Shown here: positions 1-64,000 of the stretch, piece by piece
Layout of the letters: every line of letters starts with the position of its first letter
Position numbering within the stretch: the first letter of the stretch is position 1
IMG/VR virus record: IMGVR_UViG_3300025648_000012
Location: 1 to 64,000 of that record
Length of the DNA stretch: 64,000 bases
Source of the DNA: a virus
Direction: 5' to 3' (one strand)
Position numbers and translations under genes: made by a program
Notes under the pieces: model-generated
Database searches by the model: none
The model's input: the letters and a program-made list of their open reading frames with translations, nothing else
Told to the model about the DNA's origin: nothing

Positions 1-126
1 GCTATGTGCTAAGTACCATTGCTATGTGCTAAGTACCATTGCTATGTGCTAAGTACCATTGCTATGTGCTAAGTACCATTGCTATGTGCTAAGTACCATT
101 GCTATGTGCTAAGTACCATTGCTATA
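1..126. repeat. 20-nt tandem repeat array
   Basis: Six copies of GCTATGTGCTAAGTACCATT run head to tail from base 1, followed by a partial copy; the array probably extends left of the window. The unit matches the coding sequence of the adjoining broken gene (its residues A-K-Y-H-C), so the array looks like an expansion of that gene's own codons. Twenty is not a multiple of three, so each copy changes the reading frame and one frame meets a stop at 90-92. Confidence 0.95.
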
Positions 127-566
127 AGCATGTAGTTAAGATGATTCTTGAAACAGCCCAGATATTGTCTACAGCCCACCATTCCTTAGGTAACGCAAAC
201 AATTACGACTTTTTTGTATAGAGCATTTTCCAAGAATCACCCTGCTGTTAAATGGGTTTTAGAAAGCCCTAAGAACTATGAGTGGTTAAGGTCACTTGGG
301 TTAGAATTGTGTAAAGAATACTCCCATAGGTACTCCAAAGTTCACAAAACACAGAGTATACTTAAAAGTCTAAAATGGCCAAAACCCTTGTTACTTGTGA
401 ATTGTGGTTTTACTCGTCCTAGGCTAATGGATGCCAGATATTTGTAAGGTTGGAAGTGCTGTGCACTCTTATAGAGTATTATAGGTACAAGAAAAACGTA
501 TCTAAAATAGGGATGGAGTGGAAGAATAGGAGTGTTCCCAAGTTCATGAGTTTAACAGCAACATGA
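93..566 (+). pseudogene. Decayed conserved phage gene, frameshifted several times
   Basis: Conceptual pieces read in order in shifting frames: AKYHCYKHVVKMILETAQ (about 108-161, open to 218), then YRAFSKNHPAVKWV with NYEWLRSLGLELCKEYSHRY (214-425), then MPDICKVGSAVHSYR (431-475), then YRYKKNVSKIGMEWKNRSV (480-566). Together they resemble one widespread phage protein family of about 150-170 residues that I recognise by pattern but cannot name with certainty. Each join needs a +1 shift; the first is at a run of six T (210-215). The 5' end is destroyed by the 20-nt array and the 3' end runs into the 17-nt array. The longest intact piece (214-447) has only a TTG start. Inference: a dead or phase-variable gene, unless the shifts are sequencing errors. 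Confidence 0.7.
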
Positions 567-647
567 GTTTAACAGCAACATGAGTTTAACAGCAACATGA
601 GTTTAACAGCAACATGAGTTTAACAGCAACATGAGTTTAACAGCAAC
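546..647. repeat. 17-nt tandem repeat array
   Basis: Six head-to-tail copies of ATGAGTTTAACAGCAAC, with ATG at 546, 563, 580, 597, 614 and 631. Each copy reads ATG-AGT-TTA-ACA-GCA-ACA-TGA, so every start is followed by a stop formed at the next junction. The array starts at the end of the decayed gene and stops just before a CTGTAAATA box. Confidence 0.95.
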
Positions 648-650
648 AAT

Positions 651-659
651 CTGTAAATA
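651..659 (+). promoter_or_regulatory. CTGTAAATA box, candidate phage promoter
   Basis: CTGTAAATA lies 77 nt before the ATG at 737, between the 17-nt array and the first intact gene. The same nonamer is found upstream of five other rightward gene groups and one leftward gene. It differs from the T4 late promoter box TATAAATA by one base in the last eight positions. Confidence 0.5.
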
Positions 660-736
660 ATGAATAATAAGAATAATAAAAGGCAGTAGGTAGTAATTGA
701 GTAAATAGTTTTAATTAAACTTTAAGGAGAGCAAAA

Positions 737-883
737 ATGTTAGATGGATTTAAGAAAAAGAAACCTAACGTATACCTTGTATCTGTAAGGTGTGCAGTTC
801 AATGGTTTAAGGTTGGGGATTTTCCTAATGTTGTTTCGGTAGCGGACTATTTGGAAGACTTTTCAATGAAGACTTTTCAATGA
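737..883 (+). CDS. Small protein, possibly C-terminally truncated
   Basis: A 48-residue reading frame starting MLDGFKKKKPNVYLVSVRC, preceded by an AAGGAGAG ribosome site six bases before ATG. Its last residues (FSMKTFQ) are encoded by the 14-nt repeat array and the stop is formed inside that array, so the original C-terminus may have been lost when the array expanded. I do not recognise the family. The stop overlaps repeated ATG codons leading into the exonuclease gene. Confidence 0.55.
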   Translation: MLDGFKKKKPNVYLVSVRCAVQWFKVGDFPNVVSVADYLEDFSMKTFQ

Positions 884-923
884 AGACTTTTCAATGAAGA
901 CTTTTCAATGAAGACTTTTCAAT
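854..923. repeat. 14-nt tandem repeat array at a gene junction
   Basis: Five copies of GAAGACTTTTCAAT, starting at 854, 868, 882, 896 and 910. The array carries the stop of the upstream small gene and supplies successive ATG codons, the last of which (922) starts the exonuclease gene. Every earlier ATG opens a five-codon peptide (MKTFQ) ending in TGA. Confidence 0.95.
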
Positions 924-1611
924 GAAACCTGTACTATATGGAATAGTAGATGGTAATTGGTATTTGCATAGAATGTACCACGCTTCTCGGGGGAGGGCTC
1001 CTGCAATAGCAGTGGTACGTTTAATTCTAAAGGATGCTTCAAGTTTAGGTATTACACACTTAGGGGTTGCTTTTGATAGCAAAACAAACTTTAGGAAATC
1101 CATAACTACGACCTATAAAGCAAATAGGAGTTTATCTCCTGTCATTGAACTGTTAAAACTAACCAAAGAGGAACTCAAACGCCAGGGCATAAAAGTCTAC
1201 CACAAGAAAGAGTACGAGGCGGACGATGTGATTGCTTCCTTTTGCCAACTGTACACTCCTTGTGTGGTGTTTTCTGCAGATAAAGATTTGTTTCAATGTG
1301 CGGGTTTAGGAATATCCTTTTACAATTCAATAAGTGGTAAGCTAGAAACTTCTGGAGCTAACCGAGGAATTACTTTGGACTACCAAATACTGGTTGGGGA
1401 TAAAACTGATAACGTAGAGGGAGAGCTGCAGAACAAACCCGCATTAGCTAGAAAACTTTTAGGGATTTTTGGTAACTACAAGGATGCTGCACATTCTTTG
1501 AATCTGAATATGAAGAAAATAGAGAAAACTCGTAAGTTGGTAACTCTAGTTACTTCTCTAAAACTTGGGAAACCAACTTTAGTTAAAACTAAAAATAAAG
1601 GTTTGTTTTAA
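922..1611 (+). CDS. 5'-3' exonuclease / flap endonuclease (FEN, PIN-like fold)
   Basis: 229 residues, the usual size of phage FEN nucleases such as T5 D15 or T4 RNase H. Metal-binding acidic residues appear in order: D10 in the IVDGN motif, FDSK at 51-54, the YEADD motif (E99, D101, D102), SADKD (D120, D122) and VGDKTDN (D160, D163) followed by an H3TH-like helix segment. Such enzymes remove RNA primers and 5' flaps on lagging strands, and would act with the ligase and clamp loader encoded here. The ATG lies at the end of the 14-nt array with no clear ribosome site, so translation may be coupled to the short upstream frames. Confidence 0.9.
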   Translation: MKPVLYGIVDGNWYLHRMYHASRGRAPAIAVVRLILKDASSLGITHLGVAFDSKTNFRKSITTTYKANRSLSPVIELLKLTKEELKRQGIKVYHKKEYEADDVIASFCQLYTPCVVFSADKDLFQCAGLGISFYNSISGKLETSGANRGITLDYQILVGDKTDNVEGELQNKPALARKLLGIFGNYKDAAHSLNLNMKKIEKTRKLVTLVTSLKLGKPTLVKTKNKGLF

Positions 1612-1640
1612 TTAGTTAAAAAAAAGGGGGGGGCAATAAA

Positions 1641-1987
1641 ATGGCTAAACCTCCATTCATGGTATCTCGAAAAAAGAGGCTGGAAATTCAAAAAGAAAAC
1701 GAAAAAGCACAGAAATTGCTGAAAAAACAAAGACAAGAGTTACACAAACCTCTTTTAGGGTTAACTGCTAGTAGGGGTTTTGTTAAACCTAAGGAAATAG
1801 AGTCCGCAAAATTTCTAGTTCGTAACAATTTTAGTACACCGCTGTAGTTGGTAGTTTTACAGGAAAACCCCAAACTAAAGTATACACGGGTAGTTCTATG
1901 CTAGGTGTGGCTACTATGCACAAAAGTAACTCAATCCCTGTTTTTTCTGTCGAAGAAGCAATTTCTATTTCTAAAATGCGGAGGTAA
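1641..1987 (+). pseudogene. Small conserved phage protein with a frameshift
   Basis: The frame from ATG 1641 (after a GGGGGG run) encodes a lysine-rich helix and stops at 1845-1847 after FSTPL. A second frame, entered one base earlier at 1841, continues directly as AVVGSFTGKPQTKVYTGSSM then MLGVATMHKSNSIPVFSVEE and ends at 1987. The second part, with TMHKSN followed by a SKMR-type tail, looks like the conserved C-terminus of a small phage protein of unknown function. No canonical slippery heptamer is visible at the junction, so this looks like a 1-nt indel (mutation or sequencing error). If the shift is real, the product is 68 residues. Confidence 0.6.
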
Positions 1988-1990
1988 CCA

Positions 1991-2221
1991 GTGTTAACTC
2001 AAAACATCAAAGAAAAAGGGAAAATGGCTAAAGGTAAACTGAAGCGTAGTAATCCTTTTGCTTTGGTGGATGGTCGAAATAGTGGTAGATTTTTCACTGG
2101 GCAAATTCTGAATCTTAGTAAAGGAATATGGGGAAAATGGGGAAATGCGTCTTTAGACTCAAACAGAAGCGTTTTTAGAAACTCAAGCGACCTGTTTAAC
2201 CCGTGTGGGTACAGAGTGTAG
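1991..2221 (+). CDS. Hypothetical protein
   Basis: 76 residues from GTG 1991, which follows GGAGG at the stop of the preceding frame. An ATG at 2024 (MAKGKLKRSNPFALVDG) is a second possible start. The central part, FALVDGRNSGRFFTGQILNL, looks like a compact folded domain. The end overlaps a 13-nt tandem duplication (GGTACAGAGTGTA, twice). No family recognised. Confidence 0.55.
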   Translation: MLTQNIKEKGKMAKGKLKRSNPFALVDGRNSGRFFTGQILNLSKGIWGKWGNASLDSNRSVFRNSSDLFNPCGYRV

Positions 2222-2257
2222 GTACAGAGTGTAGGTATAAAAAGAGGTATAGATAAA

Positions 2258-2899
2258 ATGAACGATTTAGAAAAAAGAACAATATCAGCAGTACAGTTTA
2301 CTAACTTGAAGAATGCAAACTCCACACCTACGAGTATCGAGGCAGAGTCAAATGAGAATGCGGGTATTGGGATTGGGGATATTCTATCAGACAAAAAGGG
2401 AAGTGGAGCTCGTTATAATGAAGGTAAAGCCCCTTTGGAGTTAATACCCTTGCGTTTAATTGCAAAACTTGAAACCCGGCAAGGGAGTGCGTTAACTAAA
2501 TTTCCAGAGATTAGGTGCTTACAAAATCTGTCTATTTTCCAGGAAAAGCTAAACCCCAATAATCCAAAAAAGGATAGAGAGGTGCTCGAGAATGCAATCT
2601 CTGACATTTTAATGGATAGTCCAAAGGAAGGCTGGAAAGAGTGCGCTAAAGTATTTGATTTTGGAAGAAAGAAATATGCGGATTGGAATTGGGCTAAGGG
2701 AATGCCTTGGTCTGCTGTGATAGGAAGTGCTGCTAGGCATTTAGTATTTGGACTAATGAATGAAAATCCCATAGATGAAGAATCAGGGTTAACGCATAGA
2801 GGTCATTTACTCTGCAACTTGGTAATGCTTTGGACTTATGTTTCAACCTACCCAGAGGGCGATGATAGAACGGATAGGTTGACTGAATTAGAATCTTGA
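2258..2899 (+). CDS. DUF5664-type dATP/dGTP diphosphohydrolase-like protein
   Basis: 213 residues. The first 55 are low complexity; the rest carries the DUF5664 pattern: GARYNEGKAPLELIP (about 50-64), AKVFDFGRKKYADWNW (about 128-143), SAARHLVFGL, then DEESGLTHRGHLLCNLVML. Proteins of this family are annotated as dATP/dGTP diphosphohydrolase-like, all-alpha NTP hydrolases related to MazG, and adjust nucleotide pools. A long insert (about 72-115) separates the first two motifs. The start follows a tandem duplication and a weak AAGAGG ribosome site. Confidence 0.75.
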   Translation: MNDLEKRTISAVQFTNLKNANSTPTSIEAESNENAGIGIGDILSDKKGSGARYNEGKAPLELIPLRLIAKLETRQGSALTKFPEIRCLQNLSIFQEKLNPNNPKKDREVLENAISDILMDSPKEGWKECAKVFDFGRKKYADWNWAKGMPWSAVIGSAARHLVFGLMNENPIDEESGLTHRGHLLCNLVMLWTYVSTYPEGDDRTDRLTELES

Positions 2900-2927
2900 C
2901 AAGAAGGTATTATTTTAGGAGAATAGC

Positions 2928-3053
2928 ATGGTCTTACTTTTAACTCTTTTCATTTTTAATGAGTTTGATGCGTCTTGGTACTGGTATGCTGCATTAGTAG
3001 CATTCTTGATTGGAGAATTTTTAGTTACTGCTTTTAACAAAAACCAACTTTAA
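2928..3053 (+). CDS. Small single-span membrane protein
   Basis: 41 residues from an ATG preceded by TAGGAGAATAGC. Two hydrophobic stretches (VLLLTLFIF and WYWYAALVAFLIGEFLV) suggest one or two membrane passes. It sits between the nucleotide hydrolase gene and a promoter-like box. Function unknown. Confidence 0.5.
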   Translation: MVLLLTLFIFNEFDASWYWYAALVAFLIGEFLVTAFNKNQL

Positions 3054-3069
3054 TGCTAAAATCCTAAAA

Positions 3070-3078
3070 CTGTAAATA
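3070..3078 (+). promoter_or_regulatory. CTGTAAATA box, candidate phage promoter
   Basis: CTGTAAATA 42 nt before ATG 3120, in a 66-nt gap. It fits the pattern seen at 651, 12944, 49402, 59833 and 61200. Confidence 0.5.
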
Positions 3079-3119
3079 ATGGTTGGTTGTTAATTAAATA
3101 TTTTTAAGGAGATAAAAAC

Positions 3120-3524
3120 ATGGCAAGAAAAAGTAAAGATCCAGAAATTGTAGTAGAGGCTGAAAACAATGCTACTGCGGTGAATACTACTACGTTGAAT
3201 ACTACTGCCCCTAATTATAGGGTACCTACTAACCCCATACCCGAAGGTTTGTCAATTAACACAACTTCACCTCAAGAGCCAAGTACTCCAGTTTCACCAG
3301 ATTCAGTAAATACAATTCCTAAAACGCAAAGCGAACTATTGCAAGAAACCCTCGTAGTTCTTCAACAGAAAGTCGAAGCGAAAGAAATTACAAATGTTCT
3401 TATGTTCATTCAAAATTCTGGGTCTACAGACTGGGAAACCATTGTTAGCTTAAATGAAGCAAATAGGTTTAGTTTGGTTGGGTATCTCATGAGTTTTGTA
3501 TCTCAACTAACCAACGCTAAGTAG
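3120..3524 (+). CDS. Hypothetical protein with a C-terminal domain shared with the 16171 gene
   Basis: 134 residues, ATG after a TTAAGGAGAT ribosome site. The first 75 residues are Thr/Pro/Asn-rich and probably disordered. The C-terminal 60 residues resemble those of the protein at 16171-16458: both have a GS-containing turn followed by NRF-x-L-(V/I)-GYL and a final amphipathic helix. The two are probably paralogues. Function unknown. Confidence 0.7.
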   Translation: MARKSKDPEIVVEAENNATAVNTTTLNTTAPNYRVPTNPIPEGLSINTTSPQEPSTPVSPDSVNTIPKTQSELLQETLVVLQQKVEAKEITNVLMFIQNSGSTDWETIVSLNEANRFSLVGYLMSFVSQLTNAK

Positions 3525-3534
3525 GAGTTTCAGT

Positions 3535-3610
3535 GGGTCGTTAGCTTAGAGAATTAGAGCAAGCACTTGTAGTGCTTGGGTCGTTGGTTTGAATCCAAAC
3601 CAACGACCCA
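3535..3610 (+). tRNA. tRNA-Thr-like (anticodon TGT), slightly irregular
   Basis: GGGTCGT (3535-3541) pairs with ACGACCC (3603-3609) as acceptor. D arm GCTT/GAGC spans 3544-3560. The anticodon stem AAGCA/TGCTT encloses CTTGTAG with anticodon TGT at 3568-3570. The T loop TTTGAAT (3588-3594) lies in a GTTGG/CCAAA arm. Three extra bases (CCA, 3600-3602) fall between T arm and acceptor, and base 26 is missing, so the fold is not fully canonical. The outer pairing extends to GTGGGTCGTT/AACGACCCAC. No 3' CCA tail is encoded in this register. The gene may be degenerate or may need CCA addition. Confidence 0.55.
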
Positions 3611-3633
3611 CTCATTTACCTTAGGAGTTTTCG

Positions 3634-5271
3634 ATGTTAGAACAGTTGTGGACTTTAGTACTGGCAAACCCTGTACTGTCTGGAGCAGGAGCTCTAACAA
3701 TTGCTGGGGGACTAGTATATAAACTAAAAGAAATACCAGACAAAGTACTGCACTACTTATCATCCACTTTTGTATGTGAAGTTACAATTAACAATTTGGA
3801 TGCTTCCTATATATGGATTGAACGTTGGCTTACTTCGCATAATTATGCTAAATCCATGACAAGAACTCTACTTAAGTCTTGGGAAATTGCTGATGAGAGC
3901 ATAGATGACCACTATGCGGCGCCGTCTTCACCTTCCTCTAAGGTCAAGAGAAAGTGGGCGTTGTTTCCTGGATTTGGAACTCATTTAGTGTGGTGGAGAC
4001 GTTACCCTTTACTAATCTCAAGAGAGTCGTCAACCCCTGTTTCTTCTAGTAGAACAGGGTTTTCTTTAGAAACAATACGAATTCGAACATTTGGAACAAA
4101 CCCAAGTAAGCTAAAATTCATAGTAGAAGAAGCTCACAAGTTAGTTTCCGAAGAAGAATATAAACTCGCAGTCTACCTTTGGAAATCCTATTGGTCTAAA
4201 ATAGAAGGGAAAAGCCCTAGGGGTCTAAATACAGTCATACTTAAGAAAGGCGAAAAAGAAAAGTTAATTGAAGATCTGAATACTTTTACTTCCAATGAAG
4301 CCTGGTACAAGGAAAGGGGATTACCTTACCGCCGTGGGTACTTATTTTCAGGTACTCCAGGAACAGGTAAAACTTCGCTAGTTTTAGCTATGGCCGTTCA
4401 CTTAAAAAGACCATTGTGCGTTCTAAACTTGGGGTCTTTGTCTTCTGATACCGAGCTGTTTGATGCAGTAATTCATGCACCTCAAAACGGAGTTGTACTA
4501 ATCGAAGATATAGATTGTGCTTCATCTTCAAGAGAAAGATTGAATGAACCTTCTACTTCATCGGAAGATGATGCAGCAATTAAGGGAATTACAAAGGCAG
4601 GATTGTTGAATGCTTTAGATGGAATTTTAACGCCTGAAAACCGTATCTTTGTAATGACAACTAACTATCCAGAACGTCTTGATTCCGCACTAATTCGCCC
4701 TGGAAGAGCTGATTACCACCTCAAGTTCGAGGCATTGGGTGAAGAACAAGCCGAAATGGCTAGTCTGTTTTATGGGCCTAACTCCTCTTGGAGGCCGTTA
4801 TCTGTACCTGTAACGCCAGTAATGTTGCAATCAGCTTTCTTAAAATTTTCAGATGATCCACAAAAAGCTAGAGAGTTCTTAAAAGATACTTTAACAAAAG
4901 CGGATACCGTTGCTAAACAGATTTTCCTAAAAATATTCGATATTGTTGGTGGCTCGATATGGGTAGCGTCAGAAGATGGCCAAAAAGTTTATGATAAACT
5001 TGTGGAAGCACTACAGGCTGGATATTCTGTAAATCTTTCCTTTGCAGAACGAAAAGCTCTAATTATGGCGTTTTTGAATTCTGCCATTGGGCAGCTCTAC
5101 AATGGACAGTACACTGATGTTTTCTTAAGGGAACGACTTACTTTTTCTGATATTTCAGACAATGATCGTGCCCTATTAGAAGGTGCTATTGAGAATGCCA
5201 AGCGGTATTTTTCCAATCCACAGTCATACGACAGGGCATGGCAAGAAGTAGAGGAGTACGAGCTGAAATAA
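3634..5271 (+). CDS. BCS1-like AAA+ ATPase
   Basis: 545 residues. A hydrophobic segment at about 8-28 suggests an N-terminal membrane anchor as in mitochondrial BCS1. The AAA+ core has Walker A (GTPGTGKT, about 238-245), Walker B with the BCS1 form VLIEDIDCASSSRERL (about 288-303), then TTNYPERLDSALIRPGRADY carrying the sensor and arginine-finger region. BCS1 ATPases form rings that translocate folded substrates across membranes; bacterial and phage members are less well understood. The C-terminal 180 residues are unassigned. ATG after TTAGGAG. The substrate cannot be told from context. Confidence 0.85.
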   Translation: MLEQLWTLVLANPVLSGAGALTIAGGLVYKLKEIPDKVLHYLSSTFVCEVTINNLDASYIWIERWLTSHNYAKSMTRTLLKSWEIADESIDDHYAAPSSPSSKVKRKWALFPGFGTHLVWWRRYPLLISRESSTPVSSSRTGFSLETIRIRTFGTNPSKLKFIVEEAHKLVSEEEYKLAVYLWKSYWSKIEGKSPRGLNTVILKKGEKEKLIEDLNTFTSNEAWYKERGLPYRRGYLFSGTPGTGKTSLVLAMAVHLKRPLCVLNLGSLSSDTELFDAVIHAPQNGVVLIEDIDCASSSRERLNEPSTSSEDDAAIKGITKAGLLNALDGILTPENRIFVMTTNYPERLDSALIRPGRADYHLKFEALGEEQAEMASLFYGPNSSWRPLSVPVTPVMLQSAFLKFSDDPQKAREFLKDTLTKADTVAKQIFLKIFDIVGGSIWVASEDGQKVYDKLVEALQAGYSVNLSFAERKALIMAFLNSAIGQLYNGQYTDVFLRERLTFSDISDNDRALLEGAIENAKRYFSNPQSYDRAWQEVEEYELK

Positions 5272-5317
5272 CCTACTTAGAAATTTTAGAGTTTTCCATT
5301 AAAAAGGAGAAATAAAC

Positions 5318-5644
5318 ATGGCAAAGATGACAGTTGCACAGTTGCAGGAAGGGTTAACTTTCGTACAAACCAAAGTAGAAGATTTAGAAACTGAACTAAA
5401 GGAGCTTACTGTTGAAGTTAACAGCTTAATCTCGAGTGTTGAGATGAGAATGGGGGGATTAACTAGCCAGACAATATCTACTACTGGAAAGTTAAACACC
5501 GCTATAGAAGGTCTAAAAGAAGAGTTAAAGTACTACAAGTCTAAAGTAGAGTATTCTTTGGGTTACTTTTCTAAGGTTACTGATATTCTATTGTTTTTCG
5601 TAGTAATAGATACTGTGGTGCTTGTGTACCAATATTTTCGTTAA
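5318..5644 (+). CDS. Coiled-coil protein with C-terminal membrane anchor
   Basis: 108 residues, ATG after AAAAAGGAGA. Residues about 5-85 are a long amphipathic coiled coil with heptad leucines and valines; about 90-105 (DILLFFVVIDTVVLVYQYF) is a membrane span, giving a tail-anchored topology. It directly follows the BCS1-like ATPase and could be its partner (inference). Its stop overlaps the stop of the convergent glycosyltransferase gene. Confidence 0.7.
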   Translation: MAKMTVAQLQEGLTFVQTKVEDLETELKELTVEVNSLISSVEMRMGGLTSQTISTTGKLNTAIEGLKEELKYYKSKVEYSLGYFSKVTDILLFFVVIDTVVLVYQYFR

Positions 5645-6687
5645 GCCAAAAGATTTCTAATAGTGAATTTCCAATCGGTAATAGAATCTCTATTATAGTA
5701 CTTTAGTCCCTTATAGCTTAACCATCTATTTAGTTTTGGCATTCTATATGCTCTGCCTAAAGCAGTTACCATAGATTTTTGGCAAACTGGAGATGCAGTG
5801 AAGAAGGGTGCAGCAAATGGAACTTCGCTGGATACTACAATGGGAACTCCAACTGCTAACATATCGGCTGAGACTATATTAAAAGTCTCAGAAAAGGATA
5901 CTTGCATTCCTATATCCATTGAGTTGCACACTTCTAAAAAATTCTCATGAGTTAGCCACTCGTGCCTAATTAACGTATGGCCACGGGAATTTTCAAAAAT
6001 ACTAAACAAATTCTTAAGTACTTCCTCTCCCCTTGTTTCTACTCTATCCCCATTTACATGGAACGCAAGCCTTTTACCATTGTTTTCTGCAAACTCAATG
6101 GCTGCTAACGCTTGGTGAACCTGGTTTTTTAATGGGCGAATAGCACCAAAGCAACCAACATTCAAAACTCGTGCTTTTCTATTTGGTACTTTCGTATCTA
6201 CGTCTGTTATTGGATAATAGTTTGGTAGGTATTTAACTTTATGGTATAGACCTCCAACTAGCCGTTTAACCGAACTAAGCATTCTAGGGGCATTGGCAGC
6301 AACATATACATTGCTATACTTTACATACTCCTTAATCCACTTATATGCAATTCCTTCTTGGGCCATGAATGGAACTTCGCTATGGAGTCTAACAACCCAC
6401 GTTACTGAGGGGTGAAGCGCCTGTAAAACTTCAAATTTTTCTGGCACTACCCACAAGGCTTCAATAATTGCAATTTTAGGATTGTAGATAGTAACCAGTC
6501 TATCAATGCAGTTGTTATCAATAGCAACTTCCAAGTTAGAAGTAAATCCTTGCTCATTGAGCATATCATTTACAAATACCGCACTGTTATATAATCCAGT
6601 TGAAAGGCACTTACTTTTACCCGAGTAGAAGCTGTAATCTTCGTATCCTTTTCTTAGTTTAAGAATAAACAGTATATCAGTTTTCAT
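5641..6687 (-). CDS. GT-B glycosyltransferase (family 1/4 type)
   Basis: 348 residues, ATG after AAAGGGGGC. The C-terminal half has the GT4-like donor-site pattern SFSETFNIVSADMLAVGVPIV (around 268-288), preceded by NVGCFGAIRPLKNQ, the usual start of the second Rossmann domain. Such enzymes transfer sugars from nucleotide sugars; in phages they modify DNA, virion proteins or host glycans. It is the last gene of the leftward lysis and accessory block. Confidence 0.8.
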   Translation of the reverse strand: MKTDILFILKLRKGYEDYSFYSGKSKCLSTGLYNSAVFVNDMLNEQGFTSNLEVAIDNNCIDRLVTIYNPKIAIIEALWVVPEKFEVLQALHPSVTWVVRLHSEVPFMAQEGIAYKWIKEYVKYSNVYVAANAPRMLSSVKRLVGGLYHKVKYLPNYYPITDVDTKVPNRKARVLNVGCFGAIRPLKNQVHQALAAIEFAENNGKRLAFHVNGDRVETRGEEVLKNLFSIFENSRGHTLIRHEWLTHENFLEVCNSMDIGMQVSFSETFNIVSADMLAVGVPIVVSSEVPFAAPFFTASPVCQKSMVTALGRAYRMPKLNRWLSYKGLKYYNRDSITDWKFTIRNLLA

Positions 6688-6751
6688 TTTGCCCCCTTTA
6701 TATATCCTTTAAGACTTTAAGTTTTACTTTGTAGGGTTAAACACCGCTTAA

Positions 6752-7237
6752 TCATTGTGTTTCTCCTACAGTAGAAAATGCCTCAACAAGTTTTTCTTTT
6801 AACTTCTTCTTTTTAACAGGTAAAGTGTATACATCAATAGGGGCGGCAGTATCGGGATCGTACTTAGCGGCAATTCTTATTGCCTCCTCAGGGGACGCCC
6901 CCATTTCCATTGCTCCCAAAGCTGCTAATGCCCCACTTCCTATTGCCATAAATTGATCTTTAACAATAAATCTAGTTAAAGTAGCAGCATCCCAGGCGTA
7001 TATACCGTTTTCCGTTAATTGAAGAGCATCAAAATCTGCATCTACTTCTAAATCTAGGGCTTCTTTTGCTTTTAAGTAATTTATGAATCTAAGGCAATGC
7101 CCCCAATCCCCAGCTACACCCACTAAAGTACTATTGTGAACATGAATTTTAGTAACTTGAAAGTGCAAGTTACCATCCGAACACCGTGAATCTGCTGCCA
7201 TTTGTCTATGAGTTAAACTTGCGGCAATAGTAGTCAT
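6752..7237 (-). CDS. Ntn-hydrolase, proteasome beta / HslV-like
   Basis: 161 residues beginning M-TTIAA. In HslV and proteasome beta subunits the exposed N-terminal Thr is the nucleophile; Thr2, an Asp in AADSR (about 15) and a Lys at about 30 (QVTKIHV) match the Thr-Asp-Lys set. AIGSGALAALGAM with MGASPEEAIRIAAKYD matches the conserved core helices, and the size suits one subunit. The role may be protein turnover or virion protein processing. No Shine-Dalgarno is visible: a 13-nt duplication (7243-7267) sits just upstream of the start. Confidence 0.75.
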   Translation of the reverse strand: MTTIAASLTHRQMAADSRCSDGNLHFQVTKIHVHNSTLVGVAGDWGHCLRFINYLKAKEALDLEVDADFDALQLTENGIYAWDAATLTRFIVKDQFMAIGSGALAALGAMEMGASPEEAIRIAAKYDPDTAAPIDVYTLPVKKKKLKEKLVEAFSTVGETQ

Positions 7238-7268
7238 TCGTTGTTACTCACTGTTGTTACTCACTAAA

Positions 7269-8312
7269 TTAGTTAAGCCACCAACGAGTCCACGCAAAGT
7301 CTCCGTTATCCGGATGAATATACCATGAAGTTTGGTGTGGAAAGGCGTGACGCCCACAAGAATGGTCGAAAGCATTAGTTCCAGAAAGAGAGCCGCCTAT
7401 CATCCAATCTAAGTCATTTGCAGATGTATGAAAATGACCCATTAAAAGCTTGGTAAAGGACTGCTCTGGTATTCCCATTCTTTTAACTGCTTCCATTGCT
7501 ACTCTTCGGTCAAAGCCGTAGTAAGGTTTGCCAGCCCACCCACGAATTTGATGACCGTGCATCATGAGGTACTTTTCAGGCCCAACAGTTACCAACGCAG
7601 AAGGTTTGGAGTGAATATGAACATTCGTATTCTTTATTTTTGAAACATACTGCTTAATTATATGGGCTACTACATATCCCCAGTTGTTTACTCCGCCTTC
7701 TGCAGCCTGGGGTTTCCTTGTCATTCTTCCGTGGTTATCCAAAGTAAGCAAGTCAACTGTTACTTTTTCAAAATGTGGTGCCATCATTTCAATCATTGCA
7801 CCTAGCATGTAACCACACCCCACTGCTTGTACTGGAGTTGGAAACGCATTGGTAACTTGCAATTCCTGGTGAATATCCCCAGAAATATAGTCCCCTGTTC
7901 CTAAAATGTGAAGATAAGGAACATTGTAACCCTGTCTCATCGTTTCTGTTTGTTTGATAATGGATGTAGCTAGCTTTTTAATTCTAGCTTCTGCAATTTC
8001 AGGAGAAAATATACCAAATCCATCCACTTCTTCTGAATCAATTACTTCGCCGTAATGTAAGTCTGTTAGTTGAACTACGTGAGTGCAGGGTGCAGTGGGA
8101 TTTTTAGAAGGAATATACTCCATCTTTACAGGATTAGCAACCTGAATAGCATCCATTAGTGCACTCTTAACTTCTAAGGCTTCCCCTTTTTCAGAAAAAA
8201 CCTGTTCATTTTTTGCACGTAATTCTGCAACTTGACGCCTTAAGTAAGCAACCTCAGGATCTGGAGCGTGAGCTGACTTAAAATCTGCCAACGTTTTCTT
8301 TTCTTTAGCCAT
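7269..8312 (-). CDS. Calcineurin-like metallophosphoesterase
   Basis: 347 residues, ATG after AAAGGAAATT. Metallophosphoesterase metal ligands occur in order: QLTDLHYGE, GTGDYISG, LDNHGR (in place of GNHE), MMHGHQ and LMGHFHTS. The N-terminal 60 residues form a coiled coil beginning with KKTLADFKSAH, a motif also present in the neighbouring HTH gene (KKTLNDF), suggesting the two derive from one two-domain ancestor. The substrate is unknown: phosphodiester, DNA or nucleotide. Confidence 0.8.
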   Translation of the reverse strand: MAKEKKTLADFKSAHAPDPEVAYLRRQVAELRAKNEQVFSEKGEALEVKSALMDAIQVANPVKMEYIPSKNPTAPCTHVVQLTDLHYGEVIDSEEVDGFGIFSPEIAEARIKKLATSIIKQTETMRQGYNVPYLHILGTGDYISGDIHQELQVTNAFPTPVQAVGCGYMLGAMIEMMAPHFEKVTVDLLTLDNHGRMTRKPQAAEGGVNNWGYVVAHIIKQYVSKIKNTNVHIHSKPSALVTVGPEKYLMMHGHQIRGWAGKPYYGFDRRVAMEAVKRMGIPEQSFTKLLMGHFHTSANDLDWMIGGSLSGTNAFDHSCGRHAFPHQTSWYIHPDNGDFAWTRWWLN

Positions 8313-8361
8313 TTTAATTTCCTTTAATTGAACAGTTAGCTAACCAGTTTAACTAACCAAT

Positions 8362-8835
8362 TTAACTAACCATTGCAGTTATGGTGGATGCAAGTTTAGG
8401 AGTGGCAGCCCATACTCGTTTATTCTCCCGTTTAATAAATACTACATATTCGGAAAACATCTCACGGTAATTTCCTATATCTGAAATAGATACTCCCGCA
8501 TCTTTTGCAAACTGAACTTCATATTCCCAGCCATCCTCTTCGTCTTTTGATGTGGCTTTAAGTTTATTGAGAGCCTCTTTAATCTTAGATGGAACTATTG
8601 TATCCTTATCATATAGGTTTCTAAAGTCGTTAAGTGTTTTCTTACCTTTTAAGGCCACAGGTGTGGTTCCTTTGGTTACTTGTTTATTTGCACTATAATT
8701 TTTTCCACTGGTGCTACCTGTATGGAGTAAACGTCCAAAAGCTGACTTAGACATATTTAGGAAAGCAGCAGCCGCTGCTTGAGTTCCGTACGTTTTTACC
8801 AATTCCATTGCTTCTTGTTGAGTCACTGTATCCAT
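8362..8835 (-). CDS. HTH DNA-binding protein, partner of the phosphoesterase
   Basis: 157 residues, ATG after TAGGAGATT. Residues 5-35 (EAMELVKTYGTQAAAAAFLN then MSKSAFGRLL) form a helix-turn-helix like those at the N-terminus of phage metallophosphoesterases. The middle has KKTLNDFRNLYDKD, matching the start of the adjacent phosphoesterase. The C-terminal 70 residues may be a small alpha/beta domain. The stop lies in a 13-nt triple repeat (about 8331-8368). Confidence 0.65.
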   Translation of the reverse strand: MDTVTQQEAMELVKTYGTQAAAAAFLNMSKSAFGRLLHTGSTSGKNYSANKQVTKGTTPVALKGKKTLNDFRNLYDKDTIVPSKIKEALNKLKATSKDEEDGWEYEVQFAKDAGVSISDIGNYREMFSEYVVFIKRENKRVWAATPKLASTITAMVS

Positions 8836-8856
8836 TTTTAATCTCCTAAAAGTTTG

Positions 8857-9666
8857 CTACTTGGTGGCAAGAAAATCTGTTACTGCTTTGTAGCCACGGT
8901 TAAAAAGATCGGCTTTTGCACTTTCTGACAGCTCAGAGTCTAACGCTCCGTAAGGTAGTGCATTTACCGACAAAATAGAGGCGCCGGAAGCAACCGCCCA
9001 GGCTTCCAAGTTCCCCTCATTACTTGATAAAGCAGTTTTAATTATCTGCTTTACATACTCAATATAAGTAGAGGTTGGCCCAGCAGGGAGACCATCTACA
9101 ACTTCAATTCCTACTCTTGGAATACTATCATTGGTTAATTGATTAACTGGAATGTTGTTGCAAAGACCACCATCAACACCCAAGTTCCCATTCGGAAGTT
9201 TTACTGGAGACCATACAAATGGAACAGAAGCCGAAGCTCTACAAGCATCCGCTAATTTTACTGTAGGGGTTTCTTCTTTAGAAAATACAAAAGATTTTCC
9301 CAAAGTTAAATCTGTAGCCATTATTGTAACTGGTATTTTTGTATCCTGAAATGTGAAATCTCCAATTGAGTCGTTTAGCCACTTTTGTAAAAGAGACCCA
9401 TCGTTTTGTGCTTTTCTACAAGTGGCTCCAATACGGTAATCCATTATGCCTTTTGGTACTGGCAAAAAGCATATTTCTTTTATTTCTTTAGAAGACTTTC
9501 CCAAAGCCAGCAAAGCTGCTGCAATAGAACCACCAGACGTACCTGCAGTTTCTTTTATTTGTATGCCAGAATCTAAAAAGGCACAGAGTCCACCACCGTG
9601 AATTGGGGCTAAAAATCCGGAACCGCTACACGCTAACCTAATTTGTTTTAATTTAGTCTGTTTCAT
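8857..9666 (-). CDS. Patatin-like phospholipase
   Basis: 269 residues from ATG 9666, preceded by TTAGGAAAATCC; an upstream TTG (9690) would extend it but lacks a ribosome site. The fold's signatures are present: a glycine-rich oxyanion loop (GSGFLAPIHGGGLCAF), nucleophile elbow GTSGGS with Ser44, and the Asp motif VDGGLCNNIPV near residue 175. Patatins are Ser-Asp lipid acyl hydrolases. Next to holin and muramidase genes it may attack host membrane lipids at lysis or entry (inference). Confidence 0.88.
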   Translation of the reverse strand: MKQTKLKQIRLACSGSGFLAPIHGGGLCAFLDSGIQIKETAGTSGGSIAAALLALGKSSKEIKEICFLPVPKGIMDYRIGATCRKAQNDGSLLQKWLNDSIGDFTFQDTKIPVTIMATDLTLGKSFVFSKEETPTVKLADACRASASVPFVWSPVKLPNGNLGVDGGLCNNIPVNQLTNDSIPRVGIEVVDGLPAGPTSTYIEYVKQIIKTALSSNEGNLEAWAVASGASILSVNALPYGALDSELSESAKADLFNRGYKAVTDFLATK

Positions 9667-9674
9667 GGATTTTC

Positions 9675-9839
9675 CTAAAAAGTTTTGCAAGTTATACCTG
9701 CGGAAACAGGCAGTTGTTTATTGTTTTCTATTGCTGTTCTAATTTCAACTGGGTCTCCTGATATTGTAGGATGGCAATTTTTAAGAATAGGGTCTTTTAA
9801 GGTTAAAAATAGAACTAAAACTGCTGCCAGTATAACCAT
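9675..9839 (-). CDS. Small signal-anchored protein in the lysis cluster
   Basis: 54 residues from ATG 9839 (MVILAAVLVLFLTLKDPILK), ending 8 nt before the patatin start. The N-terminal 14 residues are a membrane span or signal, the rest polar with two cysteines. The segment CHPTISGDPVEIRTAIENN resembles LHPTIETGIKL in the small protein at 10070-10189, so the two are probably paralogues. Position suggests a lysis accessory or spanin-like role, not demonstrated. Confidence 0.6.
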   Translation of the reverse strand: MVILAAVLVLFLTLKDPILKNCHPTISGDPVEIRTAIENNKQLPVSAGITCKTF

Positions 9840-10073
9840 TTAGTTTACTACTTGCGAAGTTGTTGAAGTTTCCATATCTTCAACAGGAAACCAGCCTTTT
9901 ATTTTGGCCAAGTTATACACTGCATGACTTATAGTAATCAATGCAGCAGCAAGTAACAAAGGAACTGTTTCAGGAATGGGAGATGGAAATCCATTCAATG
10001 CCCAAGAAATTGCTGGAGTTATACTTGCAGCACTAAAAGTGATACCACCGGTAATTGCAGATGAGTTGTTCAT
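9840..10073 (-). CDS. Holin-like membrane protein
   Basis: 77 residues with two hydrophobic helices (about 8-26 and 37-58) separated by a Pro-rich turn (NGFPSPIPETVP) and a polar acidic tail, as in class II holins. It lies among muramidase, patatin and small membrane genes. Its ATG overlaps the stop of the upstream gene (ATGA). Holins permeabilise the inner membrane to release endolysin. The call rests on topology and context. Confidence 0.6.
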   Translation of the reverse strand: MNNSSAITGGITFSAASITPAISWALNGFPSPIPETVPLLLAAALITISHAVYNLAKIKGWFPVEDMETSTTSQVVN

Positions 10074-10189
10074 AGTTTAATTCCTGTTTCTATAGTAGGA
10101 TGCAAAGGAGTAGGGAGTGGAGTGAGTGATACTCCTATTGAAAGAAACACTAAGAATGCAAGTATGAGTATTATATCCATCCATTTCAC
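10070..10189 (-). CDS. Small membrane peptide of the lysis cluster
   Basis: 39 residues from GTG 10189, preceded by GAGGAGGAAAACCC, a strong ribosome site. One hydrophobic helix (MDIILILAFLVFLSIGVSL) is followed by a Pro-rich external tail PLPTPLHPTIETG. The stop overlaps the start of the holin-like gene. The tail resembles that of the 9675-9839 product. Confidence 0.6.
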   Translation of the reverse strand: MKWMDIILILAFLVFLSIGVSLTPLPTPLHPTIETGIKL

Positions 10190-10201
10190 GGGTTTTCCTC
10201 C

Positions 10202-10729
10202 TCAACCTAAAATCTCAAAAGGAAAATTTTTTGCTAAAAACGCTTTAAGGTTGCCTACCCTATTTAACCATCCTTGTAATTCCACTTCATATTTGCTTTG
10301 ACTATTTGCTAAATTTTGGTAGAATTGTATTCTAAGGTTTAGTAGCAAAGGTAAAATAGAAGAATTTGCTTTTGTAGAATATGTCTGTGTAACTTGTCCC
10401 CATAACCCATCCTCAACCACTCCTAGAGACTTTTGAAGTAGCTTAATTGCTTCAACTGGGTCAGCATTCACTGCAAAATCAAAATGAGCTATTGCTACAC
10501 TTGGTACTAAATTATCGCAATGAGCTGGCCCCCAGTACATAGTAAACAGCAAATTTTTAACTTCGTCTGCTGTTATTTGCTCTACTGGTTTAGTATTTTC
10601 TCCATGACTTGCAAGGTACGCATTATAAGTCCATTGAGTAACGCCATGGAATGTTACTCCGCCTGTATCTTTTACATATCCTTTTTCTGCACTTTGAGTA
10701 AAGTCTAAAGCTAATTCAAAAGAACTCAT
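10202..10729 (-). CDS. GH108-family muramidase (endolysin)
   Basis: 175 residues. The start FELALDFTQSAEKGYVKDTG carries the GH108 catalytic Glu (E15), followed by GGVTFHGVTQ, then LLFTMYWGPAHCDNLVP and FDFAVNADPVEAIKLLQKSL with DGLWGQVT, matching glycosyl hydrolase 108 plus the peptidoglycan-binding-like C-terminal half. Such N-acetylmuramidases cleave murein glycan strands. No signal peptide is evident, so export would need the holin. Confidence 0.88.
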   Translation of the reverse strand: MSSFELALDFTQSAEKGYVKDTGGVTFHGVTQWTYNAYLASHGENTKPVEQITADEVKNLLFTMYWGPAHCDNLVPSVAIAHFDFAVNADPVEAIKLLQKSLGVVEDGLWGQVTQTYSTKANSSILPLLLNLRIQFYQNLANSQSKYEVELQGWLNRVGNLKAFLAKNFPFEILG

Positions 10730-10731
10730 TT

Positions 10732-11007
10732 TTAGAATACCAAGACTCCAGGTAGAGTAGATCTAGCCCACAAGTAGTCTCCTGAAGCCAACCCAATAGG
10801 AGTAGAGGTATTTGGCTTACTAACCACAATCCCTAAAGAAGAACTAGCAGGGGCTGTTGGAGCCGCAATTACCTCTACATTAGTTAAGTTTAAGTTGGGT
10901 TGCCGTACTCTTGATTGTACCCAAATAATGATGCTTGCAGCTGCTGCGGCAGCTGTTATTTGAGTCCAGGTGGAACCAGCTGGAACAAACGCATTTACTG
11001 TAGCCAT
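10732..11007 (-). CDS. Hypothetical virion-associated protein
   Basis: 91 residues, ATG after TAGGAGTATTC. Ala/Thr/Ser-rich with a hydrophobic helix (AAAAAASIIIWVQS, about 19-32) and a beta-rich C-terminus with a GDYLWARS segment typical of small tail or decoration proteins. It sits with the fibre-like gene 11017. No recognised family. Confidence 0.6.
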   Translation of the reverse strand: MATVNAFVPAGSTWTQITAAAAAASIIIWVQSRVRQPNLNLTNVEVIAAPTAPASSSLGIVVSKPNTSTPIGLASGDYLWARSTLPGVLVF

Positions 11008-11016
11008 AGAATACTC

Positions 11017-11610
11017 CTAAGCGTTGATAGTTCCGCCAAGATTTACAAAAGTAACATTAGTAGAAGTAGTTCCCAACTTATTAACTGTACCAGTTGGGTA
11101 CACTGTAATGGTACAGGCAACTGAGGGGGTTTGAGCAACTGCAATGGTAAGAACTCCTCCAGATAAAACATTCCAGTTATTGCCCCCGATGGCATTGGCA
11201 TTGTTAAATACTGCAGGTCCAGTAACAACCGAAGAAGTTCCAGCAAAAGAATTAGCTGCAGACAACGTAGCAATGCCTGTACCAGCAATAGTTACACCAC
11301 CGACTTGAGTGGAGACTGGAACTGCAATATTCAGTGTAGCATTGCCCGGAGTGTAGATTAGTCCAGGGTAATTGGCTGCGTCTATGTAAGACGGAAAACT
11401 AGCCAAATTACTGGCCGGTACTGCAGTTGGGGTTACGCTCGAACTAGCTGGCCCAATTACTACGGAACCAGAGCCAGTAATAGAATCGCTGGTATTTGAT
11501 ACCATTGATAGGCAATTTAATACTTGCCCACCTATTAGTACGGTTGGTCCTTGTGAAGAATCATCAAAAATAAAAACTGTGTTTTGTGAATAAGCATTCG
11601 TTATAGGCAT
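11017..11610 (-). CDS. Beta-rich fibre- or decoration-like protein
   Basis: 197 residues, almost free of charged residues and rich in Gly, Ser, Thr, Val and Asn, with repeated short strands (for example VGGVTIAGTGIATL and SGGVLTIAVAQT). The composition matches phage decoration or fibre proteins. It lies between a small helical gene and the muramidase cluster. Function inferred only from composition. Confidence 0.55.
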   Translation of the reverse strand: MPITNAYSQNTVFIFDDSSQGPTVLIGGQVLNCLSMVSNTSDSITGSGSVVIGPASSSVTPTAVPASNLASFPSYIDAANYPGLIYTPGNATLNIAVPVSTQVGGVTIAGTGIATLSAANSFAGTSSVVTGPAVFNNANAIGGNNWNVLSGGVLTIAVAQTPSVACTITVYPTGTVNKLGTTSTNVTFVNLGGTINA

Positions 11611-11628
11611 GGTTTTATTTTCCTTAAA

Positions 11629-11958
11629 TTAGGCAGTTACTGCCTGAGTTACAGATGGAATAAGTGAAGTTATTGCTTCTCCACTCGCAGCTGGTATTTT
11701 ACCTGTTGATACTGCTACTTGAACTCCAACAGAAAGAGCAGTATTAAGCGCTGCTTTGTGGTCATCCGGGGTTCCTGTTGGGTTAGATGCTTTAATATTT
11801 TCATAAGCTGGTACTGCTAAAGTTATAACTTGCTGAACAAGTAAAGCAGTGCCAGCGACTTGGGGATCAACTATAGCAATTATAGGAAGTAGTGCTTTTA
11901 CTACATCAATTACTTTTTCTACATCCTTTATAATTGTCTGAAGGTTTACTAATGACAT
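11629..11958 (-). CDS. Hypothetical helical protein
   Basis: 109 residues, mostly helical and hydrophobic (VIDVVKALLPIIAIVDPQVA, then GTALLVQQVITLAVPAYENI). No signal peptide or clear family. Its ATG abuts the stop of the upstream lipoprotein gene, so the two are co-translated. Confidence 0.55.
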   Translation of the reverse strand: MSLVNLQTIIKDVEKVIDVVKALLPIIAIVDPQVAGTALLVQQVITLAVPAYENIKASNPTGTPDDHKAALNTALSVGVQVAVSTGKIPAASGEAITSLIPSVTQAVTA

Positions 11959-12401
11959 TATTGTTTACTCGCTGGGGTTACATTCTTCAAATCGTTAATA
12001 ACTTGATTGATAATAGTGTTAGCAATCAATAAGTCTGCCTTAATGGCGTTTTGTTGTGCTGCAGGTAATCCAGAATCTTCAACTGCACTAACCAAAATTG
12101 GTAATGCTGAGTTAGCTAAATTTTGAAAACTGGAAGCGTCTAGCCCAGCTGACCCAGCGGATGCAAATTTAGTAAGTTTGGAACAAACTAAAGCAACGTC
12201 CGCATTTATTTTAACAATTTTTGGTTGAATAGTTGGGTCAGAAAATTGAAAAGTCGCTAACACTGTACCGTCAGTAATAAGCTGAGGGCATACTTGAGTT
12301 GTAAACTTTTGAATGGAAGTTTCAGCTTGTTGAACTTGAGCAGTAGTACATGCTGCCACTAAAAATGCTCCAAAAATACTCGCAACTAAAAATTTCTTCA
12401 T
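11958..12401 (-). CDS. Predicted lipoprotein
   Basis: 147 residues with an N-terminal signal MKKFLVASIFGAFLVAAC, the last four residues (VAAC) forming a lipobox with Cys18. The mature part is helical with two further cysteines. Processing by signal peptidase II would anchor it to a membrane of a Gram-negative host. In the lysis block it could be an outer-membrane spanin subunit or a superinfection-related lipoprotein (inference). ATG after an AGGAGAAAG site. Confidence 0.75.
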   Translation of the reverse strand: MKKFLVASIFGAFLVAACTTAQVQQAETSIQKFTTQVCPQLITDGTVLATFQFSDPTIQPKIVKINADVALVCSKLTKFASAGSAGLDASSFQNLANSALPILVSAVEDSGLPAAQQNAIKADLLIANTIINQVINDLKNVTPASKQ

Positions 12402-12426
12402 TATGTACTTTCTCCTGTTAAAAGTT

Positions 12427-12876
12427 TTAAGATACTCCAGCTCTATAGGTTGCTACTCCTTTTCCATTAAATTCTGCTGTTAGTGTTTGTTGCCGCAATC
12501 TAGGGTCAAAGGAAATATGAACCCATGTACCTTCCTCTATACACTGATCGTATTTTATGTTTCCTTTTACTATTGCTTCTACTATTTGCTTTGGAGTACC
12601 AAACGAAGGACATACGAAATCCATTGCGTAGCCTTGTGTATGTGCCGAGTTGGGTACGCCTTTTACTGCAGTGTTTAAGGCTTCACATCTATACCCGGAA
12701 TCCACAAGTACAGGAAAGCCCAAAAAATTACGAATTGTTTGAGCATTAGGTGCAAGAATGTTTCTTATGTTTTCTTCAATTTCTGGAGGAGGCGTGTTAT
12801 CAATTCCTAGTCTAACTGCAGTTGTAGAAGCAATAAATTCTTCATACGTAAAGTTTGTAGTTAATTGTTCTGACAT
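12427..12876 (-). CDS. Peptidase M15-type D,D-carboxypeptidase/endopeptidase
   Basis: 149 residues from ATG 12876, preceded by AAGGAGG; an upstream TTG (12909) lies in promoter-like sequence. M15 zinc ligands appear in order: SGYRCEALN with R63, then SAHTQGYAMDF (H79, D86), then WVHIS (H120). It would cleave peptide cross-links of murein, giving this phage a second muralytic enzyme beside GH108. First gene of the leftward operon. Confidence 0.88.
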   Translation of the reverse strand: MSEQLTTNFTYEEFIASTTAVRLGIDNTPPPEIEENIRNILAPNAQTIRNFLGFPVLVDSGYRCEALNTAVKGVPNSAHTQGYAMDFVCPSFGTPKQIVEAIVKGNIKYDQCIEEGTWVHISFDPRLRQQTLTAEFNGKGVATYRAGVS

Positions 12877-12893
12877 TGAATACCTCCTTCGCC

Positions 12894-12942
12894 TTAAAAT
12901 TGTTCTCAACGTTAAATTGTTCTAAACATTAAATTGTTCTAA
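12894..12942 (-). promoter_or_regulatory. Triple AGAACAATTT motif, candidate leftward promoter/leader
   Basis: On the minus strand AGAACAATTT(T)AA occurs three times at about 18-nt spacing just upstream of the M15 gene. The same motif precedes five other leftward gene groups. It abuts a rightward CTGTAAATA box in this divergent intergenic region. Confidence 0.5.
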
Positions 12943-12943
12943 A

Positions 12944-12952
12944 CTGTAAATA
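12944..12952 (+). promoter_or_regulatory. CTGTAAATA box, candidate phage promoter
   Basis: CTGTAAATA 58 nt before ATG 13011, at the head of the rightward replication-gene operon. Confidence 0.5.
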
Positions 12953-13010
12953 AGAGTTAATTAAAACAACATTTAAAATTAAAACAACATTTAACTAGGA
13001 TACATCTTTA

Positions 13011-13802
13011 ATGGTTAAACCTAAAATACTCACTCTGTACGAAACAGCTTTAGCGCAAACAACAACTGAAAAAAGAACAACACAAAAGACTTTAAGATGC
13101 TCTAGCTTACCTCCATGCTTTGTGTCTTATCTACTAGACAAAGACAAACCAAAAGAAAGCAATGTATTGGGTAACTACTACACTTCTGTTGGAACCATTC
13201 TTCATGGCTTAATTCAAAACTCTATTTCTAAAACTGTTGCAGATTGGCAATGCACTAAATGTAAAGCAGAGTATGAACTAAAGGTAAAACCTTCTAAATG
13301 TACAGAATGTAGTTCTAGGTCTTTCTCACATTCTGAAATTGAACTGACCTACAAGAATATAGAAGGGCACATTGACCTTATTTTCTTACTGAATAAACAG
13401 TACCACCTAGTAGATATTAAAACAACTTCAATGGCAAGTTTACCCACGGTTGTTAAAACCCCACCCGCTTCCTATAGAACGCAAGTTACTTCTTATGCGT
13501 GCCTTCTATATAAAACACGAGAAATTAAAGTAAACACAATTTCTATACTCTATGTTCCAAGGGACAACCCTTCCGCAGCGAATCTTTGGACACTGCCTTT
13601 TACAAAGGACGTTTACAAACAGGGTATGCTGAATTTAGAAAAATGGAATGAAACGTTTGAAAGAATTAAACACAAGGAAAAGAACATTGAGATTGTTCTC
13701 TGTAAAAACGTATTCTGTAAATATTGTATGAATTCAATTGCAGAGTTACAAAGCGCTCTAAACTCTAAATATGGCAAAAACTCTTTTGAGGTACAAAAAT
13801 GA
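13011..13802 (+). CDS. PD-(D/E)XK nuclease, Cas4/RecB-like
   Basis: 263 residues. Nuclease motifs: GTILHGLIQ (H65), EGHIDLIF (D122), VDIKTTS (D135, K137) and YRTQVTSYACLL (the Q-x-x-x-Y helix). A zinc ribbon CTKC...CTEC (C81, C84, C97, C100) is inserted before the active site, and a C-terminal Cys cluster (C-x4-C-x2-C) could hold a metal or Fe-S centre as in Cas4/AddB-type proteins. Probably a recombination or end-processing exonuclease. Overlaps the next gene by 4 nt. Confidence 0.85.
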   Translation: MVKPKILTLYETALAQTTTEKRTTQKTLRCSSLPPCFVSYLLDKDKPKESNVLGNYYTSVGTILHGLIQNSISKTVADWQCTKCKAEYELKVKPSKCTECSSRSFSHSEIELTYKNIEGHIDLIFLLNKQYHLVDIKTTSMASLPTVVKTPPASYRTQVTSYACLLYKTREIKVNTISILYVPRDNPSAANLWTLPFTKDVYKQGMLNLEKWNETFERIKHKEKNIEIVLCKNVFCKYCMNSIAELQSALNSKYGKNSFEVQK

Positions 13803-14122
13803 ACAAACACTCTAGCTTAGAAAATGGTCAATTAGTAGTTGCCCACTTAAAAAATGATAATTATCTTATTGGAAAATACGAAAGAAGCTCTATGACAATG
13901 GGAGTATGGGAACACTCAATTACTACTCCACGGCAAGTAGTTCTTCGGGAAACACCAGCAGGAATATCATTTGGATTAGCTCCATTTGGTTCCTGCTTTG
14001 GAATGATGCCAGAACTTCGTGTAGCTATTATTAACAGCGAAGATATATTTTCTCTTAGAAAGGCTCCTTCTAAACTCGAGGAAGTGTACTTAAAATCAAC
14101 TACAGGATTAGTTTTGCCTTAA
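13799..14122 (+). CDS. Small beta-rich protein, possibly Sm/Hfq-like
   Basis: 107 residues, ATG overlapping the upstream stop. The order of strands, NGQLVVAHLKNDNYLIGKYE, then a basic PRQVVLRE segment and VAIINSEDIFSL, resembles an Sm fold as in Hfq, ending in an acidic helix. The likeness is only by pattern. The stop is inside the 16-nt repeat array. Confidence 0.5.
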   Translation: MNKHSSLENGQLVVAHLKNDNYLIGKYERSSMTMGVWEHSITTPRQVVLRETPAGISFGLAPFGSCFGMMPELRVAIINSEDIFSLRKAPSKLEEVYLKSTTGLVLP

Positions 14123-14198
14123 CGAGTAACAACCTTAACGAGTAACAACCTTAACGAGTAACAACCTTAACGAGTAACAACCTTAACGAGTAACAACC
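14119..14198. repeat. 16-nt tandem repeat array between two genes
   Basis: Five exact copies of TTAACGAGTAACAACC fill the whole gap between the stop of the Sm-like gene (first copy) and the ATG at 14199. No purine-rich ribosome site other than the repeated AACGAG is present. Confidence 0.95.
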
Positions 14199-14393
14199 AT
14201 GAAAATTTCAATTACTGTTTCAAGAACAATTCAAACTGCTCCGTATGAATCCTCTAAAGTGGAAGTTACTCAAGAAATAACTACAGATGAAGAGAGCAGC
14301 GAAGATGCCAGAAACGATCTATATAGGGACACTACTCGGGCAGTTAAATCCTTTATTGACAACGAATCCAAGAAGTATAGGAAGGAAAAGTAA
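14199..14393 (+). CDS. Small conserved acidic/basic phage protein
   Basis: 64 residues: an N-terminal strand MKISITVSRTIQTAPYESSK, an acidic middle and a basic helix ending KKYRKEK. Ends 2 nt before the clamp loader gene. It resembles small phage replication-cluster proteins in pattern, but I cannot assign a function. Confidence 0.6.
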   Translation: MKISITVSRTIQTAPYESSKVEVTQEITTDEESSEDARNDLYRDTTRAVKSFIDNESKKYRKEK

Positions 14394-14395
14394 AA

Positions 14396-15490
14396 ATGAA
14401 GGTTGGTTATTCTTTTCACGAAAAATATAGACCAAATAACCTCAGTGAAGTAGTAGGCCATTCTACGGTTGTTACTCAACTCAAAGGTATGGTTAAAAAA
14501 GGCCTTCCTGGAGCAATTCTATTTACTGGCCCTACTTCTGTAGGCAAAACTACTCTTGCTAGATGTTTGGCTGCAGAAGTAAATGGAAAGCCAGTGGAGA
14601 AGCAATCAGACTATAAAGAAATAAACGGTACTGACCAAAAATCTATTGACGACATGAGGTCTTTAATAAAAATAGCGCAATATCAACCCTCTAATAACCG
14701 TCGTTTTATAGTGATAGATGAGGCTCAGGGTATCATAGCGCAGCAGCAATCAGCAGCAGCCCTTTTAGCCCCAATAGAAAGAGCAGGTAAGACAAGAACT
14801 ACTTGGATTCTTTGTTCCATGGACCCACAAAAGTTTACCACAGGAAATGGTAAAGCACTAATGGGTAGGTGTACTGTTTTTGCACTTAATCCACCCACAA
14901 ACAAAGATTTGTTTATTCAGGGGAAAAGAATAAGGGCAAAAGAGAACATGGACTACGTTTCTCTAGAGCTACTAAAGACCCTTGTTAGAAACTCAAATTA
15001 CCAAATGCGGGTTTTAGCAAATATTCTTCAATCAGTGTACCTTTATTGGGAAGGATTGAACCCAAAAGAAAGGCCAAAAGAGCTAAACCAAGAAATTCTA
15101 AGTGAGGTTTTGGATACCGCTTTCGACAATGACGATTTAGCTCTCCTTAAAGTAGTGGTTTATGCTTTTAACAACTCTTTTGCACCCATAGTAACTACCC
15201 TATTAAATGTGGGTGATACTTATGGATTTGTTAATAAGCTCCTTTACGCTGCTCAATTTCTTGTTAATAACGCAGCTCTCAAGGGTAAAAGGCATCATAA
15301 AGTATGGCCAAATCCCACATATAATAAGATGGTTGAAGAATTAGGGGATGTTAAGTTATCCAAACTAGCTAGCTTTTTAGCATGTTGTACTGAATTAAAA
15401 GCCAATGCTTCCAAGTTTGAAGTTAATGAGATTTCGCTAATTGAAACGTCCTTGTTTAAGTTTATGAAAGAAAATGGAGAAACTCGATGA
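14396..15490 (+). CDS. Clamp loader ATPase (DnaX/RFC type)
   Basis: 364 residues. Starts with the clamp-loader box FHEKYRPNNLSEVVGHSTVV, then Walker A GPTSVGKTT (45-53), Walker B FIVIDEAQ (about 99-106) and a sensor-like region FTTGNGKALMGRC. The C-terminal half would be the collar domain. The protein loads a sliding clamp for the phage polymerase. The stop overlaps the next start (ATGA). Confidence 0.88.
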   Translation: MKVGYSFHEKYRPNNLSEVVGHSTVVTQLKGMVKKGLPGAILFTGPTSVGKTTLARCLAAEVNGKPVEKQSDYKEINGTDQKSIDDMRSLIKIAQYQPSNNRRFIVIDEAQGIIAQQQSAAALLAPIERAGKTRTTWILCSMDPQKFTTGNGKALMGRCTVFALNPPTNKDLFIQGKRIRAKENMDYVSLELLKTLVRNSNYQMRVLANILQSVYLYWEGLNPKERPKELNQEILSEVLDTAFDNDDLALLKVVVYAFNNSFAPIVTTLLNVGDTYGFVNKLLYAAQFLVNNAALKGKRHHKVWPNPTYNKMVEELGDVKLSKLASFLACCTELKANASKFEVNEISLIETSLFKFMKENGETR

Positions 15491-15927
15491 GTACAAACTT
15501 AAAATCTCTATTAGATACAGTTTCAGAAGAATCCTCCAAGTTTAACATTAAAGAGTACAACGAGAGGAGAAAGCTTCCAATTCTTACAGACGGAGTACCC
15601 TCAATTAAGGAGTTTTTAGACTCTCCGGCTGCTACCTGGAATTTGGTTAAGCAGTTGCCTTACCCTATAAATGGTATACTGTCTAAATTAAAAATAGCTC
15701 ATAGCGAAAACCAAAGCTTGGTAGGGGTAGAAAGCGATTCCCTTATTAAAATAGCAATAGCTTTAGGAGAACTTTCTATTAAATGTCAGTCTCTTTCTCT
15801 AGCTTTAGGAATACCATTGAGTGATACTGAGCAAGTATTGCTCGGAGCTTTATCTAAAAATTGTGATAGCGAGCAAGCTATTGAAGCAATTGGTTCTTTA
15901 CTTTTTGGGGTTAAAAATGACAGTTAG
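15487..15927 (+). CDS. Hypothetical protein, possible clamp-loader partner
   Basis: 146 residues, helical, starting 4 nt inside the clamp loader gene, hence translationally coupled. In T4 the large and small clamp-loader subunits (gp44, gp62) are adjacent; a similar partner role is possible, but no motif supports it. The next gene starts within its last codons. Confidence 0.6.
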   Translation: MSTNLKSLLDTVSEESSKFNIKEYNERRKLPILTDGVPSIKEFLDSPAATWNLVKQLPYPINGILSKLKIAHSENQSLVGVESDSLIKIAIALGELSIKCQSLSLALGIPLSDTEQVLLGALSKNCDSEQAIEAIGSLLFGVKNDS

Positions 15928-16150
15928 TGCAATTAAAAGAAGAGCAGCTACAAGAAGTGCAAGTAAAAAAGACAACCAGCATTTTCACAGAACAAAGGAC
16001 AACAAACTGGTAGCTTGCTACCATGAGTGCAAAAACATGCTTACTTCGTACTCTTTTTGGATAGGCATGTCTATTGGGTGGCCTTTAGAGCATTTTCTAT
16101 GGCAGAAAATATGGCCTTTTTCTTTGGTTGCTAAACTATTGGGAATTTAA
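15917..16150 (+). CDS. Small protein with one membrane span
   Basis: 77 residues from ATG 15917, preceded by TTTTGGGG, overlapping the end of the upstream gene. A basic N-terminus with His/Lys/Arg clusters and CYHEC precedes one hydrophobic stretch (SYSFWIGMSIGWPLEHFLW). Unknown function. Confidence 0.55.
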   Translation: MTVSAIKRRAATRSASKKDNQHFHRTKDNKLVACYHECKNMLTSYSFWIGMSIGWPLEHFLWQKIWPFSLVAKLLGI

Positions 16151-16170
16151 CTCGGGTTAAAAGGTAAAGT

Positions 16171-16458
16171 ATGAGCGAACAAGAAACTACAGAGCAGAAA
16201 ACCACAGAGCAAACTACAAAACCTAATCTTAAAATTGCAGAGTTACCCAATTTTAGGAACGAGGTTTTAGTTGAGGAGATTAAATCAGTACTCGAATTGG
16301 CAGAAAAAGGAGAAATTGTTGGCGCTATTTTTGTTGGAGAAAGACCCGATGGCTCAATTAGAAACTTTGCTTCTACCTTTGAAAACAGGTTTGTTTTGAT
16401 AGGTTACTTGCATACGTTAATTTTTGATCTAATTGACAGTGGAAAATCGGAAAACTGA
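16171..16458 (+). CDS. Hypothetical protein, paralogue of the 3120 product
   Basis: 95 residues. Starts with a TTEQ-repeat segment, followed by a folded domain ending GSIRNFASTFENRFVLIGYL, which aligns with TDWETIVSLNEANRFSLVGY of the 3120 gene. Unknown function, but the duplication suggests a conserved small fold. Confidence 0.65.
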   Translation: MSEQETTEQKTTEQTTKPNLKIAELPNFRNEVLVEEIKSVLELAEKGEIVGAIFVGERPDGSIRNFASTFENRFVLIGYLHTLIFDLIDSGKSEN

Positions 16459-16493
16459 GGTAAATTTTTAAGTTACATAAAAGGAGTGTTAAT

Positions 16494-16837
16494 ATGAATA
16501 CAGAAAGTATTACTATGAGTGCAAAGTGTTCAGAAGACTACTGTAATAGAGGGTTGACAGCTGACTCGCTTTTTGGCTGTTACTTACCCCATTGCTTCTA
16601 TTTGGTTGTTGGTCTATCTACATGCTTGTAACGTCTGGAATAGAAGCTAGTCCAATAGAAATTACACAGGCCGTAAAAAATGGACAAACCGGAAAATGTG
16701 TTGCTGAAGTTATTGAGCAAGCACAAAGTATGAGAATTATTGATAGAGGGTTCATAAGTAGTGCAATCCGTCATTGCACTGATAAAAACCTCCTCGAAAT
16801 ACAAAAAAAGATAGCAAAAGATGCTATTTCTACTTAA
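16494..16837 (+). pseudogene. Small membrane protein gene with a frameshift
   Basis: ATG 16494 has a strong AAAGGAGTGTTAAT site and reads 45 residues to a TAA at 16629. Another frame, open from 16565, encodes a membrane helix (AFWLLLTPLLLFGCWSIYML) followed by a soluble tail to 16837. Joining them near 16560-16570 gives a sensible single-span protein of about 114 residues. As sequenced, either the short peptide or an internally started form (TTG 16592 or ATG 16622) is made. Real mutation and sequencing error cannot be separated. Confidence 0.55.
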
Positions 16838-16881
16838 AAATAAAGGGAAATTGTCAAAAATTAAAATCAACTGGAGACTTT

Positions 16882-17151
16882 ATGTTGTTGGAATTTTCAG
16901 ATTTAGAAATGGATGAGGTTATTGAGATTAGTACTTGGTTAAAAACTAACCCAAAAGCCATACCAAAAGGGTGGAGACACCGTATTGAGCGGCTAGTTGA
17001 ATTACTGGCAACAAAGCCGTATAAGTCACCTACAGCTTACGCTTGTTCCAATTTTGAATCCTTTTTAAAAAATCAAGGCTCAATGAAAGTAGTTAAAGAT
17101 AAGCAGGATTTCTTTGAACTACCCTTATATAAGGAAAATAAGGTATTATAA
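16882..17151 (+). CDS. Hypothetical small protein
   Basis: 89 residues, ATG after CTGGAGACTTT. The first 25 residues are acidic and helical (FSDLEMDEVIEISTWLKT), followed by a basic segment WRHRIERLVELLATK. No family recognised. Confidence 0.6.
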   Translation: MLLEFSDLEMDEVIEISTWLKTNPKAIPKGWRHRIERLVELLATKPYKSPTAYACSNFESFLKNQGSMKVVKDKQDFFELPLYKENKVL

Positions 17152-17219
17152 ATGCAAATTGTAAAACTACTCTGCAACTCAACCACTCATTAGTTGTTTG
17201 GTGTTAAAAGGAGAATTAA

Positions 17220-17597
17220 ATGTTTCCACAAAATTACCCGCAAATGGAAAGAGACTGGAATGATTGGTTTATTAAAGACGAACACACGCCAATGGATGAG
17301 CCCACTGACGCTCAGTGTATTAAGTTTTCTCTAAAATCCTGTGGGGAAGTTAGACAGTATTTAGCAGATAAACCAGACGCCCCTCATCTGTCTTTTGTTG
17401 ATTTAGATTTTTTAGAACATATTTTTAGGTTAGCTTGGATGAAAGGCTATACTTTCGGCTCTAATGGCGGGGTTGCTAATACGCTTACTGACGTAGAGAA
17501 AGAACAATACCAAAAAGCTATAGATTTGAGTAAAGACTGGAAAGATGGGTTAGTACTGCAGCAATTAGAAGTTTTACGGACCTCTACTGGTTTATAA
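17220..17597 (+). CDS. Hypothetical protein
   Basis: 125 residues, ATG after AAAAGGAGAATTAA. Aromatic and acidic N-terminus (YPQMERDWNDWFIKDEHTPM), then a helical region with FLEHIFRLAWMKGYTFGSNG, a pattern like small phage-encoded helical proteins. Function unknown. Confidence 0.6.
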   Translation: MFPQNYPQMERDWNDWFIKDEHTPMDEPTDAQCIKFSLKSCGEVRQYLADKPDAPHLSFVDLDFLEHIFRLAWMKGYTFGSNGGVANTLTDVEKEQYQKAIDLSKDWKDGLVLQQLEVLRTSTGL

Positions 17598-17612
17598 TTA
17601 CAAGGAAAAATT

Positions 17613-17858
17613 ATGGCAGAGTTAATTACTGGGGCTACATCAAAGTTAGTCGCAGGAGTATCTGAGTTTGAAGGAAAGCAGCTATTCCGCATCTCAAAGC
17701 TCTTTAGAAAGGATACTCGAGAAGGAAAACCCTCAGAATGGGGGTTTACACGGCAGGGGATAACGTTGCCACAAACTCAAGCCTCATTAACTTTCTTAAA
17801 AGAAGCCTACAAAGAACTAAAACAGGTTGTTGAGGCTAAAGGCAATGATTCCAATTAA
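17613..17858 (+). CDS. PC4-like ssDNA-binding candidate
   Basis: 81 residues. The segment FEGKQLFRISKLFRKDTREG then PSEWGFTRQGITLPQTQASL resembles the PC4/YdbC fold, in which a short beta sheet with the pattern (R)-x-(Y/F)-x-x-(D)-G-E-W-x-P-(S/T)-R-K-G-I-(S/T)-L binds single-stranded DNA or RNA. Located in a replication operon. The assignment rests on pattern only; alternatives are any small transcription factor. Confidence 0.45.
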   Translation: MAELITGATSKLVAGVSEFEGKQLFRISKLFRKDTREGKPSEWGFTRQGITLPQTQASLTFLKEAYKELKQVVEAKGNDSN

Positions 17859-17988
17859 GTATTTATTTCCTACTGCTATATTGGCTTTAAGCCTTTGTGC
17901 AGCAGTGGTTTATTTAACTCAGGGGGATTTTAGAAGAGGTATTTATTGGCTTTTTGCAGCAGGAATTGTTGCAACAGTTACGTTTTGA
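17845..17988 (+). CDS. Two-span small membrane protein
   Basis: 47 residues from ATG 17845, overlapping the previous gene by 14 nt. Two hydrophobic helices (YLFPTAILALSLCAAVVYL and GIYWLFAAGIVATVTF) are joined by a short basic loop DFRRG. Last gene of the rightward operon before the hairpins at 18.0 kb. Function unknown. Confidence 0.55.
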   Translation: MIPIKYLFPTAILALSLCAAVVYLTQGDFRRGIYWLFAAGIVATVTF

Positions 17989-18010
17989 GTTTGTTTTACT
18001 TAAAAAAGAA

Positions 18011-18068
18011 GGGTTAGCTTAAAATTACTCAAGCTAACCCCTAGGAGAAACCGGTGTTTTCACCGGTT
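18011..18068. terminator. Two strong hairpins between convergent operons
   Basis: GGGTTAGCTT (18011-18020) pairs with AAGCTAACCC (18031-18040), and AACCGGTG (18049-18056) pairs with CACCGGTT (18061-18068) around a TTTT loop. They lie between the rightward operon ending at 17988 and the leftward operon ending at 18136, so a bidirectional terminator is likely. No long T tract follows on either strand. Confidence 0.7.
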
Positions 18069-18135
18069 GGAGGAGACCCACCACGGTCCGTTCATTCTTT
18101 AATACCAATTTTAGCAACATTTTATAATATTATTT

Positions 18136-18411
18136 TTACAACAAAAAGGTGTAGAGTACACATACACCTGTTACTTTCTTTTCTAAATACTTTACATTGT
18201 TGCTAATGTCTGAAAAAGCAACTGCATTTTCAACGGAATTGAACCTTAAACTGAGGCACAAAGCTGGTCTATCTAAATAAATTTTGTATTCTAAAGATGA
18301 GTCAAAAGATGGAAACTTTTCCAAATAAAATTCCAACTCGCCTAAAGAGTTCATAGTTTCTACAAAATTTTTGTTGATTTTTCCAACTTGTGCTTTGAGT
18401 TCATGTAGCAT
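18136..18411 (-). CDS. Hypothetical small protein
   Basis: 91 residues, 2 nt after the upstream stop. Helical N-terminus with a heptad pattern (LKAQVGKINKNFVETMNSLG) and a beta-rich C-terminus with three cysteines. Last gene of the leftward virion block. No family recognised. Confidence 0.6.
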   Translation of the reverse strand: MLHELKAQVGKINKNFVETMNSLGELEFYLEKFPSFDSSLEYKIYLDRPALCLSLRFNSVENAVAFSDISNNVKYLEKKVTGVCVLYTFLL

Positions 18412-18413
18412 GC

Positions 18414-18839
18414 TTAAACCTTGCCGTGAAGTTCAACGTAAAATTGAGGGCTAGCTCGATAGGAAGCAACGGTTAATGCAACGGATTTTAGATTACGCCA
18501 ACTACCCAAGTAGTTAAAAGTAATAAAAGTATTAGCTCTACTTTTGTTCAAAAGTTCAATTCCTAGCTTGTCCTTAAACTCTTTAACTACTTCCTGAATT
18601 GCTTCCTTTACATTGCCTTTAAGCTTTGGAGAATCCCAGCTAGCATAAGAAAGCTTTCCAAACCCACAGTCTTCGGGATTTCCAAGAATAGAGTCTTCAA
18701 CTTTAACCAAAGAAATAGCTTTAGCAATCACTAAAAACTCCTGCTGTAGTTCTAATTCTTTTTGCTCTTTTTCAATTTTTTCTTTTAACTCCGCTATTGA
18801 TACTGAAGAAACCATTTGGTAATGAGCAGTTAATTTCAT
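18414..18839 (-). CDS. MKLTAHY-signal protein 1
   Basis: 141 residues. The N-terminus MKLTAHYQMVSS shares its first seven residues with the proteins at 23232, 24065 and 25893, and close variants occur at 37854 and 38069, while the rest is unrelated: a charged coiled coil (IAELKEKIEKEQKELELQQE) then an alpha/beta domain. By analogy with T4 internal proteins the shared start may be a capsid-targeting propeptide removed by the prohead protease (inference). Ribosome site overlaps the end of the 18844 gene. Confidence 0.7.
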   Translation of the reverse strand: MKLTAHYQMVSSVSIAELKEKIEKEQKELELQQEFLVIAKAISLVKVEDSILGNPEDCGFGKLSYASWDSPKLKGNVKEAIQEVVKEFKDKLGIELLNKSRANTFITFNYLGSWRNLKSVALTVASYRASPQFYVELHGKV

Positions 18840-18843
18840 TTGC

Positions 18844-19215
18844 TTAGCCTCCAGTTACCTCTTGACTAGGAGTTTCCGCAACAGTAGGTTCAGCAACGGA
18901 TACTTCTGGAGTAGCTTCTGCTCCTACTGTTTCCCCTTTATAAGGCTCCACCTTTTCAACCACCGCTTCAACTAAATTAGGTACTACTTCGGCAGCAGCA
19001 ACTCCAGTTAGGATTGTATTCATTACAGTAGAATCCTGTGGAATAGGATTCCCTTTGCCATCAATGTACTTTTCAATTACCTGGTTAACTTGTAAACCCT
19101 GACTATGAGCAAAGTCTACCAACGCCTGGTGGTCAGGGCCTGTAAAGGAATCCCCTTCGGAAACAGAATAACCTGCATTTTTCATTGCCGACTTAATAAC
19201 TAACATTCCGTACAT
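18844..19215 (-). CDS. Hypothetical protein with a Pro/Glu/Val-rich tail
   Basis: 123 residues, ATG after AAAGGAGTTAAAA. The first 70 residues look like a small EF-hand-free helical domain (GPDHQALVDFAHSQGLQVNQ); the last 45 are low complexity with repeated TVAEXP/VSVAEP units, probably disordered. It lies between the outer-membrane protein gene and an MKLTAHY gene. Confidence 0.6.
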   Translation of the reverse strand: MYGMLVIKSAMKNAGYSVSEGDSFTGPDHQALVDFAHSQGLQVNQVIEKYIDGKGNPIPQDSTVMNTILTGVAAAEVVPNLVEAVVEKVEPYKGETVGAEATPEVSVAEPTVAETPSQEVTGG

Positions 19216-19247
19216 TTTTAACTCCTTTTTGTTGTTAAACCTTGCTC

Positions 19248-19979
19248 TTAGAACTCTTGCCTAATTGAAACGTTGTAAGTGTAAGGGTTCCATATCGGTG
19301 GGTATTGAGAAGGGAATACATTTACTTGCCCCTGTCCCTGAATATCATTTCTGTAAATTGAAAACGCTAAAGTTGTTTTATTGATTGTGTATCCTGTACC
19401 AATAAAAGGGTACACATTTAACTGAACTGGTGAGTTAACGTAAACATCGGCTCTTGCGCAAGTAGCACATGCTTCCCACCCATATACACGCATTTTCCAC
19501 TGAGTTCTGTAGACGTAAACTCCAAGCTCTACAAACACATCCCCTGGGCCAAGTTTCCAGCTTGGAAGAACTGAACCGTAAATTCCTTGCACAGAACCAG
19601 AACCAATCCACCTGGATAATGGCCAACAAGGCCCATTGCAAGCATGAGTACTGGTATTGTAATTAGCATCACTTGGTGTTGCTAGGGCGTCAGAATATAC
19701 ATGCCCCAAGTACTCATAACCAAGTCTCCACTTCAATCCATCTACATATCGGTATTTGCTACTAAATTTATCCGTTATTCCAAACCCACCACTACCAGAT
19801 TTCATATTTAGTGAGTGTGGAAATCCCTCCTGATACCAAATACCGTTAGCTGTTGGCGTAAACTTGCTTTCTCCCAAACTAAGCTCAAAGTTTGTGGCAT
19901 TTGTAGCAACATTACATAATAGTAAAGTAGAGATTGCTAGGTTTTTAATTGTGATTATGGCTAGGTTTTTCTTTTTCAT
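19248..19979 (-). CDS. Outer-membrane beta-barrel protein
   Basis: 243 residues. Sec signal (about 1-28: KKKN then ISTLLLCNVATNATNF), then alternating aromatic strands with Tyr/Trp girdles (WRLGYEYLGHVYSD, VELGVYVYRTQWKMRVYGWE) and a C-terminal strand ending YNVSIRQEF, with the terminal Phe typical of BAM-inserted barrels. Two Cys pairs may form disulfides. A phage barrel may mask receptors or change the host surface, like the Lom-type proteins of lambdoid phages. Its start shares one base with the stop of the homing-endonuclease remnant. Confidence 0.8.
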   Translation of the reverse strand: MKKKNLAIITIKNLAISTLLLCNVATNATNFELSLGESKFTPTANGIWYQEGFPHSLNMKSGSGGFGITDKFSSKYRYVDGLKWRLGYEYLGHVYSDALATPSDANYNTSTHACNGPCWPLSRWIGSGSVQGIYGSVLPSWKLGPGDVFVELGVYVYRTQWKMRVYGWEACATCARADVYVNSPVQLNVYPFIGTGYTINKTTLAFSIYRNDIQGQGQVNVFPSQYPPIWNPYTYNVSIRQEF

Positions 19980-20880
19980 TATTTTTGCATTAACTCATCA
20001 TTACGTAATGCAGATTCTACTCCATATCTTTCTAGCATAGTTGCTTTTTTCTTGGCAACTACCTCAGGATTACTGGAAGGGGACCTATATCCAGTCCTTT
20101 CTTCGTACTTTTTCCTTGAGTTTTCCCTTAATTCCTTTGAAGACCAATTATGCTCTACTCCATAGTGACGCAAGATAGAAGACTTTCTTTTAGCTACTAC
20201 CTTTGGATCGTGTGCTGGACTTTTGTATCCTGTCCGTATCTCATATGTAGTATTGCTTCTTCTACTAACTAATGAATTCTGCATAGGGTGTTCTACCCCA
20301 TATTTCTTCAAATTAGTAATCTTTCTTGCCTTCTTTACTTCTGGATTTTGTCCAGGATTTTCATATCCTGTTTTTTCTAAATAAGCAGCTTTAGACTTTT
20401 TGTTTCTCGTTTCCCAGTCTATAGTTTTAGCTGTTTCCCTTACTTTTTCTCTACCTTCACGGGATTCTGTGTAGGTTTTAGCTCCGTACCTTTCTAAACA
20501 AGTCTTACGCCTTTTGGCCTGAACTTTAGGATTGGAATTAGGACACTCGTATCCATACTTTTCTAAAAAAGTTCTTTTAGCTTTCTTAACACCTAATTCT
20601 TTGCATATACGAAAAGCTTTGTTTGGGTATTTTCTTTACAGTTATTACATACATACTTTTGAGCAACAAATCCATTGCATATTCTACAACGGTCTTCTTT
20701 TGCAACTGTTTTTATTGCCTTATTAAAAGCACAAGTTGGAAAATCCTTTACTAATCTGGATAATAATTTGGCGTACTTAGTCTTGAGTATTTCTTTAAGT
20801 CTATTATATCCCGCATTTCCACCTGGGTTTTTACTTTCTAACCTTTTAAGTATGCCAATATCTTTCTCTGTTAACTTCAT
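19979..20880 (-). pseudogene. Homing-endonuclease-like remnant, frameshifted and truncated
   Basis: From ATG 20880 a frame encodes a zinc-finger-like segment (CRICNGFVAQKYVCNNC) and stops at 20593. After a 1-nt shift near 20615 a second frame runs to 19979 with at least four copies of a repeat like LEKYGVE-HP-(x)-N-P-x-V-x-AKKK, a motif seen in phage homing endonucleases and their DNA-recognition modules. The nuclease domain expected after such repeats is missing: the frame ends right at the next gene's start codon. Probably a dead mobile element, inserted in the virion block. Confidence 0.65.
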
Positions 20881-20923
20881 TGAAGGGGTACTCCAGATTG
20901 TTAGGTAGAGAATCTAAAACTCC

Positions 20924-20940
20924 CTACCTAAAATTGTTCT
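20924..20940 (-). promoter_or_regulatory. AGAACAATTTTAGGT motif
   Basis: Minus-strand AGAACAATTTTAGGTAG about 45 nt before ATG 20880, followed by a leader hairpin (TAGGTAGGGAG/CTCTACCTA at about 20901-20930). Same motif as upstream of other leftward gene groups. Confidence 0.45.
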
Positions 20941-20950
20941 GTAATACCCC

Positions 20951-20959
20951 TATTTACAG
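20951..20959 (-). promoter_or_regulatory. CTGTAAATA box on the minus strand
   Basis: The only intergenic leftward copy of CTGTAAATA, 70 nt before ATG 20880. Orientation agrees with the direction of transcription. Confidence 0.45.
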
Positions 20960-20964
20960 ATTAC

Positions 20965-22926
20965 TTAAGCATTCAGCGTACTCAATACCTCAGTGAGTGA
21001 AACACCTTGCTTACTAATTGCCACAGTTACTTGGATTTGATTTATCGGAATCTCAGGAATGATTACTACATTGATACCCAAAATTCCAGCATTTACTGCA
21101 GCTGGAGGATTATTAGCTGCATCAATTTCGCAAACACCATAGGAAATCATGTTTGCATTAACTTGTGCTGTAAGGTACGTGTTAATTGCGTTAGTTAATG
21201 CTCTTTGAAAGGCAACTGTTGGGGTCTCTTGTAAGCCATATTGCAAGTATCGGTACAAAGCAGTTTTAATTACATTAACTGCTCTTCTTACAGATAACCA
21301 AGACAATGCAGAAGTATTGCCTGATAAAGTCTGCTGTTCCCACAATGCAATACCCTGACCTACGAAATTCAATACATAGTTAACTTGAGCTGAATGTAGC
21401 AAGTTAGCATCTGTGGTTCCATTGTAGTAAATACGTGGTTTTAAGCACTTTGGCAGCTGTCCTCTATTTAATCCAGCAGTGGAGTATCCGGGGTTAAGAG
21501 AAGCATCAGTGTGAGCCAATAATGCTCCGATTGTTCCCACTAAAGGTACATAGAGTTGTTGGTTAGTTATTGAATCTGCCTCTAACTGGTCAGGTGAAAA
21601 CAAAGCACTCCAGGTTGAATTAAGGTTCAATGTAATGTTTCTATAGTCTGCTGCTGACTGTGCAGTTAGCTGAGAAGTAGCTGGAACTGACAACAAACTG
21701 CAAGTATCTAGCCTACTTTGTGCCAAGGCGTCGAATCCTTTACCGGAAACAGCATCGCCCAATCCTGAATCCATGAGGATATTGACGGCGTATAGTTGAA
21801 AATTGGAGAATACTTGCATTGCAGTAACTATTTGAGCAGAAGTAGGTGCTGAACCGGAACTACCTACACCCAGTGCAATAGTTGCTTGTGTTCCCACTGC
21901 TGGAGGAGAGCTCAATGCGGCTGCATTAGAAATGCAATTAACATATTGAGAAAACCCATTAAGGTTAGCGGCAATTTCTGTTTGCATACCAGAAGATGAT
22001 ACTCCTTGGTACAATGTACAAGTAAATTGCTCCAAAGGAGTCGAAGTGGAGACTTGGTTATTGTAGATATTTACTTGAAACGCTGCATTTGACCCCATTG
22101 CAGCTGCTGCTTGAGCTGCAGTTAACGGCAGAACTGTGGACGATGGCACATTAGTTGAAGAAACGTCAAGATAAGATGTAGTTGAAGCTCCGACAGTTGC
22201 AATCAACCCCAAAGAACCAGCTGCTCTACCATAGATGTTGTAGCCTATTGCATTTGGTACTAAACTCCACTGAATTTGAGGAGCAACGTTAGCTGAAATA
22301 CTTACATTGCTAGCTGTAGAAGCAGCACCCACTAAATTACCAGGGAATACGGCAGCAACTTGATAAGAATAAGAACCAGCAATCAGGTTAGATGCAGAGG
22401 TCGAAGAGGTAGCGGAAGTTCCAGCCGGTATTAAAGCACTATAGGAGGTAATCCCAATTGAATAGGTTGAACTGTAGCTTCCAGGACCAAAATTTGGGTA
22501 AATTAAAGCAACAGCTGTTCCCGTTACCCCTGCGGTAGTAAGTAGCCCAGTCCAGTTAGTTACTGGATTTTGTTGGGGGTCAGGAGTAACTACTGGAACG
22601 GAAAGAATCTGAGTTCCACCAGCGTTAAGATACAGCAAATAAGCACCAGTGTTATTACCTGTACCCGGTACACGTAAACACCACATTCCAGCCCCACCCA
22701 GCAAAAAGTCTTGAGCAGCATAGCCACTCATTGATACGGTAGGATTTGGGTTACCGTACATTGCAAGGTATTGAGACCAACCCGAAACGTAATAAGGAAT
22801 GGATTGTCCTTGACCTGAAATTACAGGCAAGCAACCAGTTGAAGACAAACTTGATATAATGTAAGCGCTTAAGTTTACTTCTGTCTCGTAAACTCCAGCA
22901 GCTCTACTTACTAATTGGATTCCCAT
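20965..22926 (-). CDS. Contractile tail sheath protein
   Basis: 653 residues. The N-terminal part (SGWSQYLAMYGNPNPT, then GYAAQDFLLGGAGMWCLRVPG) and the C-terminal part (GYSTAGLNRGQL; AVNVIKTALYRYLQYGLQET; TLNAINTYLTAQVN-like end) follow the T4 gp18/Mu L pattern, where the C-terminal domains lock neighbouring sheath subunits. Residues about 185-270 (YSYQVAAVFPG then PNAIGYNIYGRAAG) look like an inserted fibronectin III-type domain facing outwards. Defines the phage as a myovirus. ATG after AAAGGAGTTAATTACTC. Confidence 0.85.
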   Translation of the reverse strand: MGIQLVSRAAGVYETEVNLSAYIISSLSSTGCLPVISGQGQSIPYYVSGWSQYLAMYGNPNPTVSMSGYAAQDFLLGGAGMWCLRVPGTGNNTGAYLLYLNAGGTQILSVPVVTPDPQQNPVTNWTGLLTTAGVTGTAVALIYPNFGPGSYSSTYSIGITSYSALIPAGTSATSSTSASNLIAGSYSYQVAAVFPGNLVGAASTASNVSISANVAPQIQWSLVPNAIGYNIYGRAAGSLGLIATVGASTTSYLDVSSTNVPSSTVLPLTAAQAAAAMGSNAAFQVNIYNNQVSTSTPLEQFTCTLYQGVSSSGMQTEIAANLNGFSQYVNCISNAAALSSPPAVGTQATIALGVGSSGSAPTSAQIVTAMQVFSNFQLYAVNILMDSGLGDAVSGKGFDALAQSRLDTCSLLSVPATSQLTAQSAADYRNITLNLNSTWSALFSPDQLEADSITNQQLYVPLVGTIGALLAHTDASLNPGYSTAGLNRGQLPKCLKPRIYYNGTTDANLLHSAQVNYVLNFVGQGIALWEQQTLSGNTSALSWLSVRRAVNVIKTALYRYLQYGLQETPTVAFQRALTNAINTYLTAQVNANMISYGVCEIDAANNPPAAVNAGILGINVVIIPEIPINQIQVTVAISKQGVSLTEVLSTLNA

Positions 22927-22961
22927 GAGTAATTAACTCCTTTTGAATTTTACTTGGTTTC

Positions 22962-23216
22962 TTAGCCTTCTGTACTTGAAGATTGCGCTGGGGCCGAATA
23001 GGAACTAGAAGTTCCAGTTAATGCTACGTATTTAGATCCATCATCATTAAACAAGTAAATGTTAGGGTTCTGTAAAAGGAATCCTGGATCTGGAGTGTGG
23101 GCGGAATCTAACTTTGCTCTACCACCAGCAGCCAAGTAGATGTAATGCTTGGTGGAGTCACCCTCTATAATAATTGGTACATTGATTGGGTGGGGGTATC
23201 CGTTTGATATCTTCAT
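22962..23216 (-). CDS. Small virion-block protein
   Basis: 84 residues, ATG after AAGGAGTAGTTCA. A compact beta-rich domain (YPHPINVPIIIEGDSTKHYI, then YLAAGGRAKL) followed by a Ser-rich tail. Size and position next to the sheath suggest a tail or neck component; no family recognised. Confidence 0.6.
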   Translation of the reverse strand: MKISNGYPHPINVPIIIEGDSTKHYIYLAAGGRAKLDSAHTPDPGFLLQNPNIYLFNDDGSKYVALTGTSSSYSAPAQSSSTEG

Positions 23217-23231
23217 TGAACTACTCCTTTA

Positions 23232-23444
23232 TTAGTGTGCTTCTACGTTTACAACTTTTGCTTTTCCTTTTGGATTTACTTTAATACCTTTTTCTTGTTT
23301 TACTGAGGGTTTTTCCCCTGAAGGTTTAGTTCCTTTAGCATATTTGGAATTAGGATGATCCTTAATGTAGTTTTCTTGTTCTTCTCTACTCCAGTTAGAA
23401 AACCAATCATTTGCTGCTTCTACGTAATGTGCTGTGAGTTTCAT
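23232..23444 (-). CDS. MKLTAHY-signal protein 2
   Basis: 70 residues: MKLTAHYVEAANDWFSNWSR, then a highly basic disordered tail (KPSGEKPSVKQEKGIKVNPK). The first eleven residues are nearly the same as in the 24065 protein. A small basic internal head protein is plausible, as with T4 IPI-IPIII (inference). ATG after AGAGGTAAAA. Confidence 0.7.
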   Translation of the reverse strand: MKLTAHYVEAANDWFSNWSREEQENYIKDHPNSKYAKGTKPSGEKPSVKQEKGIKVNPKGKAKVVNVEAH

Positions 23445-23453
23445 TTTTACCTC

Positions 23454-24068
23454 TTAAAATATGGTTGATGGTGAATTTGTTACTGTAACCCCTACTTGAG
23501 AGGATAGTTTAATATCTGAAACTGCTCCTTCCGTATCTAATTCTCCATCACTCATATACCCATTAACTGTTATCGTAGCCTGTACAGTGTATATAGGTTC
23601 AGATTCTGTTACATTGGTACGTTGTTGAATAGGAACAGAATCGTCACTCATGTAAGAAATACCAATTTTTTGTGACCCATATTGTATGGAGAAAGTTAAT
23701 TGCTTTCTAACCATGTTTAGCATGTAAGTACGCACAAAATTACGCATTTCGTTTGCATCGTTTGATACGAAAGTTACTTGAACTGCAAACTTTACTGGAA
23801 TAATAAAGGCTGTAAGGTACTGATTTCCAGTTTCTGCTCTCTTAATGGTTATGCCCGACCTTATGAAAGGAACGCCATAAGAATCGCCATTATACTGGTA
23901 ACTCAAAATTTCTAACCCAATAAACGGGTAAGAAATTGCACCATACATTTTTTCTATGGTTCGAGTAAGATCAGTACCTGTAGCCCATACTACTTTGCAC
24001 TTAAATTGTTGCACGATTTGCTTTTCAAAGCCTGCCATGCAGTATACATCTATTGGCTCAATTTTCAT
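23454..24068 (-). CDS. Predicted virion structural protein
   Basis: 204 residues, beta-rich, starting MKIEPIDVYCMAGFEKQIVQ with IRSGITIKRAETGNQYLTAF in the middle. Overlaps the stop of the 24065 gene by 4 nt. Position between sheath and tube genes fits a tail-terminator or neck protein, but no diagnostic motif is visible. Confidence 0.6.
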   Translation of the reverse strand: MKIEPIDVYCMAGFEKQIVQQFKCKVVWATGTDLTRTIEKMYGAISYPFIGLEILSYQYNGDSYGVPFIRSGITIKRAETGNQYLTAFIIPVKFAVQVTFVSNDANEMRNFVRTYMLNMVRKQLTFSIQYGSQKIGISYMSDDSVPIQQRTNVTESEPIYTVQATITVNGYMSDGELDTEGAVSDIKLSSQVGVTVTNSPSTIF

Positions 24069-24409
24069 TTAGCTTTACGTTTCAAAAGAGCGGACTTAGC
24101 TGCAAATTTAACATTATGATTCAAATCCTTAGCTAGCATTTCCAATGTAGACAATGGAGTGTTTGGATGCTTTGCTACGTCTTCCTTAACACTAGCGTAC
24201 GCACTCTTAGATAAAATTTCTAATGCAGATGGTGGAGTTTTAGGATTTTTTGCTAATGCCTCTCTAATACTCAGCTCCATTCCCTTAGCTAGCATTTCAA
24301 GTACGCCAACGGGAGTTTTTTGGCTCTTCGCCATTTTTATCTTTTCTTCTCTAACAGATTTAGAAAGCCAATCATCTGCTGCTTCTACGTAGTGTGCTGT
24401 AAGTTTCAT
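24065..24409 (-). CDS. MKLTAHY-signal protein 3 with LRV repeats
   Basis: 114 residues from ATG 24409 (AAGGAGCTACTTG before it). N-terminus MKLTAHYVEAADDWLSKSVR is the shared signal. The rest is three leucine-rich-repeat-variant units of the form (A)KxPxTPxxxLExLAKxxxxxVK, the same family as the long array in the 38608 protein. An internal head or head-associated protein is possible. Confidence 0.7.
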   Translation of the reverse strand: MKLTAHYVEAADDWLSKSVREEKIKMAKSQKTPVGVLEMLAKGMELSIREALAKNPKTPPSALEILSKSAYASVKEDVAKHPNTPLSTLEMLAKDLNHNVKFAAKSALLKRKAK

Positions 24410-24442
24410 CAAGTAGCTCCTTATCTAGAGTTGTTGTGAGTT

Positions 24443-25066
24443 TTATTTAAGCACATTTGCTGCAACGGCTAAATCGTCAATTAACAGTTCTTGGTCTTGC
24501 GGGGTTTCAGTAGTTCCATCATTTACTGTTAACTTGTAAACATGGTTTTGTTTATCTGGAGTACCGTCAACATAGGTCTCTTGCATTTTGTTAGTACCCA
24601 AAGCATTATTTTCTTCTTCACCAGAGATATCTACACCGTCTTTTTCAATATCCCCTTTTTCTTTGTTCAATTCCCCGTCGTCTAAAAAAGCTTGAACAAA
24701 CTCGGGTTTTTCTATTACTCCACCAAGAATGGCTTTAACATCGTCCAACGATAATCCAATGGACACTCCCAAGGCTTCCAGTTGTCCCTCTGTTGGGTTA
24801 CCAATAATTTCTTTGAACTCATGAATAAAGGCTCGTATATCATCAGTAACAGAGGGAGGTTCAACATAAGTTCCAGCCAGAATAGATGCCATTACTTTGT
24901 AAATTCCAGCATTTTCGTCTGGTGAAAATATGCCATTGCCAGAAGTTTGTGCATCTTTACGCAACAAGTTGTTTAGCTCTGTTGAATCATTCCAATCCAC
25001 TAATACACTTTGTTGCCCTATATCTTCTTGCATTGGGTATTTATTAAGTAGTTCATTACTTTGCAT
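24443..25066 (-). CDS. Acidic virion-block protein
   Basis: 207 residues, strongly acidic (segments such as DDGELNKEKGDIEKDGVDIS). Helical middle (DDIRAFIHEFKEIIGNPTEG). No transmembrane segment or signal. Unknown function; composition would suit a scaffold or chaperone-like role. Confidence 0.6.
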   Translation of the reverse strand: MQSNELLNKYPMQEDIGQQSVLVDWNDSTELNNLLRKDAQTSGNGIFSPDENAGIYKVMASILAGTYVEPPSVTDDIRAFIHEFKEIIGNPTEGQLEALGVSIGLSLDDVKAILGGVIEKPEFVQAFLDDGELNKEKGDIEKDGVDISGEEENNALGTNKMQETYVDGTPDKQNHVYKLTVNDGTTETPQDQELLIDDLAVAANVLK

Positions 25067-25088
25067 TTTGTACTCCTTAATTACTTAA

Positions 25089-25829
25089 TTAAGCAATGGC
25101 TAAACCTTCAATTTGCTTAATTACTAAGGCTAGATATTCAGGATCGTAAGAATAGAGCTGTTTATAATATTCAATGGCAGATTTGCGTCCAAGTCCCCCC
25201 AAAGCGGCAGTAACGGCTTTATTCGCTTCTGCCGTAATCTCAACCTTGGTAGTAGCAACAATAGCTTCATTGTTTACTGATAGTTTATCGTTACGGAGTT
25301 TAGAAACCACAGTTGTGGTAGTTTCATCTGAAGCAACTACAAATCCGCAGTCCATGTCTCCTTGGGTATCCACAAACGCGCAGACTGAAAACTTTTCAGG
25401 AATTTCTGAAGTAACAGCAGTTAATCTTGCAACATCATTTCTTGGGTAATGGACGGATGCCAACAGGGCGGTAAGGTCAGTGTCTCCGTGGCGAACAAGG
25501 CATTTTTGACCTGCATGAACTTGAACATCCCACAATGTCTTATCATTGTTATCCATGAGAATGTTATGTCCAAGAACACGGTAATTTGCAGAAATTTGCT
25601 GTTTTGAAGGTACACGGATTTCGTTATTGGCTTTAACATAGCCTACAGCAATACCCGGAGAAAGGGAAACAAAGCTGTTCTTAACAGCAGCACCCAAGTA
25701 TTGCATTTTTTCGCCTACAGCAGATTGGAATTGTTCTTTGGTGAATTGGCCGGTATAAGATACGATGACTTTAGCCACAGATTTAGAAATTGGCTTATAG
25801 TCAGTAATTTGAAGAGTTCTTAATGACAT
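25089..25829 (-). CDS. Predicted virion structural protein
   Basis: 246 residues, beginning MSLRTLQITDYKPISKSVAK. Mixed beta domain (NYRVLGHNILMDNNDKTLWD; GQKCLVRHGDTDLTALLASV) and a helical C-terminus with EYYKQLYSYDPEYLALVIKQ. Lies between tail tube and sheath genes; no named family recognised. Confidence 0.6.
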   Translation of the reverse strand: MSLRTLQITDYKPISKSVAKVIVSYTGQFTKEQFQSAVGEKMQYLGAAVKNSFVSLSPGIAVGYVKANNEIRVPSKQQISANYRVLGHNILMDNNDKTLWDVQVHAGQKCLVRHGDTDLTALLASVHYPRNDVARLTAVTSEIPEKFSVCAFVDTQGDMDCGFVVASDETTTTVVSKLRNDKLSVNNEAIVATTKVEITAEANKAVTAALGGLGRKSAIEYYKQLYSYDPEYLALVIKQIEGLAIA

Positions 25830-25892
25830 TTTGTGTCTCCGCTAGTCTTTGTTGCGTTGAAGGAGTAGTACTTATGAATTTAGTTAGTAGTT

Positions 25893-26192
25893 TTATTTAG
25901 TGCTATGAATAGCAGACTTACTAGTTTCTATTAAATTAAGATTACTAATAAATATTTTTTCGAGTTCAGACTTAATTTTTGAAATTTTTACTTTAGGTTC
26001 TAAAACAGACTCCAAAGAATTTTTAAGTTTAGTAACAGAATCTCCCATAGTTTTTGCTTTGCTTTTAAGATCCTCTAAGCCAACTACTACATTTTGTAGT
26101 TCTTTATCTTCCTTATCTACTGGTAGAGTACCATTATTGGTAAACTCATCTTGTGGATTGCTAGAAATTATGTAATGTGCTGTGAGTTTCAT
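25893..26192 (-). CDS. MKLTAHY-signal protein 4
   Basis: 99 residues: MKLTAHYIISSNPQDEF then a charged coiled coil (LQNVVVGLEDLKSKAKTMGD and a leucine-spaced helix to the end). Shares only the N-terminal seven residues with the other members. Confidence 0.7.
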   Translation of the reverse strand: MKLTAHYIISSNPQDEFTNNGTLPVDKEDKELQNVVVGLEDLKSKAKTMGDSVTKLKNSLESVLEPKVKISKIKSELEKIFISNLNLIETSKSAIHSTK

Positions 26193-26203
26193 CTTTTTAA
26201 GCC

Positions 26204-26728
26204 CTAGAAGGTTGTACCATCAGACAGGTAATCAAAGCTCCAAGTTACTTCCATATCAATAATAGTGGCAGCTTCCATACCAGAGAAGTCATACGCACCT
26301 AGGGATGTTGGAAATACTCCAATGAATTTTACTGTTTGTCCAATGGTAACTAAATCAGCTCCATACATATCCAATTCTAAAGTAGCCTTGTAATTGGAAG
26401 ATAAGGCTCCTGTATTATTTTTCCAAGAGCGGGCTAAATCTCTCCAAGCCCGTAGAGCTTGGAACGTAGTGTAATCAATAGTTTCCAGGAATTTGGTAGT
26501 AAAAGTAGGGCTTTGGTAAGTCGCTCTTCCAGCTTCATGCTTCCTTATTCCAGCTAATTCTACAGGAATTTGTTCCAAGTCAGAAGTAGGTAGTTGAGTA
26601 GCGCGAACTTTTGTTCTTAAAGCGGCATTGTCTCCACCACCAGGAATTGCTGGGATGATTAGATCAAAAAACCACGATTGGCTTACATCCGGTAAACTAA
26701 AAAATTCTTGTGACGAAACACGTGGCAT
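26204..26728 (-). CDS. Tail tube protein
   Basis: 174 residues. QSWFFDLIIPAIPGGGDNAA, then KVRATQLPTSDLEQIPVELA and the C-terminal ATIIDMEVTWSFDYLSDGTT match the gp19/T4-type tail tube pattern (small beta barrel, inner ring contacts). The tube is enclosed by the sheath encoded 3 kb away. ATG after CAAAGGAGCAAACACT. Confidence 0.8.
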   Translation of the reverse strand: MPRVSSQEFFSLPDVSQSWFFDLIIPAIPGGGDNAALRTKVRATQLPTSDLEQIPVELAGIRKHEAGRATYQSPTFTTKFLETIDYTTFQALRAWRDLARSWKNNTGALSSNYKATLELDMYGADLVTIGQTVKFIGVFPTSLGAYDFSGMEAATIIDMEVTWSFDYLSDGTTF

Positions 26729-26781
26729 AGTGTTTGCTCCTTTGGTGTTCCATAATGTGTAGTAAACAGTACTTACCTTAA

Positions 26782-26818
26782 CAAAAGGGAAACCCTCTTT
26801 TGGAGAATTTCCCTTTTG
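26782..26818 (-). terminator. Hairpin with T-rich 3' arm in the leftward virion operon
   Basis: CAAAAGGGAAA (26782-26792) pairs with TTTCCCTTTTG (26808-26818). On the minus strand it follows the stop of the 26845 gene and ends in CCCTTTTG. It may attenuate transcription between the capsid genes and the tube gene, lowering downstream output. Confidence 0.55.
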
Positions 26819-26844
26819 AGCTGTTGAATTTGTTACTCAACAGA

Positions 26845-27222
26845 TTACTTGGATTTTGATGCTTTCTTTGCTCTAACGTACTTCAAAGCTGCAGCAAGGG
26901 AAGCTGCCTCTTTTAGTTCTTCTTCACTGGGTTCTTCTTCCATAGACATTCCGTCGTCCATTTCTTCATCACCAGTTTCGTCAACACCTTCAGCGGCAGC
27001 TTCTTTCAAAAGTTCTGCCTTCTTGGGATCAACGAAGCCTTCGTCCATATCAAAGCCTTCGTCCGCAGTTGCATTAGAACGCTCAATGATATCACATGCT
27101 TCGCCTGCATCATCTTCTTCCGCAGCAGCTTTCAGGAATTTAGCGGCTAGTTTAAACTTTCCTTTTCTGGCAGCATTGATTGAGAATGCCGCCCATTGTA
27201 GAGATTTATTTGCCTTCTTCAT
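26845..27222 (-). CDS. Small scaffold- or core-like protein downstream of the capsid gene
   Basis: 125 residues. Basic helical N-terminus (KGKFKLAAKFLKAAAEEDD), then a very acidic middle (GDEEMDDGMSMEEEPSEEEL) and a basic end (RAKKASKSK). The bipolar charge and position beside the major capsid gene suit a prohead core protein. ATG after AAGGAGTAAG. Confidence 0.6.
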   Translation of the reverse strand: MKKANKSLQWAAFSINAARKGKFKLAAKFLKAAAEEDDAGEACDIIERSNATADEGFDMDEGFVDPKKAELLKEAAAEGVDETGDEEMDDGMSMEEEPSEEELKEAASLAAALKYVRAKKASKSK

Positions 27223-27263
27223 AGAAACTTACTCCTTAAAATAAAGTGTTAGGTTGAGATGTG

Positions 27264-27281
27264 AGTAGCTCAATTGAGCTA
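27264..27281. terminator. Palindromic hairpin after the capsid gene
   Basis: GTAGCTCAATTGAGCTAC is a perfect 18-nt palindrome between the capsid gene stop (27291) and the next leftward start (27222). No T tract is obvious; it may be a processing or mRNA-stabilising hairpin. Confidence 0.45.
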
Positions 27282-27290
27282 CCCGCACTA

Positions 27291-28316
27291 TTAACGAATT
27301 CCCTTAGCAATGGAACGGCTATTGGAAATCGAAACTGCCCACAGTTCAGACATCATCCAACCACGGCCAGGTTTACCTTCAATAGCTTGGTCAATTGGGG
27401 AAGAGATAATGCCGCCACGGTCGGAATACGCACCATGATTAAGCGGGTCGGAAATAACAAAGAATTCCCCTTTGTTCAGCACTTTGTGTTCAGGATGACG
27501 GAAGGCGTCTGTAGTAATGGTCATGCCGTACATGATAGCCAACTCACCAGTGAGCAACAATTCATGGCGAGCAACTGGGTCAATGGCGTTATAAAAGTCT
27601 GACTGACCAGTAATATCTTGCCACAAGTCTGTTGCCATCAGGCAATGAGCGTGCTTAAGGCCCCAACGTGCAACTAATTGAGCAACCGAGGTCAAAATGT
27701 AAGGGGTAAGCAAACCACCACCAACTTGAGTAAGGGGGTTATCAACACCAACCAAAGCATTAGCCTGATTGTACCAAGATTTATCTTCTGCAACCATAAT
27801 AGCTTCTGTTGCTTCAACAAACTTTTCTTGCAAAACATCACCAGGGGAGCTAGCAAGCTCAACTTGAGTAATGAACGGGCGTGCAACCAATTCAAACTCA
27901 GGAGGAGTAAACCATTTATCCCGAGTGATTTGGGTTTCTACACGGGTTGGAGAGGTTGAAAAAGTTGCATATACGTTCTTTTGACGCAGAGGGAACCGTG
28001 GAATTCCACCATTAGCTACGGTATGCTTGGTCAAAAACTTACGTGCAAAACCAGTACGGGTTTCAGCCAAATAAAGTGCATCGGCAATCTTTTCGCCCAA
28101 TACACGGTGAACATCCTTGTCATTGAATGCGGCTTCTACATACTGACGGGATTGTTCGCTGGTCAAGTTCAAACGGTGTGCGTCATTTGCTTGCATGAAG
28201 CGTACTTGAGCTTGCAGCAAGTCTTTCTTGCTACTAGCGTTAATTTCACCATTTGCTCCAACCATCTTAGCCATTGTGGGGCTCAAAGACAATTTTGCTA
28301 GGTTAATTTCGTTCAT
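27291..28316 (-). CDS. Major capsid protein (HK97 fold)
   Basis: 341 residues. Helical N-terminal arm to about residue 115, then PRFPLRQKNVYATFSTSPTR and KWFTPPEFELVARPFITQVE (typical beta-hinge/E-loop region of myovirus major capsids), then a spine-helix region with EDKSWYNQANALVGVDNPLT and WGLKHAHCLMATDLWQDITG, and a C-terminal VISDPLNHGAYSDRGGIISS strand. Neighbours are decoration and scaffold-like genes. ATG after AAGGAGTAGTTAAAT. Confidence 0.85.
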   Translation of the reverse strand: MNEINLAKLSLSPTMAKMVGANGEINASSKKDLLQAQVRFMQANDAHRLNLTSEQSRQYVEAAFNDKDVHRVLGEKIADALYLAETRTGFARKFLTKHTVANGGIPRFPLRQKNVYATFSTSPTRVETQITRDKWFTPPEFELVARPFITQVELASSPGDVLQEKFVEATEAIMVAEDKSWYNQANALVGVDNPLTQVGGGLLTPYILTSVAQLVARWGLKHAHCLMATDLWQDITGQSDFYNAIDPVARHELLLTGELAIMYGMTITTDAFRHPEHKVLNKGEFFVISDPLNHGAYSDRGGIISSPIDQAIEGKPGRGWMMSELWAVSISNSRSIAKGIR

Positions 28317-28345
28317 ATTTAACTACTCCTTGTTATTGATTAGTA

Positions 28346-29062
28346 TTAGATGGTTGAAGTAAAGCGCAAACCAAGGAAAGGTAAGCCAGTATTCAGAGTA
28401 GATGCAGTATAGGGACTAACACCCGGAACTTGCACTACAGCTGCATTGATAGCAACACCAGTACCTGCCTGCGACGTAACAATACCAGAAGCTGCAAGTT
28501 TAATACCGGTAACTGCAGTCCAGTCCACAGAAGCATCGTAATTAGAGGTAAACACAACACCTCTACGAATAACGCCAATTTGGTTTACCAAAAGACCGGG
28601 GTAATTGCCAGGAATTTGATTACCTTGTTGAGCATATTGTTGAATAGCACTTTGAGCATAGCGGTACTGAATAACGATTGCATGGCCTGCTTGCCCAACT
28701 GCCAAGGTAAAGGTAGAACCAGAAAGAGTTGCACCACCTACAACCGAACCTGCAGTTTGGTCGTAAACAACAAACTGACCAGCAACTGGAGTGTTAGAAA
28801 CGGTAATAGTGTAAGGCGAAGAGCTTGGGCATGTAAACGGTTCTACGGCAGTTGCATATACATCCATAAAGGGAGCTGCGTGCAAGGATGCAACAGAAAA
28901 TCCTTCAAACAAGTCTGTAGCGGTACCGGATGAAGGCAAGCTTCCCAAGTATTCAGAACCACTGGTACGAACAACCGCTTGTCCTTCACTGGTAAACGTT
29001 GCGCCGGCTAGCACAGCGGTTTCGCCAGAGTCAATAGCTTTTGTTAGGGGAAAATAAATCAT
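28346..29062 (-). CDS. Head decoration/stabilising-type protein
   Basis: 238 residues, almost without charged side chains, beginning MIYFPLTKAIDSGETAVLAG. The N-terminus followed by YLGSLPSSGTATDLFEGFSV and RRGVVFTSNYDASVDWTAVT looks like small capsid-associated proteins that precede the capsid gene in many myoviruses. ATG after AAAGGAGTAGTTTACG. Confidence 0.65.
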   Translation of the reverse strand: MIYFPLTKAIDSGETAVLAGATFTSEGQAVVRTSGSEYLGSLPSSGTATDLFEGFSVASLHAAPFMDVYATAVEPFTCPSSSPYTITVSNTPVAGQFVVYDQTAGSVVGGATLSGSTFTLAVGQAGHAIVIQYRYAQSAIQQYAQQGNQIPGNYPGLLVNQIGVIRRGVVFTSNYDASVDWTAVTGIKLAASGIVTSQAGTGVAINAAVVQVPGVSPYTASTLNTGLPFLGLRFTSTI

Positions 29063-29089
29063 CGTAAACTACTCCTTTGTTAGGTTAAA

Positions 29090-30478
29090 TTAAAATACTG
29101 ACAGGCTATTTGCTTTCAAACTCGCTAATACTGAGGTTGATTGCAATGCCTTTGCAGTTACAACATTACTGTTTTTCATGGGAGCAAGCAACGCTGCAAC
29201 TGCGGGGGTTTGTCCAACTTCTAAACTGTCGTCGTCCTCTTCTTCCTCTCCACTTGGTACAGTTGGAGTATTCGTCATGTCAAAGGCTTGAACATAACCG
29301 AGTCTTACTTGGTCATTCCAGGAAGCTACAACCTTGGCTTTTTCCAACAAAGCCTTAGTATAAGTAATTCCTTCTGTTGCAAATACATTAGCAACCAAAC
29401 GGGCAGCGCCCTTAACTCCAACAGCTTCTAATTGAGCTACCAATGAGTCTTTAAGGCTATTCTTAACATCCTTGAATACACCTTTATTGATTCCAACTGC
29501 AGCAATAGCCAAAGATTGTTCCAAAGCTGCATCTTTACGTTGGTTTGATTTAAGGTATTGCTGAACAGAAGATTCTACACGCTTAGTTACGTTTGCTTTA
29601 ATAGCTTTATCCGCAATAGATACTTTAGCCAGTACAAAACCGGATTTAACTAAACCTTTTCTCAAACCATCTGTAGAAACGTTGCTTTTAACAACTTCCA
29701 GATATTGAGGAGTGTTATAAAGATCAGCAACACCGATCTTTGCTGCGCTTCGTTTAGTTAAGGTAGCAACAATACGGTTGCTCACAATGGCGTGAACGTT
29801 GGCCCCAACTTCCACCATTTCTGGTTCTACTTCATCATCCATATCATCTGCGTCTGCCAAAGTAACATCATCTGCATTTGGCTCTTCAAAAGCTTCTGGA
29901 GACTCAAGATCTTCAGTTGCAGCTGTTTCTTCTTCTTCAACTGGAGGCAATTCTACCTCTCCACCTTCTTCAAAGAAGACAGGAAAATCTTCATCTCCTT
30001 CGTTGTCTTCCTCAACTAGTGCGTCATCTTCGTCATCAAATTCCGCAGTTTCTTCTTCTCCAAATTCCGTTTCTGGAACTTCAATGGTTGGAAGATCGCC
30101 TTCATCCAATGAGGAATCGACTTCTACCTTTTTCTCAAACTCACCGTTGGAATCATCGTCCATTTCGATATCTTTTTCATCCATATTGTTGAGTTCTTCT
30201 TCATCTTCCATACCTTCATTTCCAGCAACTTCCATGTGAAGGTTAGAACCATGAGCATCGGGTTCTGCAAGAATTCCAGCAATGGTTTTAATTGCATTTT
30301 TGGAAGCCTTGAGCTCTTTCGTTTCTTGCTCATTGTCTTTATGAGTGTTGCGTTCTGGAGTTGGGGGTTTTCCATCAGTAAGAATGTTAGCATCCGCATT
30401 CCTAACTGCTACACCTGAACGTTCTGCTTCACCTAGCGTATCGTTTCCAATATGCCCATTGCTTGCTTTAAGTCTCAT
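29090..30478 (-). CDS. Large acidic scaffold/prohead core-like protein
   Basis: 462 residues from ATG 30478, with GAGG nine bases upstream (a GTG at 30487 is an alternative). Residues about 75-225 are extremely acidic (runs such as MDEKDIEMDDDSNGEFEKKV); the remainder is basic-helical. Position directly upstream of decoration and capsid genes suits a scaffolding protein, which a prohead protease would degrade. The first residues, MRLKASNG, loosely echo the MKLTAHY signal. Confidence 0.6.
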   Translation of the reverse strand: MRLKASNGHIGNDTLGEAERSGVAVRNADANILTDGKPPTPERNTHKDNEQETKELKASKNAIKTIAGILAEPDAHGSNLHMEVAGNEGMEDEEELNNMDEKDIEMDDDSNGEFEKKVEVDSSLDEGDLPTIEVPETEFGEEETAEFDDEDDALVEEDNEGDEDFPVFFEEGGEVELPPVEEEETAATEDLESPEAFEEPNADDVTLADADDMDDEVEPEMVEVGANVHAIVSNRIVATLTKRSAAKIGVADLYNTPQYLEVVKSNVSTDGLRKGLVKSGFVLAKVSIADKAIKANVTKRVESSVQQYLKSNQRKDAALEQSLAIAAVGINKGVFKDVKNSLKDSLVAQLEAVGVKGAARLVANVFATEGITYTKALLEKAKVVASWNDQVRLGYVQAFDMTNTPTVPSGEEEEDDDSLEVGQTPAVAALLAPMKNSNVVTAKALQSTSVLASLKANSLSVF

Positions 30479-30539
30479 GGAGTACACCTCATGTTAGTTA
30501 GTACAAAGTTGTAAAGATGGATTAACTTTAACTCCTTCT

Positions 30540-30556
30540 CAACCTTAAATTGTGGT
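30540..30556 (-). promoter_or_regulatory. CACAATTTAAGGTTG motif
   Basis: Minus-strand TTGCAAACCACAATTTAAGGTTG lies about 65 nt before the scaffold-like gene start. Nearly the same sequence is at 35914-35930. Confidence 0.45.
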
Positions 30557-30579
30557 TTGCAAAATTAAGCTTGTTTTTG

Positions 30580-33500
30580 TTACTTTTGTTTTTCGTCAAC
30601 TTCAGCAAATTCTGACTGTTTAGCATTTGGTAAGTTACGGTAAGTAAATTTTGCAAGGTAATCTTTAATGGATTCAGCATTACCTATGGAAATACCGGAT
30701 CTTACTATGCGGTTCAACAACGTAATTGCAGACTTTTTAGAGGCAATGGATACAGATATTGATGCAGGAGCACGTCTCCACGTAATTCCTGGTACTTGTA
30801 CTGCAATTACTTTCTTAGTTGCTGCTTGATTTAGCGGCATAGTAATGTAAGCTTTGCCTGCAACCTTTCTCGTTAAACTAACTGATTTTTCCACTGACTT
30901 ATCTTGTATTTCGTTTGCATCGCAGATTAAAGGATACATACGAACTGCCTTAGGATCTGCAGACGGTGTTCTAATCAAACGCTGCATCTGCTGCAATTTT
31001 GCCTGTGCTGGGACGTTGAGTATATGTTTGTGCGTTGTTAATCCTCCATTTTTAAGTTCGGTGGATAAAAGTTTCATGGCTGCAATGTCAGAACGGTCAA
31101 ACGTAAATTTCTTAGCCTGCAATGTTGCTCCCCATTTAGCCAATCTTTCGGCATTTGGCACATACGCTTGCACCCAAGGCGAGTCTTTTCTTAAGCCCAT
31201 TGCTTCTAATCTACTCTTTACAGCTTCGTCAGAGCCATAATATGATAAGTGCAAATATCCGTTCATTACTTCCAAGAACAAGTCAGCTTTAAGCTTTTTG
31301 CCAACTTTAGGCAGCAACTCAGGAGTTCTTTCCGCCTGTTCTTTTTCTCTTAATGCTTTTTTGGATAATGCTCTATTTATCATCTTTATTGGGTTAGTCT
31401 TTATAGGAACTGTTGTTTTGAAGCCTACTTTACCTGCAATTAGTTCCCGCATATCCTTGCCGTTTGTTTCTGTTCTTGTAATTAAAAACGCTGCTGTTAT
31501 ATTAACTACCATTACTGTGAAATCATCGAACCTTACTTTAACAGAACGGGGAGTATAGGTTCCATCTTTTAGTTTTCTAAACAATACTCCAATTATTACT
31601 CCATCTCCGGCATCACAATGAACAGGTAAACCAAGTAGAGGCGCTGCTAATGCTTTCTTTTGTTCTTTGATTGCTACGCTATCGTTTTCTTCTGTATCCT
31701 CTGTATCCTCTGCTGTATCTCCTGTTGAATCCTCTTCTTCTTCTTCTTTTGCAGCTTCTAATCCTAAATGTACATCCAACCGTACAAGACCAAGATCTTT
31801 AGCAGCATACAACTCGGTTCCTCTGCAGTAAGGAACTCGGCTTAGAATTGCACATCCTTCTGGGTCTTTAGCTTTTGTAACTAAGGTTGGTTTAAGTCCG
31901 CCTTCCTTAAGTTGTTGTTTGCAGTATACGTCAATGTCTTCTAGCATTAAGTCTTGCAGCATACTCATGGAATGCTGATAATCTGCCAAGTTTGTCTTAA
32001 AGTTGTTCATTGTTTTAATGTAGAACAGCTTCATAGGAATTACTGGCATTGCAGGTATGTTTTCGTACCTTGAGTCTCCAGTATTATCGAACTGAGCTAT
32101 GGTTATCTGTTTGGCTTTTAACCTTGCGGCTTTAGTTACATCGTAAGTCGTGTCCGCAATAATTGTAAGGAAGAGTACTTGGTCTCGGCTATCCGTTGCA
32201 TTTTTCAAATCTGGTCTAAAAATGCGAGAATCTCCTTGCTCTTGTTCCCCTGGTGTCCAGCAACCTTCTATTCTAACCAACGTAGAGCAGCCACCAGATT
32301 GAAGATTAAGGCCAGTTTCTAAACTATCCCGAATACCTATCATCCAGGAATACTTACTCGATGCAAACCTTTGTAAATCTTGTTCTTTAGAACTTGTCTT
32401 GTAGTTAATGCCTTTTGCTCTCAAGTCAGCGGGCATTGCCTCAAACAAGATGTTAGTTGAGTTGTTGTAGTTGGTAAACACTAATACTTTTTTACCATTT
32501 TTAGTATGCTCTCTTAAAATCTCCTCTAACGCTTTAGCTTTAGGAGATTTGAGGTCATCCCCAGTCAAAGGTTCTACCACTGTTTCTAGAGGGTCAACAA
32601 TGCGTTCTCCCTGCTCGGTTATTGTAACCGCATGGAATCTTAGAGTTCTTCTTCCTTGGGTAGAAGGGTCTGTAATAAATTGCTCAAGTATGGATAAGTA
32701 GGGAATTAGCTCACCCTGTTCAGCATCAATATCCTCTTCGTCTTCACTATCCTCATTTTCTTCTACAGCTTTCTTTTTACCAGTTAAAACATCAATTGCT
32801 CTTTTAGCTTTACGGCCTTCTGCACCTTTCCCTTTTTCAGCTGTTTCTACAATGGAGCTAACCATTTCTTCAAAAAGTCCATCATAAAATTCTTTTTGCC
32901 TTTCAGTTAGTTGCACAGATAGAAAGGCGTCGTGACGCTCTGGTAGTAGAGAAGCCCACTCTTTTCTTTTAGCAGTAGCCCAAACTGTATTATTTTTAAG
33001 GTGGTCTTTTAGAGTAGCCAAGGAAACCTCTCCTGAAGTTCTCCACTTAATTACTCTATTACCCTTAACTTCTAATCCATACTTTTCGTTAAACTCATCT
33101 CTTGAGCCAAGAATAGTAGGGTCAAGTAAAGCCATTTGCCCAGGTAAATCAGATGGAGAGTCAGGATTAAGTGTACCAGAAGCTATTCTTTTCTTTTTAA
33201 TATCTGCAACGAGTGATAGAACGGCACGGGCTCTTCCACTCTTTAAGTTTTTAAGAAAGTGAGATTCATCCATGAATACGTACTGAATACCATACTCCTT
33301 CAAGAATTCTTGAACAGGGTAAACAAAAACAGGAGTCGTACCGTAGGCGGTAACTTTTGCTCTATATTTTAGAGCATCGTAGTCAATTATGAGAATTGTA
33401 TTCTTGGGGGCGTTGTTAAGTATTTCTCTATAACGTTCAAACCCAGATTGGCGAATGTTAAACGAAGTTACAGGAATTGCGTTTAACCTTCCTTCCGTAA

Positions 33501-35334
33501 AGTACACTATTTCCGATACGTAGTTTGCAATTAGGGTAGAAGGGCACATAACTGCGAAAGGACCTTCTGCTCCTTTGGCTAATTGGTCAAGTACATCAGT
33601 AACTCCCATTAAAGTTTTTCCACCCCCAGCGGAGTAGTCATACACTCCTAAATCTGGGTCATCTCTCATGAGATTACGGCCACGAACTTGGTGAGGCAAA
33701 AGCCCACGTTGTTCTGTCAAAACTTTACCAACTAAAGGTAATGCAGGTAATTTCCAATCTTTGTCAATGGCTTGAGAAGTGTAGGGCTTAATTACCGTTT
33801 TAGCTTCAACTAACCCTTCTGGAGTACAATATGAGCTAATTAACTGCAAAAATCCTAAACTGGATAACACATTAGAAACAGAATATTGACTGCAAACTAC
33901 ATCTAACCTCTTTAGAATTGCTGCACACAGCGTTTTAAGGAACTCTAAAACTGGAAACAGTTCTGATTTGAGCAAATATACCATAGGAGTGTTTTCTCCG
34001 TGGTAGTATGCTCCACATACAGTTAAGTAGTAGTCCTTAATTGATGCAGAATCCTTGAGTATTGAGTTAAGCCGGTTATTAAGAGCGTACCCTTCTCCTC
34101 TCATTTCCTGCAATTCTTTAGAAGGAATAATAGCATTTTTTGAATAAGAAGTAGGTAGTACAGAAACTCCTAGCATCTTACTGTAAATTTCAAACCTTTC
34201 AATCGTCTTTTTGTCTAGAGCATATCTAAACAAAATGTTCATTGCAGATTGAGCATTGCAAGCTCTAAATCTTGATAACTCAGTTGTAACTACATTGCCT
34301 GAAGTGTTAGTGTATGTAAATTTGTTGTTAATGTAGTCAACTAAAAGAATTTTGTTAGTAGGTAATTTGGCTTTTATTTTGTTTTTAATATCTACTTCGC
34401 CATACGTCCCATCTGGGTGCTGCATTTCTCCAATAACTTGGGCTTCATACGCGTCTACCTCATTATGTACTACTGGAAGGTACATTGGTTTACCTTCCAT
34501 ATCAATAGTAATGCCGTAGGAGTCTACTCGAGTTTGTTTTGTAACTTTTGGCAAAGTAGAAGCAATAATTTTGAGAGGAAGAGCATTTGTAGCATGTTGC
34601 TTTGGAATAAAATCAGCGTCTGCCCATTGTCTAAGTAGAGGATACATATCTACTAAACGAAGAGTATCAAAGGGCGTGTTATATAGAATTTCACATTCCA
34701 ATGGAGTTATTAAAAACTCTAAAAATACAATGGAACCATTATCTACAGTTTCAATATGGCAGCCCTTAAGACATTGCCTAAGAATAGTTAAAAGTTCTGG
34801 AGAAATATCAGGGCGAAGAAGATTACTTACTTCAATGGAAGTTGGAAGTTTATCTGTACCGTTGCTTGGAGATTTTGCTCCACTTCTGCTGTAAGGAAGA
34901 AAGTCAACGAATAGACTTCCAACAGTGCCATTTGAAGACACACCGACAGGTACAGTAACGCTCAACCCACTAGGTTGTTTTTTGATTGTTAAATACTTTG
35001 GAATTGACCCTTCATTACTTTCTGTTCTATTCATACTCCACTGTCTAAGAGTTCGAGTATTGGTCATGGCCGCTATTTTTGAGTCTTTTTCTTTCTTAGC
35101 AAAAGCTACTGGAATTGGAGTATCCAAGTCTTTCGCAACAGCTTCCAATACCATCTTAAAAAATAGGAACCGAGCATCCCCTTTGTAATTGTGAGTAAAC
35201 AAAGCAAGGAATTTTTCACCTTTAGCCTTCTTTTCTACAGCGGGATGTAGCGGAGTAAGAACAAGAGTTGAAGTTTGCGAATTTGGTGTAAAAGCTACTA
35301 AATTAGTCATTGTTTTCATACTTTTTATATCCAT
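30580..35334 (-). CDS. Giant SNF2-family helicase
   Basis: 1584 residues. SF2/SNF2 motifs: SAGGGKT (Walker A, about 566-572), VFMDESHFLKN (motif II, about 684), RIASGTLNPDS (motif III), then the second RecA domain with VLVFTNYNNS, GLNLQSGG (about 1010) and GDSRIFRPD (about 1036). An N-terminal region of more than 500 residues and a C-terminal region of about 540 residues carry no recognised domain; an acidic linker (EDSEDEEDIDAEQGEL) sits between the RecA domains. It is embedded in virion genes, so it may be packaged and act on DNA at entry, as other giant phage proteins do (inference). ATG 35319 is a second possible start. Confidence 0.85.
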   Translation of the reverse strand: MDIKSMKTMTNLVAFTPNSQTSTLVLTPLHPAVEKKAKGEKFLALFTHNYKGDARFLFFKMVLEAVAKDLDTPIPVAFAKKEKDSKIAAMTNTRTLRQWSMNRTESNEGSIPKYLTIKKQPSGLSVTVPVGVSSNGTVGSLFVDFLPYSRSGAKSPSNGTDKLPTSIEVSNLLRPDISPELLTILRQCLKGCHIETVDNGSIVFLEFLITPLECEILYNTPFDTLRLVDMYPLLRQWADADFIPKQHATNALPLKIIASTLPKVTKQTRVDSYGITIDMEGKPMYLPVVHNEVDAYEAQVIGEMQHPDGTYGEVDIKNKIKAKLPTNKILLVDYINNKFTYTNTSGNVVTTELSRFRACNAQSAMNILFRYALDKKTIERFEIYSKMLGVSVLPTSYSKNAIIPSKELQEMRGEGYALNNRLNSILKDSASIKDYYLTVCGAYYHGENTPMVYLLKSELFPVLEFLKTLCAAILKRLDVVCSQYSVSNVLSSLGFLQLISSYCTPEGLVEAKTVIKPYTSQAIDKDWKLPALPLVGKVLTEQRGLLPHQVRGRNLMRDDPDLGVYDYSAGGGKTLMGVTDVLDQLAKGAEGPFAVMCPSTLIANYVSEIVYFTEGRLNAIPVTSFNIRQSGFERYREILNNAPKNTILIIDYDALKYRAKVTAYGTTPVFVYPVQEFLKEYGIQYVFMDESHFLKNLKSGRARAVLSLVADIKKKRIASGTLNPDSPSDLPGQMALLDPTILGSRDEFNEKYGLEVKGNRVIKWRTSGEVSLATLKDHLKNNTVWATAKRKEWASLLPERHDAFLSVQLTERQKEFYDGLFEEMVSSIVETAEKGKGAEGRKAKRAIDVLTGKKKAVEENEDSEDEEDIDAEQGELIPYLSILEQFITDPSTQGRRTLRFHAVTITEQGERIVDPLETVVEPLTGDDLKSPKAKALEEILREHTKNGKKVLVFTNYNNSTNILFEAMPADLRAKGINYKTSSKEQDLQRFASSKYSWMIGIRDSLETGLNLQSGGCSTLVRIEGCWTPGEQEQGDSRIFRPDLKNATDSRDQVLFLTIIADTTYDVTKAARLKAKQITIAQFDNTGDSRYENIPAMPVIPMKLFYIKTMNNFKTNLADYQHSMSMLQDLMLEDIDVYCKQQLKEGGLKPTLVTKAKDPEGCAILSRVPYCRGTELYAAKDLGLVRLDVHLGLEAAKEEEEEDSTGDTAEDTEDTEENDSVAIKEQKKALAAPLLGLPVHCDAGDGVIIGVLFRKLKDGTYTPRSVKVRFDDFTVMVVNITAAFLITRTETNGKDMRELIAGKVGFKTTVPIKTNPIKMINRALSKKALREKEQAERTPELLPKVGKKLKADLFLEVMNGYLHLSYYGSDEAVKSRLEAMGLRKDSPWVQAYVPNAERLAKWGATLQAKKFTFDRSDIAAMKLLSTELKNGGLTTHKHILNVPAQAKLQQMQRLIRTPSADPKAVRMYPLICDANEIQDKSVEKSVSLTRKVAGKAYITMPLNQAATKKVIAVQVPGITWRRAPASISVSIASKKSAITLLNRIVRSGISIGNAESIKDYLAKFTYRNLPNAKQSEFAEVDEKQK

Positions 35335-35909
35335 TTTCTAATGTGGCGGGAATTAGGAGTAATTGACTTCCAAAATTTTAGAATTTCCGGTAAAGTTGAA
35401 CGAGTAGGAGTAATGGGGCACTGCAATTCGTAGCCAAAATACCACCACTTACTTCCCCTTACTGGGTTATAGAACCAAAAGGTAAAGTTAGAGTTTAACT
35501 TGAGGTACCACCTATGCTTTGAATCCCATATTCTGTAAACTCTGTACCTTAGTGGGAATCTATAGAGGCGAGTTTGCAAGTAGAGTTTGCCTAGCTCTGC
35601 TTTAGCTTGTACTTTAATAGTAAACCCACCATTCTCGTTTTCTTCTATGGTTTGTTGGTAAAACCACGTATTTATGGAGTCGGGTAAGGGGTTAACAATT
35701 CTAAAGAACAAAGCTAGTATGCTTTTTTGAAACTTAAGGTAAATTTGAATAGGTTGAGTTTGTTTAGTTTTCAGGCTTAATCCCTGATCTTTAACCAACT
35801 TGTAAAAATACTTAGTAGCTACAGCCAAATCTGCATCGTACTTATCCGTAGCTATAATCCAAAGTGGAAGTAAATCCAAGTTAGTATTTTTTGGAAATGG
35901 GAACTTCAT
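35325..35909 (-). CDS. Hypothetical aromatic-rich protein
   Basis: 194 residues, rich in Tyr, Trp, Phe and Arg (for example WYLKLNSNFTFWFYNPVRGS KWWYF). No signal peptide. Overlaps the SNF2 gene start by 10 nt, suggesting co-expression. No recognised family. Confidence 0.6.
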   Translation of the reverse strand: MKFPFPKNTNLDLLPLWIIATDKYDADLAVATKYFYKLVKDQGLSLKTKQTQPIQIYLKFQKSILALFFRIVNPLPDSINTWFYQQTIEENENGGFTIKVQAKAELGKLYLQTRLYRFPLRYRVYRIWDSKHRWYLKLNSNFTFWFYNPVRGSKWWYFGYELQCPITPTRSTLPEILKFWKSITPNSRHIRKWI

Positions 35910-35913
35910 TTTT

Positions 35914-35930
35914 CAACCATTAAATTGTGG
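35914..35930 (-). promoter_or_regulatory. CACAATTTAATGGTTG motif
   Basis: Minus-strand CTGCAAACCACAATTTAATGGTTGA begins about 20 nt before ATG 35909, leaving little room for a leader. Nearly the same block lies at 30540. Confidence 0.45.
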
Positions 35931-35939
35931 TTTGCAGAA

Positions 35940-36902
35940 TTAAGAATTGCGTGGATTATAGAACCTATGTCCATCATCGAGGGGGATTTCCTTAAGTATG
36001 TACTCTAGAGCATCAATGGAAGTTTTTACTTTTGCTAACTCCAAGGAGGTCATTACTTTTTCTTTGTACTCTTCTAGCTTGTTTTCGTTAACATTAGGTT
36101 GAGACGTCATGGCATCAATGGATTCAAGCATTATATCATTTTCTTTCTTTGCTTTTTCTAACTCGCTTAGCTTTTCTGTTAGTTCTTTGTGTTTCCAATA
36201 AGGCATTCTTAACTGAATGTTTAGATTGCTATGTTTACTAACTTGTCTTTTATACAGGCTGTCCTGATAGAACCACGCAGCATTCTTTTTAACATCTACA
36301 ATAGACTTACCAGATGCTGGGGGTCCGGCGACTCCATTAACTATTGGAATAACCCACTTACCGAAAAGTATATTTCTAACCTCTAGTTCAAAGGAGCTTA
36401 GGGATACTGTTGCTACTGTTTTTGGTACCCTTGCGCTCATTAACTGTTTAAGGGCGTCTAAAGCCTGTAAGGGGTTATAGACAGCATGAATTCCTATTCC
36501 ATTATTGCTTACCCATTGCTCAATGTTGCTTTTATCATCATCAACCAGTACCTTGTTTCTTCCAGAATAATTCTGTTTTAAGTGCTTACCAGGAACAATA
36601 ACTGCAGGTAAAGAAATTCTATGAAAATGTAACCATCTTATTTTTTGTGGAACTATTCTGGAATGAAAATCGTTACTTACGGAAGAGGAAAGAATGGAAA
36701 CAGGAACATTAAGAGACAAACAATACTCAACTAATTGCATAGCCCCTGGAAGTAGGGGTAAAACCTCAAAGCCACGAAGGTCAATAAAAGAGTTAAACTT
36801 GTTAGTATCATCTGGAGAATGGTTACCTACTAAATCGGAAAATCCAGAATTAAAATCAGCAAGGATTCCGTCCTGGTCTAAAAAGATTTCTTTGATAGTC
36901 AT
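35940..36902 (-). CDS. HAD-family 5'(3')-deoxyribonucleotidase with C-terminal extension
   Basis: 320 residues. Motif I is IFLDQDGILADFNSGF (the D-x-D-G-x-x-A-D-F of NT5C enzymes), motif II SILSSS and motif III/IV VLVDDDKSNIEQW. NT5C-type enzymes dephosphorylate deoxynucleotides. The C-terminal 150 residues carry a helical coiled-coil segment not found in simple nucleotidases. ATG follows a short gap after the 36907 gene. Confidence 0.75.
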   Translation of the reverse strand: MTIKEIFLDQDGILADFNSGFSDLVGNHSPDDTNKFNSFIDLRGFEVLPLLPGAMQLVEYCLSLNVPVSILSSSVSNDFHSRIVPQKIRWLHFHRISLPAVIVPGKHLKQNYSGRNKVLVDDDKSNIEQWVSNNGIGIHAVYNPLQALDALKQLMSARVPKTVATVSLSSFELEVRNILFGKWVIPIVNGVAGPPASGKSIVDVKKNAAWFYQDSLYKRQVSKHSNLNIQLRMPYWKHKELTEKLSELEKAKKENDIMLESIDAMTSQPNVNENKLEEYKEKVMTSLELAKVKTSIDALEYILKEIPLDDGHRFYNPRNS

Positions 36903-36906
36903 GTAG

Positions 36907-37101
36907 TTAGTGCCTTAGTATGGGTTTAATAGTTTCCTTGGGAAAGCCATTAACTAAGTAATCTATGTTTTTTCTAAGTTCATCTCGTTCTTCTGCTAAT
37001 TGTACAATTAACTCTTTAGATTTTTGAAGTAAATCCATGCAGGATTTTAGCGTACTTAAGTATACTTGCTTTTCTGCACTATCCATGTCTGCACTATCCA
37101 T
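36907..37101 (-). CDS. Small coiled-coil protein with duplicated start
   Basis: 64 residues. The first ten residues, MDSADMDSAE, come from a 15-nt tandem duplication that repeats the start codon (37072-37101). The rest is one amphipathic coiled coil (LLQKSKELIVQLAEERDELR). Confidence 0.6.
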   Translation of the reverse strand: MDSADMDSAEKQVYLSTLKSCMDLLQKSKELIVQLAEERDELRKNIDYLVNGFPKETIKPILRH

Positions 37102-37113
37102 GAAGTATTCCTT

Positions 37114-37857
37114 TTACTTATTTTGAGTTGGAGATGAAAGTATTTCTTGACTTAGGGCAACTGCCCACGCAGGGTTCTCAACAATAGATAACTCCACTGG
37201 TTCCAACCCATACGCATTAAGATAAACTAACTGACCATTTTCCTCTCTCCAATTAACCGTATCCGTAGATTGAATATGAGAACAGTTTTTCCATTGTGTT
37301 TTTGTAGCTTCCGCGCCGCAAATAGAGCACCTAAATTCTGTCGCATTACACCCCATACTAAACGTATCACGCTGTTTAGTAACAAATTCGTGAGCCATAT
37401 CCGGGCTCTTTTGAGTATCAATCCCAGCTACACCCATTACTTTCCAATACTTACCGTTTCCATACCCTGCTATTGGAGTTAAGTAAGAGTCAAAAACAAC
37501 ACCGTGCGCATCGGTATGAATGGCAGATTGATGTTCTTCATGAACAGGGCAGCCTGTCCACGCCTTATAAACCTGGCGGGCAACTGGAGGAGCGATGAAA
37601 CGAGCTAATTCCGCAGCAGGAAAAGCTATTCCGTTTCGGTTAGGAATGTCTGATGGGCAAATAATAGTAGGAATTAGTAAGTAATCCTCAATGTTGGGAG
37701 AAATGTTGTAAAGCTTAGCTGCAAAAGGAAGCCAAGATACATCTATTCTGTCCGCTATTTCCTTCTGCTTTTCTTCCGTAGGTACTTCTACTTTTACTGC
37801 ATCGGCAGTTATGCTAGCTTGCCTAAACTCTCTCGGCATTGTGTGTGATATTTTCAT
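37114..37857 (-). CDS. Prohead (capsid maturation) protease
   Basis: 247 residues from ATG 37857, whose ATGA overlaps the stop of the 37854 gene. The herpesvirus-protease-fold pattern of phage maturation proteases is seen: PTIICPSDIPNRNGIAFPAA, then the catalytic His in GCPVHEEHQSAIH (H106 or H109), and the Ser in RDTFSMGC (S167). A zinc knuckle CSIC...CSHI (C177, C180, C192, H194) follows, as in several large-phage homologues. It would mature the prohead and is the probable processor of the MKLTAHY signals. Its own N-terminus is MKISHTMPREF. Confidence 0.8.
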   Translation of the reverse strand: MKISHTMPREFRQASITADAVKVEVPTEEKQKEIADRIDVSWLPFAAKLYNISPNIEDYLLIPTIICPSDIPNRNGIAFPAAELARFIAPPVARQVYKAWTGCPVHEEHQSAIHTDAHGVVFDSYLTPIAGYGNGKYWKVMGVAGIDTQKSPDMAHEFVTKQRDTFSMGCNATEFRCSICGAEATKTQWKNCSHIQSTDTVNWREENGQLVYLNAYGLEPVELSIVENPAWAVALSQEILSSPTQNK

Positions 37858-38072
37858 TGAGTAATCCATCCAGTTAGTTTCTTTTTGCCTGTATTCCACT
37901 TACCTTTTACGTTGCCCTCCGAATCTATAGCTACTAATCCTAGTTCCTCAATTCCTTTTCTTTTTTCAAATTTTGTGGTTAGTCCTAATTTATTAACCTC
38001 ATCTAACCATTTTTGGTAGTCATCAAAAGGCTGTATTATATTTGAAGGTATAAAATGTGCGGTTAGCTTCAT
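37854..38072 (-). CDS. MKLTAHY-signal protein 5
   Basis: 72 residues: MKLTAHFIPSN signal variant, then a small domain with LGLVAIDSEGNVKGKWNTGK. Sits immediately upstream of and overlapping the prohead protease gene. Confidence 0.65.
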   Translation of the reverse strand: MKLTAHFIPSNIIQPFDDYQKWLDEVNKLGLTTKFEKRKGIEELGLVAIDSEGNVKGKWNTGKKKLTGWITQ

Positions 38073-38611
38073 TTCTTTTGGATAGGCATAGGTTGAGTCT
38101 CCACCGATTGCTTGAGTAGAGCTTTAAGAGACAAAGTGTCCAAGTTATTTATTTCCTTATTTTCTCCATTTTCTAAAAATCTTAAATCCCAAATTTTGTC
38201 TTTATTTTGGCAAACTACAAATAGCGTATTTCTTGGAAGAGTAATGCCCTTTACTTCCATTGGTTTTGAAGTAACAAAGTAGGAGTAACCAAACTTGAGT
38301 CTAGTGTTCCTATGAAACTTTAGCAACCGCTCTAATTCTTTTGAAAATACTGAGTCTAGAGAAGAGTTTGTTACAGTCTTAACCGTTAGGGAGTATAGTA
38401 TACTCCCTATTAACTCCTGCCCTATATTGTGCAATTTACCCTGTTTGGTTAATATCCAAAAAGACTTTTTACCCCTAATTGCATCAGGCATTTCCTTGTT
38501 TTCTCTTACTGCGACTTTATCGCCTTTTTTCAAACCGTTAAAGTCTTCTCTAACAGTTTTAATAGCCCAAGTGTAGTAAGAGGATTTAATGAAATTAGAG
38601 GTAAGTTTCAT
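38069..38611 (-). CDS. MKLTAHY-signal protein 6 (variant)
   Basis: 180 residues beginning MKLTSNFIKSS. Contains an SH3-like LKKGDKVAVRENKEMPDAIR and a second such segment (LPRNTLFVVCQNKDKIWDLR). Overlaps the genes on both sides by 4 nt, so translation is coupled within the protease cluster. Confidence 0.6.
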   Translation of the reverse strand: MKLTSNFIKSSYYTWAIKTVREDFNGLKKGDKVAVRENKEMPDAIRGKKSFWILTKQGKLHNIGQELIGSILYSLTVKTVTNSSLDSVFSKELERLLKFHRNTRLKFGYSYFVTSKPMEVKGITLPRNTLFVVCQNKDKIWDLRFLENGENKEINNLDTLSLKALLKQSVETQPMPIQKK

Positions 38612-40086
38612 TTTTCGTTTTTCCTTTCCTTTAGAGCCCGTCTTGCTGCAGTTCTAACATACGTGTTCTTATCCTTAGTTAGAAACTTAAGAACGGAAAC
38701 CGGGGTGTTAGGGTTCTCTGCTACTCTTGCTTTAACATAGCCCCCCTCATCTTTAGCTAAAACCTCAAGTAGGGCAACTGGTGTGTTAGGATTACCTGCT
38801 ACTCTTGCTTTAACATAGCCCACCTCATCTTTAGCTAAAACCTCAAGTAGGGCAACTGGTGTGTTAGGATTACCTGCTACTCTTGCTTTAACATAGCCCC
38901 CCTCATCTTTAGCTAAAACCTCAAGTAGGGCAACTGGTGTGTTAGGATTGCTAGCTACATCGCTCCTAACCCTCCAGTATCCATTTTTAGCTAAAACCTC
39001 AAGTAGGGCAACTGGTGTGTTAGGATTGCTAGCTACATCGCTCCTAACCCTCCAGTCTCCATTTTTAGCTAAAATTTCAAGTATGGAAACCGGGGTGTTA
39101 GGGTTCTCTGCTACTTGTATCGTTTCTGTTATACTCATTCCTTTAAGATCGGACGGTTTTATTTTGTGGTTAATAGCATAGGCATCACTATTAAGTTTAG
39201 AAAGACCTGGCTTAACCTTATACTCACCTTTAGGCTGTTTACTACCTAACCAAGTAGTAAATTGTGAAACTTTCTTTCTAAAGGATGCTGGGGCACTGCC
39301 GTATTCCTTTCTAGAAGCCTGAAATACTACTTGGCCTTTACTATTCTTATAAGGCAATAGCAATATCCTAGCTATAGGTCTATTGATGTTTAAGTCGTTA
39401 TCCCTTACTAAGTAGGCTACTAATGCCCCTTCCTTAATTAGAGTTTTGAGAGCCCCATTTTTTACTCCTTTCGCAAGGTTCATACAGGAAGTCCACCCTC
39501 TATCAAAAGAAATGCCCAATATGTCGTAGGGGTGTCTACTAATTACACAGACTAACTTACCTTCCTCTTGAGCGGTAACTCCTTTACGTTGTGGGTCACT
39601 ATCAAAGGCTTTTTTAGCTTCTGGGTCTTTAGATAGAACCTTACCTAGTCTAACTGTTCTACCATGCTTATCAATGGCTGTACCTAAAGTATAGTTATCC
39701 AGACTAAACCCTACTTTAGTAAGGTAGTCCTTAACTAGAGGAGGTACAGTTTCAGATACTTTATCATTGATAGCTTTAGAACCAGATAGTGGTAAGTAAA
39801 TACGGTAATTATTTCTAGAGGTATGAGCAAACGTTGCAAAAATGTTAGCATAGAGGTTCTTATTACCTACCCCTTTATATGGTCTGTATAGAGACAGTGG
39901 AATAGCCGCCTCAACTAGGAAAGAAGTAAGACCAACCCGTTTCTTAAAGATGGTAGTTACTAGAGCATAGTTATTCTCTTTCCCTTCTTTTTTGGCATCT
40001 TTTTTAGCATTGTCCCATTCTTTTTCTAAATGCTCTAAAGTTCCATGTCCTTCTTTACTCAGTTTTTTAAGGTAAGGAGTGGTCAT
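38608..40086 (-). CDS. LRV-repeat virion-block protein
   Basis: 492 residues. The N-terminal 300 residues form an unassigned domain with DRGWTSCMNLAKGVKNGALK and a basic RPIARILLLPYKN segment. The C-terminal part is an array of about seven leucine-rich-repeat-variant units, consensus NPNTPVALLEVLAKDEGGYV-KARVAG, 26 residues each, with near-identical DNA repeats (38680-39100), indicating recent expansion. LRV arrays form right-handed superhelices used for protein binding. Confidence 0.75.
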   Translation of the reverse strand: MTTPYLKKLSKEGHGTLEHLEKEWDNAKKDAKKEGKENNYALVTTIFKKRVGLTSFLVEAAIPLSLYRPYKGVGNKNLYANIFATFAHTSRNNYRIYLPLSGSKAINDKVSETVPPLVKDYLTKVGFSLDNYTLGTAIDKHGRTVRLGKVLSKDPEAKKAFDSDPQRKGVTAQEEGKLVCVISRHPYDILGISFDRGWTSCMNLAKGVKNGALKTLIKEGALVAYLVRDNDLNINRPIARILLLPYKNSKGQVVFQASRKEYGSAPASFRKKVSQFTTWLGSKQPKGEYKVKPGLSKLNSDAYAINHKIKPSDLKGMSITETIQVAENPNTPVSILEILAKNGDWRVRSDVASNPNTPVALLEVLAKNGYWRVRSDVASNPNTPVALLEVLAKDEGGYVKARVAGNPNTPVALLEVLAKDEVGYVKARVAGNPNTPVALLEVLAKDEGGYVKARVAENPNTPVSVLKFLTKDKNTYVRTAARRALKERKNEK

Positions 40087-40462
40087 TCTGCTTTCCCATG
40101 TTAGTTTGTAAGACTTGCAAGCGTTGCTGCGTTGCTTGCAAGGAGGTATTTGCAGATTCCAATGCCTTCTTTTTTTCTAATAGAGGAACCGTAGAGTTAG
40201 CTACAGGAGGTAAAAGTACGGTTGGTTTGTTGTTATTAGCAGTAACAACAGCAACGAGTACCGGCTCTGTTCCCGCCAAGCTTGACACTTCGCTTGCTAA
40301 TTGCCGTAGTTGCCAATTAACTCGATCTAAATTCTTTTGGGTTTCTTCTGCTTTGGAGTATCTGTTGTCTAACTCAATGGAGACAGGTACAACAGAAACC
40401 AAACAAGCCACTAAAAGTGCGAGCATTGGTGGTATTCCGAGCTTTCTCAATAATTCAAGCAT
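40067..40462 (-). CDS. Membrane-anchored coiled-coil protein
   Basis: 131 residues. A hydrophobic segment at about 12-30 (PMLALLVACLVSVVPVSI) follows a short basic N-terminus, then two coiled-coil segments flank a Pro/Val-rich linker (LLPPVANSTVP). Topology resembles an inner-membrane spanin, but the location in the virion block leaves this open. Confidence 0.6.
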   Translation of the reverse strand: MLELLRKLGIPPMLALLVACLVSVVPVSIELDNRYSKAEETQKNLDRVNWQLRQLASEVSSLAGTEPVLVAVVTANNNKPTVLLPPVANSTVPLLEKKKALESANTSLQATQQRLQVLQTNMGKQNDHSLP

Positions 40463-40486
40463 AGTTTAAATAAACACCTCTTCTAG

Positions 40487-41284
40487 TTAAACAATTACCA
40501 AGTTGGTTCCGCATTCCTGACAAAACTTAGCTTTAGCTTTGGAAACAGTACCGCAAGTTACACATTTGGCTTTACACTGCACTGTTAGTGGTTTATTGAC
40601 TTTTTTACCACCAACTTGCCCAACGAGCTTTAAGACCATTACATGCACTGTTTTTTCAGTTATTAAATCCTTGACTTCAATAAATGATTGAGTAGAGATT
40701 GCCCCAGGAACAGTTATTCCACTCTTCTGCTCACTATTCATTACCTCACTACCCACTGGCCCACTTACTGTTGTAGTGCTTGAGCACCAGATACTATCGG
40801 GAGTATAGGGTTTGGTAAAATCAATATAAGGAGAATAATAGGGTGGGTATATTCTAAAATATTCGGGCTTAAAATAACCGTACGGACTAGGAAATGTCGA
40901 CTTGGAAGGTTTTACTTTGTCTATTGTATACCTGTCCTCATTACTATCCTCAAAGGAGTATTCAACTCGTATTAGTCCATCTTCTGAGTTAACTCCCCTT
41001 ACTTTCTCAATTTTTTTCGTTCTTTCAATAAACTTAAACTTGTTCCCTTTGTTTAAGTCGCTAATGAAGCGTTCAACTTCTACTGTTTTATTGGGTTCAA
41101 TTACTAAAGCATAGTTTGAAAATGGTTTACCATCAATCTCAATTAGCGCTTTGCATCTTCTTGACTCCAAATTCTTAAAGATAACGGAGTATTCACAGCC
41201 AAAAGGCAATTTAACGGTATCTCCAGACTCCTTAAGTACTTTACCTTCAACTTTTACAGCCACGACTAACTTATTTGCGTACAT
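40487..41284 (-). CDS. Predicted virion protein with C-terminal zinc ribbon
   Basis: 265 residues. The N-terminal domain (MYANKLVVAVKVEGKVLKES; GCEYSVIFKNLESRRCKALI; RFISDLNKGNKFKFIERTKK; GLIRVEYSFE) follows the pattern of a structural protein common in large myoviruses. The C-terminus has a zinc ribbon CVTCGTVSKAKAKFCQECG. A Pro/Tyr-rich linker separates the two. ATG after AAGGAGAAGTAAA. Confidence 0.65.
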   Translation of the reverse strand: MYANKLVVAVKVEGKVLKESGDTVKLPFGCEYSVIFKNLESRRCKALIEIDGKPFSNYALVIEPNKTVEVERFISDLNKGNKFKFIERTKKIEKVRGVNSEDGLIRVEYSFEDSNEDRYTIDKVKPSKSTFPSPYGYFKPEYFRIYPPYYSPYIDFTKPYTPDSIWCSSTTTVSGPVGSEVMNSEQKSGITVPGAISTQSFIEVKDLITEKTVHVMVLKLVGQVGGKKVNKPLTVQCKAKCVTCGTVSKAKAKFCQECGTNLVIV

Positions 41285-41355
41285 TTTACTTCTCCTTAGT
41301 TTAACAGCCTACAGACTAAAGGCTCAAAAATTAAAGTCTGTTCCTTGTTTACTTC

Positions 41356-41372
41356 CAACCTAAAATTGTTCT
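41356..41372 (-). promoter_or_regulatory. AGAACAATTTTAGGTTG motif
   Basis: Minus-strand ACAGAACAATTTTAGGTTGG lies about 75 nt before ATG 41284; a small hairpin (ACAGACT/AGTCTGT, 41311-41341) follows in the leader. Confidence 0.45.
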
Positions 41373-41373
41373 G

Positions 41374-42837
41374 TTACCGTATACCTCCATAACTCCAGTA
41401 AGGGGATGCGGGACCTACTGTCTGCCCTACCGCTCCTATCTGGCCTACCTGTGCTGCTAAATTAGAACCCACAGCCCCAGTTCCTCCCAAAACTCCCTTA
41501 TAGGTGAGATTAACTTTTAGTTGTTTTAATCCATTATCTAATTGCTGTTGTATTCTGCCTATTGCGGAATCCAATGCCTGGGTCTTGTCTACGTCCAATT
41601 GTATGGAGGCCCCCTGAAAGTTAAATGCTTTTTCACCTTCTAGCAGGTATTGAGCCTCTAATGCTTGAATTGTAGCACACTGAAGAAGGTATTCTCGAAT
41701 TGGCCCTGCTGCTTGAGTAAAAGTAAAGGAGGTGAATACTCCATAAGCTCCATTGAAGTAATCTCCACCCATTCTAAGGTATCTCAAAAGCTCTGTGGGT
41801 TTGTATTGAGAATCAGCAACACCCCACAAAGTCTGATTAGCCTTGTTTACTCTTGCTTTTAGATCATCCATACAGGATAGCATAGTAGGCGTAGTAATGT
41901 AGAGCGTAGAAGTCTGCCTAAAGGTAGGCCCACCCGAGTTAGAATACCCCCAGACTACGGTGTAGGGAATAAAAGAAGGTGGTAAAATAGGTTGAGTTTG
42001 CAGTACCGCAGAATAAAGCCACCCATTTTCTACTTGCACTGGAGATGTTGGTAAAGTATTTGCAACCAATACATCTGTATTATTATAGATATTCAATGTG
42101 ACATTGGAATATGCGTTATCGGTAACACACGCTAAGCTTACTGGGTCTCCAAACAGCTCTATTGCATCCTCTGCACCCGTGGAAGCAACCGAAGATTCAA
42201 TCCAAACAACTTCGTAAGAATACAGAATAGCGGAATTAGGCAGTGTTAAGGTATACCTTATTTGGTATGGAGAGCCTGGGGTAATGGGTAGAGTTTGTGG
42301 CGCTGTAACTACAGCGTTAGCAACAATGGTCTGATTCGCTCCATTACTTGTTGAGTTTGCGACATAGCAATTACCAGAAGACCATACAACAGAAGAAGAA
42401 TCTACTAATTCCCAAATAATAGAAGACCCTGTAGTATTAACATCCGCAGCTAAACTAAATACAACGGTTGATAAAGCAGATTGCCCAAGTTGCATTTTAC
42501 CAAGTAAATCTTGGTAGGATTGTGGAGCTTGGTACGCATTTTGTACGAAAGAAGATGGCTGTATAACGCACACTAGCATGAAAGAATAGGTAGCTAGGTT
42601 AGTTACAACAGTTAAAGGGGTACCGTAAGTAGTCTGGTTTGGTGCAACAATGGAGCCACCAGAAAAGGTTGCAGTTAAAGTGGAAGAAGTCGAAGCAACT
42701 GTAACTGTGGGAGCTCCAGTAGTAGGCGTAGTGGAGCCTACTGTCGCACTGGTAATAGTCTCGGTTAATCCCAAAGTAATGGAAACAGGTTGAGTTAAAT
42801 TAGCTGCGCCTACTTTTGAATACACATAGGTAATCAT
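41374..42837 (-). CDS. Large tail or baseplate structural protein
   Basis: 487 residues. N-terminal two thirds are beta-rich and Thr/Ser/Val-rich, like Ig-like virion domains; the C-terminal third is helical (MDDLKARVNKANQTLWGVAD; YLLQCATIQALEAQYLLEGE; DSAIGRIQQQLDNGLKQLKV). No family name can be given. The Nudix gene is directly upstream. Confidence 0.6.
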   Translation of the reverse strand: MITYVYSKVGAANLTQPVSITLGLTETITSATVGSTTPTTGAPTVTVASTSSTLTATFSGGSIVAPNQTTYGTPLTVVTNLATYSFMLVCVIQPSSFVQNAYQAPQSYQDLLGKMQLGQSALSTVVFSLAADVNTTGSSIIWELVDSSSVVWSSGNCYVANSTSNGANQTIVANAVVTAPQTLPITPGSPYQIRYTLTLPNSAILYSYEVVWIESSVASTGAEDAIELFGDPVSLACVTDNAYSNVTLNIYNNTDVLVANTLPTSPVQVENGWLYSAVLQTQPILPPSFIPYTVVWGYSNSGGPTFRQTSTLYITTPTMLSCMDDLKARVNKANQTLWGVADSQYKPTELLRYLRMGGDYFNGAYGVFTSFTFTQAAGPIREYLLQCATIQALEAQYLLEGEKAFNFQGASIQLDVDKTQALDSAIGRIQQQLDNGLKQLKVNLTYKGVLGGTGAVGSNLAAQVGQIGAVGQTVGPASPYWSYGGIR

Positions 42838-42840
42838 TAT

Positions 42841-43236
42841 TTAGCAGTCCTTAATTCTAAAAAAACATCCATTGTTCACTAAATACTCTCCTAACTTTGG
42901 GTGAATGTCTTGAGGTAGTTTCCTAATGTTAAACCAACCGTGTGTAGTATGTTCGTGGTTTAGTTTAATTTCTGGTTTTGTATTCACTCTTCTAAGGAAA
43001 TAATGAAAAGTAAAGTCTTTACTGGGATTAGATTTACCCACATATTCGTTCTGAGTAGTGTCCAAGTTAGTTTCTTCTTTAACTTCTCGTTCTATAGCTT
43101 CGTTCATTGCTTCGTCTGGTTCTACGCAACCTCCAGGTAAATCCCAGGTATGAGGAAAATCTCCAAACTTGGAACGCTTAAGCAACAATAGCTCATTACC
43201 ACACATTATTAGTAACCCACAGGCTTCGTTTTTCAT
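42841..43236 (-). CDS. Nudix hydrolase
   Basis: 131 residues. The Nudix box is almost complete: GGCVEPDEAMNEAIEREVKE-ETNL, matching G-x5-E-x7-REU-x-EE with N in place of the final G. Strand ACGLLIMCGNELLLLKRSKF precedes it. These enzymes hydrolyse nucleoside diphosphate-linked substrates; in phages they act on (d)NTPs, ADP-ribose or RNA caps. It lies within the structural block. Confidence 0.9.
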   Translation of the reverse strand: MKNEACGLLIMCGNELLLLKRSKFGDFPHTWDLPGGCVEPDEAMNEAIEREVKEETNLDTTQNEYVGKSNPSKDFTFHYFLRRVNTKPEIKLNHEHTTHGWFNIRKLPQDIHPKLGEYLVNNGCFFRIKDC

Positions 43237-43244
43237 TTATGTCT

Positions 43245-44084
43245 TCAAAGAAAGTTTAGAGAAGGAATAGAGGGAATATGTAGGCCTAATTTATTCGCCA
43301 AGGTTATGGAACTGCCACTACTTGTACTTCCGGGCCCAGAAGTAATGAAAGTCCCAACATCTTCTATGGAAAAGGTAACTGACAAGTTTAATAAGGCTCC
43401 ACTTCCACTATCTAACTCGGTTAAAGAAGTTGTTGTTGGAAAACACCTTGATGCGTTAACCGTAATAGTTTCAGTTCCATTCATAGCAAGTATATGGAGT
43501 TTAATAGGCTTTTTGTAAGTGCTTGGAAATCCGTAAACTCCACGGGCTCCTTGAGCAGCATATCCGGTAGAGATCAAGTTAAACCAGACACCTATGTAGT
43601 TTTGCGATTCTCCAGTTGTATCCAAAAAGAAATCGGCAGTTATTTCAGGACTAGATAAGCCAGAAATTGAATTTGTTGTTACTCCAGCTCTAGTTATTTG
43701 CTCTGTGGAATACGATCTTATTGGAATTACTATTTTGTGGCAGTAGTACCAAGGAATAGGTGTTGGGTACCCCGCAAGTGGAGGAAAATCTACAAACCAT
43801 TTCCAAGTTTGCAGTTGATCTCCAAGTTTGTTAAGACCATAATAACCATTACCGTCTGATAATCCACCAGCACTTGTGGATTTTGAAAAACCAAATAGAG
43901 AAGCAATAGTGTTCGCTGTTCTAATGCCCTGCCCTATTGTATTTGCAATCTGGTTAGCATCAGTTTGAAGCGTAAGTATACTATTGGTATACTTACCTTG
44001 TACTGAATTTACAGCATTGGATACCGCGTTTCCAGCTAATCTAAAGTTGTTTGTTAGCTGCTCTGCTCCACCAAGATTGCTCAT
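43245..44084 (-). CDS. Tail tube-like or baseplate tube protein
   Basis: 279 residues. The centre to the C-terminus (WKWFVDFPPLAGYPTPIPWY; RSYSTEQITRAGVTTNSISG; EITADFFLDTTGESQNYIGV) follows the tube fold as in gp19/gp54-type proteins, preceded by a helical N-terminal extension of about 80 residues that could contact the baseplate. The end is a Ser-rich linker and helix. The assignment is by pattern. Confidence 0.6.
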   Translation of the reverse strand: MSNLGGAEQLTNNFRLAGNAVSNAVNSVQGKYTNSILTLQTDANQIANTIGQGIRTANTIASLFGFSKSTSAGGLSDGNGYYGLNKLGDQLQTWKWFVDFPPLAGYPTPIPWYYCHKIVIPIRSYSTEQITRAGVTTNSISGLSSPEITADFFLDTTGESQNYIGVWFNLISTGYAAQGARGVYGFPSTYKKPIKLHILAMNGTETITVNASRCFPTTTSLTELDSGSGALLNLSVTFSIEDVGTFITSGPGSTSSGSSITLANKLGLHIPSIPSLNFL

Positions 44085-45208
44085 TTTGAATTCATTGTAT
44101 GAATTATTTTTCCAACTTGAGAGTTATCTAATCCATACTTATCTTTTAGCCACTCCAAGTCTGCTCTATTTATGTTATTTTCAAAATCACTAATGAAGAA
44201 CCTTACAGTTTGCCCCTGGCCCTGCATTGAAATTCTGGACTTAGTAGGACGTTTTAGAAGTTTTTTAACATCCAAGAATAATTGTTCCTTTATTGAGTCC
44301 ATTTTTTTAGAGTCAAGTCCAGGCTTAAGTACAAAAACTAAAGAGTCATTTACAACCTTAACGGTCTTAATGGAGTTTTTAACTGAAAAATGCTCTTTAC
44401 TTAAATCTTCGGGCTTACTTTTTAAGTTGTACTCTATTGGTAGGTTTCCTAGCTCGTTAGAAAAACCTTCTAACTCTAGTTGATTGCCTATTTCTTTAAT
44501 AGCCTCTTTAACAGAAGTTACGGCTACTCCCCCCTTGAGTTTAGAAGGTATAGCAAAGTCTGGTTCTAGAAAAATGCGAGTAGTTTGCTCATCTACATTC
44601 CACTGAATAACTACATACAACTGAGGGGTTATTCTGTTACCGGAAGATACTTTCAAAAGTTTAATGTAACCAGTGAAAACCAATTTACCGGAAACATCTG
44701 TAGAGACATACAAGTAGCTTTCAGAAGACTTGAATTTAAGTGCTCTGGTTAGCTCCTGCCCTACGGCGTTTGCGTAATTACGAAATTCCTCAGGAACGTG
44801 CTTTCTTGCCACGTTGTTTAACCATTGCATGAGTCCTGTTAAAGCCGCAGCAACCTGATTTCTAAGTTTATTGAGTTCCCCCAATACTTCCGTTGCTTTA
44901 GGAAATTTCATTTTTGCAATGGATTCTGCCTCTTGGACAGAAAGGTATTGTTCATGCAAAAGCTCTGCAGTTTTGTATTTTGTCTGCAGAGTTTTCATTC
45001 CAGGAATAACAATTTTTGGAAAGTCTGTGTTTACTTTAACCTGCTTGTAGCCTTTTTTAGACCTATTTGAGGAGATATCTAGGTATTCTCCACTAGCGGA
45101 CTCAATTCTTACTCCTTGAGCATCCAGCATATTAAGAGTTTTCTTAAGCTCTTGTGACTGCTTTTCAGCCCAGGTTTTTAAGTCTTCCGCGCTTCTAAAG
45201 TCTTCCAT
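44081..45208 (-). CDS. Hypothetical virion-block protein
   Basis: 375 residues, starting with a coiled coil (DLKTWAEKQSQELKKTLNML), then alternating alpha/beta segments. No motif recognised. Overlaps the tube-like gene by 4 nt. Confidence 0.6.
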   Translation of the reverse strand: MEDFRSAEDLKTWAEKQSQELKKTLNMLDAQGVRIESASGEYLDISSNRSKKGYKQVKVNTDFPKIVIPGMKTLQTKYKTAELLHEQYLSVQEAESIAKMKFPKATEVLGELNKLRNQVAAALTGLMQWLNNVARKHVPEEFRNYANAVGQELTRALKFKSSESYLYVSTDVSGKLVFTGYIKLLKVSSGNRITPQLYVVIQWNVDEQTTRIFLEPDFAIPSKLKGGVAVTSVKEAIKEIGNQLELEGFSNELGNLPIEYNLKSKPEDLSKEHFSVKNSIKTVKVVNDSLVFVLKPGLDSKKMDSIKEQLFLDVKKLLKRPTKSRISMQGQGQTVRFFISDFENNINRADLEWLKDKYGLDNSQVGKIIHTMNSK

Positions 45209-45213
45209 TATAA

Positions 45214-45759
45214 TTATCCTCTTTTAGATCTAGCAGCTTTTGCTAATTGTGTTCTTTTCTTCAAAGGTTCTTTTGGTTTTTTCCTTTTTACCTTTTCTTC
45301 TACCTTAAAGTCTTCAAGTACTTTTTTAACCATAGGAGTTTCTTTAACTGCTGGAACTTGCTCAACTATAGTTAGATTTGGCTTTTTAACTTCCCGAATT
45401 GTGGGTTTAATTTCCCCCATGAGTTCTGAATATGTTAGTTTTGTTTTTTCTTTAGAAACTGTATTTTTATTTGCTTGATCTCTTTCTCTTCTTTCTTTTC
45501 TCGAAAAATTTGCTATTAACCAGTACATAGGAAGAATAGTTAGAACCAAAGCCAAGTTAGAATAAGTAACATTGCTTGGTTCACTATGCAAATAGGAGTA
45601 AACTAATGACCATAAAGCAAACGCTGCTCCAAGTTGGGGTGTCTGTAGAGCATATCGAGTAACCACCGATTTTGAAGCATCAGTATAAAACCCTATTGCT
45701 AATCCTAAGCCCATTAGTGAAGCCAGAATAAAGGCGTAAACAAGTTCTAAACTATTCAT
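45214..45759 (-). CDS. Polytopic membrane protein with basic tail
   Basis: 181 residues: three hydrophobic helices within residues 5-85 (LELVYAFILASLMGLGLAIG and two more), then a lysine/arginine-rich cytoplasmic tail ending KKRTQLAKAARSKRG. Overlaps the upstream membrane protein gene by 8 nt; the pair may function together. Function unknown. Confidence 0.65.
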   Translation of the reverse strand: MNSLELVYAFILASLMGLGLAIGFYTDASKSVVTRYALQTPQLGAAFALWSLVYSYLHSEPSNVTYSNLALVLTILPMYWLIANFSRKERRERDQANKNTVSKEKTKLTYSELMGEIKPTIREVKKPNLTIVEQVPAVKETPMVKKVLEDFKVEEKVKRKKPKEPLKKRTQLAKAARSKRG

Positions 45760-46255
45760 GGTTTTTACTTTTCTCCGTTGTATTAGAATGTATAAAAGGT
45801 GTTTCTAAACTTTCATGGTTAGCCTCTTCCAACCCCTTTGAACCAACAGGGAAAATTCTACTAAACAGATCCGCCAACCATGAGCCAGCAACAGTCCCAA
45901 CTAAAAGATTGATTAGGTAGTTTATGCGTGTTGTAGACCACCCCAGTACCCAAGCAAGAATAGTTGGAAGATACTCGTTGTCCAACCCAGGAAAGAAGTA
46001 CACAAGTTGCACTGCCAAAAACCAAGACCAAACTAATGCTATTGCTGTTCCAAGTACAATGTAGAACGCTGCTTTACCGCAGGATGAGACATGACCGTCT
46101 GACAACGATATAGATACGCCTGCCAATGCAGAAATAACAACTAACATTACGGAAGCTGCAACTTGACCAAAGTACCCAGTTAGTAATGCTAAAAACCCTA
46201 AAGATGACCCAGTTTTTAAGACAACAGAGCTTGTTCCAGTTTCAATAGCAGCCAT
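45752..46255 (-). CDS. Polytopic membrane protein
   Basis: 167 residues with four hydrophobic segments (for example SLGFLALLTGYFGQVAASVM and LVVISALAGVSISLS) and a polar C-terminal tail. Start ATG overlaps the stop of the 46255 gene. A holin-like or membrane-modifying role is possible. Confidence 0.6.
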   Translation of the reverse strand: MAAIETGTSSVVLKTGSSLGFLALLTGYFGQVAASVMLVVISALAGVSISLSDGHVSSCGKAAFYIVLGTAIALVWSWFLAVQLVYFFPGLDNEYLPTILAWVLGWSTTRINYLINLLVGTVAGSWLADLFSRIFPVGSKGLEEANHESLETPFIHSNTTEKSKNHE

Positions 46256-46572
46256 TAAACTTTACCTCCTTCATCCTCAACTATGGGCTTCACAGTGAAG
46301 TAGATGTAACGAGAAGAAGGTGAGTGGTTTATTTCTAGATACAGAGAATGACTACTCAAAAGTTGTGAAATTCTTAGCAAGTTGTTCGGTCTCACTCCTT
46401 TTTTACCATACAGATTAAGTTCACCCATAACACGGAAAACTACGGAACCAGGCGTGGTCCTATTTGACATTTGAATTACATTGTGTTGGCTTTTTATTAA
46501 CATCTTTAACTGTGAAGCCCACGAAGGATATTGCACTCCACTACTATTTTCTTTTTGTTCTTTGGTGTTCAT
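46255..46572 (-). CDS. Hypothetical protein
   Basis: 105 residues; a winged-helix-like pattern is possible (ELNLYGKKGVRPNNLLRISQ, then a basic beta hairpin SPSSRYIYFTVKP). ATG after AAGGGGTAGTTTTT. Not assigned. Confidence 0.55.
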   Translation of the reverse strand: MNTKEQKENSSGVQYPSWASQLKMLIKSQHNVIQMSNRTTPGSVVFRVMGELNLYGKKGVRPNNLLRISQLLSSHSLYLEINHSPSSRYIYFTVKPIVEDEGGKV

Positions 46573-46594
46573 AAAAACTACCCCTTATTTTTAG

Positions 46595-47716
46595 TTAAAA
46601 AGTAAAGCTATCTATTCCTTTGTTGTCTAATAGCGCTGACCTCACAGATTTTTGTACTGTTGGTCTATATTGTGGAAGCTGAATGAGTAGCTCTTGAGGT
46701 TGGCACGCTCTTACTGTGCATTCCCACCCCAATAAATCCTTACGCCTTGAAGACCAAGGTGTTACATTCTCAACAACTAATGTTTTTCCGTATTCTTGTT
46801 CCTTAATTACATCCTGTGCAGTAAGAGAAGGAATGTCCGGAGATAATATAATTGAAAACGGATCAGTCAATTCCAATAGCGCTAAATCTGCTGATCTTGG
46901 AAGTTTTGGTAGTTCCATGTAAATTGACTCAGAAGAGAACCCTAACTGTATCTCAAAGTGAGTAAAGTTTTCAGTTGTAGTTAGCTCTATTACATGAGGT
47001 AATCCGTCGCAAAATTGAAGAATGTTTAGCCCCTGTAAGAGTGTGTTCCCAATGGTTGGGTTTGTTACAATCTTTTTCGTTCCGTTATACCCTTGTACCG
47101 AATCCACTAACACTGCACCCTTAGGGAGTGTAATAGTGGCCGTATGAGTACCTGGACTTAATTCATACGTTAATGGGTCTATGAGAGAATGAGTATTAAA
47201 ATCTGTTGGAACTAAAACTTGTCTCCACCCTCTAAAAGGTTGATATCCACCGACAAAAGAGGAACCAAAGCAAATGGGGCAAGCAATGTCCGTTAAACCA
47301 TAACTTCCAATATCGAACACCACAGGGTCCCTAATTTCTTTTTCAACAGTTTGTCCATTTCCTGTTTCGTCAAAGGTTGCTTTGTTTACCGCTCCATTAT
47401 TTGTTGTTCCTGTTCCATATTCAGTAATACCAAACTGCATACCCAATAAAAAGTCATCAATAACTCCGGGTTTAGCGTTTCCGTGTTCGTCTAATTGCGA
47501 CGTCTTAGAGGATAGTATTTTGTTAGCTGCTTTACAGGAGCATACTCTACCTGTAGTTAGCCTATTATAGAGTAGACCTGCAACTCCCTGCACTCTAAAC
47601 GCAGAAATCATGCGTTGTTGCTGAATTGGAGTTATTTGTTTAACCATAGCTTCAGCTACATCTGCATTTCGAGCATTGTTAGCTGTTAAAGTTGACCTTC
47701 TTTCGAGAATTGGCAT
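46595..47716 (-). CDS. Predicted baseplate/virion protein with two Cys pairs
   Basis: 373 residues. Helical N-terminus (VAEAMVKQITPIQQQRMISA), then CSCK (about 58-61) and CPIC (about 145-148), which could bind zinc, then beta-rich domains with FRGWRQVLVPTDFNTHSLID. Sits downstream of and overlapping the topoisomerase IB gene. Likely structural by position and composition. Confidence 0.6.
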   Translation of the reverse strand: MPILERRSTLTANNARNADVAEAMVKQITPIQQQRMISAFRVQGVAGLLYNRLTTGRVCSCKAANKILSSKTSQLDEHGNAKPGVIDDFLLGMQFGITEYGTGTTNNGAVNKATFDETGNGQTVEKEIRDPVVFDIGSYGLTDIACPICFGSSFVGGYQPFRGWRQVLVPTDFNTHSLIDPLTYELSPGTHTATITLPKGAVLVDSVQGYNGTKKIVTNPTIGNTLLQGLNILQFCDGLPHVIELTTTENFTHFEIQLGFSSESIYMELPKLPRSADLALLELTDPFSIILSPDIPSLTAQDVIKEQEYGKTLVVENVTPWSSRRKDLLGWECTVRACQPQELLIQLPQYRPTVQKSVRSALLDNKGIDSFTF

Positions 47717-49344
47717 TAGATTTTGTCGTCAGAATCAGAAGTATCAAGAGATTTAACTTTTTCGATAGCTTTGGGTGGACGAAACCCCCACTTAATAAAT
47801 GTAGAAATAACTGCAGTTGGGTCAATGTAAGAACTCAAAGCAGTTGCACCAGTTACTTTCGAGGCAGCTTCAACTCCACGTATATGGGATAACGCAGCCC
47901 CAACTTTAACTGCAATCGCGTTCATAGCTGCAATAGCTTCTTTCTCAGTTTTAGGTTTGTATTTTCCTTCTTCTTCTATCCAAATGGAAGAACCTTTTGC
48001 TGTTCTTAACTTGTGACAGCTAACTGGAGAACCCAAAGACTTAAAGAATTTGTTTATGTTAGCAGGAAACACTCTTAGTTTTTTGCCTTCTTTAGTGTAG
48101 GTAAAAAGGTAGTCAGATGAGAGTTTTCCTTCCTCTAACTCTGCTAGAATAGAAATTATTTTCTTGGCGACTGGTGTATTTGGGAGTATAGCATTCTTTT
48201 GAGGAATGTTGCATTTGCCTAGGTATTTAATGGTTGCTCCATTTGGAGTTACAGTAACGTTTTTAACTGCTAACGTTCCCATTCCTTTACCCTTTGCTGT
48301 TCCCATTCTTGCAGAGAAATTGTACAAAAGTTCTAAAACTACAGCACAGACACATGCTGGATTTGAGATGTCAAACTTAAGAATGTACTGTTGCCATTTC
48401 GTTCTAATGGAATTTAGTTCTGGAAGTAGGTCCCGAACTTTTTGGTATTTACTTTCAGATGCACTCTTGGTATAATTTTCAGTATAGAACTGAGACATTC
48501 TTCCTGGAGTAACGTCAGTCTCATGTCTAAATGCTTTTATTGCCCAGTTGTTTCCTTTACCTTCTCCAACATTTGGATTTGTTTCTATTCTTGCAAATAC
48601 ATCTGGACTTGGACGAGTAGGAATTAACTCACCTTTGGGTGTATATATCTTACCTACGGCATCAATTAGTCCAATATGTCCAGGAACCAGAATGTGGTCA
48701 AACCCTGCTACGTTAAGTGCATTGTATGCGTCTTGATACGGTATTAGTGGTTTACCCGATTTTCTTACTAAAGACTTAAGAAGCTCTCCCGCTGCTGCGT
48801 AATGCTTCTTTCTTTCCTCTTTATATTCTTCCAATCCTTCTGGGTCTGTATCTCCTAAAATGTTCTTTTCATCTGGAGTTAAGAATGTACCTTTACGCCC
48901 AACAAGTGCATTAACTGTTTTATGAAGCTTGGAGTGGTTGAATTGCTTAACATCAGGTGCAAAGAGAGAATCTAATACCGGGTCTTTGAGTTCGGATACA
49001 CACTTATCTACTAACTTAAACTTTTCTGGTGTTCCAGATTTAAGGTAACTTGCTACATTCTTTAACTGTTGTAGCTCATTAGCAGTAAACTGTGGATATG
49101 CTTTGAACTTTTCCATTGAGCGAATCAACGAACTACCAAGATTGAACAGCAATTCGTACTTGTTGCGTCCAGACTTAGCCGCTTTTATTGCTTCGTTGAG
49201 CCCAGGGTATCCAACTGTAGGAGATAAATAGCTATCCCATTTGTTAGGTAGTTTTCCATCTGGGTTATTGTGGTAATCCCACGAAAGAACTACAAGTGTT
49301 TTAAGTAGGGACACCAGTTGAGATGCGTTTATTCTTTGTAGCAT
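47716..49344 (-). CDS. Type IB DNA topoisomerase
   Basis: 542 residues, first gene of the leftward virion block. Catalytic residues of the TopIB/tyrosine recombinase fold: Arg in NFSARMGTAKGKGMGTLAVK (about 348), Lys in IKYLGKCNIPQKN, Arg in SCHKLRTAKGSS (about 446) and the nucleophile in SSYIDPTAVISTF (Tyr about 505). The His/Asn usually nine residues before Tyr appears to be Val. The N-terminal 300 residues, including GYPGLNEAIKAAKSG and a linker domain, are longer than in poxvirus enzymes. It would relax supercoils without ATP. ATG after CGGAGTTACTATCC. Confidence 0.8.
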   Translation of the reverse strand: MLQRINASQLVSLLKTLVVLSWDYHNNPDGKLPNKWDSYLSPTVGYPGLNEAIKAAKSGRNKYELLFNLGSSLIRSMEKFKAYPQFTANELQQLKNVASYLKSGTPEKFKLVDKCVSELKDPVLDSLFAPDVKQFNHSKLHKTVNALVGRKGTFLTPDEKNILGDTDPEGLEEYKEERKKHYAAAGELLKSLVRKSGKPLIPYQDAYNALNVAGFDHILVPGHIGLIDAVGKIYTPKGELIPTRPSPDVFARIETNPNVGEGKGNNWAIKAFRHETDVTPGRMSQFYTENYTKSASESKYQKVRDLLPELNSIRTKWQQYILKFDISNPACVCAVVLELLYNFSARMGTAKGKGMGTLAVKNVTVTPNGATIKYLGKCNIPQKNAILPNTPVAKKIISILAELEEGKLSSDYLFTYTKEGKKLRVFPANINKFFKSLGSPVSCHKLRTAKGSSIWIEEEGKYKPKTEKEAIAAMNAIAVKVGAALSHIRGVEAASKVTGATALSSYIDPTAVISTFIKWGFRPPKAIEKVKSLDTSDSDDKI

Positions 49345-49373
49345 GGATAGTAACTCCGAGGTTATTATTTTCT

Positions 49374-49390
49374 CAACCTTAAATTGTTCT
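49374..49390 (-). promoter_or_regulatory. AGAACAATTTAAGGTTGAG motif
   Basis: Minus-strand TTGAGAACAATTTAAGGTTGAG, about 40 nt before the topoisomerase IB ATG. Divergent from the CTGTAAATA box at 49402. Confidence 0.45.
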
Positions 49391-49401
49391 CAAAATTAAA
49401 T

Positions 49402-49410
49402 CTGTAAATA
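49402..49410 (+). promoter_or_regulatory. CTGTAAATA box, candidate phage promoter
   Basis: CTGTAAATA about 84 nt before ATG 49494, at the start of the rightward operon. A 14-nt triple repeat lies between it and the gene. Confidence 0.5.
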
Positions 49411-49426
49411 TGTTTTGAAGGATGCG

Positions 49427-49468
49427 AAGTAAAAGACTACAAGTAAAAGACTACAAGTAAAAGACTAC
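49427..49468. repeat. 14-nt tandem repeat (3 copies)
   Basis: Three copies of AAGTAAAAGACTAC in the leader between a CTGTAAATA box and ATG 49494. Confidence 0.95.
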
Positions 49469-49493
49469 AAGGATAAAACAAAGGAGATACTCC

Positions 49494-49799
49494 ATGATGC
49501 AAAGACTGAAAACTACAGGTAACTATGAAAAGACAGCTGCACTTGCAAAAGCAAATTTGGATACTTTACTTGTTGCACTCGGTGCAGGTAAGAATTCAGT
49601 TGAAACTAACAGCAAGACTAAAAAAGAAAATCTGTTCAGCACAATTAAGTTGTTAATTAAGAAAGTTGGATATGTTAAAGCATACTCCTTTATTAGAGGA
49701 ACAGGATTAGTTAATTCTCAACCAGTATTCGTTGGAAAATTAAACCACAAGCGTTCCTCTTTGGAATACGTAAAACCAAAAGTAGCAAACAATGCTTAG
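49494..49799 (+). CDS. Small basic hypothetical protein
   Basis: 101 residues, ATG-ATG after AAAGGAGATACTCC. Lys-rich helices (ENLFSTIKLLIKKVGYVKAY). Its stop overlaps the start of the SbcD-like gene. Unknown. Confidence 0.6.
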   Translation: MMQRLKTTGNYEKTAALAKANLDTLLVALGAGKNSVETNSKTKKENLFSTIKLLIKKVGYVKAYSFIRGTGLVNSQPVFVGKLNHKRSSLEYVKPKVANNA

Positions 49800-50739
49800 A
49801 GCAGTTGGAATAGGTGATTTGCACTTAACTGGCGTTAAAGGAACTGTGCTAGTTGGTGGATTGTCTGAATATATACCTGACCACGATGCAATGGTAATGC
49901 GGCAGGTGCGTCGAGTACTCAAGTGGGCAGTAAAACAAGATATTTGTACTGTGTTTCTTTACGGAGACATTGGATGTTTTCCTTTGCTCTCTTATTCTGC
50001 ACAGTTAGAGTTACTGCGAGTGTTTAGGGATTTTCCTAACATGCACTTTCACACTATATTGGGTAACCACGATAAGGTAGCAGAAGATTCTTCACTCGGA
50101 CATTCTCTTTTAATACTACAGGAAGTGGTTGAAAACTTAACTGTGTATGAAAACCCAACAACTGTTAAACTTGAAGGTACCACCGTTAACTTTTTACCCT
50201 GGCCGTTTACCGAGTTTAAAGACTGCCTTAATGTATGCCACGTATCTGTAAATGGTGCTGTAGGGGATACAGGACACAAAGAAAAAACTAAGGTGAGTAC
50301 AGACTTTGTAACTGTAGCGGGTCATTTGCACACTAATCAAGTAGTAGGTAACACTTATTACTCAGGAACGCTATACCAAGTGTCTTTTGGAGAAAAGCCA
50401 AAGAAATCCTTTCATTTAATTGAAGGTAAAACTGTAGTTTCTATTCCTTTTGTACCTGAGTACACTCTGCATACGCATACTGTAAATAGTGAAGAGGATT
50501 GGAAGACTAAGCCAAATGGTCCCAAGGATTTAGTTAAGGTTGTAGTATCTCCTGGAGTCAAGGTGAATACGGATGCTAACTTTGTTAGGTTTGCGGCACA
50601 GCCACCCCAGTCAGGAGTTGAGTATGCGTATTCTTTAGATGACTTTCTTAAAAAATGGCTTAAAATGCAACAGGTTCCGAAAGCCTTAAAAGTAAAAGCA
50701 TGGAACCTTAGGCTACACAATAGTATGGAAGGAAACTAA
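49792..50739 (+). CDS. SbcD/Mre11-like DNA repair nuclease
   Basis: 315 residues. Metallophosphoesterase motifs GDLHLT (8-13), LYGDIG (about 57-62), LGNHDK (about 91-96) and VAGHLHTNQ (about 178), followed by YYSGTLYQVSFGEKP, typical of SbcD/T4 gp47. C-terminal DNA-binding cap region. In T4, gp47 pairs with the ATPase gp46; no SbcC-like ATPase is in this window. Confidence 0.85.
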   Translation: MLRAVGIGDLHLTGVKGTVLVGGLSEYIPDHDAMVMRQVRRVLKWAVKQDICTVFLYGDIGCFPLLSYSAQLELLRVFRDFPNMHFHTILGNHDKVAEDSSLGHSLLILQEVVENLTVYENPTTVKLEGTTVNFLPWPFTEFKDCLNVCHVSVNGAVGDTGHKEKTKVSTDFVTVAGHLHTNQVVGNTYYSGTLYQVSFGEKPKKSFHLIEGKTVVSIPFVPEYTLHTHTVNSEEDWKTKPNGPKDLVKVVVSPGVKVNTDANFVRFAAQPPQSGVEYAYSLDDFLKKWLKMQQVPKALKVKAWNLRLHNSMEGN

Positions 50740-50740
50740 A

Positions 50741-50995
50741 GTGCAAACTAAAGTGCAAACTAAAGTGCAAACTAAAGTGCAAACTACAATCTGTGAGGCA
50801 GTACCACATTCTTTTAGAGTATGCCCCTTAGCACCAAATCGTTGCTTGTGGCAACATAGAATTACTAATGAGTGCCAACATTTACCAGTTGAAACTGCAA
50901 ACGAATACGCTGAGTTAGTTGGCCTACCTTATTTATCGGGAGAGCAATATGAACAGCTAAAACAAAACTTAAGAACAGCATTGGAAGAAAGGTAA
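50741..50995 (+). CDS. Small protein with a 12-nt repeat-encoded N-terminus
   Basis: 84 residues from GTG 50741 (AAGGAAACTAAA before it). The first 16 residues are four copies of VQTK, encoded by in-frame 12-nt repeats (AAAGTGCAAACT). The rest is a Cys/His-containing segment (VCPLAPNRCLWQH; NECQHLP) that could bind zinc, then an acidic helix. Confidence 0.6.
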   Translation: MQTKVQTKVQTKVQTTICEAVPHSFRVCPLAPNRCLWQHRITNECQHLPVETANEYAELVGLPYLSGEQYEQLKQNLRTALEER

Positions 50996-51012
50996 AGCAA
51001 GGGGAGATTAAA

Positions 51013-51192
51013 TTGAAAACAGCAACAGCATCTTTGAAGGAAAAACTATCTAATGAAATTTTAGCTAGTTTGAAGCACACAGGTCTATTAAAAAGACCGG
51101 TTGTAAAACTTCCAACTGTGCTATTAGGCATTAAGCACTGCGGAAAAAGAACTATCAAAGTTTTTAAGCTCGTACGTAAGCACATTTCTTAA
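51013..51192 (+). CDS. Small basic protein
   Basis: 59 residues from TTG 51013, preceded by AAGGGGAGATTAAA; no ATG is available. Strongly basic (SLKEKLSNEILASLKHTGLL, then KRTIKVFKLVRKH), so nucleic-acid binding is possible. The frame is open without overlap with neighbours. Confidence 0.5.
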   Translation: MKTATASLKEKLSNEILASLKHTGLLKRPVVKLPTVLLGIKHCGKRTIKVFKLVRKHIS

Positions 51193-51215
51193 ATTAACAA
51201 CACAAGGAGTACATA

Positions 51216-51824
51216 ATGAGTAACAGCAGACGTTTAACTTTAACAGAAGTAGTCAAACAGGTAGAAGATGCGCCTATTTGGGTTGTAAATAATACAGGTA
51301 CCGCAATCTCTGCACCCCAGCCCGCGGATGTAGTAATCTCTGTACCGGCTTCAAATGGAGAAGAGCCAACTACTCTTAGAATTCCTCAGTCTTGGTTGCC
51401 CTATTGCATTACTGACCATATTCCTCGTTCAGAGTTGCTCAACAGTTCTGCATTTAGACAAACTATTACTGCAGAAAGACTGCTTTTAATTACTGAGGAA
51501 TATGCGAATGAAGTATTGGCAACGGAAGAAGCCAAATCTGAAATGCAAAGACTTCAAGACATAAAGTATAATGTTGAACATGCTCGAGAGTTGGATAAAC
51601 TTGCAGAAGAAGCAGAAGTTAAAGAAGAAAAATTTGATTCAATCTTTTTAGCTCGGGCTAAGCGGTTTGAAACCATGCCAGATACAGTGGTTAAAAATGA
51701 ACTTAAGATGTTAGGTTCCCTTTCCATTGAAGAAACAGAGTACTTAGTTGATGTACTAAGAAACAAACCAGAAACGGTTGGGTTTCTTAAGGATAGATTA
51801 GCTTCAACAAAACGGGGTATTTAA
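51216..51824 (+). CDS. Hypothetical protein with charged helix
   Basis: 202 residues, ATG after CAAGGAGTACATA. N-terminal domain about 1-90 (RIPQSWLPYCITDHIPRSEL), central charged coiled coil (EEAKSEMQRLQDIKYNVEHA), C-terminal helical domain. A terminator follows 30 nt later. Probably a structural or assembly factor; not assigned. Confidence 0.6.
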   Translation: MSNSRRLTLTEVVKQVEDAPIWVVNNTGTAISAPQPADVVISVPASNGEEPTTLRIPQSWLPYCITDHIPRSELLNSSAFRQTITAERLLLITEEYANEVLATEEAKSEMQRLQDIKYNVEHARELDKLAEEAEVKEEKFDSIFLARAKRFETMPDTVVKNELKMLGSLSIEETEYLVDVLRNKPETVGFLKDRLASTKRGI

Positions 51825-51854
51825 CATACTTCTAGAGTAAAACAGCCTCACAGG

Positions 51855-51879
51855 GAAGGGGCAAACTAGCCCCTTCTTT
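51855..51879 (+). terminator. Rho-independent terminator
   Basis: GAAGGGGC (51855-51862), loop AAACTA, GCCCCTTC (51869-51876), then TTTA. Follows the 51216 gene and precedes the sigma70-type promoter at 51960. Confidence 0.8.
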
Positions 51880-51926
51880 AACTAAAACAGCTTAATCTCA
51901 AACAAAAAACTAAAACAGTTAATTCC

Positions 51927-52022
51927 ACAAAGTTGTAAAAATCTTCATAGAAAATAAATTTGACAGCTTTTCAAAAGCTATTTATAATATAATTGTGGTA
52001 GAATAGAACCACGATTTTAACT
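51927..52022 (+). promoter_or_regulatory. Strong sigma70-type promoter with conserved leader (copy 1)
   Basis: TTGACA at 51960-51965 and TATAAT at 51983-51988, both perfect, 17-nt spacer. The ~95-nt block, from AAGTTGTAAAAATCTTCATAG through the leader hairpin GTGGT...ACCAC (51995-52012), is almost identical to the block at 57343-57437; only the spacer differs. Host RNA polymerase should use it early. Confidence 0.9.
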
Positions 52023-52046
52023 TAATCTCAATAAAGGGGAATTAAA

Positions 52047-52241
52047 ATGGACAATTACTTATTTTTAGACGTAGCATACTTAAAGGAAACTTTAATTAGG
52101 CTTCAAAGGTTAATTGAGGATGTAGTTAGTGGGAAAATAGTAGTAGATGATGATTACATTAGCCAACTGGATGAAAGGCTAAGTAATGATATTGAGGTAA
52201 TTTTGGGTGACAATGGGTTACCAGATACCCATTACGATTAA
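52047..52241 (+). CDS. Small acidic early protein
   Basis: 64 residues, first gene behind a perfect sigma70 promoter, ATG after AAGGGGAATTAAA. Acidic helical (LFLDVAYLKETLIRLQRLIE ... LDERLSNDIEVILGDNG). Early expression suggests a host-takeover role (inference). Unknown family. Confidence 0.65.
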   Translation: MDNYLFLDVAYLKETLIRLQRLIEDVVSGKIVVDDDYISQLDERLSNDIEVILGDNGLPDTHYD

Positions 52242-52265
52242 CTTAATTTTTAAGGGGAAATTAAA

Positions 52266-52343
52266 ATGAAAGTATATCAAGTTTTAATAGTTTTTATCGG
52301 GTATGTTGTTTGTATAGTTGATATTTTTTTAAGGGGATTTTGA
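52266..52343 (+). CDS. 25-residue membrane peptide
   Basis: MKVYQVLIVFIGYVVCIVDI then FLRGF, ATG after AAGGGGAAATTAAA; the stop overlaps the ribosome site (AAGGGGATTTTGAAA) of the next gene. A single membrane helix of minimal size. Early-operon position suggests a possible small toxin or membrane modulator. Confidence 0.5.
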   Translation: MKVYQVLIVFIGYVVCIVDIFLRGF

Positions 52344-52345
52344 AA

Positions 52346-52675
52346 ATGAAAAAAATTTTTAATGCAATTAAAGAATTTTTTAATCCAGGAAATCTTCAAG
52401 TGCAAGTTTCTAAGGAAAGTATACGGGAAGACGGAGAAGTACGGCTACAAAAACCTGCACAAAAACCTAAAGTTACTTCTAGTCCTTATTCAAAAAAGAA
52501 AACAGTTCTGACCGTTGAATTTTGTTCGCAACTTGCAAAGGATAACCGAGAAAAGCGAATTGCAAAATACCCAGAAACGGTGGGGTTTGGTCAGATTCAA
52601 GCTGACCTATCTGTAACTCCTAAAAGAAGTCGAGCCAGAACTAAACCAACTGTGGGCTCCACAGTTACTTCCTAA
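52346..52675 (+). CDS. Small basic early protein
   Basis: 109 residues from ATG 52346, two bases after the upstream stop. Basic and probably partly disordered (LQKPAQKPKVTSSPYSKKKT; SVTPKRSRARTKPT). Nucleic-acid binding is possible. Unknown. Confidence 0.6.
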   Translation: MKKIFNAIKEFFNPGNLQVQVSKESIREDGEVRLQKPAQKPKVTSSPYSKKKTVLTVEFCSQLAKDNREKRIAKYPETVGFGQIQADLSVTPKRSRARTKPTVGSTVTS

Positions 52676-52717
52676 AAGAAACAAGTAGGTAAACTTAAAC
52701 AAAAAGGAAACTTAAAC

Positions 52718-54553
52718 ATGGATATCTCTAAATTAAAATCCAAATACTTAAAAGCAAAAAAAGCTTACTACGCGGGTAAACCAATCATGACTGATTCCGC
52801 TTTTGATAAGTTGGAAGACTTGTTGAAAGAGAATGAACCCAAATGGTCTGAGTTGGGAAAGACAGGCATTACAGGAAAAAAGACAGATAAAAAATTGGTA
52901 AAGTTTATGCCTTCCCTCAATAAGGTTTACCCTAAAGATTACCCAAAATGGGTTGCCAAGAACAAACCAAAAGAGCTAATTATAATGGAGAAACTGGATG
53001 GAAATTCCGTTCAGGTCGTTTATAAAAAGGGCAAGTTAGTATCAGTACTTACCCGAGGAGATGGGGAAACAGGTGGGGATATTTCTCATCTCCTGCCCTA
53101 TTTTACTTTGCCAAAATGTATTCGTAACTCCATTTCCTTTGTAGGTAGATTTGAAGCCATTATTTCTCGCACAAACTTTCTTAAACATTACTCTGATACG
53201 TTTGATAACGCAAGAAATATGGTAGCTGGATTGCTTAACCGTAAGGAGCCTTCTTCGGCATTAGCGCATGTTGATTTTGTGGGGTTAGGTATTTATGATA
53301 TGAACTTGGAAGTTGGGGTAGACCTTCTTGATGCCAATGGCTTTAAGGTAGTCTCGCATAGGATAGTGAGGGATTATCTAAAAGGAGGATTAAATGAAAA
53401 AGATCTAACAAAAACCCTTGCTAACCGTAAAGTAAAGTCAGAGTATGAGTGCGATGGACTAGTATTGGCAACCCAGGATTTCGTTCTTGAGTACCCAAAG
53501 AATGAAAAACCAAAAGCCAAAATAATAGCATTTAAGAACAATGACGAAGGAACGGAAACAACTGTCCGTGAGGTTATTTGGCAGGTATCCGGCAACCGCA
53601 GGGCTATTCCAAAAGTCCGTATAGACCCAATTAAGTTAGATGGAGCTACGCTCACCTATGCCACAGCTCACAATGCTAAAATGGCAAAAGATTTGGGAAT
53701 TGGGGTTGGAGCAAAAATACTGGTAGTAAGGTCCGGCGGAGTTATTCCCAAAATCGTGGGAGTTACAAAACCTGCCAAGTTTGAACCACCCAAGTTTAGG
53801 ACAGTCTGGGGTACAGGAAATTCCCAAGTTCATTTAATATCCATTGATAAAGCAAACGACAAAGAGTCAGCAGTAGATGTAATGGTTCGATACATGAAAC
53901 GGTTGGGTATTGAAAACATTGCTGGTTCTACTATTTCCTCTATGTATGACCTAGGAATTACTTCCATTACAAAGTGGTATTCCACCCCAGATGAAAAGCT
54001 GGCAAAGTTAGCTAACTCAAAGACTACTGAAAAAGGAATACACATGCTGCGCTCAATTAAGCCAACTTTAGAAACTTTAGCCGATGCTAGTGGGTGTTTT
54101 CCTCCTGGAATAGGGCGGTCTCGATTGGAAGAACTAAGAAGCAATGGTTATCCCATGAAAAAGTTAATGACAATGACTCCTAGTGAGATTACCTCTATTA
54201 ACATTCCAATAGTTAAAAGTAAGACTCTGGAATTAGTGGCAAAAGGAATGGCTGAGTTTTGTAACTTTTATAAGCAAATATCCCCCTACATTTCCTTATC
54301 TAAAACTGCAACTGGAAAAACAAAAGCCTCCGCAGGAACAGGGTTTACTTGGACTGGTTATAGAAACAAAAATGAAGAAGCTTTTATTGAGAGTATAGGA
54401 GGACAAGTCGTTCCTTTTGGAGCAAAAACTGCAGTCTTGTTTTACAAGGAAGGTGGCAAGCAGTCTACCAAAGTAGAAACAGCAAAAGAAAAAGGTATTC
54501 CCGTGACTACTTTTGCTGATTACATTAAATCAGGCAAACTAAAAGGAAACTAA
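52718..54553 (+). CDS. ligA: NAD+-dependent DNA ligase (LigA-type)
   Basis: 611 residues. Adenylation domain with the active-site K92 in MEKLDGNSV, then VLTRGDGETGGDIS, GRFEAIISRTNF, YECDGLVLATQD and AFKNNDEGTET, all typical NAD+-ligase motifs. OB fold: VRSGGVIPKIVGV. A helix-hairpin-helix region (FPPGIGRSRLEELRSNGYPM) and a C-terminal BRCT-like domain (FTWTGYRNKNEEAFIESIGG) follow. The usual four-cysteine zinc finger is not evident. It seals nicks during replication, alongside the FEN nuclease. ATG follows AAAAGGAAACTTAAAC. Confidence 0.92.
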   Translation: MDISKLKSKYLKAKKAYYAGKPIMTDSAFDKLEDLLKENEPKWSELGKTGITGKKTDKKLVKFMPSLNKVYPKDYPKWVAKNKPKELIIMEKLDGNSVQVVYKKGKLVSVLTRGDGETGGDISHLLPYFTLPKCIRNSISFVGRFEAIISRTNFLKHYSDTFDNARNMVAGLLNRKEPSSALAHVDFVGLGIYDMNLEVGVDLLDANGFKVVSHRIVRDYLKGGLNEKDLTKTLANRKVKSEYECDGLVLATQDFVLEYPKNEKPKAKIIAFKNNDEGTETTVREVIWQVSGNRRAIPKVRIDPIKLDGATLTYATAHNAKMAKDLGIGVGAKILVVRSGGVIPKIVGVTKPAKFEPPKFRTVWGTGNSQVHLISIDKANDKESAVDVMVRYMKRLGIENIAGSTISSMYDLGITSITKWYSTPDEKLAKLANSKTTEKGIHMLRSIKPTLETLADASGCFPPGIGRSRLEELRSNGYPMKKLMTMTPSEITSINIPIVKSKTLELVAKGMAEFCNFYKQISPYISLSKTATGKTKASAGTGFTWTGYRNKNEEAFIESIGGQVVPFGAKTAVLFYKEGGKQSTKVETAKEKGIPVTTFADYIKSGKLKGN

Positions 54554-54554
54554 A

Positions 54555-54683
54555 ATGTATACTACACTTAACAAAATCAGAGAGTTTGGGCCATGTTTGA
54601 ATGGATTGATGACTACGAATCTCAGTCCTGGACTGAGCAAGGAGAGTTTATATTTATGGAGGAAGAAAGTAACAATCCTTTAG
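54555..54683 (+). CDS. Doubtful small ORF after the ligase gene
   Basis: 42 residues (MYTTLNKIREFGPCLNGLMT...), ATG after AAAAGGAAACTAAA, starting one base after the ligase stop. The opening TLNKIREFGPC resembles the start of a common small phage/prophage protein, but the rest does not, so it may be a frameshifted remnant. It overlaps the 54593 ORF in another frame. Confidence 0.4.
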   Translation: MYTTLNKIREFGPCLNGLMTTNLSPGLSKESLYLWRKKVTIL

Positions 54684-54754
54684 ACCTTTTCAAGGAACCT
54701 GTTAAGATTATATTTGAGGAAGGAGAAGAGCTATGGACTCTAATTCACAAGTAG
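54593..54754 (+). CDS. Doubtful small acidic ORF
   Basis: 53 residues (MFEWIDDYESQSWTEQGEFI...), very acidic, no clear ribosome site, overlapping the 54555 ORF and the start of the 54733 gene. The acidic composition is unlike random sequence, so it may be real. Confidence 0.35.
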   Translation: MFEWIDDYESQSWTEQGEFIFMEEESNNPLDLFKEPVKIIFEEGEELWTLIHK

Positions 54755-54975
54755 AACAAGAAAACTTACTGTGGTTATTTGGTACAAAATATGTAGGAGT
54801 AACCGCTACTAAATTAAACGAAAACATTAATATAAACGTTAGGTACTGGTTCAAAAATAGTGACAGTTTTGCTCCTGGAGCCTATGGAATCTTGATACCT
54901 ACTAATAAGTGGGATGATTTTTGCAACTTGATAGACTCCATAAATATCCATAGACTAGAACCTAAACAACTTTAA
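54733..54975 (+). CDS. Hypothetical small protein
   Basis: 80 residues, ATG after GAAGGAGAAGAGCT. Compact alpha/beta composition (GVTATKLNENININVRYWFK; GAYGILIPTNKWDDFCNLID). Not assigned. Confidence 0.6.
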   Translation: MDSNSQVEQENLLWLFGTKYVGVTATKLNENININVRYWFKNSDSFAPGAYGILIPTNKWDDFCNLIDSINIHRLEPKQL

Positions 54976-54984
54976 GGAGGTAAA

Positions 54985-55902
54985 ATGAATACTAAATATG
55001 AGTTTGTAAAAATGAATACTAAGTATGAATTTGTGGAGGGGGATATAGTAGAAGTAAATGGGGTAACCCTTCACCGCATTAGAGCCTTAAAGGACATAGG
55101 AAGAAGGGAATATAAGGTAGTCAAAACAGGAGACCTAGGTGGTTACATTGAGTCAGAATCTAACCTGTCTACTGTTGATGATTGTTGGGTATTTGACAAT
55201 GCTTATGTATATGACAATGCTCAGGTATTTGGTAATGCTTGGGTACTAGATAACGCTCAGGTATTTGGTAATGCTAAGGTATGTGGTAATGCTAAGGTAT
55301 TCAGTAATGCTAAGGTATCTGGTAATGCTAAGGTATCTAATTATGCTTGGGTATATGGTGATTCTGAGGTATGTGGGGAAGCTGAGGTATATGGCAAGGC
55401 TCGAGTATTTGATACTGCTCAAGTATATGGAGATGCTCAGATATTCGGTATTGCACTTGTATTCGGTATTGCACTTGTATACGGTAGTGCGGAAGTATGT
55501 GATAAAGCAGTAGTATGTGGCGATGCAAAGATTTATGGAAACCAAAAAGTATGTGGAAGTATAAAGGAGCTTATAAATAATGTAGATGAAGAAAAAGATA
55601 AAACCGTAACTACTCGTGGAAAGTATGTAGTAGGCAGAGTAAAAGGCGATATCTTTGTTTCTGCGGTTATATTGCAAGAAACCGCAACTCATAGCTCTAT
55701 ACTTCCAATTTTTGTAGAAGGTTCAGTAAAGTCAGCTGGAATGTTTAGCTTAGACTTTGAATGTGGAGTCCCAAAGGTCAGAGTTGAAGGTGAATCTACG
55801 AGCCTTAAACTTAAACCTAGTCATTTAGACTCCATGTATATTCTTACTACTTTGGGACTTTATGACCCCTCTCTTAATAACAAAGGAGACACAAATGACT
55901 GA
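54985..55902 (+). CDS. Left-handed beta-helix (hexapeptide-repeat) protein A
   Basis: 305 residues. ATG 54985 follows TTAAGGAGGTAAA. The first nine codons are tandemly duplicated (MNTKYEFVK / MNTKYEFVE), so the original start may be 55012. After a small domain (VNGVTLHRIRALKDIG; GDLGGYIESESNLST), about 20 hexapeptide turns of the type (G)-N-A-x-V-(x) build a left-handed beta helix (about 70-195), then a C-terminal beta domain. A close paralogue is at 58278. Such proteins may be fibre-like, transferase-like or DNA-mimicking; no catalytic motif is visible. Confidence 0.75.
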   Translation: MNTKYEFVKMNTKYEFVEGDIVEVNGVTLHRIRALKDIGRREYKVVKTGDLGGYIESESNLSTVDDCWVFDNAYVYDNAQVFGNAWVLDNAQVFGNAKVCGNAKVFSNAKVSGNAKVSNYAWVYGDSEVCGEAEVYGKARVFDTAQVYGDAQIFGIALVFGIALVYGSAEVCDKAVVCGDAKIYGNQKVCGSIKELINNVDEEKDKTVTTRGKYVVGRVKGDIFVSAVILQETATHSSILPIFVEGSVKSAGMFSLDFECGVPKVRVEGESTSLKLKPSHLDSMYILTTLGLYDPSLNNKGDTND

Positions 55903-56086
55903 CTATCTTTTTCCAATGGCATTAGGAATTGCATCAATCGCTTTTATTTTCTTAGTAAAAGCACTTGCAACCTACTATATCACCCTAAAAGCTATCCAAA
56001 AATGGGATGGAGCCCTTCCAAGATATGTAGGTGGAGAATCAGAATTGTTATCATTTATAAATGTACTTAAGGATAAAAAGTCTTAA
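55895..56086 (+). CDS. Small membrane protein
   Basis: 63 residues from ATG 55895 (AAAGGAGACACAA before it), overlapping the beta-helix stop. One hydrophobic helix (YLFPMALGIASIAFIFLVKA) then a soluble tail. Unknown. Confidence 0.55.
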   Translation: MTDYLFPMALGIASIAFIFLVKALATYYITLKAIQKWDGALPRYVGGESELLSFINVLKDKKS

Positions 56087-56109
56087 ACTTAAACTAAAGG
56101 AGAAATAAA

Positions 56110-56964
56110 ATGTCACATATTAAAACTCTAGTTCGGGGTGCGTACGATATTCAAAAGTTGCGTATTCAAATGGGAAACCGCATTGTTCAAAACTTCAAAT
56201 CTAAATTGGGGTATATCTCAGGCAAAACTGAAGATAAAATGGAAAAAGAAGAGCAAAAAATTCTCATAACTTTGCGTCAACAATATAAAAAGATTACTGA
56301 CGGAGTAAAGAACTTTCCTAGACCTTCTACTTTCAAAGGAAATGAAATAATTTCTGACTATACGGAATTGTGTCTAATTCATCAGTATTGTGAATTGGAA
56401 AATTCAGAAAGCCAGCATTTTCGTAATATGGAGAAAGTACTTGAAAGCTACCCCATTTATAAAGAGTTTCTTAGTAAAGTTAGGGGGTGCGGGCCAGCAA
56501 TGTCAGGAGTAATAATTTCTGAAATTGATATTTCAAAGTGCAAATATGCTTCAAGTTTGTGGATGTATTCTGGGCTGGATGTAGCATCAGATGGTGCTGG
56601 AAGAAGTAAGAAAAAAGAGCATCTAGTTGAATTTAGTTACATTGATAGAGAAGGGAAGGAGCAGACAAAACTAGGCATCACCTTTAACCCTTTTCTTAAG
56701 ACTAAGCTAGTGGGTGTTTTGGGGCCATCTTTTCTTCGTTCAGGAAACGAAAAATACACAGAATGTTACTATAACTATAAAAATAGGCTTGAAAACCATC
56801 CACTGCATAAAGAAAAGACCAAACTGCATAGGCATAATATGGCTATTAGATACATGGTTAAACGCTTTTTGGTTGATCTTTATTACGACTGGAGAACATT
56901 GGAAGGTCTTCCTGTGGAAAAAGAATACAGCGAAGGTAAACTTGGTATGAAACACGCAGCTTAA
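56110..56964 (+). CDS. IS110/Transposase_20-like protein, phage type
   Basis: 284 residues. The segment FLSKVRGCGPAMSGVIISEI with KCKYASSLWMYSGLDV matches the helix-hairpin-helix C-terminal domain of IS110-family transposases (Transposase_20), followed by GRSKKKEHLVE and a conserved tail HRHNMAIRYMVKRFLVDLYY. The N-terminal DEDD RuvC-like domain of IS110 is not evident; instead there is a 100-residue helical region. Known as transposase-annotated proteins in phages, possibly domesticated DNA-binding factors. No terminal repeats flank it. ATG after AAAGGAGAAATAAA. Confidence 0.7.
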   Translation: MSHIKTLVRGAYDIQKLRIQMGNRIVQNFKSKLGYISGKTEDKMEKEEQKILITLRQQYKKITDGVKNFPRPSTFKGNEIISDYTELCLIHQYCELENSESQHFRNMEKVLESYPIYKEFLSKVRGCGPAMSGVIISEIDISKCKYASSLWMYSGLDVASDGAGRSKKKEHLVEFSYIDREGKEQTKLGITFNPFLKTKLVGVLGPSFLRSGNEKYTECYYNYKNRLENHPLHKEKTKLHRHNMAIRYMVKRFLVDLYYDWRTLEGLPVEKEYSEGKLGMKHAA

Positions 56965-57001
56965 TTTTAACCACAACTATGAAAGAAACCCAGTGATGTT
57001 A

Positions 57002-57335
57002 AGTGAATCAAAAATAAAACTAACTATGTTAGAGTCAAAATATGTAAAATTACCAAAGGAAACAAGCGAATCAATAAGTAAAAGTAACCCAGAAATACGA
57101 AGTGGGTCACAACTACAAGTAAACCAAGCTTTAAGAGAGAGTCGGATGAACTGAGACCCCCATAGAAGACGTAGCGACTCAAAGTTAACCAAGTAGTCGA
57201 AGTAAACCAAAGGAAATAAGTGAATCATCCGGTTTAAGTAAACCGAAATAAAGAAGTGAATCATAGGATCTAAGTAAACCAGTAAGTCTGAGCGAGCCAA
57301 ATAACGAGAGTAACCCAATACCTCAAAGTGCCAGG
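57002..57335. repeat. 18-nt periodic array with alternating conserved 9-mers
   Basis: A conserved 9-mer AGTRAAYCA recurs every 18 nt with a variable 9-mer between. Clear units start at 57002 (AGTGAATCA), 57065, 57083, 57101, 57118, 57201, 57219, 57237, 57255, 57273, 57291 and 57309. Two forms, AGTAAACCA and AGTGAATCA, alternate, giving a 36-nt superperiod. One spacer (TCCGGTTTA) can pair with the next unit (AGTAAACCG). Plus-strand codons would give S-(K/E/N)-(P/S)-x-x-x hexapeptides but contain stops at 57249 and 57264 and frame changes. The region lies between the IS110-like gene and the early promoter. Nature unknown. Confidence 0.8.
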
Positions 57336-57342
57336 TAAACTA

Positions 57343-57437
57343 CAAAGTTGTAAAAATCTTCATAGAAAATAAATTTGACACCCTACTCAAAGTTCATTAT
57401 AATATAATTGTGGTAGAATAGAACCACGATTTTAACT
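57343..57437 (+). promoter_or_regulatory. Strong sigma70-type promoter with conserved leader (copy 2)
   Basis: TTGACA at 57375-57380 and TATAAT at 57398-57403, 17-nt spacer, with leader hairpin GTGGT (57410-57414)/ACCAC (57423-57427). Flanks are almost identical to the block at 51927-52022, an intragenomic duplication of a promoter module. Confidence 0.9.
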
Positions 57438-57468
57438 TTGTAAAAAACTTAAACTAAGGAGACTTAAA

Positions 57469-57921
57469 ATGAATACTAAATTATTTCTAACAGTAGCAGC
57501 TGGGGCAATAATGGTTACAAGTGAACCAGTTATGGCACATAAAAATACTGGAATGATAGTGGTTACTGCACAAGTGTTGCCGACTTGTATTTTAGATACA
57601 AGTGCTGCTCCACCGGTACTTTATGATTCCTTAAAAAGAAATTCAGGGTCTGGTTCTGACATTTCCGTAGAGTACGAGTTTACACTGCAATGCACCCGAG
57701 GTTCACCACTGACAAAAGTTTCAGTAGTATCCATACCTGAATCCGGAGTAACAGTAACAGTAGCTGGAGGATCATGCCATTCTCCACATGAACTAATCTA
57801 CTCTGACTTTTCAGGCCCTATAAAGGATTACATTTGTGTTACTTTTCCAAAAGGACAAGCACTCCAGGTTGGTACGTATGGAACTTCTATTTCTTTGAGT
57901 TTAAGCACCTCTGGGCTCTAA
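57469..57921 (+). CDS. Secreted SCPU/pilin-like early protein
   Basis: 150 residues, first gene after the perfect early promoter, ATG after AAGGAGACTTAAA. Sec signal peptide (about 1-24, cleavage near VMAHK). The mature part VVTAQVLPTCILDTSAAPPV, with YEFTLQCTRGSPLTKVSV and two further cysteines, resembles the spore coat protein U / fimbrial Ig-like fold with disulfides. A periplasmic or surface protein made early may block superinfection or modify the envelope (inference). Confidence 0.6.
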   Translation: MNTKLFLTVAAGAIMVTSEPVMAHKNTGMIVVTAQVLPTCILDTSAAPPVLYDSLKRNSGSGSDISVEYEFTLQCTRGSPLTKVSVVSIPESGVTVTVAGGSCHSPHELIYSDFSGPIKDYICVTFPKGQALQVGTYGTSISLSLSTSGL

Positions 57922-57948
57922 TTTATTAAATTCTAAAGGGGAAACAAA

Positions 57949-58260
57949 ATGTCAAAGTTTAATAGTAAACCATTTACTGAACTTGTTAAAATTCAGGCTG
58001 AATTAGCAGAGTTAAAAGCTAAAACTGAAAAACTGTCGCTTTTAGAGAAGGAATATTCGCAGCAAGTTTTGCAATACTTTGACTCTCCAGGAAAATACAG
58101 TATTGCTTTGCGTGGTAATCCACTGATTGCTTCAATTATTCACTACAAAAAAGGAGTATTGGATAGTGATAAAATTTCAAGGGTATTTGCCAAAATGGGT
58201 AAACAAGTACCAGTAAAAGAGGTTGAAGTTCATTACGTTAAACTTAAACAAGCTGATTAA
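57949..58260 (+). CDS. Coiled-coil small protein
   Basis: 103 residues. N-terminal coiled coil (LVKIQAELAELKAKTEKLSL), then a mixed domain (GKYSIALRGNPLIASIIHYK). H-NS-like coiled coil in outline, but the C-terminal DNA-binding motif is not seen. ATG after AAAGGGGAAACAAA. Confidence 0.6.
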   Translation: MSKFNSKPFTELVKIQAELAELKAKTEKLSLLEKEYSQQVLQYFDSPGKYSIALRGNPLIASIIHYKKGVLDSDKISRVFAKMGKQVPVKEVEVHYVKLKQAD

Positions 58261-58277
58261 CTTTAAGGAGAATTAAA

Positions 58278-58985
58278 ATGAATACTAAGTACGAATTTGT
58301 GGAAGGTGATACAATAGAAGTATATGGAGTAACCCTTCACCGCATTAGAGCATTGAGGGATATAGGCGATTTAGTAAAAGTTGGAGACTTAGGTGGGTAC
58401 GTTGAGTCAGAATCTAACCTGTCTACTATGGATGGTTCTTGGGTACTCGACAATGCTAAGGTATATGATAATGCTAAGGTATATGGTAATGCTAAGGTAT
58501 GTGGGGAAGCTGAGGTATATGGTAATGCTAAGGTATATGGTAATGCTTGGGTATCTGGTAATGCTAAGGTATCTGGTGATGCTAAGGTATCTGGTGATGC
58601 TTGGGTATCTGACAATGCTTGGGTATATGGTAATGCTAAGGTATATGGTAATGCTAAGGTATATGGTAATGCTTGGGTATCTGGTAATGCTAAGGTATAT
58701 GGTGATTCTGAGGTATCTGGTGATGCTTGGGTATATGGTAATGCTAAGGTATATGGTAATGCTTGGGTATTTGGTGATGCTCAAGTATTTGGTGATGCTA
58801 AGGTATTTGGTGATGCTAAGGTATTTGGTGATTCTGAGGTACGTGGGAATGCTGAGGTATGTGGTACAGCTAAGATGGATGACGGGATGGTATTTAGCAA
58901 TATTGTGGTAAGCGAAGGCCCAAATATTCATAAAGATAAACAAGAAAAACCTCTAAACAACAACACAACCTCAAAAGGAAACTAA
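58278..58985 (+). CDS. Left-handed beta-helix protein B
   Basis: 235 residues. Same N-terminus as protein A (MNTKYEFVEGDTIEVYGVTL; GDLGGYVESESNLST) followed by about 24 hexapeptides (GNAKVY, GDAWVS and so on) encoded by near-identical 18-nt units (58445-58870). The DNA identity between units shows recent expansion or gene conversion. No C-terminal beta domain as in protein A. ATG after TTAAGGAGAATTAAA. Confidence 0.75.
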   Translation: MNTKYEFVEGDTIEVYGVTLHRIRALRDIGDLVKVGDLGGYVESESNLSTMDGSWVLDNAKVYDNAKVYGNAKVCGEAEVYGNAKVYGNAWVSGNAKVSGDAKVSGDAWVSDNAWVYGNAKVYGNAKVYGNAWVSGNAKVYGDSEVSGDAWVYGNAKVYGNAWVFGDAQVFGDAKVFGDAKVFGDSEVRGNAEVCGTAKMDDGMVFSNIVVSEGPNIHKDKQEKPLNNNTTSKGN

Positions 58986-58986
58986 A

Positions 58987-59202
58987 ATGAAAAATGTTAA
59001 CCTGTGCGACAAACATTACATGAAATTTTTAGAATTTTGTCTCTTAAACTTTAAGAAGGATAGAGTGGATGCTTGTGATTGCCTACTTGACTCCTTGAAT
59101 GAACTTGAGATTCAAAGTATCAAGGATTCCATAAATTTTCTTGATGCTCAACAATCTCAGATTAGGGCGGAACTTGCTGAACTTAGAAAAAGAGTGGGAT
59201 AA
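58987..59202 (+). CDS. Small coiled-coil protein
   Basis: 71 residues, ATG after AAAAGGAAACTAAA, 1 nt after the preceding stop. Four cysteines in the first 36 residues, then an amphipathic helix (LDAQQSQIRAELAELRKRVG). Unknown. Confidence 0.6.
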   Translation: MKNVNLCDKHYMKFLEFCLLNFKKDRVDACDCLLDSLNELEIQSIKDSINFLDAQQSQIRAELAELRKRVG

Positions 59203-59213
59203 GGGGTAAAGTA

Positions 59214-59819
59214 ATGAGAACTTCTATTATTCCTTATGAATCTCATAAAGATTTCTTACTACGAATACTTATTCCTCCTTTGCGTTGCAAAATGAGAGAA
59301 AAACTAAAACAACTTAGAGAATGGCAGCAACTTTGCCATTCTCTAGCAGATAGGGCCTTTTCTGAGAATGAAAAACTTGTATCTGAGCTTTTTCAAAAAA
59401 GAAGAACAACTAAGAGCAAAACTTTAGGAGTTCCTCAGGACGAGCTTCTCTCCTCCTCCATACACTATACTCCAGAAGAGGAATATAGGTTAAAAAAGTT
59501 ATGGAAACAGGCAGCAAACATCTGCCATCCTGATAAAGGAGGAATAGTAGAAGATTTTTTGGACTGTAAGGCGGCATTTGAGGCTAAAGACCATGAGTTT
59601 TTATTTTCTTTTGTGCAGTCAGAGAAAACTTTGGAAGGAAAGTACAAGTTTTATGGTCTCCGTTTTTTAGATTGCCATAGACAGGAAGTATTGTTTAGAC
59701 AGTCTATTTTCTTCAAAATAGCCTATGAAGTTCAAAAGGGAAACTTAAAAGAGGCTAAACTACTAGCAGAACAACACTTAAAGGAGGAGTTAATTGAATT
59801 ATCTAAGTTTGCAGTATAG
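59214..59819 (+). CDS. J-domain (DnaJ-like) protein
   Basis: 201 residues. EEEYRLKKLWKQAANICHPD-KGG (HPD at about 105-107) is the J-domain helix II/HPD loop, with KAAFEAKDHEF as helix III. The N-terminal 80 residues and the C-terminal helical region are unassigned. J proteins stimulate Hsp70 (DnaK); a phage version could redirect host DnaK to phage replication or assembly. Confidence 0.75.
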   Translation: MRTSIIPYESHKDFLLRILIPPLRCKMREKLKQLREWQQLCHSLADRAFSENEKLVSELFQKRRTTKSKTLGVPQDELLSSSIHYTPEEEYRLKKLWKQAANICHPDKGGIVEDFLDCKAAFEAKDHEFLFSFVQSEKTLEGKYKFYGLRFLDCHRQEVLFRQSIFFKIAYEVQKGNLKEAKLLAEQHLKEELIELSKFAV

Positions 59820-59832
59820 ATTTTAAGTAAAA

Positions 59833-59841
59833 CTGTAAATA
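59833..59841 (+). promoter_or_regulatory. CTGTAAATA box, candidate phage promoter
   Basis: CTGTAAATA 40 nt before ATG 59881; a 15-nt duplication (GTAGTGTTACAAA, twice) lies between. Confidence 0.5.
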
Positions 59842-59880
59842 AGTAGTGTTACAAAGTAGTGTTACAGTGAGGAAAAGTAA

Positions 59881-60342
59881 ATGACTAGAATTACAGGAAT
59901 GACTTTTAAAAGAAAAACCGCAGTTAACCGTATAGGAGACTTGAATATTCCTATAGTAAATCACTTACTGTTACTTTTAGTTTTCGGTAAAAATGTAAAT
60001 ACTAATCATTGGTTAAACGAAATAGTAGTTTCTCTACTGCATGTTTATTTTGATACTTTTGTTAAAGGAGGTAAAAGATTAAAGCCAAACGACTTAAGTG
60101 AGTACCTAATTCCGGGATTTATTGAGCATGAGCAGGTCTTAGATGAGTACATCAAAGATCTTATTAGTTCTAAACCTCAATTACTTCCTATAACTACTCA
60201 GGATAAGATTAGCTCTGAAAAATTACTTAAACTTTACTTGAAAATTATAAAAAGTTTATTAGAAAGGACAACTAAACCTGAGAAGCTAAGACAAAGTTTA
60301 ACTATGAATATTAAAGAAATTTTTGGTATAGAATTAGAGTAG
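59881..60342 (+). CDS. Hypothetical helical protein
   Basis: 153 residues, ATG after GAGGAAAAGTAA. Helical, Leu/Lys-rich (VNHLLLLLVFGKNVNTNHWL; LLKLYLKIIKSLLERTTKPE). No family recognised. Confidence 0.6.
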   Translation: MTRITGMTFKRKTAVNRIGDLNIPIVNHLLLLLVFGKNVNTNHWLNEIVVSLLHVYFDTFVKGGKRLKPNDLSEYLIPGFIEHEQVLDEYIKDLISSKPQLLPITTQDKISSEKLLKLYLKIIKSLLERTTKPEKLRQSLTMNIKEIFGIELE

Positions 60343-60385
60343 TTTTATTCACTGCAGTATATTTTTAACATTTAAGGAGATAATC

Positions 60386-61126
60386 ATGGTCAAAACGACT
60401 AACAAAAAAGCGGCAGTTTCAGAAAAAATGACTCCAGCAGAACGCATGAAGAAAATGCACGCTGCTAGAAAAGCTGGAGGTAAAAAGGTAGCAAAAACAA
60501 AGCGTAAACCTTTAATTGTAACTAAGCCACCAGAAGGGTTTAAGCCACAGAACATTGTGGCGCAATTCAAGGTGGAAAACGACGGTTTAATTGGAAATAA
60601 GGTTTCCGTAGGCCGATTTCTTGGACGGTATGAAGTAGGTACTGGATTTTCTTCTATTGATTCCGAAAAGAAAGAAAACCTGCTTCAAAATGACGTAACA
60701 ACTGTTATAGGGTTGGCTACTCGTTTGGGTGCAGCAGTCTACAAGCAAACCAAAACCAAGTTTTATGCGCTTTCTCCGAAGGAACGAATCGCTACTGAAA
60801 ATGTACCTTTAGCAAAGCGTTCACCTGAAAATAAGGGTGCCCGTAGACTTCCCAAGGGTGCTGTTTTTGGCGTAATTTTGAGAGTGGCTAAACGTTCTAA
60901 TCCAACTGAACGTTTGTCAGTTTTAGTTCGAGATGTTCTACAAAAAGCGCCAGATTCAAACAAGTGGGTTGTTTTGAAGAAGGAAGACCCAGTTGCTAAA
61001 CTTCTGCGCAAGCAACGCGAATCTTTGGTTCCTGCATTTAGTTCTATTTCGTTGAATCCAACTGTTCGTGAATTGCGTAAGTTGAATAGCAAAGTAGAGG
61101 AGGAAAGTTCAGTTAAAAGCCAGTAG
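60386..61126 (+). CDS. Basic protein with repeat-encoded C-terminal tail
   Basis: 246 residues, ATG after TTTAAGGAGATAATC. Basic start (RMKKMHAARKAGGKKVAKTK RKP). The stop (61124-61126) lies in a 22-24-nt repeat. Reading past it in a shifted frame gives AKKPVGKVAKKPVGKVVRGK, so the ancestral protein probably ended in KKPVGKVA repeats, like a histone-type tail; single-base differences in A runs break the frame. Likely DNA-binding (inference). Confidence 0.6.
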   Translation: MVKTTNKKAAVSEKMTPAERMKKMHAARKAGGKKVAKTKRKPLIVTKPPEGFKPQNIVAQFKVENDGLIGNKVSVGRFLGRYEVGTGFSSIDSEKKENLLQNDVTTVIGLATRLGAAVYKQTKTKFYALSPKERIATENVPLAKRSPENKGARRLPKGAVFGVILRVAKRSNPTERLSVLVRDVLQKAPDSNKWVVLKKEDPVAKLLRKQRESLVPAFSSISLNPTVRELRKLNSKVEEESSVKSQ

Positions 61127-61196
61127 GAAAAGTTAGCAAAAAAGCCAGTAGGAAAAGTAGCAAAAAAGCCAGTAGGAAAAGTAGTACGTGGAAAGT
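61112..61196. repeat. 22-24-nt tandem repeat at the end of the basic-protein gene
   Basis: Three copies of AAAAGCCAGTAGGAAAAGT(T)AGCA. Copies differ by 1 nt in A or T runs. In one frame they encode KKPVGKVA. Confidence 0.9.
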
Positions 61197-61199
61197 AAT

Positions 61200-61208
61200 C
61201 TGTAAATA
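61200..61208 (+). promoter_or_regulatory. CTGTAAATA box, candidate phage promoter
   Basis: CTGTAAATA 76 nt before ATG 61284 of the histone-like gene. Confidence 0.5.
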
Positions 61209-61283
61209 GGTAGTACAAGCAGTAATGGTTAAAGCCGAGAACCAATATCTAAATCTTGGCAAAATCTCTCGAGGATTTTAATT

Positions 61284-61931
61284 ATGTTAAAAGGTAAGAA
61301 GACCACCCGTGTTGCAAAAGCAAAGCCTGTTCGTAAAGCTAAAGTAGCAGCTACAGAAAAGAAGGTTCGAGCAACCCGTAAAGTTGTAGCAGAAAAGAAG
61401 GTTCGTGGAACTAAAAAGACCAGTTCTGCAAAGACACGTGCAACTCGCGGAACCAAAAAGGCTGTTCGTAGTACCAAAAAGGTTGTACGTGGAACCCGTA
61501 AACCTGTGAAAGTAGCCCGTACTCAAAAGGTGCAGTCTCCAGCGGAAGCAAACTACGCAATTTTGGTAGGTTCTTCTGAAACAGGCAAAGTTACAACCAA
61601 GGGTAACCAAGTTTTTATTGATGGCATTGAGGTGTTTAACGTTACTGCCATTGTTGGAAATACGGTTTACTTTACGGGTGTAAAACTGGTGAGTGCAGCA
61701 GAAGGTTCCCAAGTGTTTAATATCATTTCCGATGATGCTCCAGAATCAGTAGAGGATTCTGGAGATGACCTAACTGACGACGCTGAATTTGACCCAGATG
61801 CCGACGGGGACAATGAGGATGAAGGCGAAGATGAAGGTGAAGGCGAAGATGAAGGTGAAGGCGAAGGAGAGGATGAAGGCGAAGGAGAGGATGAAGGTGA
61901 AGTAGAGGATGACGACGATATGTTTAGTTAA
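61284..61931 (+). CDS. Histone H1-like protein with an acidic tail
   Basis: 215 residues. The first 90 residues are Lys/Arg/Ala-rich with repeated V-R-(G/A)-T-(R/K)-K units like histone H1 or Hc1 tails. Residues about 92-150 form a small beta domain (NYAILVGSSETGKVTTKGNQ). The last 60 are almost only Asp, Glu and Gly with a repeated EDEGEGEDEG unit. Likely DNA compaction or a nucleic-acid chaperone. ATG after GAGGATTTTAATT. Confidence 0.7.
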   Translation: MLKGKKTTRVAKAKPVRKAKVAATEKKVRATRKVVAEKKVRGTKKTSSAKTRATRGTKKAVRSTKKVVRGTRKPVKVARTQKVQSPAEANYAILVGSSETGKVTTKGNQVFIDGIEVFNVTAIVGNTVYFTGVKLVSAAEGSQVFNIISDDAPESVEDSGDDLTDDAEFDPDADGDNEDEGEDEGEGEDEGEGEGEDEGEGEDEGEVEDDDDMFS

Positions 61932-61955
61932 TTGTCCGAGAGAGGGCTAACTCAA

Positions 61956-61988
61956 GTGGGGCTAACTCAAAAAATGAGTTAGCCCCAC
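61956..61988 (+). terminator. Strong hairpin after the histone-like gene
   Basis: GTGGGGCTAACTCA (61956-61969), loop AAAAA, TGAGTTAGCCCCAC (61975-61988). Fourteen perfect base pairs; the following CTTGCCAC lacks a T tract, so it may act as a processing hairpin or a weak terminator. Confidence 0.7.
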
Positions 61989-62015
61989 CTTGCCACTTTA
62001 TCTGGGGGTTACTAA

Positions 62016-62315
62016 ATGATTAAAGACGTCCTAAATGTTTACTCCTCAAACTGCTTAAAATGTTCTCGACTTGAGTCCTCTCAAAAAAGAACATTTCCCT
62101 GCTCCTACGAATCAGGAAATACGGATTGTCCAGCACATGAAGTAGAAATAGTAATTACAGGAAAGCTAACAAAAGCTGTTAATTCACTCGGGAGAGCTAG
62201 AGCTAACAAGGACTATTTACTTGAGAGCAAAATACTAGCGTGGGTTAGCAAGCAATCTAAATCTTTTCGTGATAAATTCAGGGGACTAGTTGAAAATGGA
62301 CACAAAAATAGTTAA
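62016..62315 (+). CDS. Cys-rich small protein, putative zinc binding
   Basis: 99 residues. Cys pattern NCLKCSRLES...FPCSYESGNTDCPAHE could form a zinc finger. The C-terminal part is a basic helix. No clear Shine-Dalgarno sequence. Overlaps the next gene. Confidence 0.6.
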   Translation: MIKDVLNVYSSNCLKCSRLESSQKRTFPCSYESGNTDCPAHEVEIVITGKLTKAVNSLGRARANKDYLLESKILAWVSKQSKSFRDKFRGLVENGHKNS

Positions 62316-63003
62316 ATTAGTTCAGGTTGGTACCAGACTGGTTATTCAAGATTTTGAGACCTATAAAGTTCTCAAGCAGGAAGGAATACCAGTTCTATGC
62401 TTTGAAAAACAATTTCTTGGCACTTTAGCTACCTTTTTAGATTGCCCGATTGAGATTGTAGAATTCAAAGAGTTGGAGTTACCATTTTTAGAAAAAGTAA
62501 TAGAATTTTGGAATAGGCAGCCCAATAGAACAATTGCAGTTTCAAAAGGTTTAGTTAAGACAATAAAATTAACTGCACCAGTTGTAGTTACTAAAGCAAT
62601 GAACTCTGTTACTTCTGCCATAATTGAGTTCTACGAACATTATGGTTTCTCAGCGAAAACTATTATTTCTGAAACAAAAAAGGGAGATAGAAATTTAGTA
62701 GTCATTTCACTCGAATTTACTGGTGTGCCAAAAATACCAAAAGTTGAAACTCAAGAAGAGGCCGTTTTTGATTTCGGTTATACGAGGTTAACTCTAACTC
62801 TTAACTCTAATAAAAGATGGTATTCAAAGGTATCAGTTAAAACTGGAGATAAGTATAGCATAATCCATACTTCTGAATTTCTAACAAGGGATGTTTCCGG
62901 TATAGGCAGCATGATTTCCGCCCTAATTGGAATACATAATTCTCAACAAGAAAACCTTGTTAAAACAGCAGGAGTAAAATTTGAGAGTTTCTCTGATGAC
63001 TAA
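62296..63003 (+). CDS. Hypothetical protein upstream of the topoisomerase
   Basis: 235 residues from ATG 62296, overlapping the previous stop (an upstream TTG at 62290 is possible). Mixed alpha/beta (VQVGTRLVIQDFETYKVLKQ; TSAIIEFYEHYGFSAKTIIS). Overlaps the topoisomerase start by 8 nt, so co-translated. Not assigned. Confidence 0.6.
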   Translation: MDTKIVKLVQVGTRLVIQDFETYKVLKQEGIPVLCFEKQFLGTLATFLDCPIEIVEFKELELPFLEKVIEFWNRQPNRTIAVSKGLVKTIKLTAPVVVTKAMNSVTSAIIEFYEHYGFSAKTIISETKKGDRNLVVISLEFTGVPKIPKVETQEEAVFDFGYTRLTLTLNSNKRWYSKVSVKTGDKYSIIHTSEFLTRDVSGIGSMISALIGIHNSQQENLVKTAGVKFESFSDD

Positions 63004-64000
63004 CTACAATGAAAAGTCAATCCAAAGGTTTGCTGGACTTCAGGGTATTCGCAAAAAACCTACTCCCTACATTGGTCCTAACGACAGCTCTGGGCTGTTT
63101 ACGATTTTAAGAGAACCTGCGGATAACGCTGTAGACCAAGCATTAGCTGGTAGAAACAATCAAGTTACTATTGCTGTGGATAATGGGTCATATTGGGTTA
63201 TTGATTCTGGAGAAGGTATTCCTGTAGGTGTAAAAGAGTTTGAAAATGAGCATGGTCAAAAAGAAAAACTAAGTACACTGTATGTTGCTACTGGTTTAAC
63301 TCATGGCGGTTCTAACTTTGCAGGTTCTTCTATATCAAGAGGGTGCTTTGCAGGGGATACTAAAGTACGCCTTCTTAATGGTAAAGTGGTTAGTATGGAG
63401 AGGCTTTATTCAAGATGGAATAAAAATCAAACTCCTATAGCCATAATGTCCTATAACCTAAAGTTCAAAAAACTTGAACCGTCCTATATTAGTCATGTTC
63501 AATTAACTAAACATACTCGAAATTTAACTAAGGTTATTTTTGATACTGGAGAATCAGTTTTGGTTACTCCAGATCATCCTTTCTTTGTTAAAAAAGGTGG
63601 AAGCATAGCTAAAGTTAGAGCAGAGAATCTTAATGGAGGAGATTCTCTTGTAACTTATTATTCTTCGGATATTCCTGATATAGTTAAGTATTGGAATCAT
63701 ACTGTTACTGGAGTAGTTAGTATCCACAAAACCAATTCTATTCCAGTCTATGACATAACCGTAGATAATACCCATACGTTTTTTATTGAACCTGGTATTT
63801 TGGTATCAAACACTCATGGCCTCGGCCAGAAGGCAACTAATGCAATGTCTAAAGAGTTTATTGTCTGGACTTGTAGGGAGGGAAAATGGTACTCAATAAA
63901 GTATAGGGATGCTAAATTAGTTGAAAATGTAAAAGAGTGCCAAAAACCTAAGCTTCCCTTTGGGTTAAAGTCTTCAAAAGGAACAGTGGTAAAGTTTATT
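62996..64000 (+). CDS. Type IIA topoisomerase ATPase subunit (GyrB/ParE-like), intein-interrupted, partial
   Basis: Starts at ATG 62996 inside the preceding gene and runs off the window. GHL ATPase motifs: GIRKKPTPYIGPND, then REPADNAVDQALAG (catalytic Glu and Asn), VIDSGEGIPVG, and THGLGQKATNAMSKE, corresponding to GGLHGVGASVVNALS of GyrB. The host sequence GSSISRG / THGLGQ is split by a mini-intein (63344-63811). Splicing would restore the ATP-lid loop. Probably relaxes or decatenates phage DNA; a GyrA-like partner should lie further right. Confidence 0.9.
   Translation, partial: MTNYNEKSIQRFAGLQGIRKKPTPYIGPNDSSGLFTILREPADNAVDQALAGRNNQVTIAVDNGSYWVIDSGEGIPVGVKEFENEHGQKEKLSTLYVATGLTHGGSNFAGSSISRGCFAGDTKVRLLNGKVVSMERLYSRWNKNQTPIAIMSYNLKFKKLEPSYISHVQLTKHTRNLTKVIFDTGESVLVTPDHPFFVKKGGSIAKVRAENLNGGDSLVTYYSSDIPDIVKYWNHTVTGVVSIHKTNSIPVYDITVDNTHTFFIEPGILVSNTHGLGQKATNAMSKEFIVWTCREGKWYSIKYRDAKLVENVKECQKPKLPFGLKSSKGTVVKFI
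63344..63811 (+). other. Mini-intein (Hint domain, no homing endonuclease)
   Basis: 156 codons inside the topoisomerase frame. N-terminal block CFAGDTKVRLLNGKV (Cys1), block B TGESVLVTPDHPFFV with the conserved T-x-x-H, block F VYDITVDNTHTFF and block G EPGILVSN with terminal Asn, followed by Thr as +1 extein residue. The residue before Asn is Ser, not the usual His. No LAGLIDADG or HNH domain fits in the length. Splicing should join SRG to THG. Confidence 0.88.

What the first reader, a model, noticed from the sequence alone, without database searches (positions are those of the whole stretch)
57002..57335. Eighteen-nucleotide periodic array with alternating conserved 9-mers and variable 9-mers
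AGTAAACCA and AGTGAATCA alternate every 18 nt with unique 9-nt spacers for about 330 nt. The array is not CRISPR, not simple satellite DNA, and is not a clean reading frame on the plus strand (stops and two 1-nt frame changes). It sits between an IS110-like gene and a duplicated early promoter. It could be a decayed hexapeptide-repeat gene, a structured RNA or a protein-binding array.
Basis: seen in the sequence. Interest (0 to 1): 0.72.

Follow-up and report, generated by a model that had tools for sequence, protein, structure and literature searches.

The report
Phage TIGR guide-RNA array with TasA
The odd 18-letter pattern is a cassette of small guide RNAs next to its partner protein in a large phage, a new example of the TIGR-Tas systems described in 2025; comparing about a thousand related guides suggests that they aim at protein-coding genes of other DNA.

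Summary
The array runs 56969-57330 (+), starting 4 nt after the "IS110-like" gene. That gene (56110-56964) encodes a Tas protein: NCBIfam TIGR_Tas_endo 115.8 bits (cut-off 100), PDB hits to TasR and TasH, and an AlphaFold model whose 11 significant Foldseek hits are all TasR/TasH. It is all-helical up to residue 172, with no nuclease domain, so it is TasA. The array is a dual-repeat TIGR array: edge AGTGAATCA, 9-nt spacer A, loop AGTAAACCA, 9-nt spacer B, in 36-nt units with half edges at both ends, as published for this family. It is not a decayed hexapeptide gene. About 110 Tas loci were fetched and nearly all carry such arrays; their edge repeats covary within each 36-nt guide RNA. Window system: a new member of a known kind, about 8 usable guides, partly irregular. 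New comparative result: among about 960 non-redundant natural units, spacers A and B keep a codon register on opposite strands with a 2-bp gap (z about 3; no signal between neighbouring units), and near-duplicate units differ in the same register (P 0.0003). Natural targets are therefore probably coding DNA, bound as a 20-bp split site. No target was identified.

The parts
56110..56964 (+). tasA: 284-aa solo Nop-domain TIGR-associated protein
   Evidence: NCBIfam NF052498 E 2.7e-33; PDB TasR 9mty 1.4e-11, TasH 21kl 5.9e-7; AF2 model pLDDT 85, Foldseek hits with E<=0.001 all TasR/TasH
56969..57330 (+). TIGR dual-repeat array (whole)
   Evidence: 36-nt period, alternating edge/loop repeats; same array beside tas in relatives
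56969..56973 (+). 5' half edge repeat AACCA (edge positions 5-9), start of array
   Evidence: [quoted passage not shown]
57002..57010 (+). edge repeat AGTGAATCA; further edges at 57029, 57065, 57101, 57136, 57173, 57219, 57255, 57291
   Evidence: covariation at positions 2-7 and 3-6
57201..57209 (+). loop repeat AGTAAACCA; further loops at 56984, 57047, 57083, 57118, 57154, 57237, 57273, 57309
57033..57068 (+). predicted 36-nt tigRNA (spacers AAATATGTA / AAGGAAACA)
   Evidence: regular unit with both closing pairs
57069..57104 (+). predicted 36-nt tigRNA (spacers ATAAGTAAA / GAAATACGA)
   Evidence: regular unit with both closing pairs
57223..57258 (+). predicted 36-nt tigRNA (spacers TCCGGTTTA / AAATAAAGA)
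   Evidence: regular unit with both closing pairs
57259..57294 (+). predicted 36-nt tigRNA (spacers TAGGATCTA / GTAAGTCTG)
   Evidence: regular unit, one of two closing pairs
57295..57330 (+). predicted last tigRNA (spacers AATAACGAG / ATACCTCAA) ending in half edge AGTG
57011..57028 (+). irregular stretch, loop repeat not recognisable, 9 nt short
57182..57200 (+). irregular stretch with extra loop-like AGTTAACCA, probably a deletion or recombination scar
51960..51988 (+). perfect sigma-70-type promoter (TTGACA-17-TATAAT) at the head of the gene run that ends in tasA and the array
   Evidence: 12 of 12 matches; its upstream 39 bp are duplicated at 57342-57380

Best explanation
This is a phage-borne TIGR-TasA system. 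The gene run from the promoter at 51960 probably carries tasA and, 4 nt after its stop codon, the array (inferred). The transcript would be cut within each edge repeat into 36-nt tigRNAs of the form [edge 5-9]-spacer A-loop-spacer B-[edge 1-4], whose ends close through two base pairs (pairing supported here by covariation; cutting shown elsewhere for other TIGR loci, inferred here). A TasA dimer would bind each tigRNA through its two Nop domains, one on the edge and one on the loop, and open a DNA site where spacer A pairs with one strand and spacer B with the other. Statistical evidence here says that natural sites in this clade lie in protein-coding DNA, with 2 bp between the two half-sites (18 read bases in 20 bp). 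TasA has no nuclease, so the likeliest effect is RNA-guided binding and bending that blocks a gene or replication of a rival element (inferred, not shown).
For: Protein: NF052498 above its curated cut-off; PDB sequence hits to TasR and TasH; all 11 Foldseek hits with E<=0.001 are TasR/TasH, next IS110 ISCro4 at 0.08; no strand before residue 173, so no RuvC or HNH fold. Array: two alternating 9-nt repeats, 9-nt spacers, 36-nt unit, half edges at both ends, as in PMC12045711. The same parser finds the published SpTIGR array of Salicola phage CGphi29 (edge AGCGAGCCA, loop AGACAACCA) and arrays beside 30 of 31 first-round relatives and most of 80 second-round ones. RNA: edge pairs 2-7 and 3-6 are kept in all 82 array consensuses with three pair types each; compensation is within a tigRNA (46 of 69 rescued) and not within a repeat (14 of 69); 98.8% paired, 24 double changes, 0/500 shuffles. 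Targets: codon-register test, only opposite-strand gap 2 enriched, z 2.95-3.31 with GC-matched models, nothing for neighbouring units; near-duplicate units, i+j = 0 mod 3, P 0.0003.
Against: No expression data. No target found in the 142.7-kb record, in fetched loci, or as a multi-family signal in viral contigs. Two of about ten units in the window array are irregular, so it may be partly decayed. No G+C-rich terminator follows the last half edge. The register test is pooled over the clade: z was 1.3-1.6 with an independent codon model not matched for GC, and gap 2 cannot be told from -1 or 5 by register alone (published tolerance of 0-2 bp for TasR favours 2).
Confidence: 0.95

Rival explanations
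1. A decayed hexapeptide-repeat (beta-solenoid) gene; true genes of that kind with an 18-nt period lie on both sides.
For: 54985-55902 and 58278-58985 are YdcK-type solenoid genes with 18-nt coding repeats; one plus frame is open for 53 codons.
Against: Array repeats do not resemble the solenoid repeats. Stops occur in every frame. Relatives keep the repeats and not a frame, with new spacers in each. Conservation follows RNA pairing across units.
Confidence: 0.01
2. An IS110-family transposase with its bridge RNA region.
For: Weak Pfam Transposase_20 match, 15.2 bits (cut-off 21.3); PHROG 4285 is labelled transposase.
Against: No DEDD domain: the protein is 284 aa and all-helical up to residue 172. 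NF033542 transpos_IS110 12.7 bits against a cut-off of 140, while NF052498 passes. IS110 bridge RNAs are single, not 36-nt arrays (PMC12045711).
Confidence: 0.01
3. A TIGR array used on the phage's own genome (gene regulation or genome handling) instead of against rival DNA.
For: TasA lacks a nuclease, so self-binding would not be lethal; coding-register targets could be own genes.
Against: No own-genome site above the shuffled level, 18 hits with up to 3 mismatches against 13-23 in nulls. The record may be incomplete, and TasA may tolerate more mismatches.
Confidence: 0.15
4. A dying TIGR system: the array is no longer maintained and its guides are relics.
For: Irregular units at 57011-57028 and 57182-57200; 8- and 10-nt spacers; several edges off consensus.
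Against: tasA is intact and keeps the residues invariant in 17 relatives. Closing pairs are kept in most units even where single edges deviate. Relatives also have some off-length spacers.
Confidence: 0.2

Closest known systems
TIGR-TasH of Salicola phage CGphi29 (SpTIGR, PMC12045711)
   Same: Repeats almost identical in plan (AGCGAGCCA/AGACAACCA against AGTGAATCA/AGTAAACCA), 36-nt unit, array directly after tas, Nop core.
   Different: TasH has an N-terminal HNH nuclease; the window protein has none. 28% identity over 55% of the query.
TIGR-TasA, e.g. Flavonifractor plautii FpTIGR (PMC12045711)
   Same: Solo Nop protein with a dual-repeat array; tigRNAs of 36 nt shown there.
   Different: Sequence not compared here; host and phage context differ.
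TaTasR (PDB 9mty)
   Same: Nop core and dual-repeat array; sequence E 1.4e-11, Foldseek E 1.6e-7.
   Different: TasR has an active RuvC domain and UG/CCA boxes; here the repeats begin AG and end CCA/TCA.
IS110 transposases with bridge RNA
   Same: Related Nop-like RNA-binding domain (Foldseek E 0.08 to ISCro4).
   Different: No DEDD catalytic domain, no mobile-element ends, array instead of one bridge RNA.

Membership tests
TIGR-Tas (dual-repeat type) | Nop-domain Tas protein | tested here: met
   NF052498 above cut-off; PDB and Foldseek hits
TIGR-Tas (dual-repeat type) | adjacent array of two alternating 8-12-nt repeats with 9-nt spacers | tested here: met
TIGR-Tas (dual-repeat type) | array begins and ends with truncated edge repeats | tested here: met
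   AACCA at 56969-56973 and AGTG at 57327-57330
TIGR-Tas (dual-repeat type) | rho-independent terminator after the last edge (described as typical, not as required) | tested here: not met
   no terminator-like site between the last edge and the promoter at 57375; one hairpin at 57406-57431
TIGR-Tas (dual-repeat type) | edge-repeat pairs supported by covariation | tested here: met
TIGR-Tas (dual-repeat type) | processing into 36-nt tigRNAs bound by Tas | not testable with these tools
   needs small-RNA sequencing; compensation inside 36-nt units supports it
TIGR-Tas (dual-repeat type) | tandem spacers pair with opposite DNA strands | tested here: inconclusive
   register statistics over the clade support it; not shown for this array
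TasA subtype | no nuclease domain fused to Nop | tested here: met
   284 aa, no strand before residue 173 in the model
IS110 transposase | DEDD RuvC-like catalytic domain and curated family score | tested here: not met
   12.7 bits against a cut-off of 140; model has no N-terminal RuvC fold
CRISPR array | single repeat of about 25-36 nt with similar-length spacers | tested here: not met
   two 9-nt repeats, 9-nt spacers

The most novel reading that the evidence does not exclude
Phage TIGR-TasA arrays are libraries of guides against protein-coding genes of other DNA (rival phages or host). Each guide reads a 20-bp split site (9 bases on one strand, a 2-bp gap, 9 bases on the other), and arrays carry sets of near-duplicate guides that follow synonymous variants of the same target gene, as in an arms race.
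Probability: 0.45. Interest if true: 0.85.

Novelty: new member of a known kind. Interest (0 to 1): 0.62.

Why it matters
TIGR-Tas systems were described in 2025, and their authors state that natural targets, spacer origin and the role of the nuclease-free TasA are unknown. This window adds a phage TasA locus, and the comparison of about 110 related loci gives two sequence-only results. First, guide ends co-evolve within single 36-nt units, which supports the processed tigRNA and its closing pairs for this clade. Second, the two spacers of natural guides keep a codon register on opposite strands with a 2-bp gap, which points to coding DNA as the natural target and gives a concrete search rule (B-NN-rc(A)) for finding targets.

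Tried and rejected
Decayed coding repeat, IS110 bridge RNA and CRISPR were considered and rejected (see rivals). Target searches: own 142.7-kb record at gaps 0-2, related loci and an enlarged 1.66-Mb pool at gaps -1 to 8 gave nothing above shuffled pairings, apart from hits brought in by the L092 scan itself. Exact scans of viral contigs with two window units gave 0 hits and one locus in three copies, which is chance level. A unit of L092 gave 83 hits at gaps 0-4 in mixed genes; the gap-4 peak is mostly one common small gene, so it was dropped. A wobble-tolerant pattern from the L015 guide pair gave 21 contigs, 10 of them the same in-frame codons (EGVTGKG) of a marine T4-like phage primase. 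The number of distinct loci hit is about the chance expectation (own estimate), and other guides do not match those contigs, so this is only a lead. A jumbo-phage guide gave 4 scattered hits. A same-strand reading of the spacer pair showed no signal. A first 3-nt periodicity test on fewer arrays was not significant (P 0.13), nor was the strictest cluster cut-off (P 0.06-0.13).

Full report
What is there. The window is the first 64 kb of a 142,721-base IMG/VR virus record. The flagged stretch has autocorrelation peaks at 18, 36 and 54 nt. A parser that chains alternating 9-mers finds nine edge repeats (AGTGAATCA type), nine loop repeats (AGTAAACCA type; one more loop-like 9-mer lies in an irregular stretch) and, at the ends, half an edge each: AACCA at 56969-56973 and AGTG at 57327-57330. 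Spacers are 9 nt with few exceptions. Two stretches are irregular (57011-57028 and 57182-57200). The region has stops in all three plus frames.

The neighbour gene. ORF 56110-56964 ends 4 nt before the array. It passes the NCBIfam model TIGR_Tas_endo (115.8 bits, cut-off 100) and fails the IS110 model (12.7, cut-off 140). By sequence its best PDB matches are TasR 9mty (1.4e-11) and TasH 21kl (5.9e-7). An AlphaFold2 model on 17 relatives (pLDDT 85, pTM 0.79) finds only TasR and TasH chains at E <= 0.001 in the PDB, then an IS110 transposase at 0.08. The model is all-helical up to residue 172, so it has no RuvC or HNH domain: it is TasA. The model name 'endonuclease' does not apply to this protein.

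Known system. [quoted passage not shown] All features testable here are met except a terminator. The same parser run on Salicola phage CGphi29, whose TasH system is experimentally described in that paper, returns edge AGCGAGCCA and loop AGACAACCA directly after tas.

Relatives. A viral-contig search gave 31 loci, 30 with arrays beside tas on the tas strand (scores 113-1076; shuffled 9-13). A profile search gave 80 loci, most of them new, nearly all with arrays; one of two genome-contig loci also has one. Close relatives (about 95-97% identical flanks) share units in different order with one or two changed bases, so arrays turn over faster than their surroundings. Jumbo-size contigs L022-L027 and L030 have roughly 400-430-aa Tas proteins with two loop insertions and arrays upstream. 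In L018, L020 and L021 the array starts inside the 3' end of tas.

RNA structure. In 82 array consensuses, edge position 2 pairs with 7 (A-U 44, G-C 22, G-U 16) and 3 with 6 (C-G 67, U-A 14, U-G 1); loop repeats do not pair at 3-6. When a base at position 3 breaks pairing, it is rescued in 46 of 69 cases by the preceding edge's 3' half (the partner within one tigRNA), but in 14 of 69 within the same repeat and 13 of 69 with the next edge; for position 2 the figures are 20, 2 and 5 of 44. On an ungapped alignment of 43 predicted tigRNAs the two closing pairs are 98.8% standard with 24 double changes, never reached in 500 shuffles; sliding by 1-3 columns lowers the covariation. The unit of selection is therefore the 36-nt RNA cut between edge positions 4 and 5, as published for other loci.

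Targets. 1062 distinct 9+9 units were collected. Units in related arrays that differ by up to 4 bases vary at sites 3 nt apart within a spacer more than expected (40 against 29.2, sd 3.8, P 0.006), and variable positions i in A and j in B satisfy i+j = 0 mod 3 (48 against 31.8, sd 4.0, P 0.0003 after correction over six classes), while j-i shows nothing. A stricter cut-off of 3 differences has too few sites (P 0.06-0.13). That relation is what a reading frame crossing both half-sites on opposite strands would give, with gap 2 in the arrangement A+rc(B). An independent test on about 960 non-redundant units used a codon-phase Markov model and shuffled B among units of one array. Only opposite-strand gap 2 is enriched: z 3.0, P 0.0006; with GC-matched models z 2.95 (own-loci ORFs), 3.22 (independent viral ORFs) and 3.31 (both); the other five classes stay below 0.2. 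Pairs of neighbouring spacers from different units (B of one, A of the next) give nothing. With an independent model not matched for GC the z is only 1.3-1.6, so the effect is modest per unit. Published tolerance of TasR for gaps of 0-2 bp, not more, favours gap 2 over 5.

What was not found. No own-genome target, and no target class in loci or viral contigs above chance. The marine T4-like primase matches of the L015 guide pair are a lead only.

Function. Shown: identity of protein and array, RNA closing pairs, register statistics. Inferred: transcription from the promoter at 51960, processing, TasA-tigRNA binding to split 20-bp coding sites. Speculative: blocking a rival's or the host's gene by binding and bending, as the authors of PMC12045711 suggest for TasA.

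Noticed in passing
54985-55902 and 58278-58985: Two paralogous YdcK-type beta-solenoid (hexapeptide) genes with true 18-nt coding repeats flank the array and share their first 60 residues; they are unrelated to the array despite the same period.
   Followed up: partly
1-125, 545-648, 854-926, 14117-14198, 49427-49471, 50733-50786: Short tandem arrays with perfect copies, each with a different unit (20, 17, 14, 16, 14 and 12 nt), spread along the phage genome.
   Followed up: no
51927-51988 and 57342-57403: Duplicated early-promoter region, 39 identical bp plus a perfect TTGACA-17-TATAAT, bracketing the gene run that holds tasA and the array.
   Followed up: partly
57469-57921: 150-aa ORF with a signal peptide and a pilin/coat-like look (VTAQVLPTCILD), no Pfam match; unusual in a phage.
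   Followed up: no
59214-59819: ORF with a J-domain-like HPDKGG motif.
   Followed up: no
L018, L020, L021 after tas: The TIGR array begins inside the 3' end of the tas reading frame, so repeats are both coding and guide sequence.
   Followed up: no
L006-L012, L028, L029, L033: Phages with about 95-97% identical flanks carry arrays with reordered units and spacers changed at one or two bases, a natural series for studying how TIGR arrays change.
   Followed up: partly
L207, L209, L212, L213, L219, L221, L222, L224, L226, L229: Marine T4-like phage primase gene carries, in frame, the wobble-degenerate split site of the L015 guide pair (EGVTGKG); candidate natural target, not above chance on present evidence.
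   Followed up: partly
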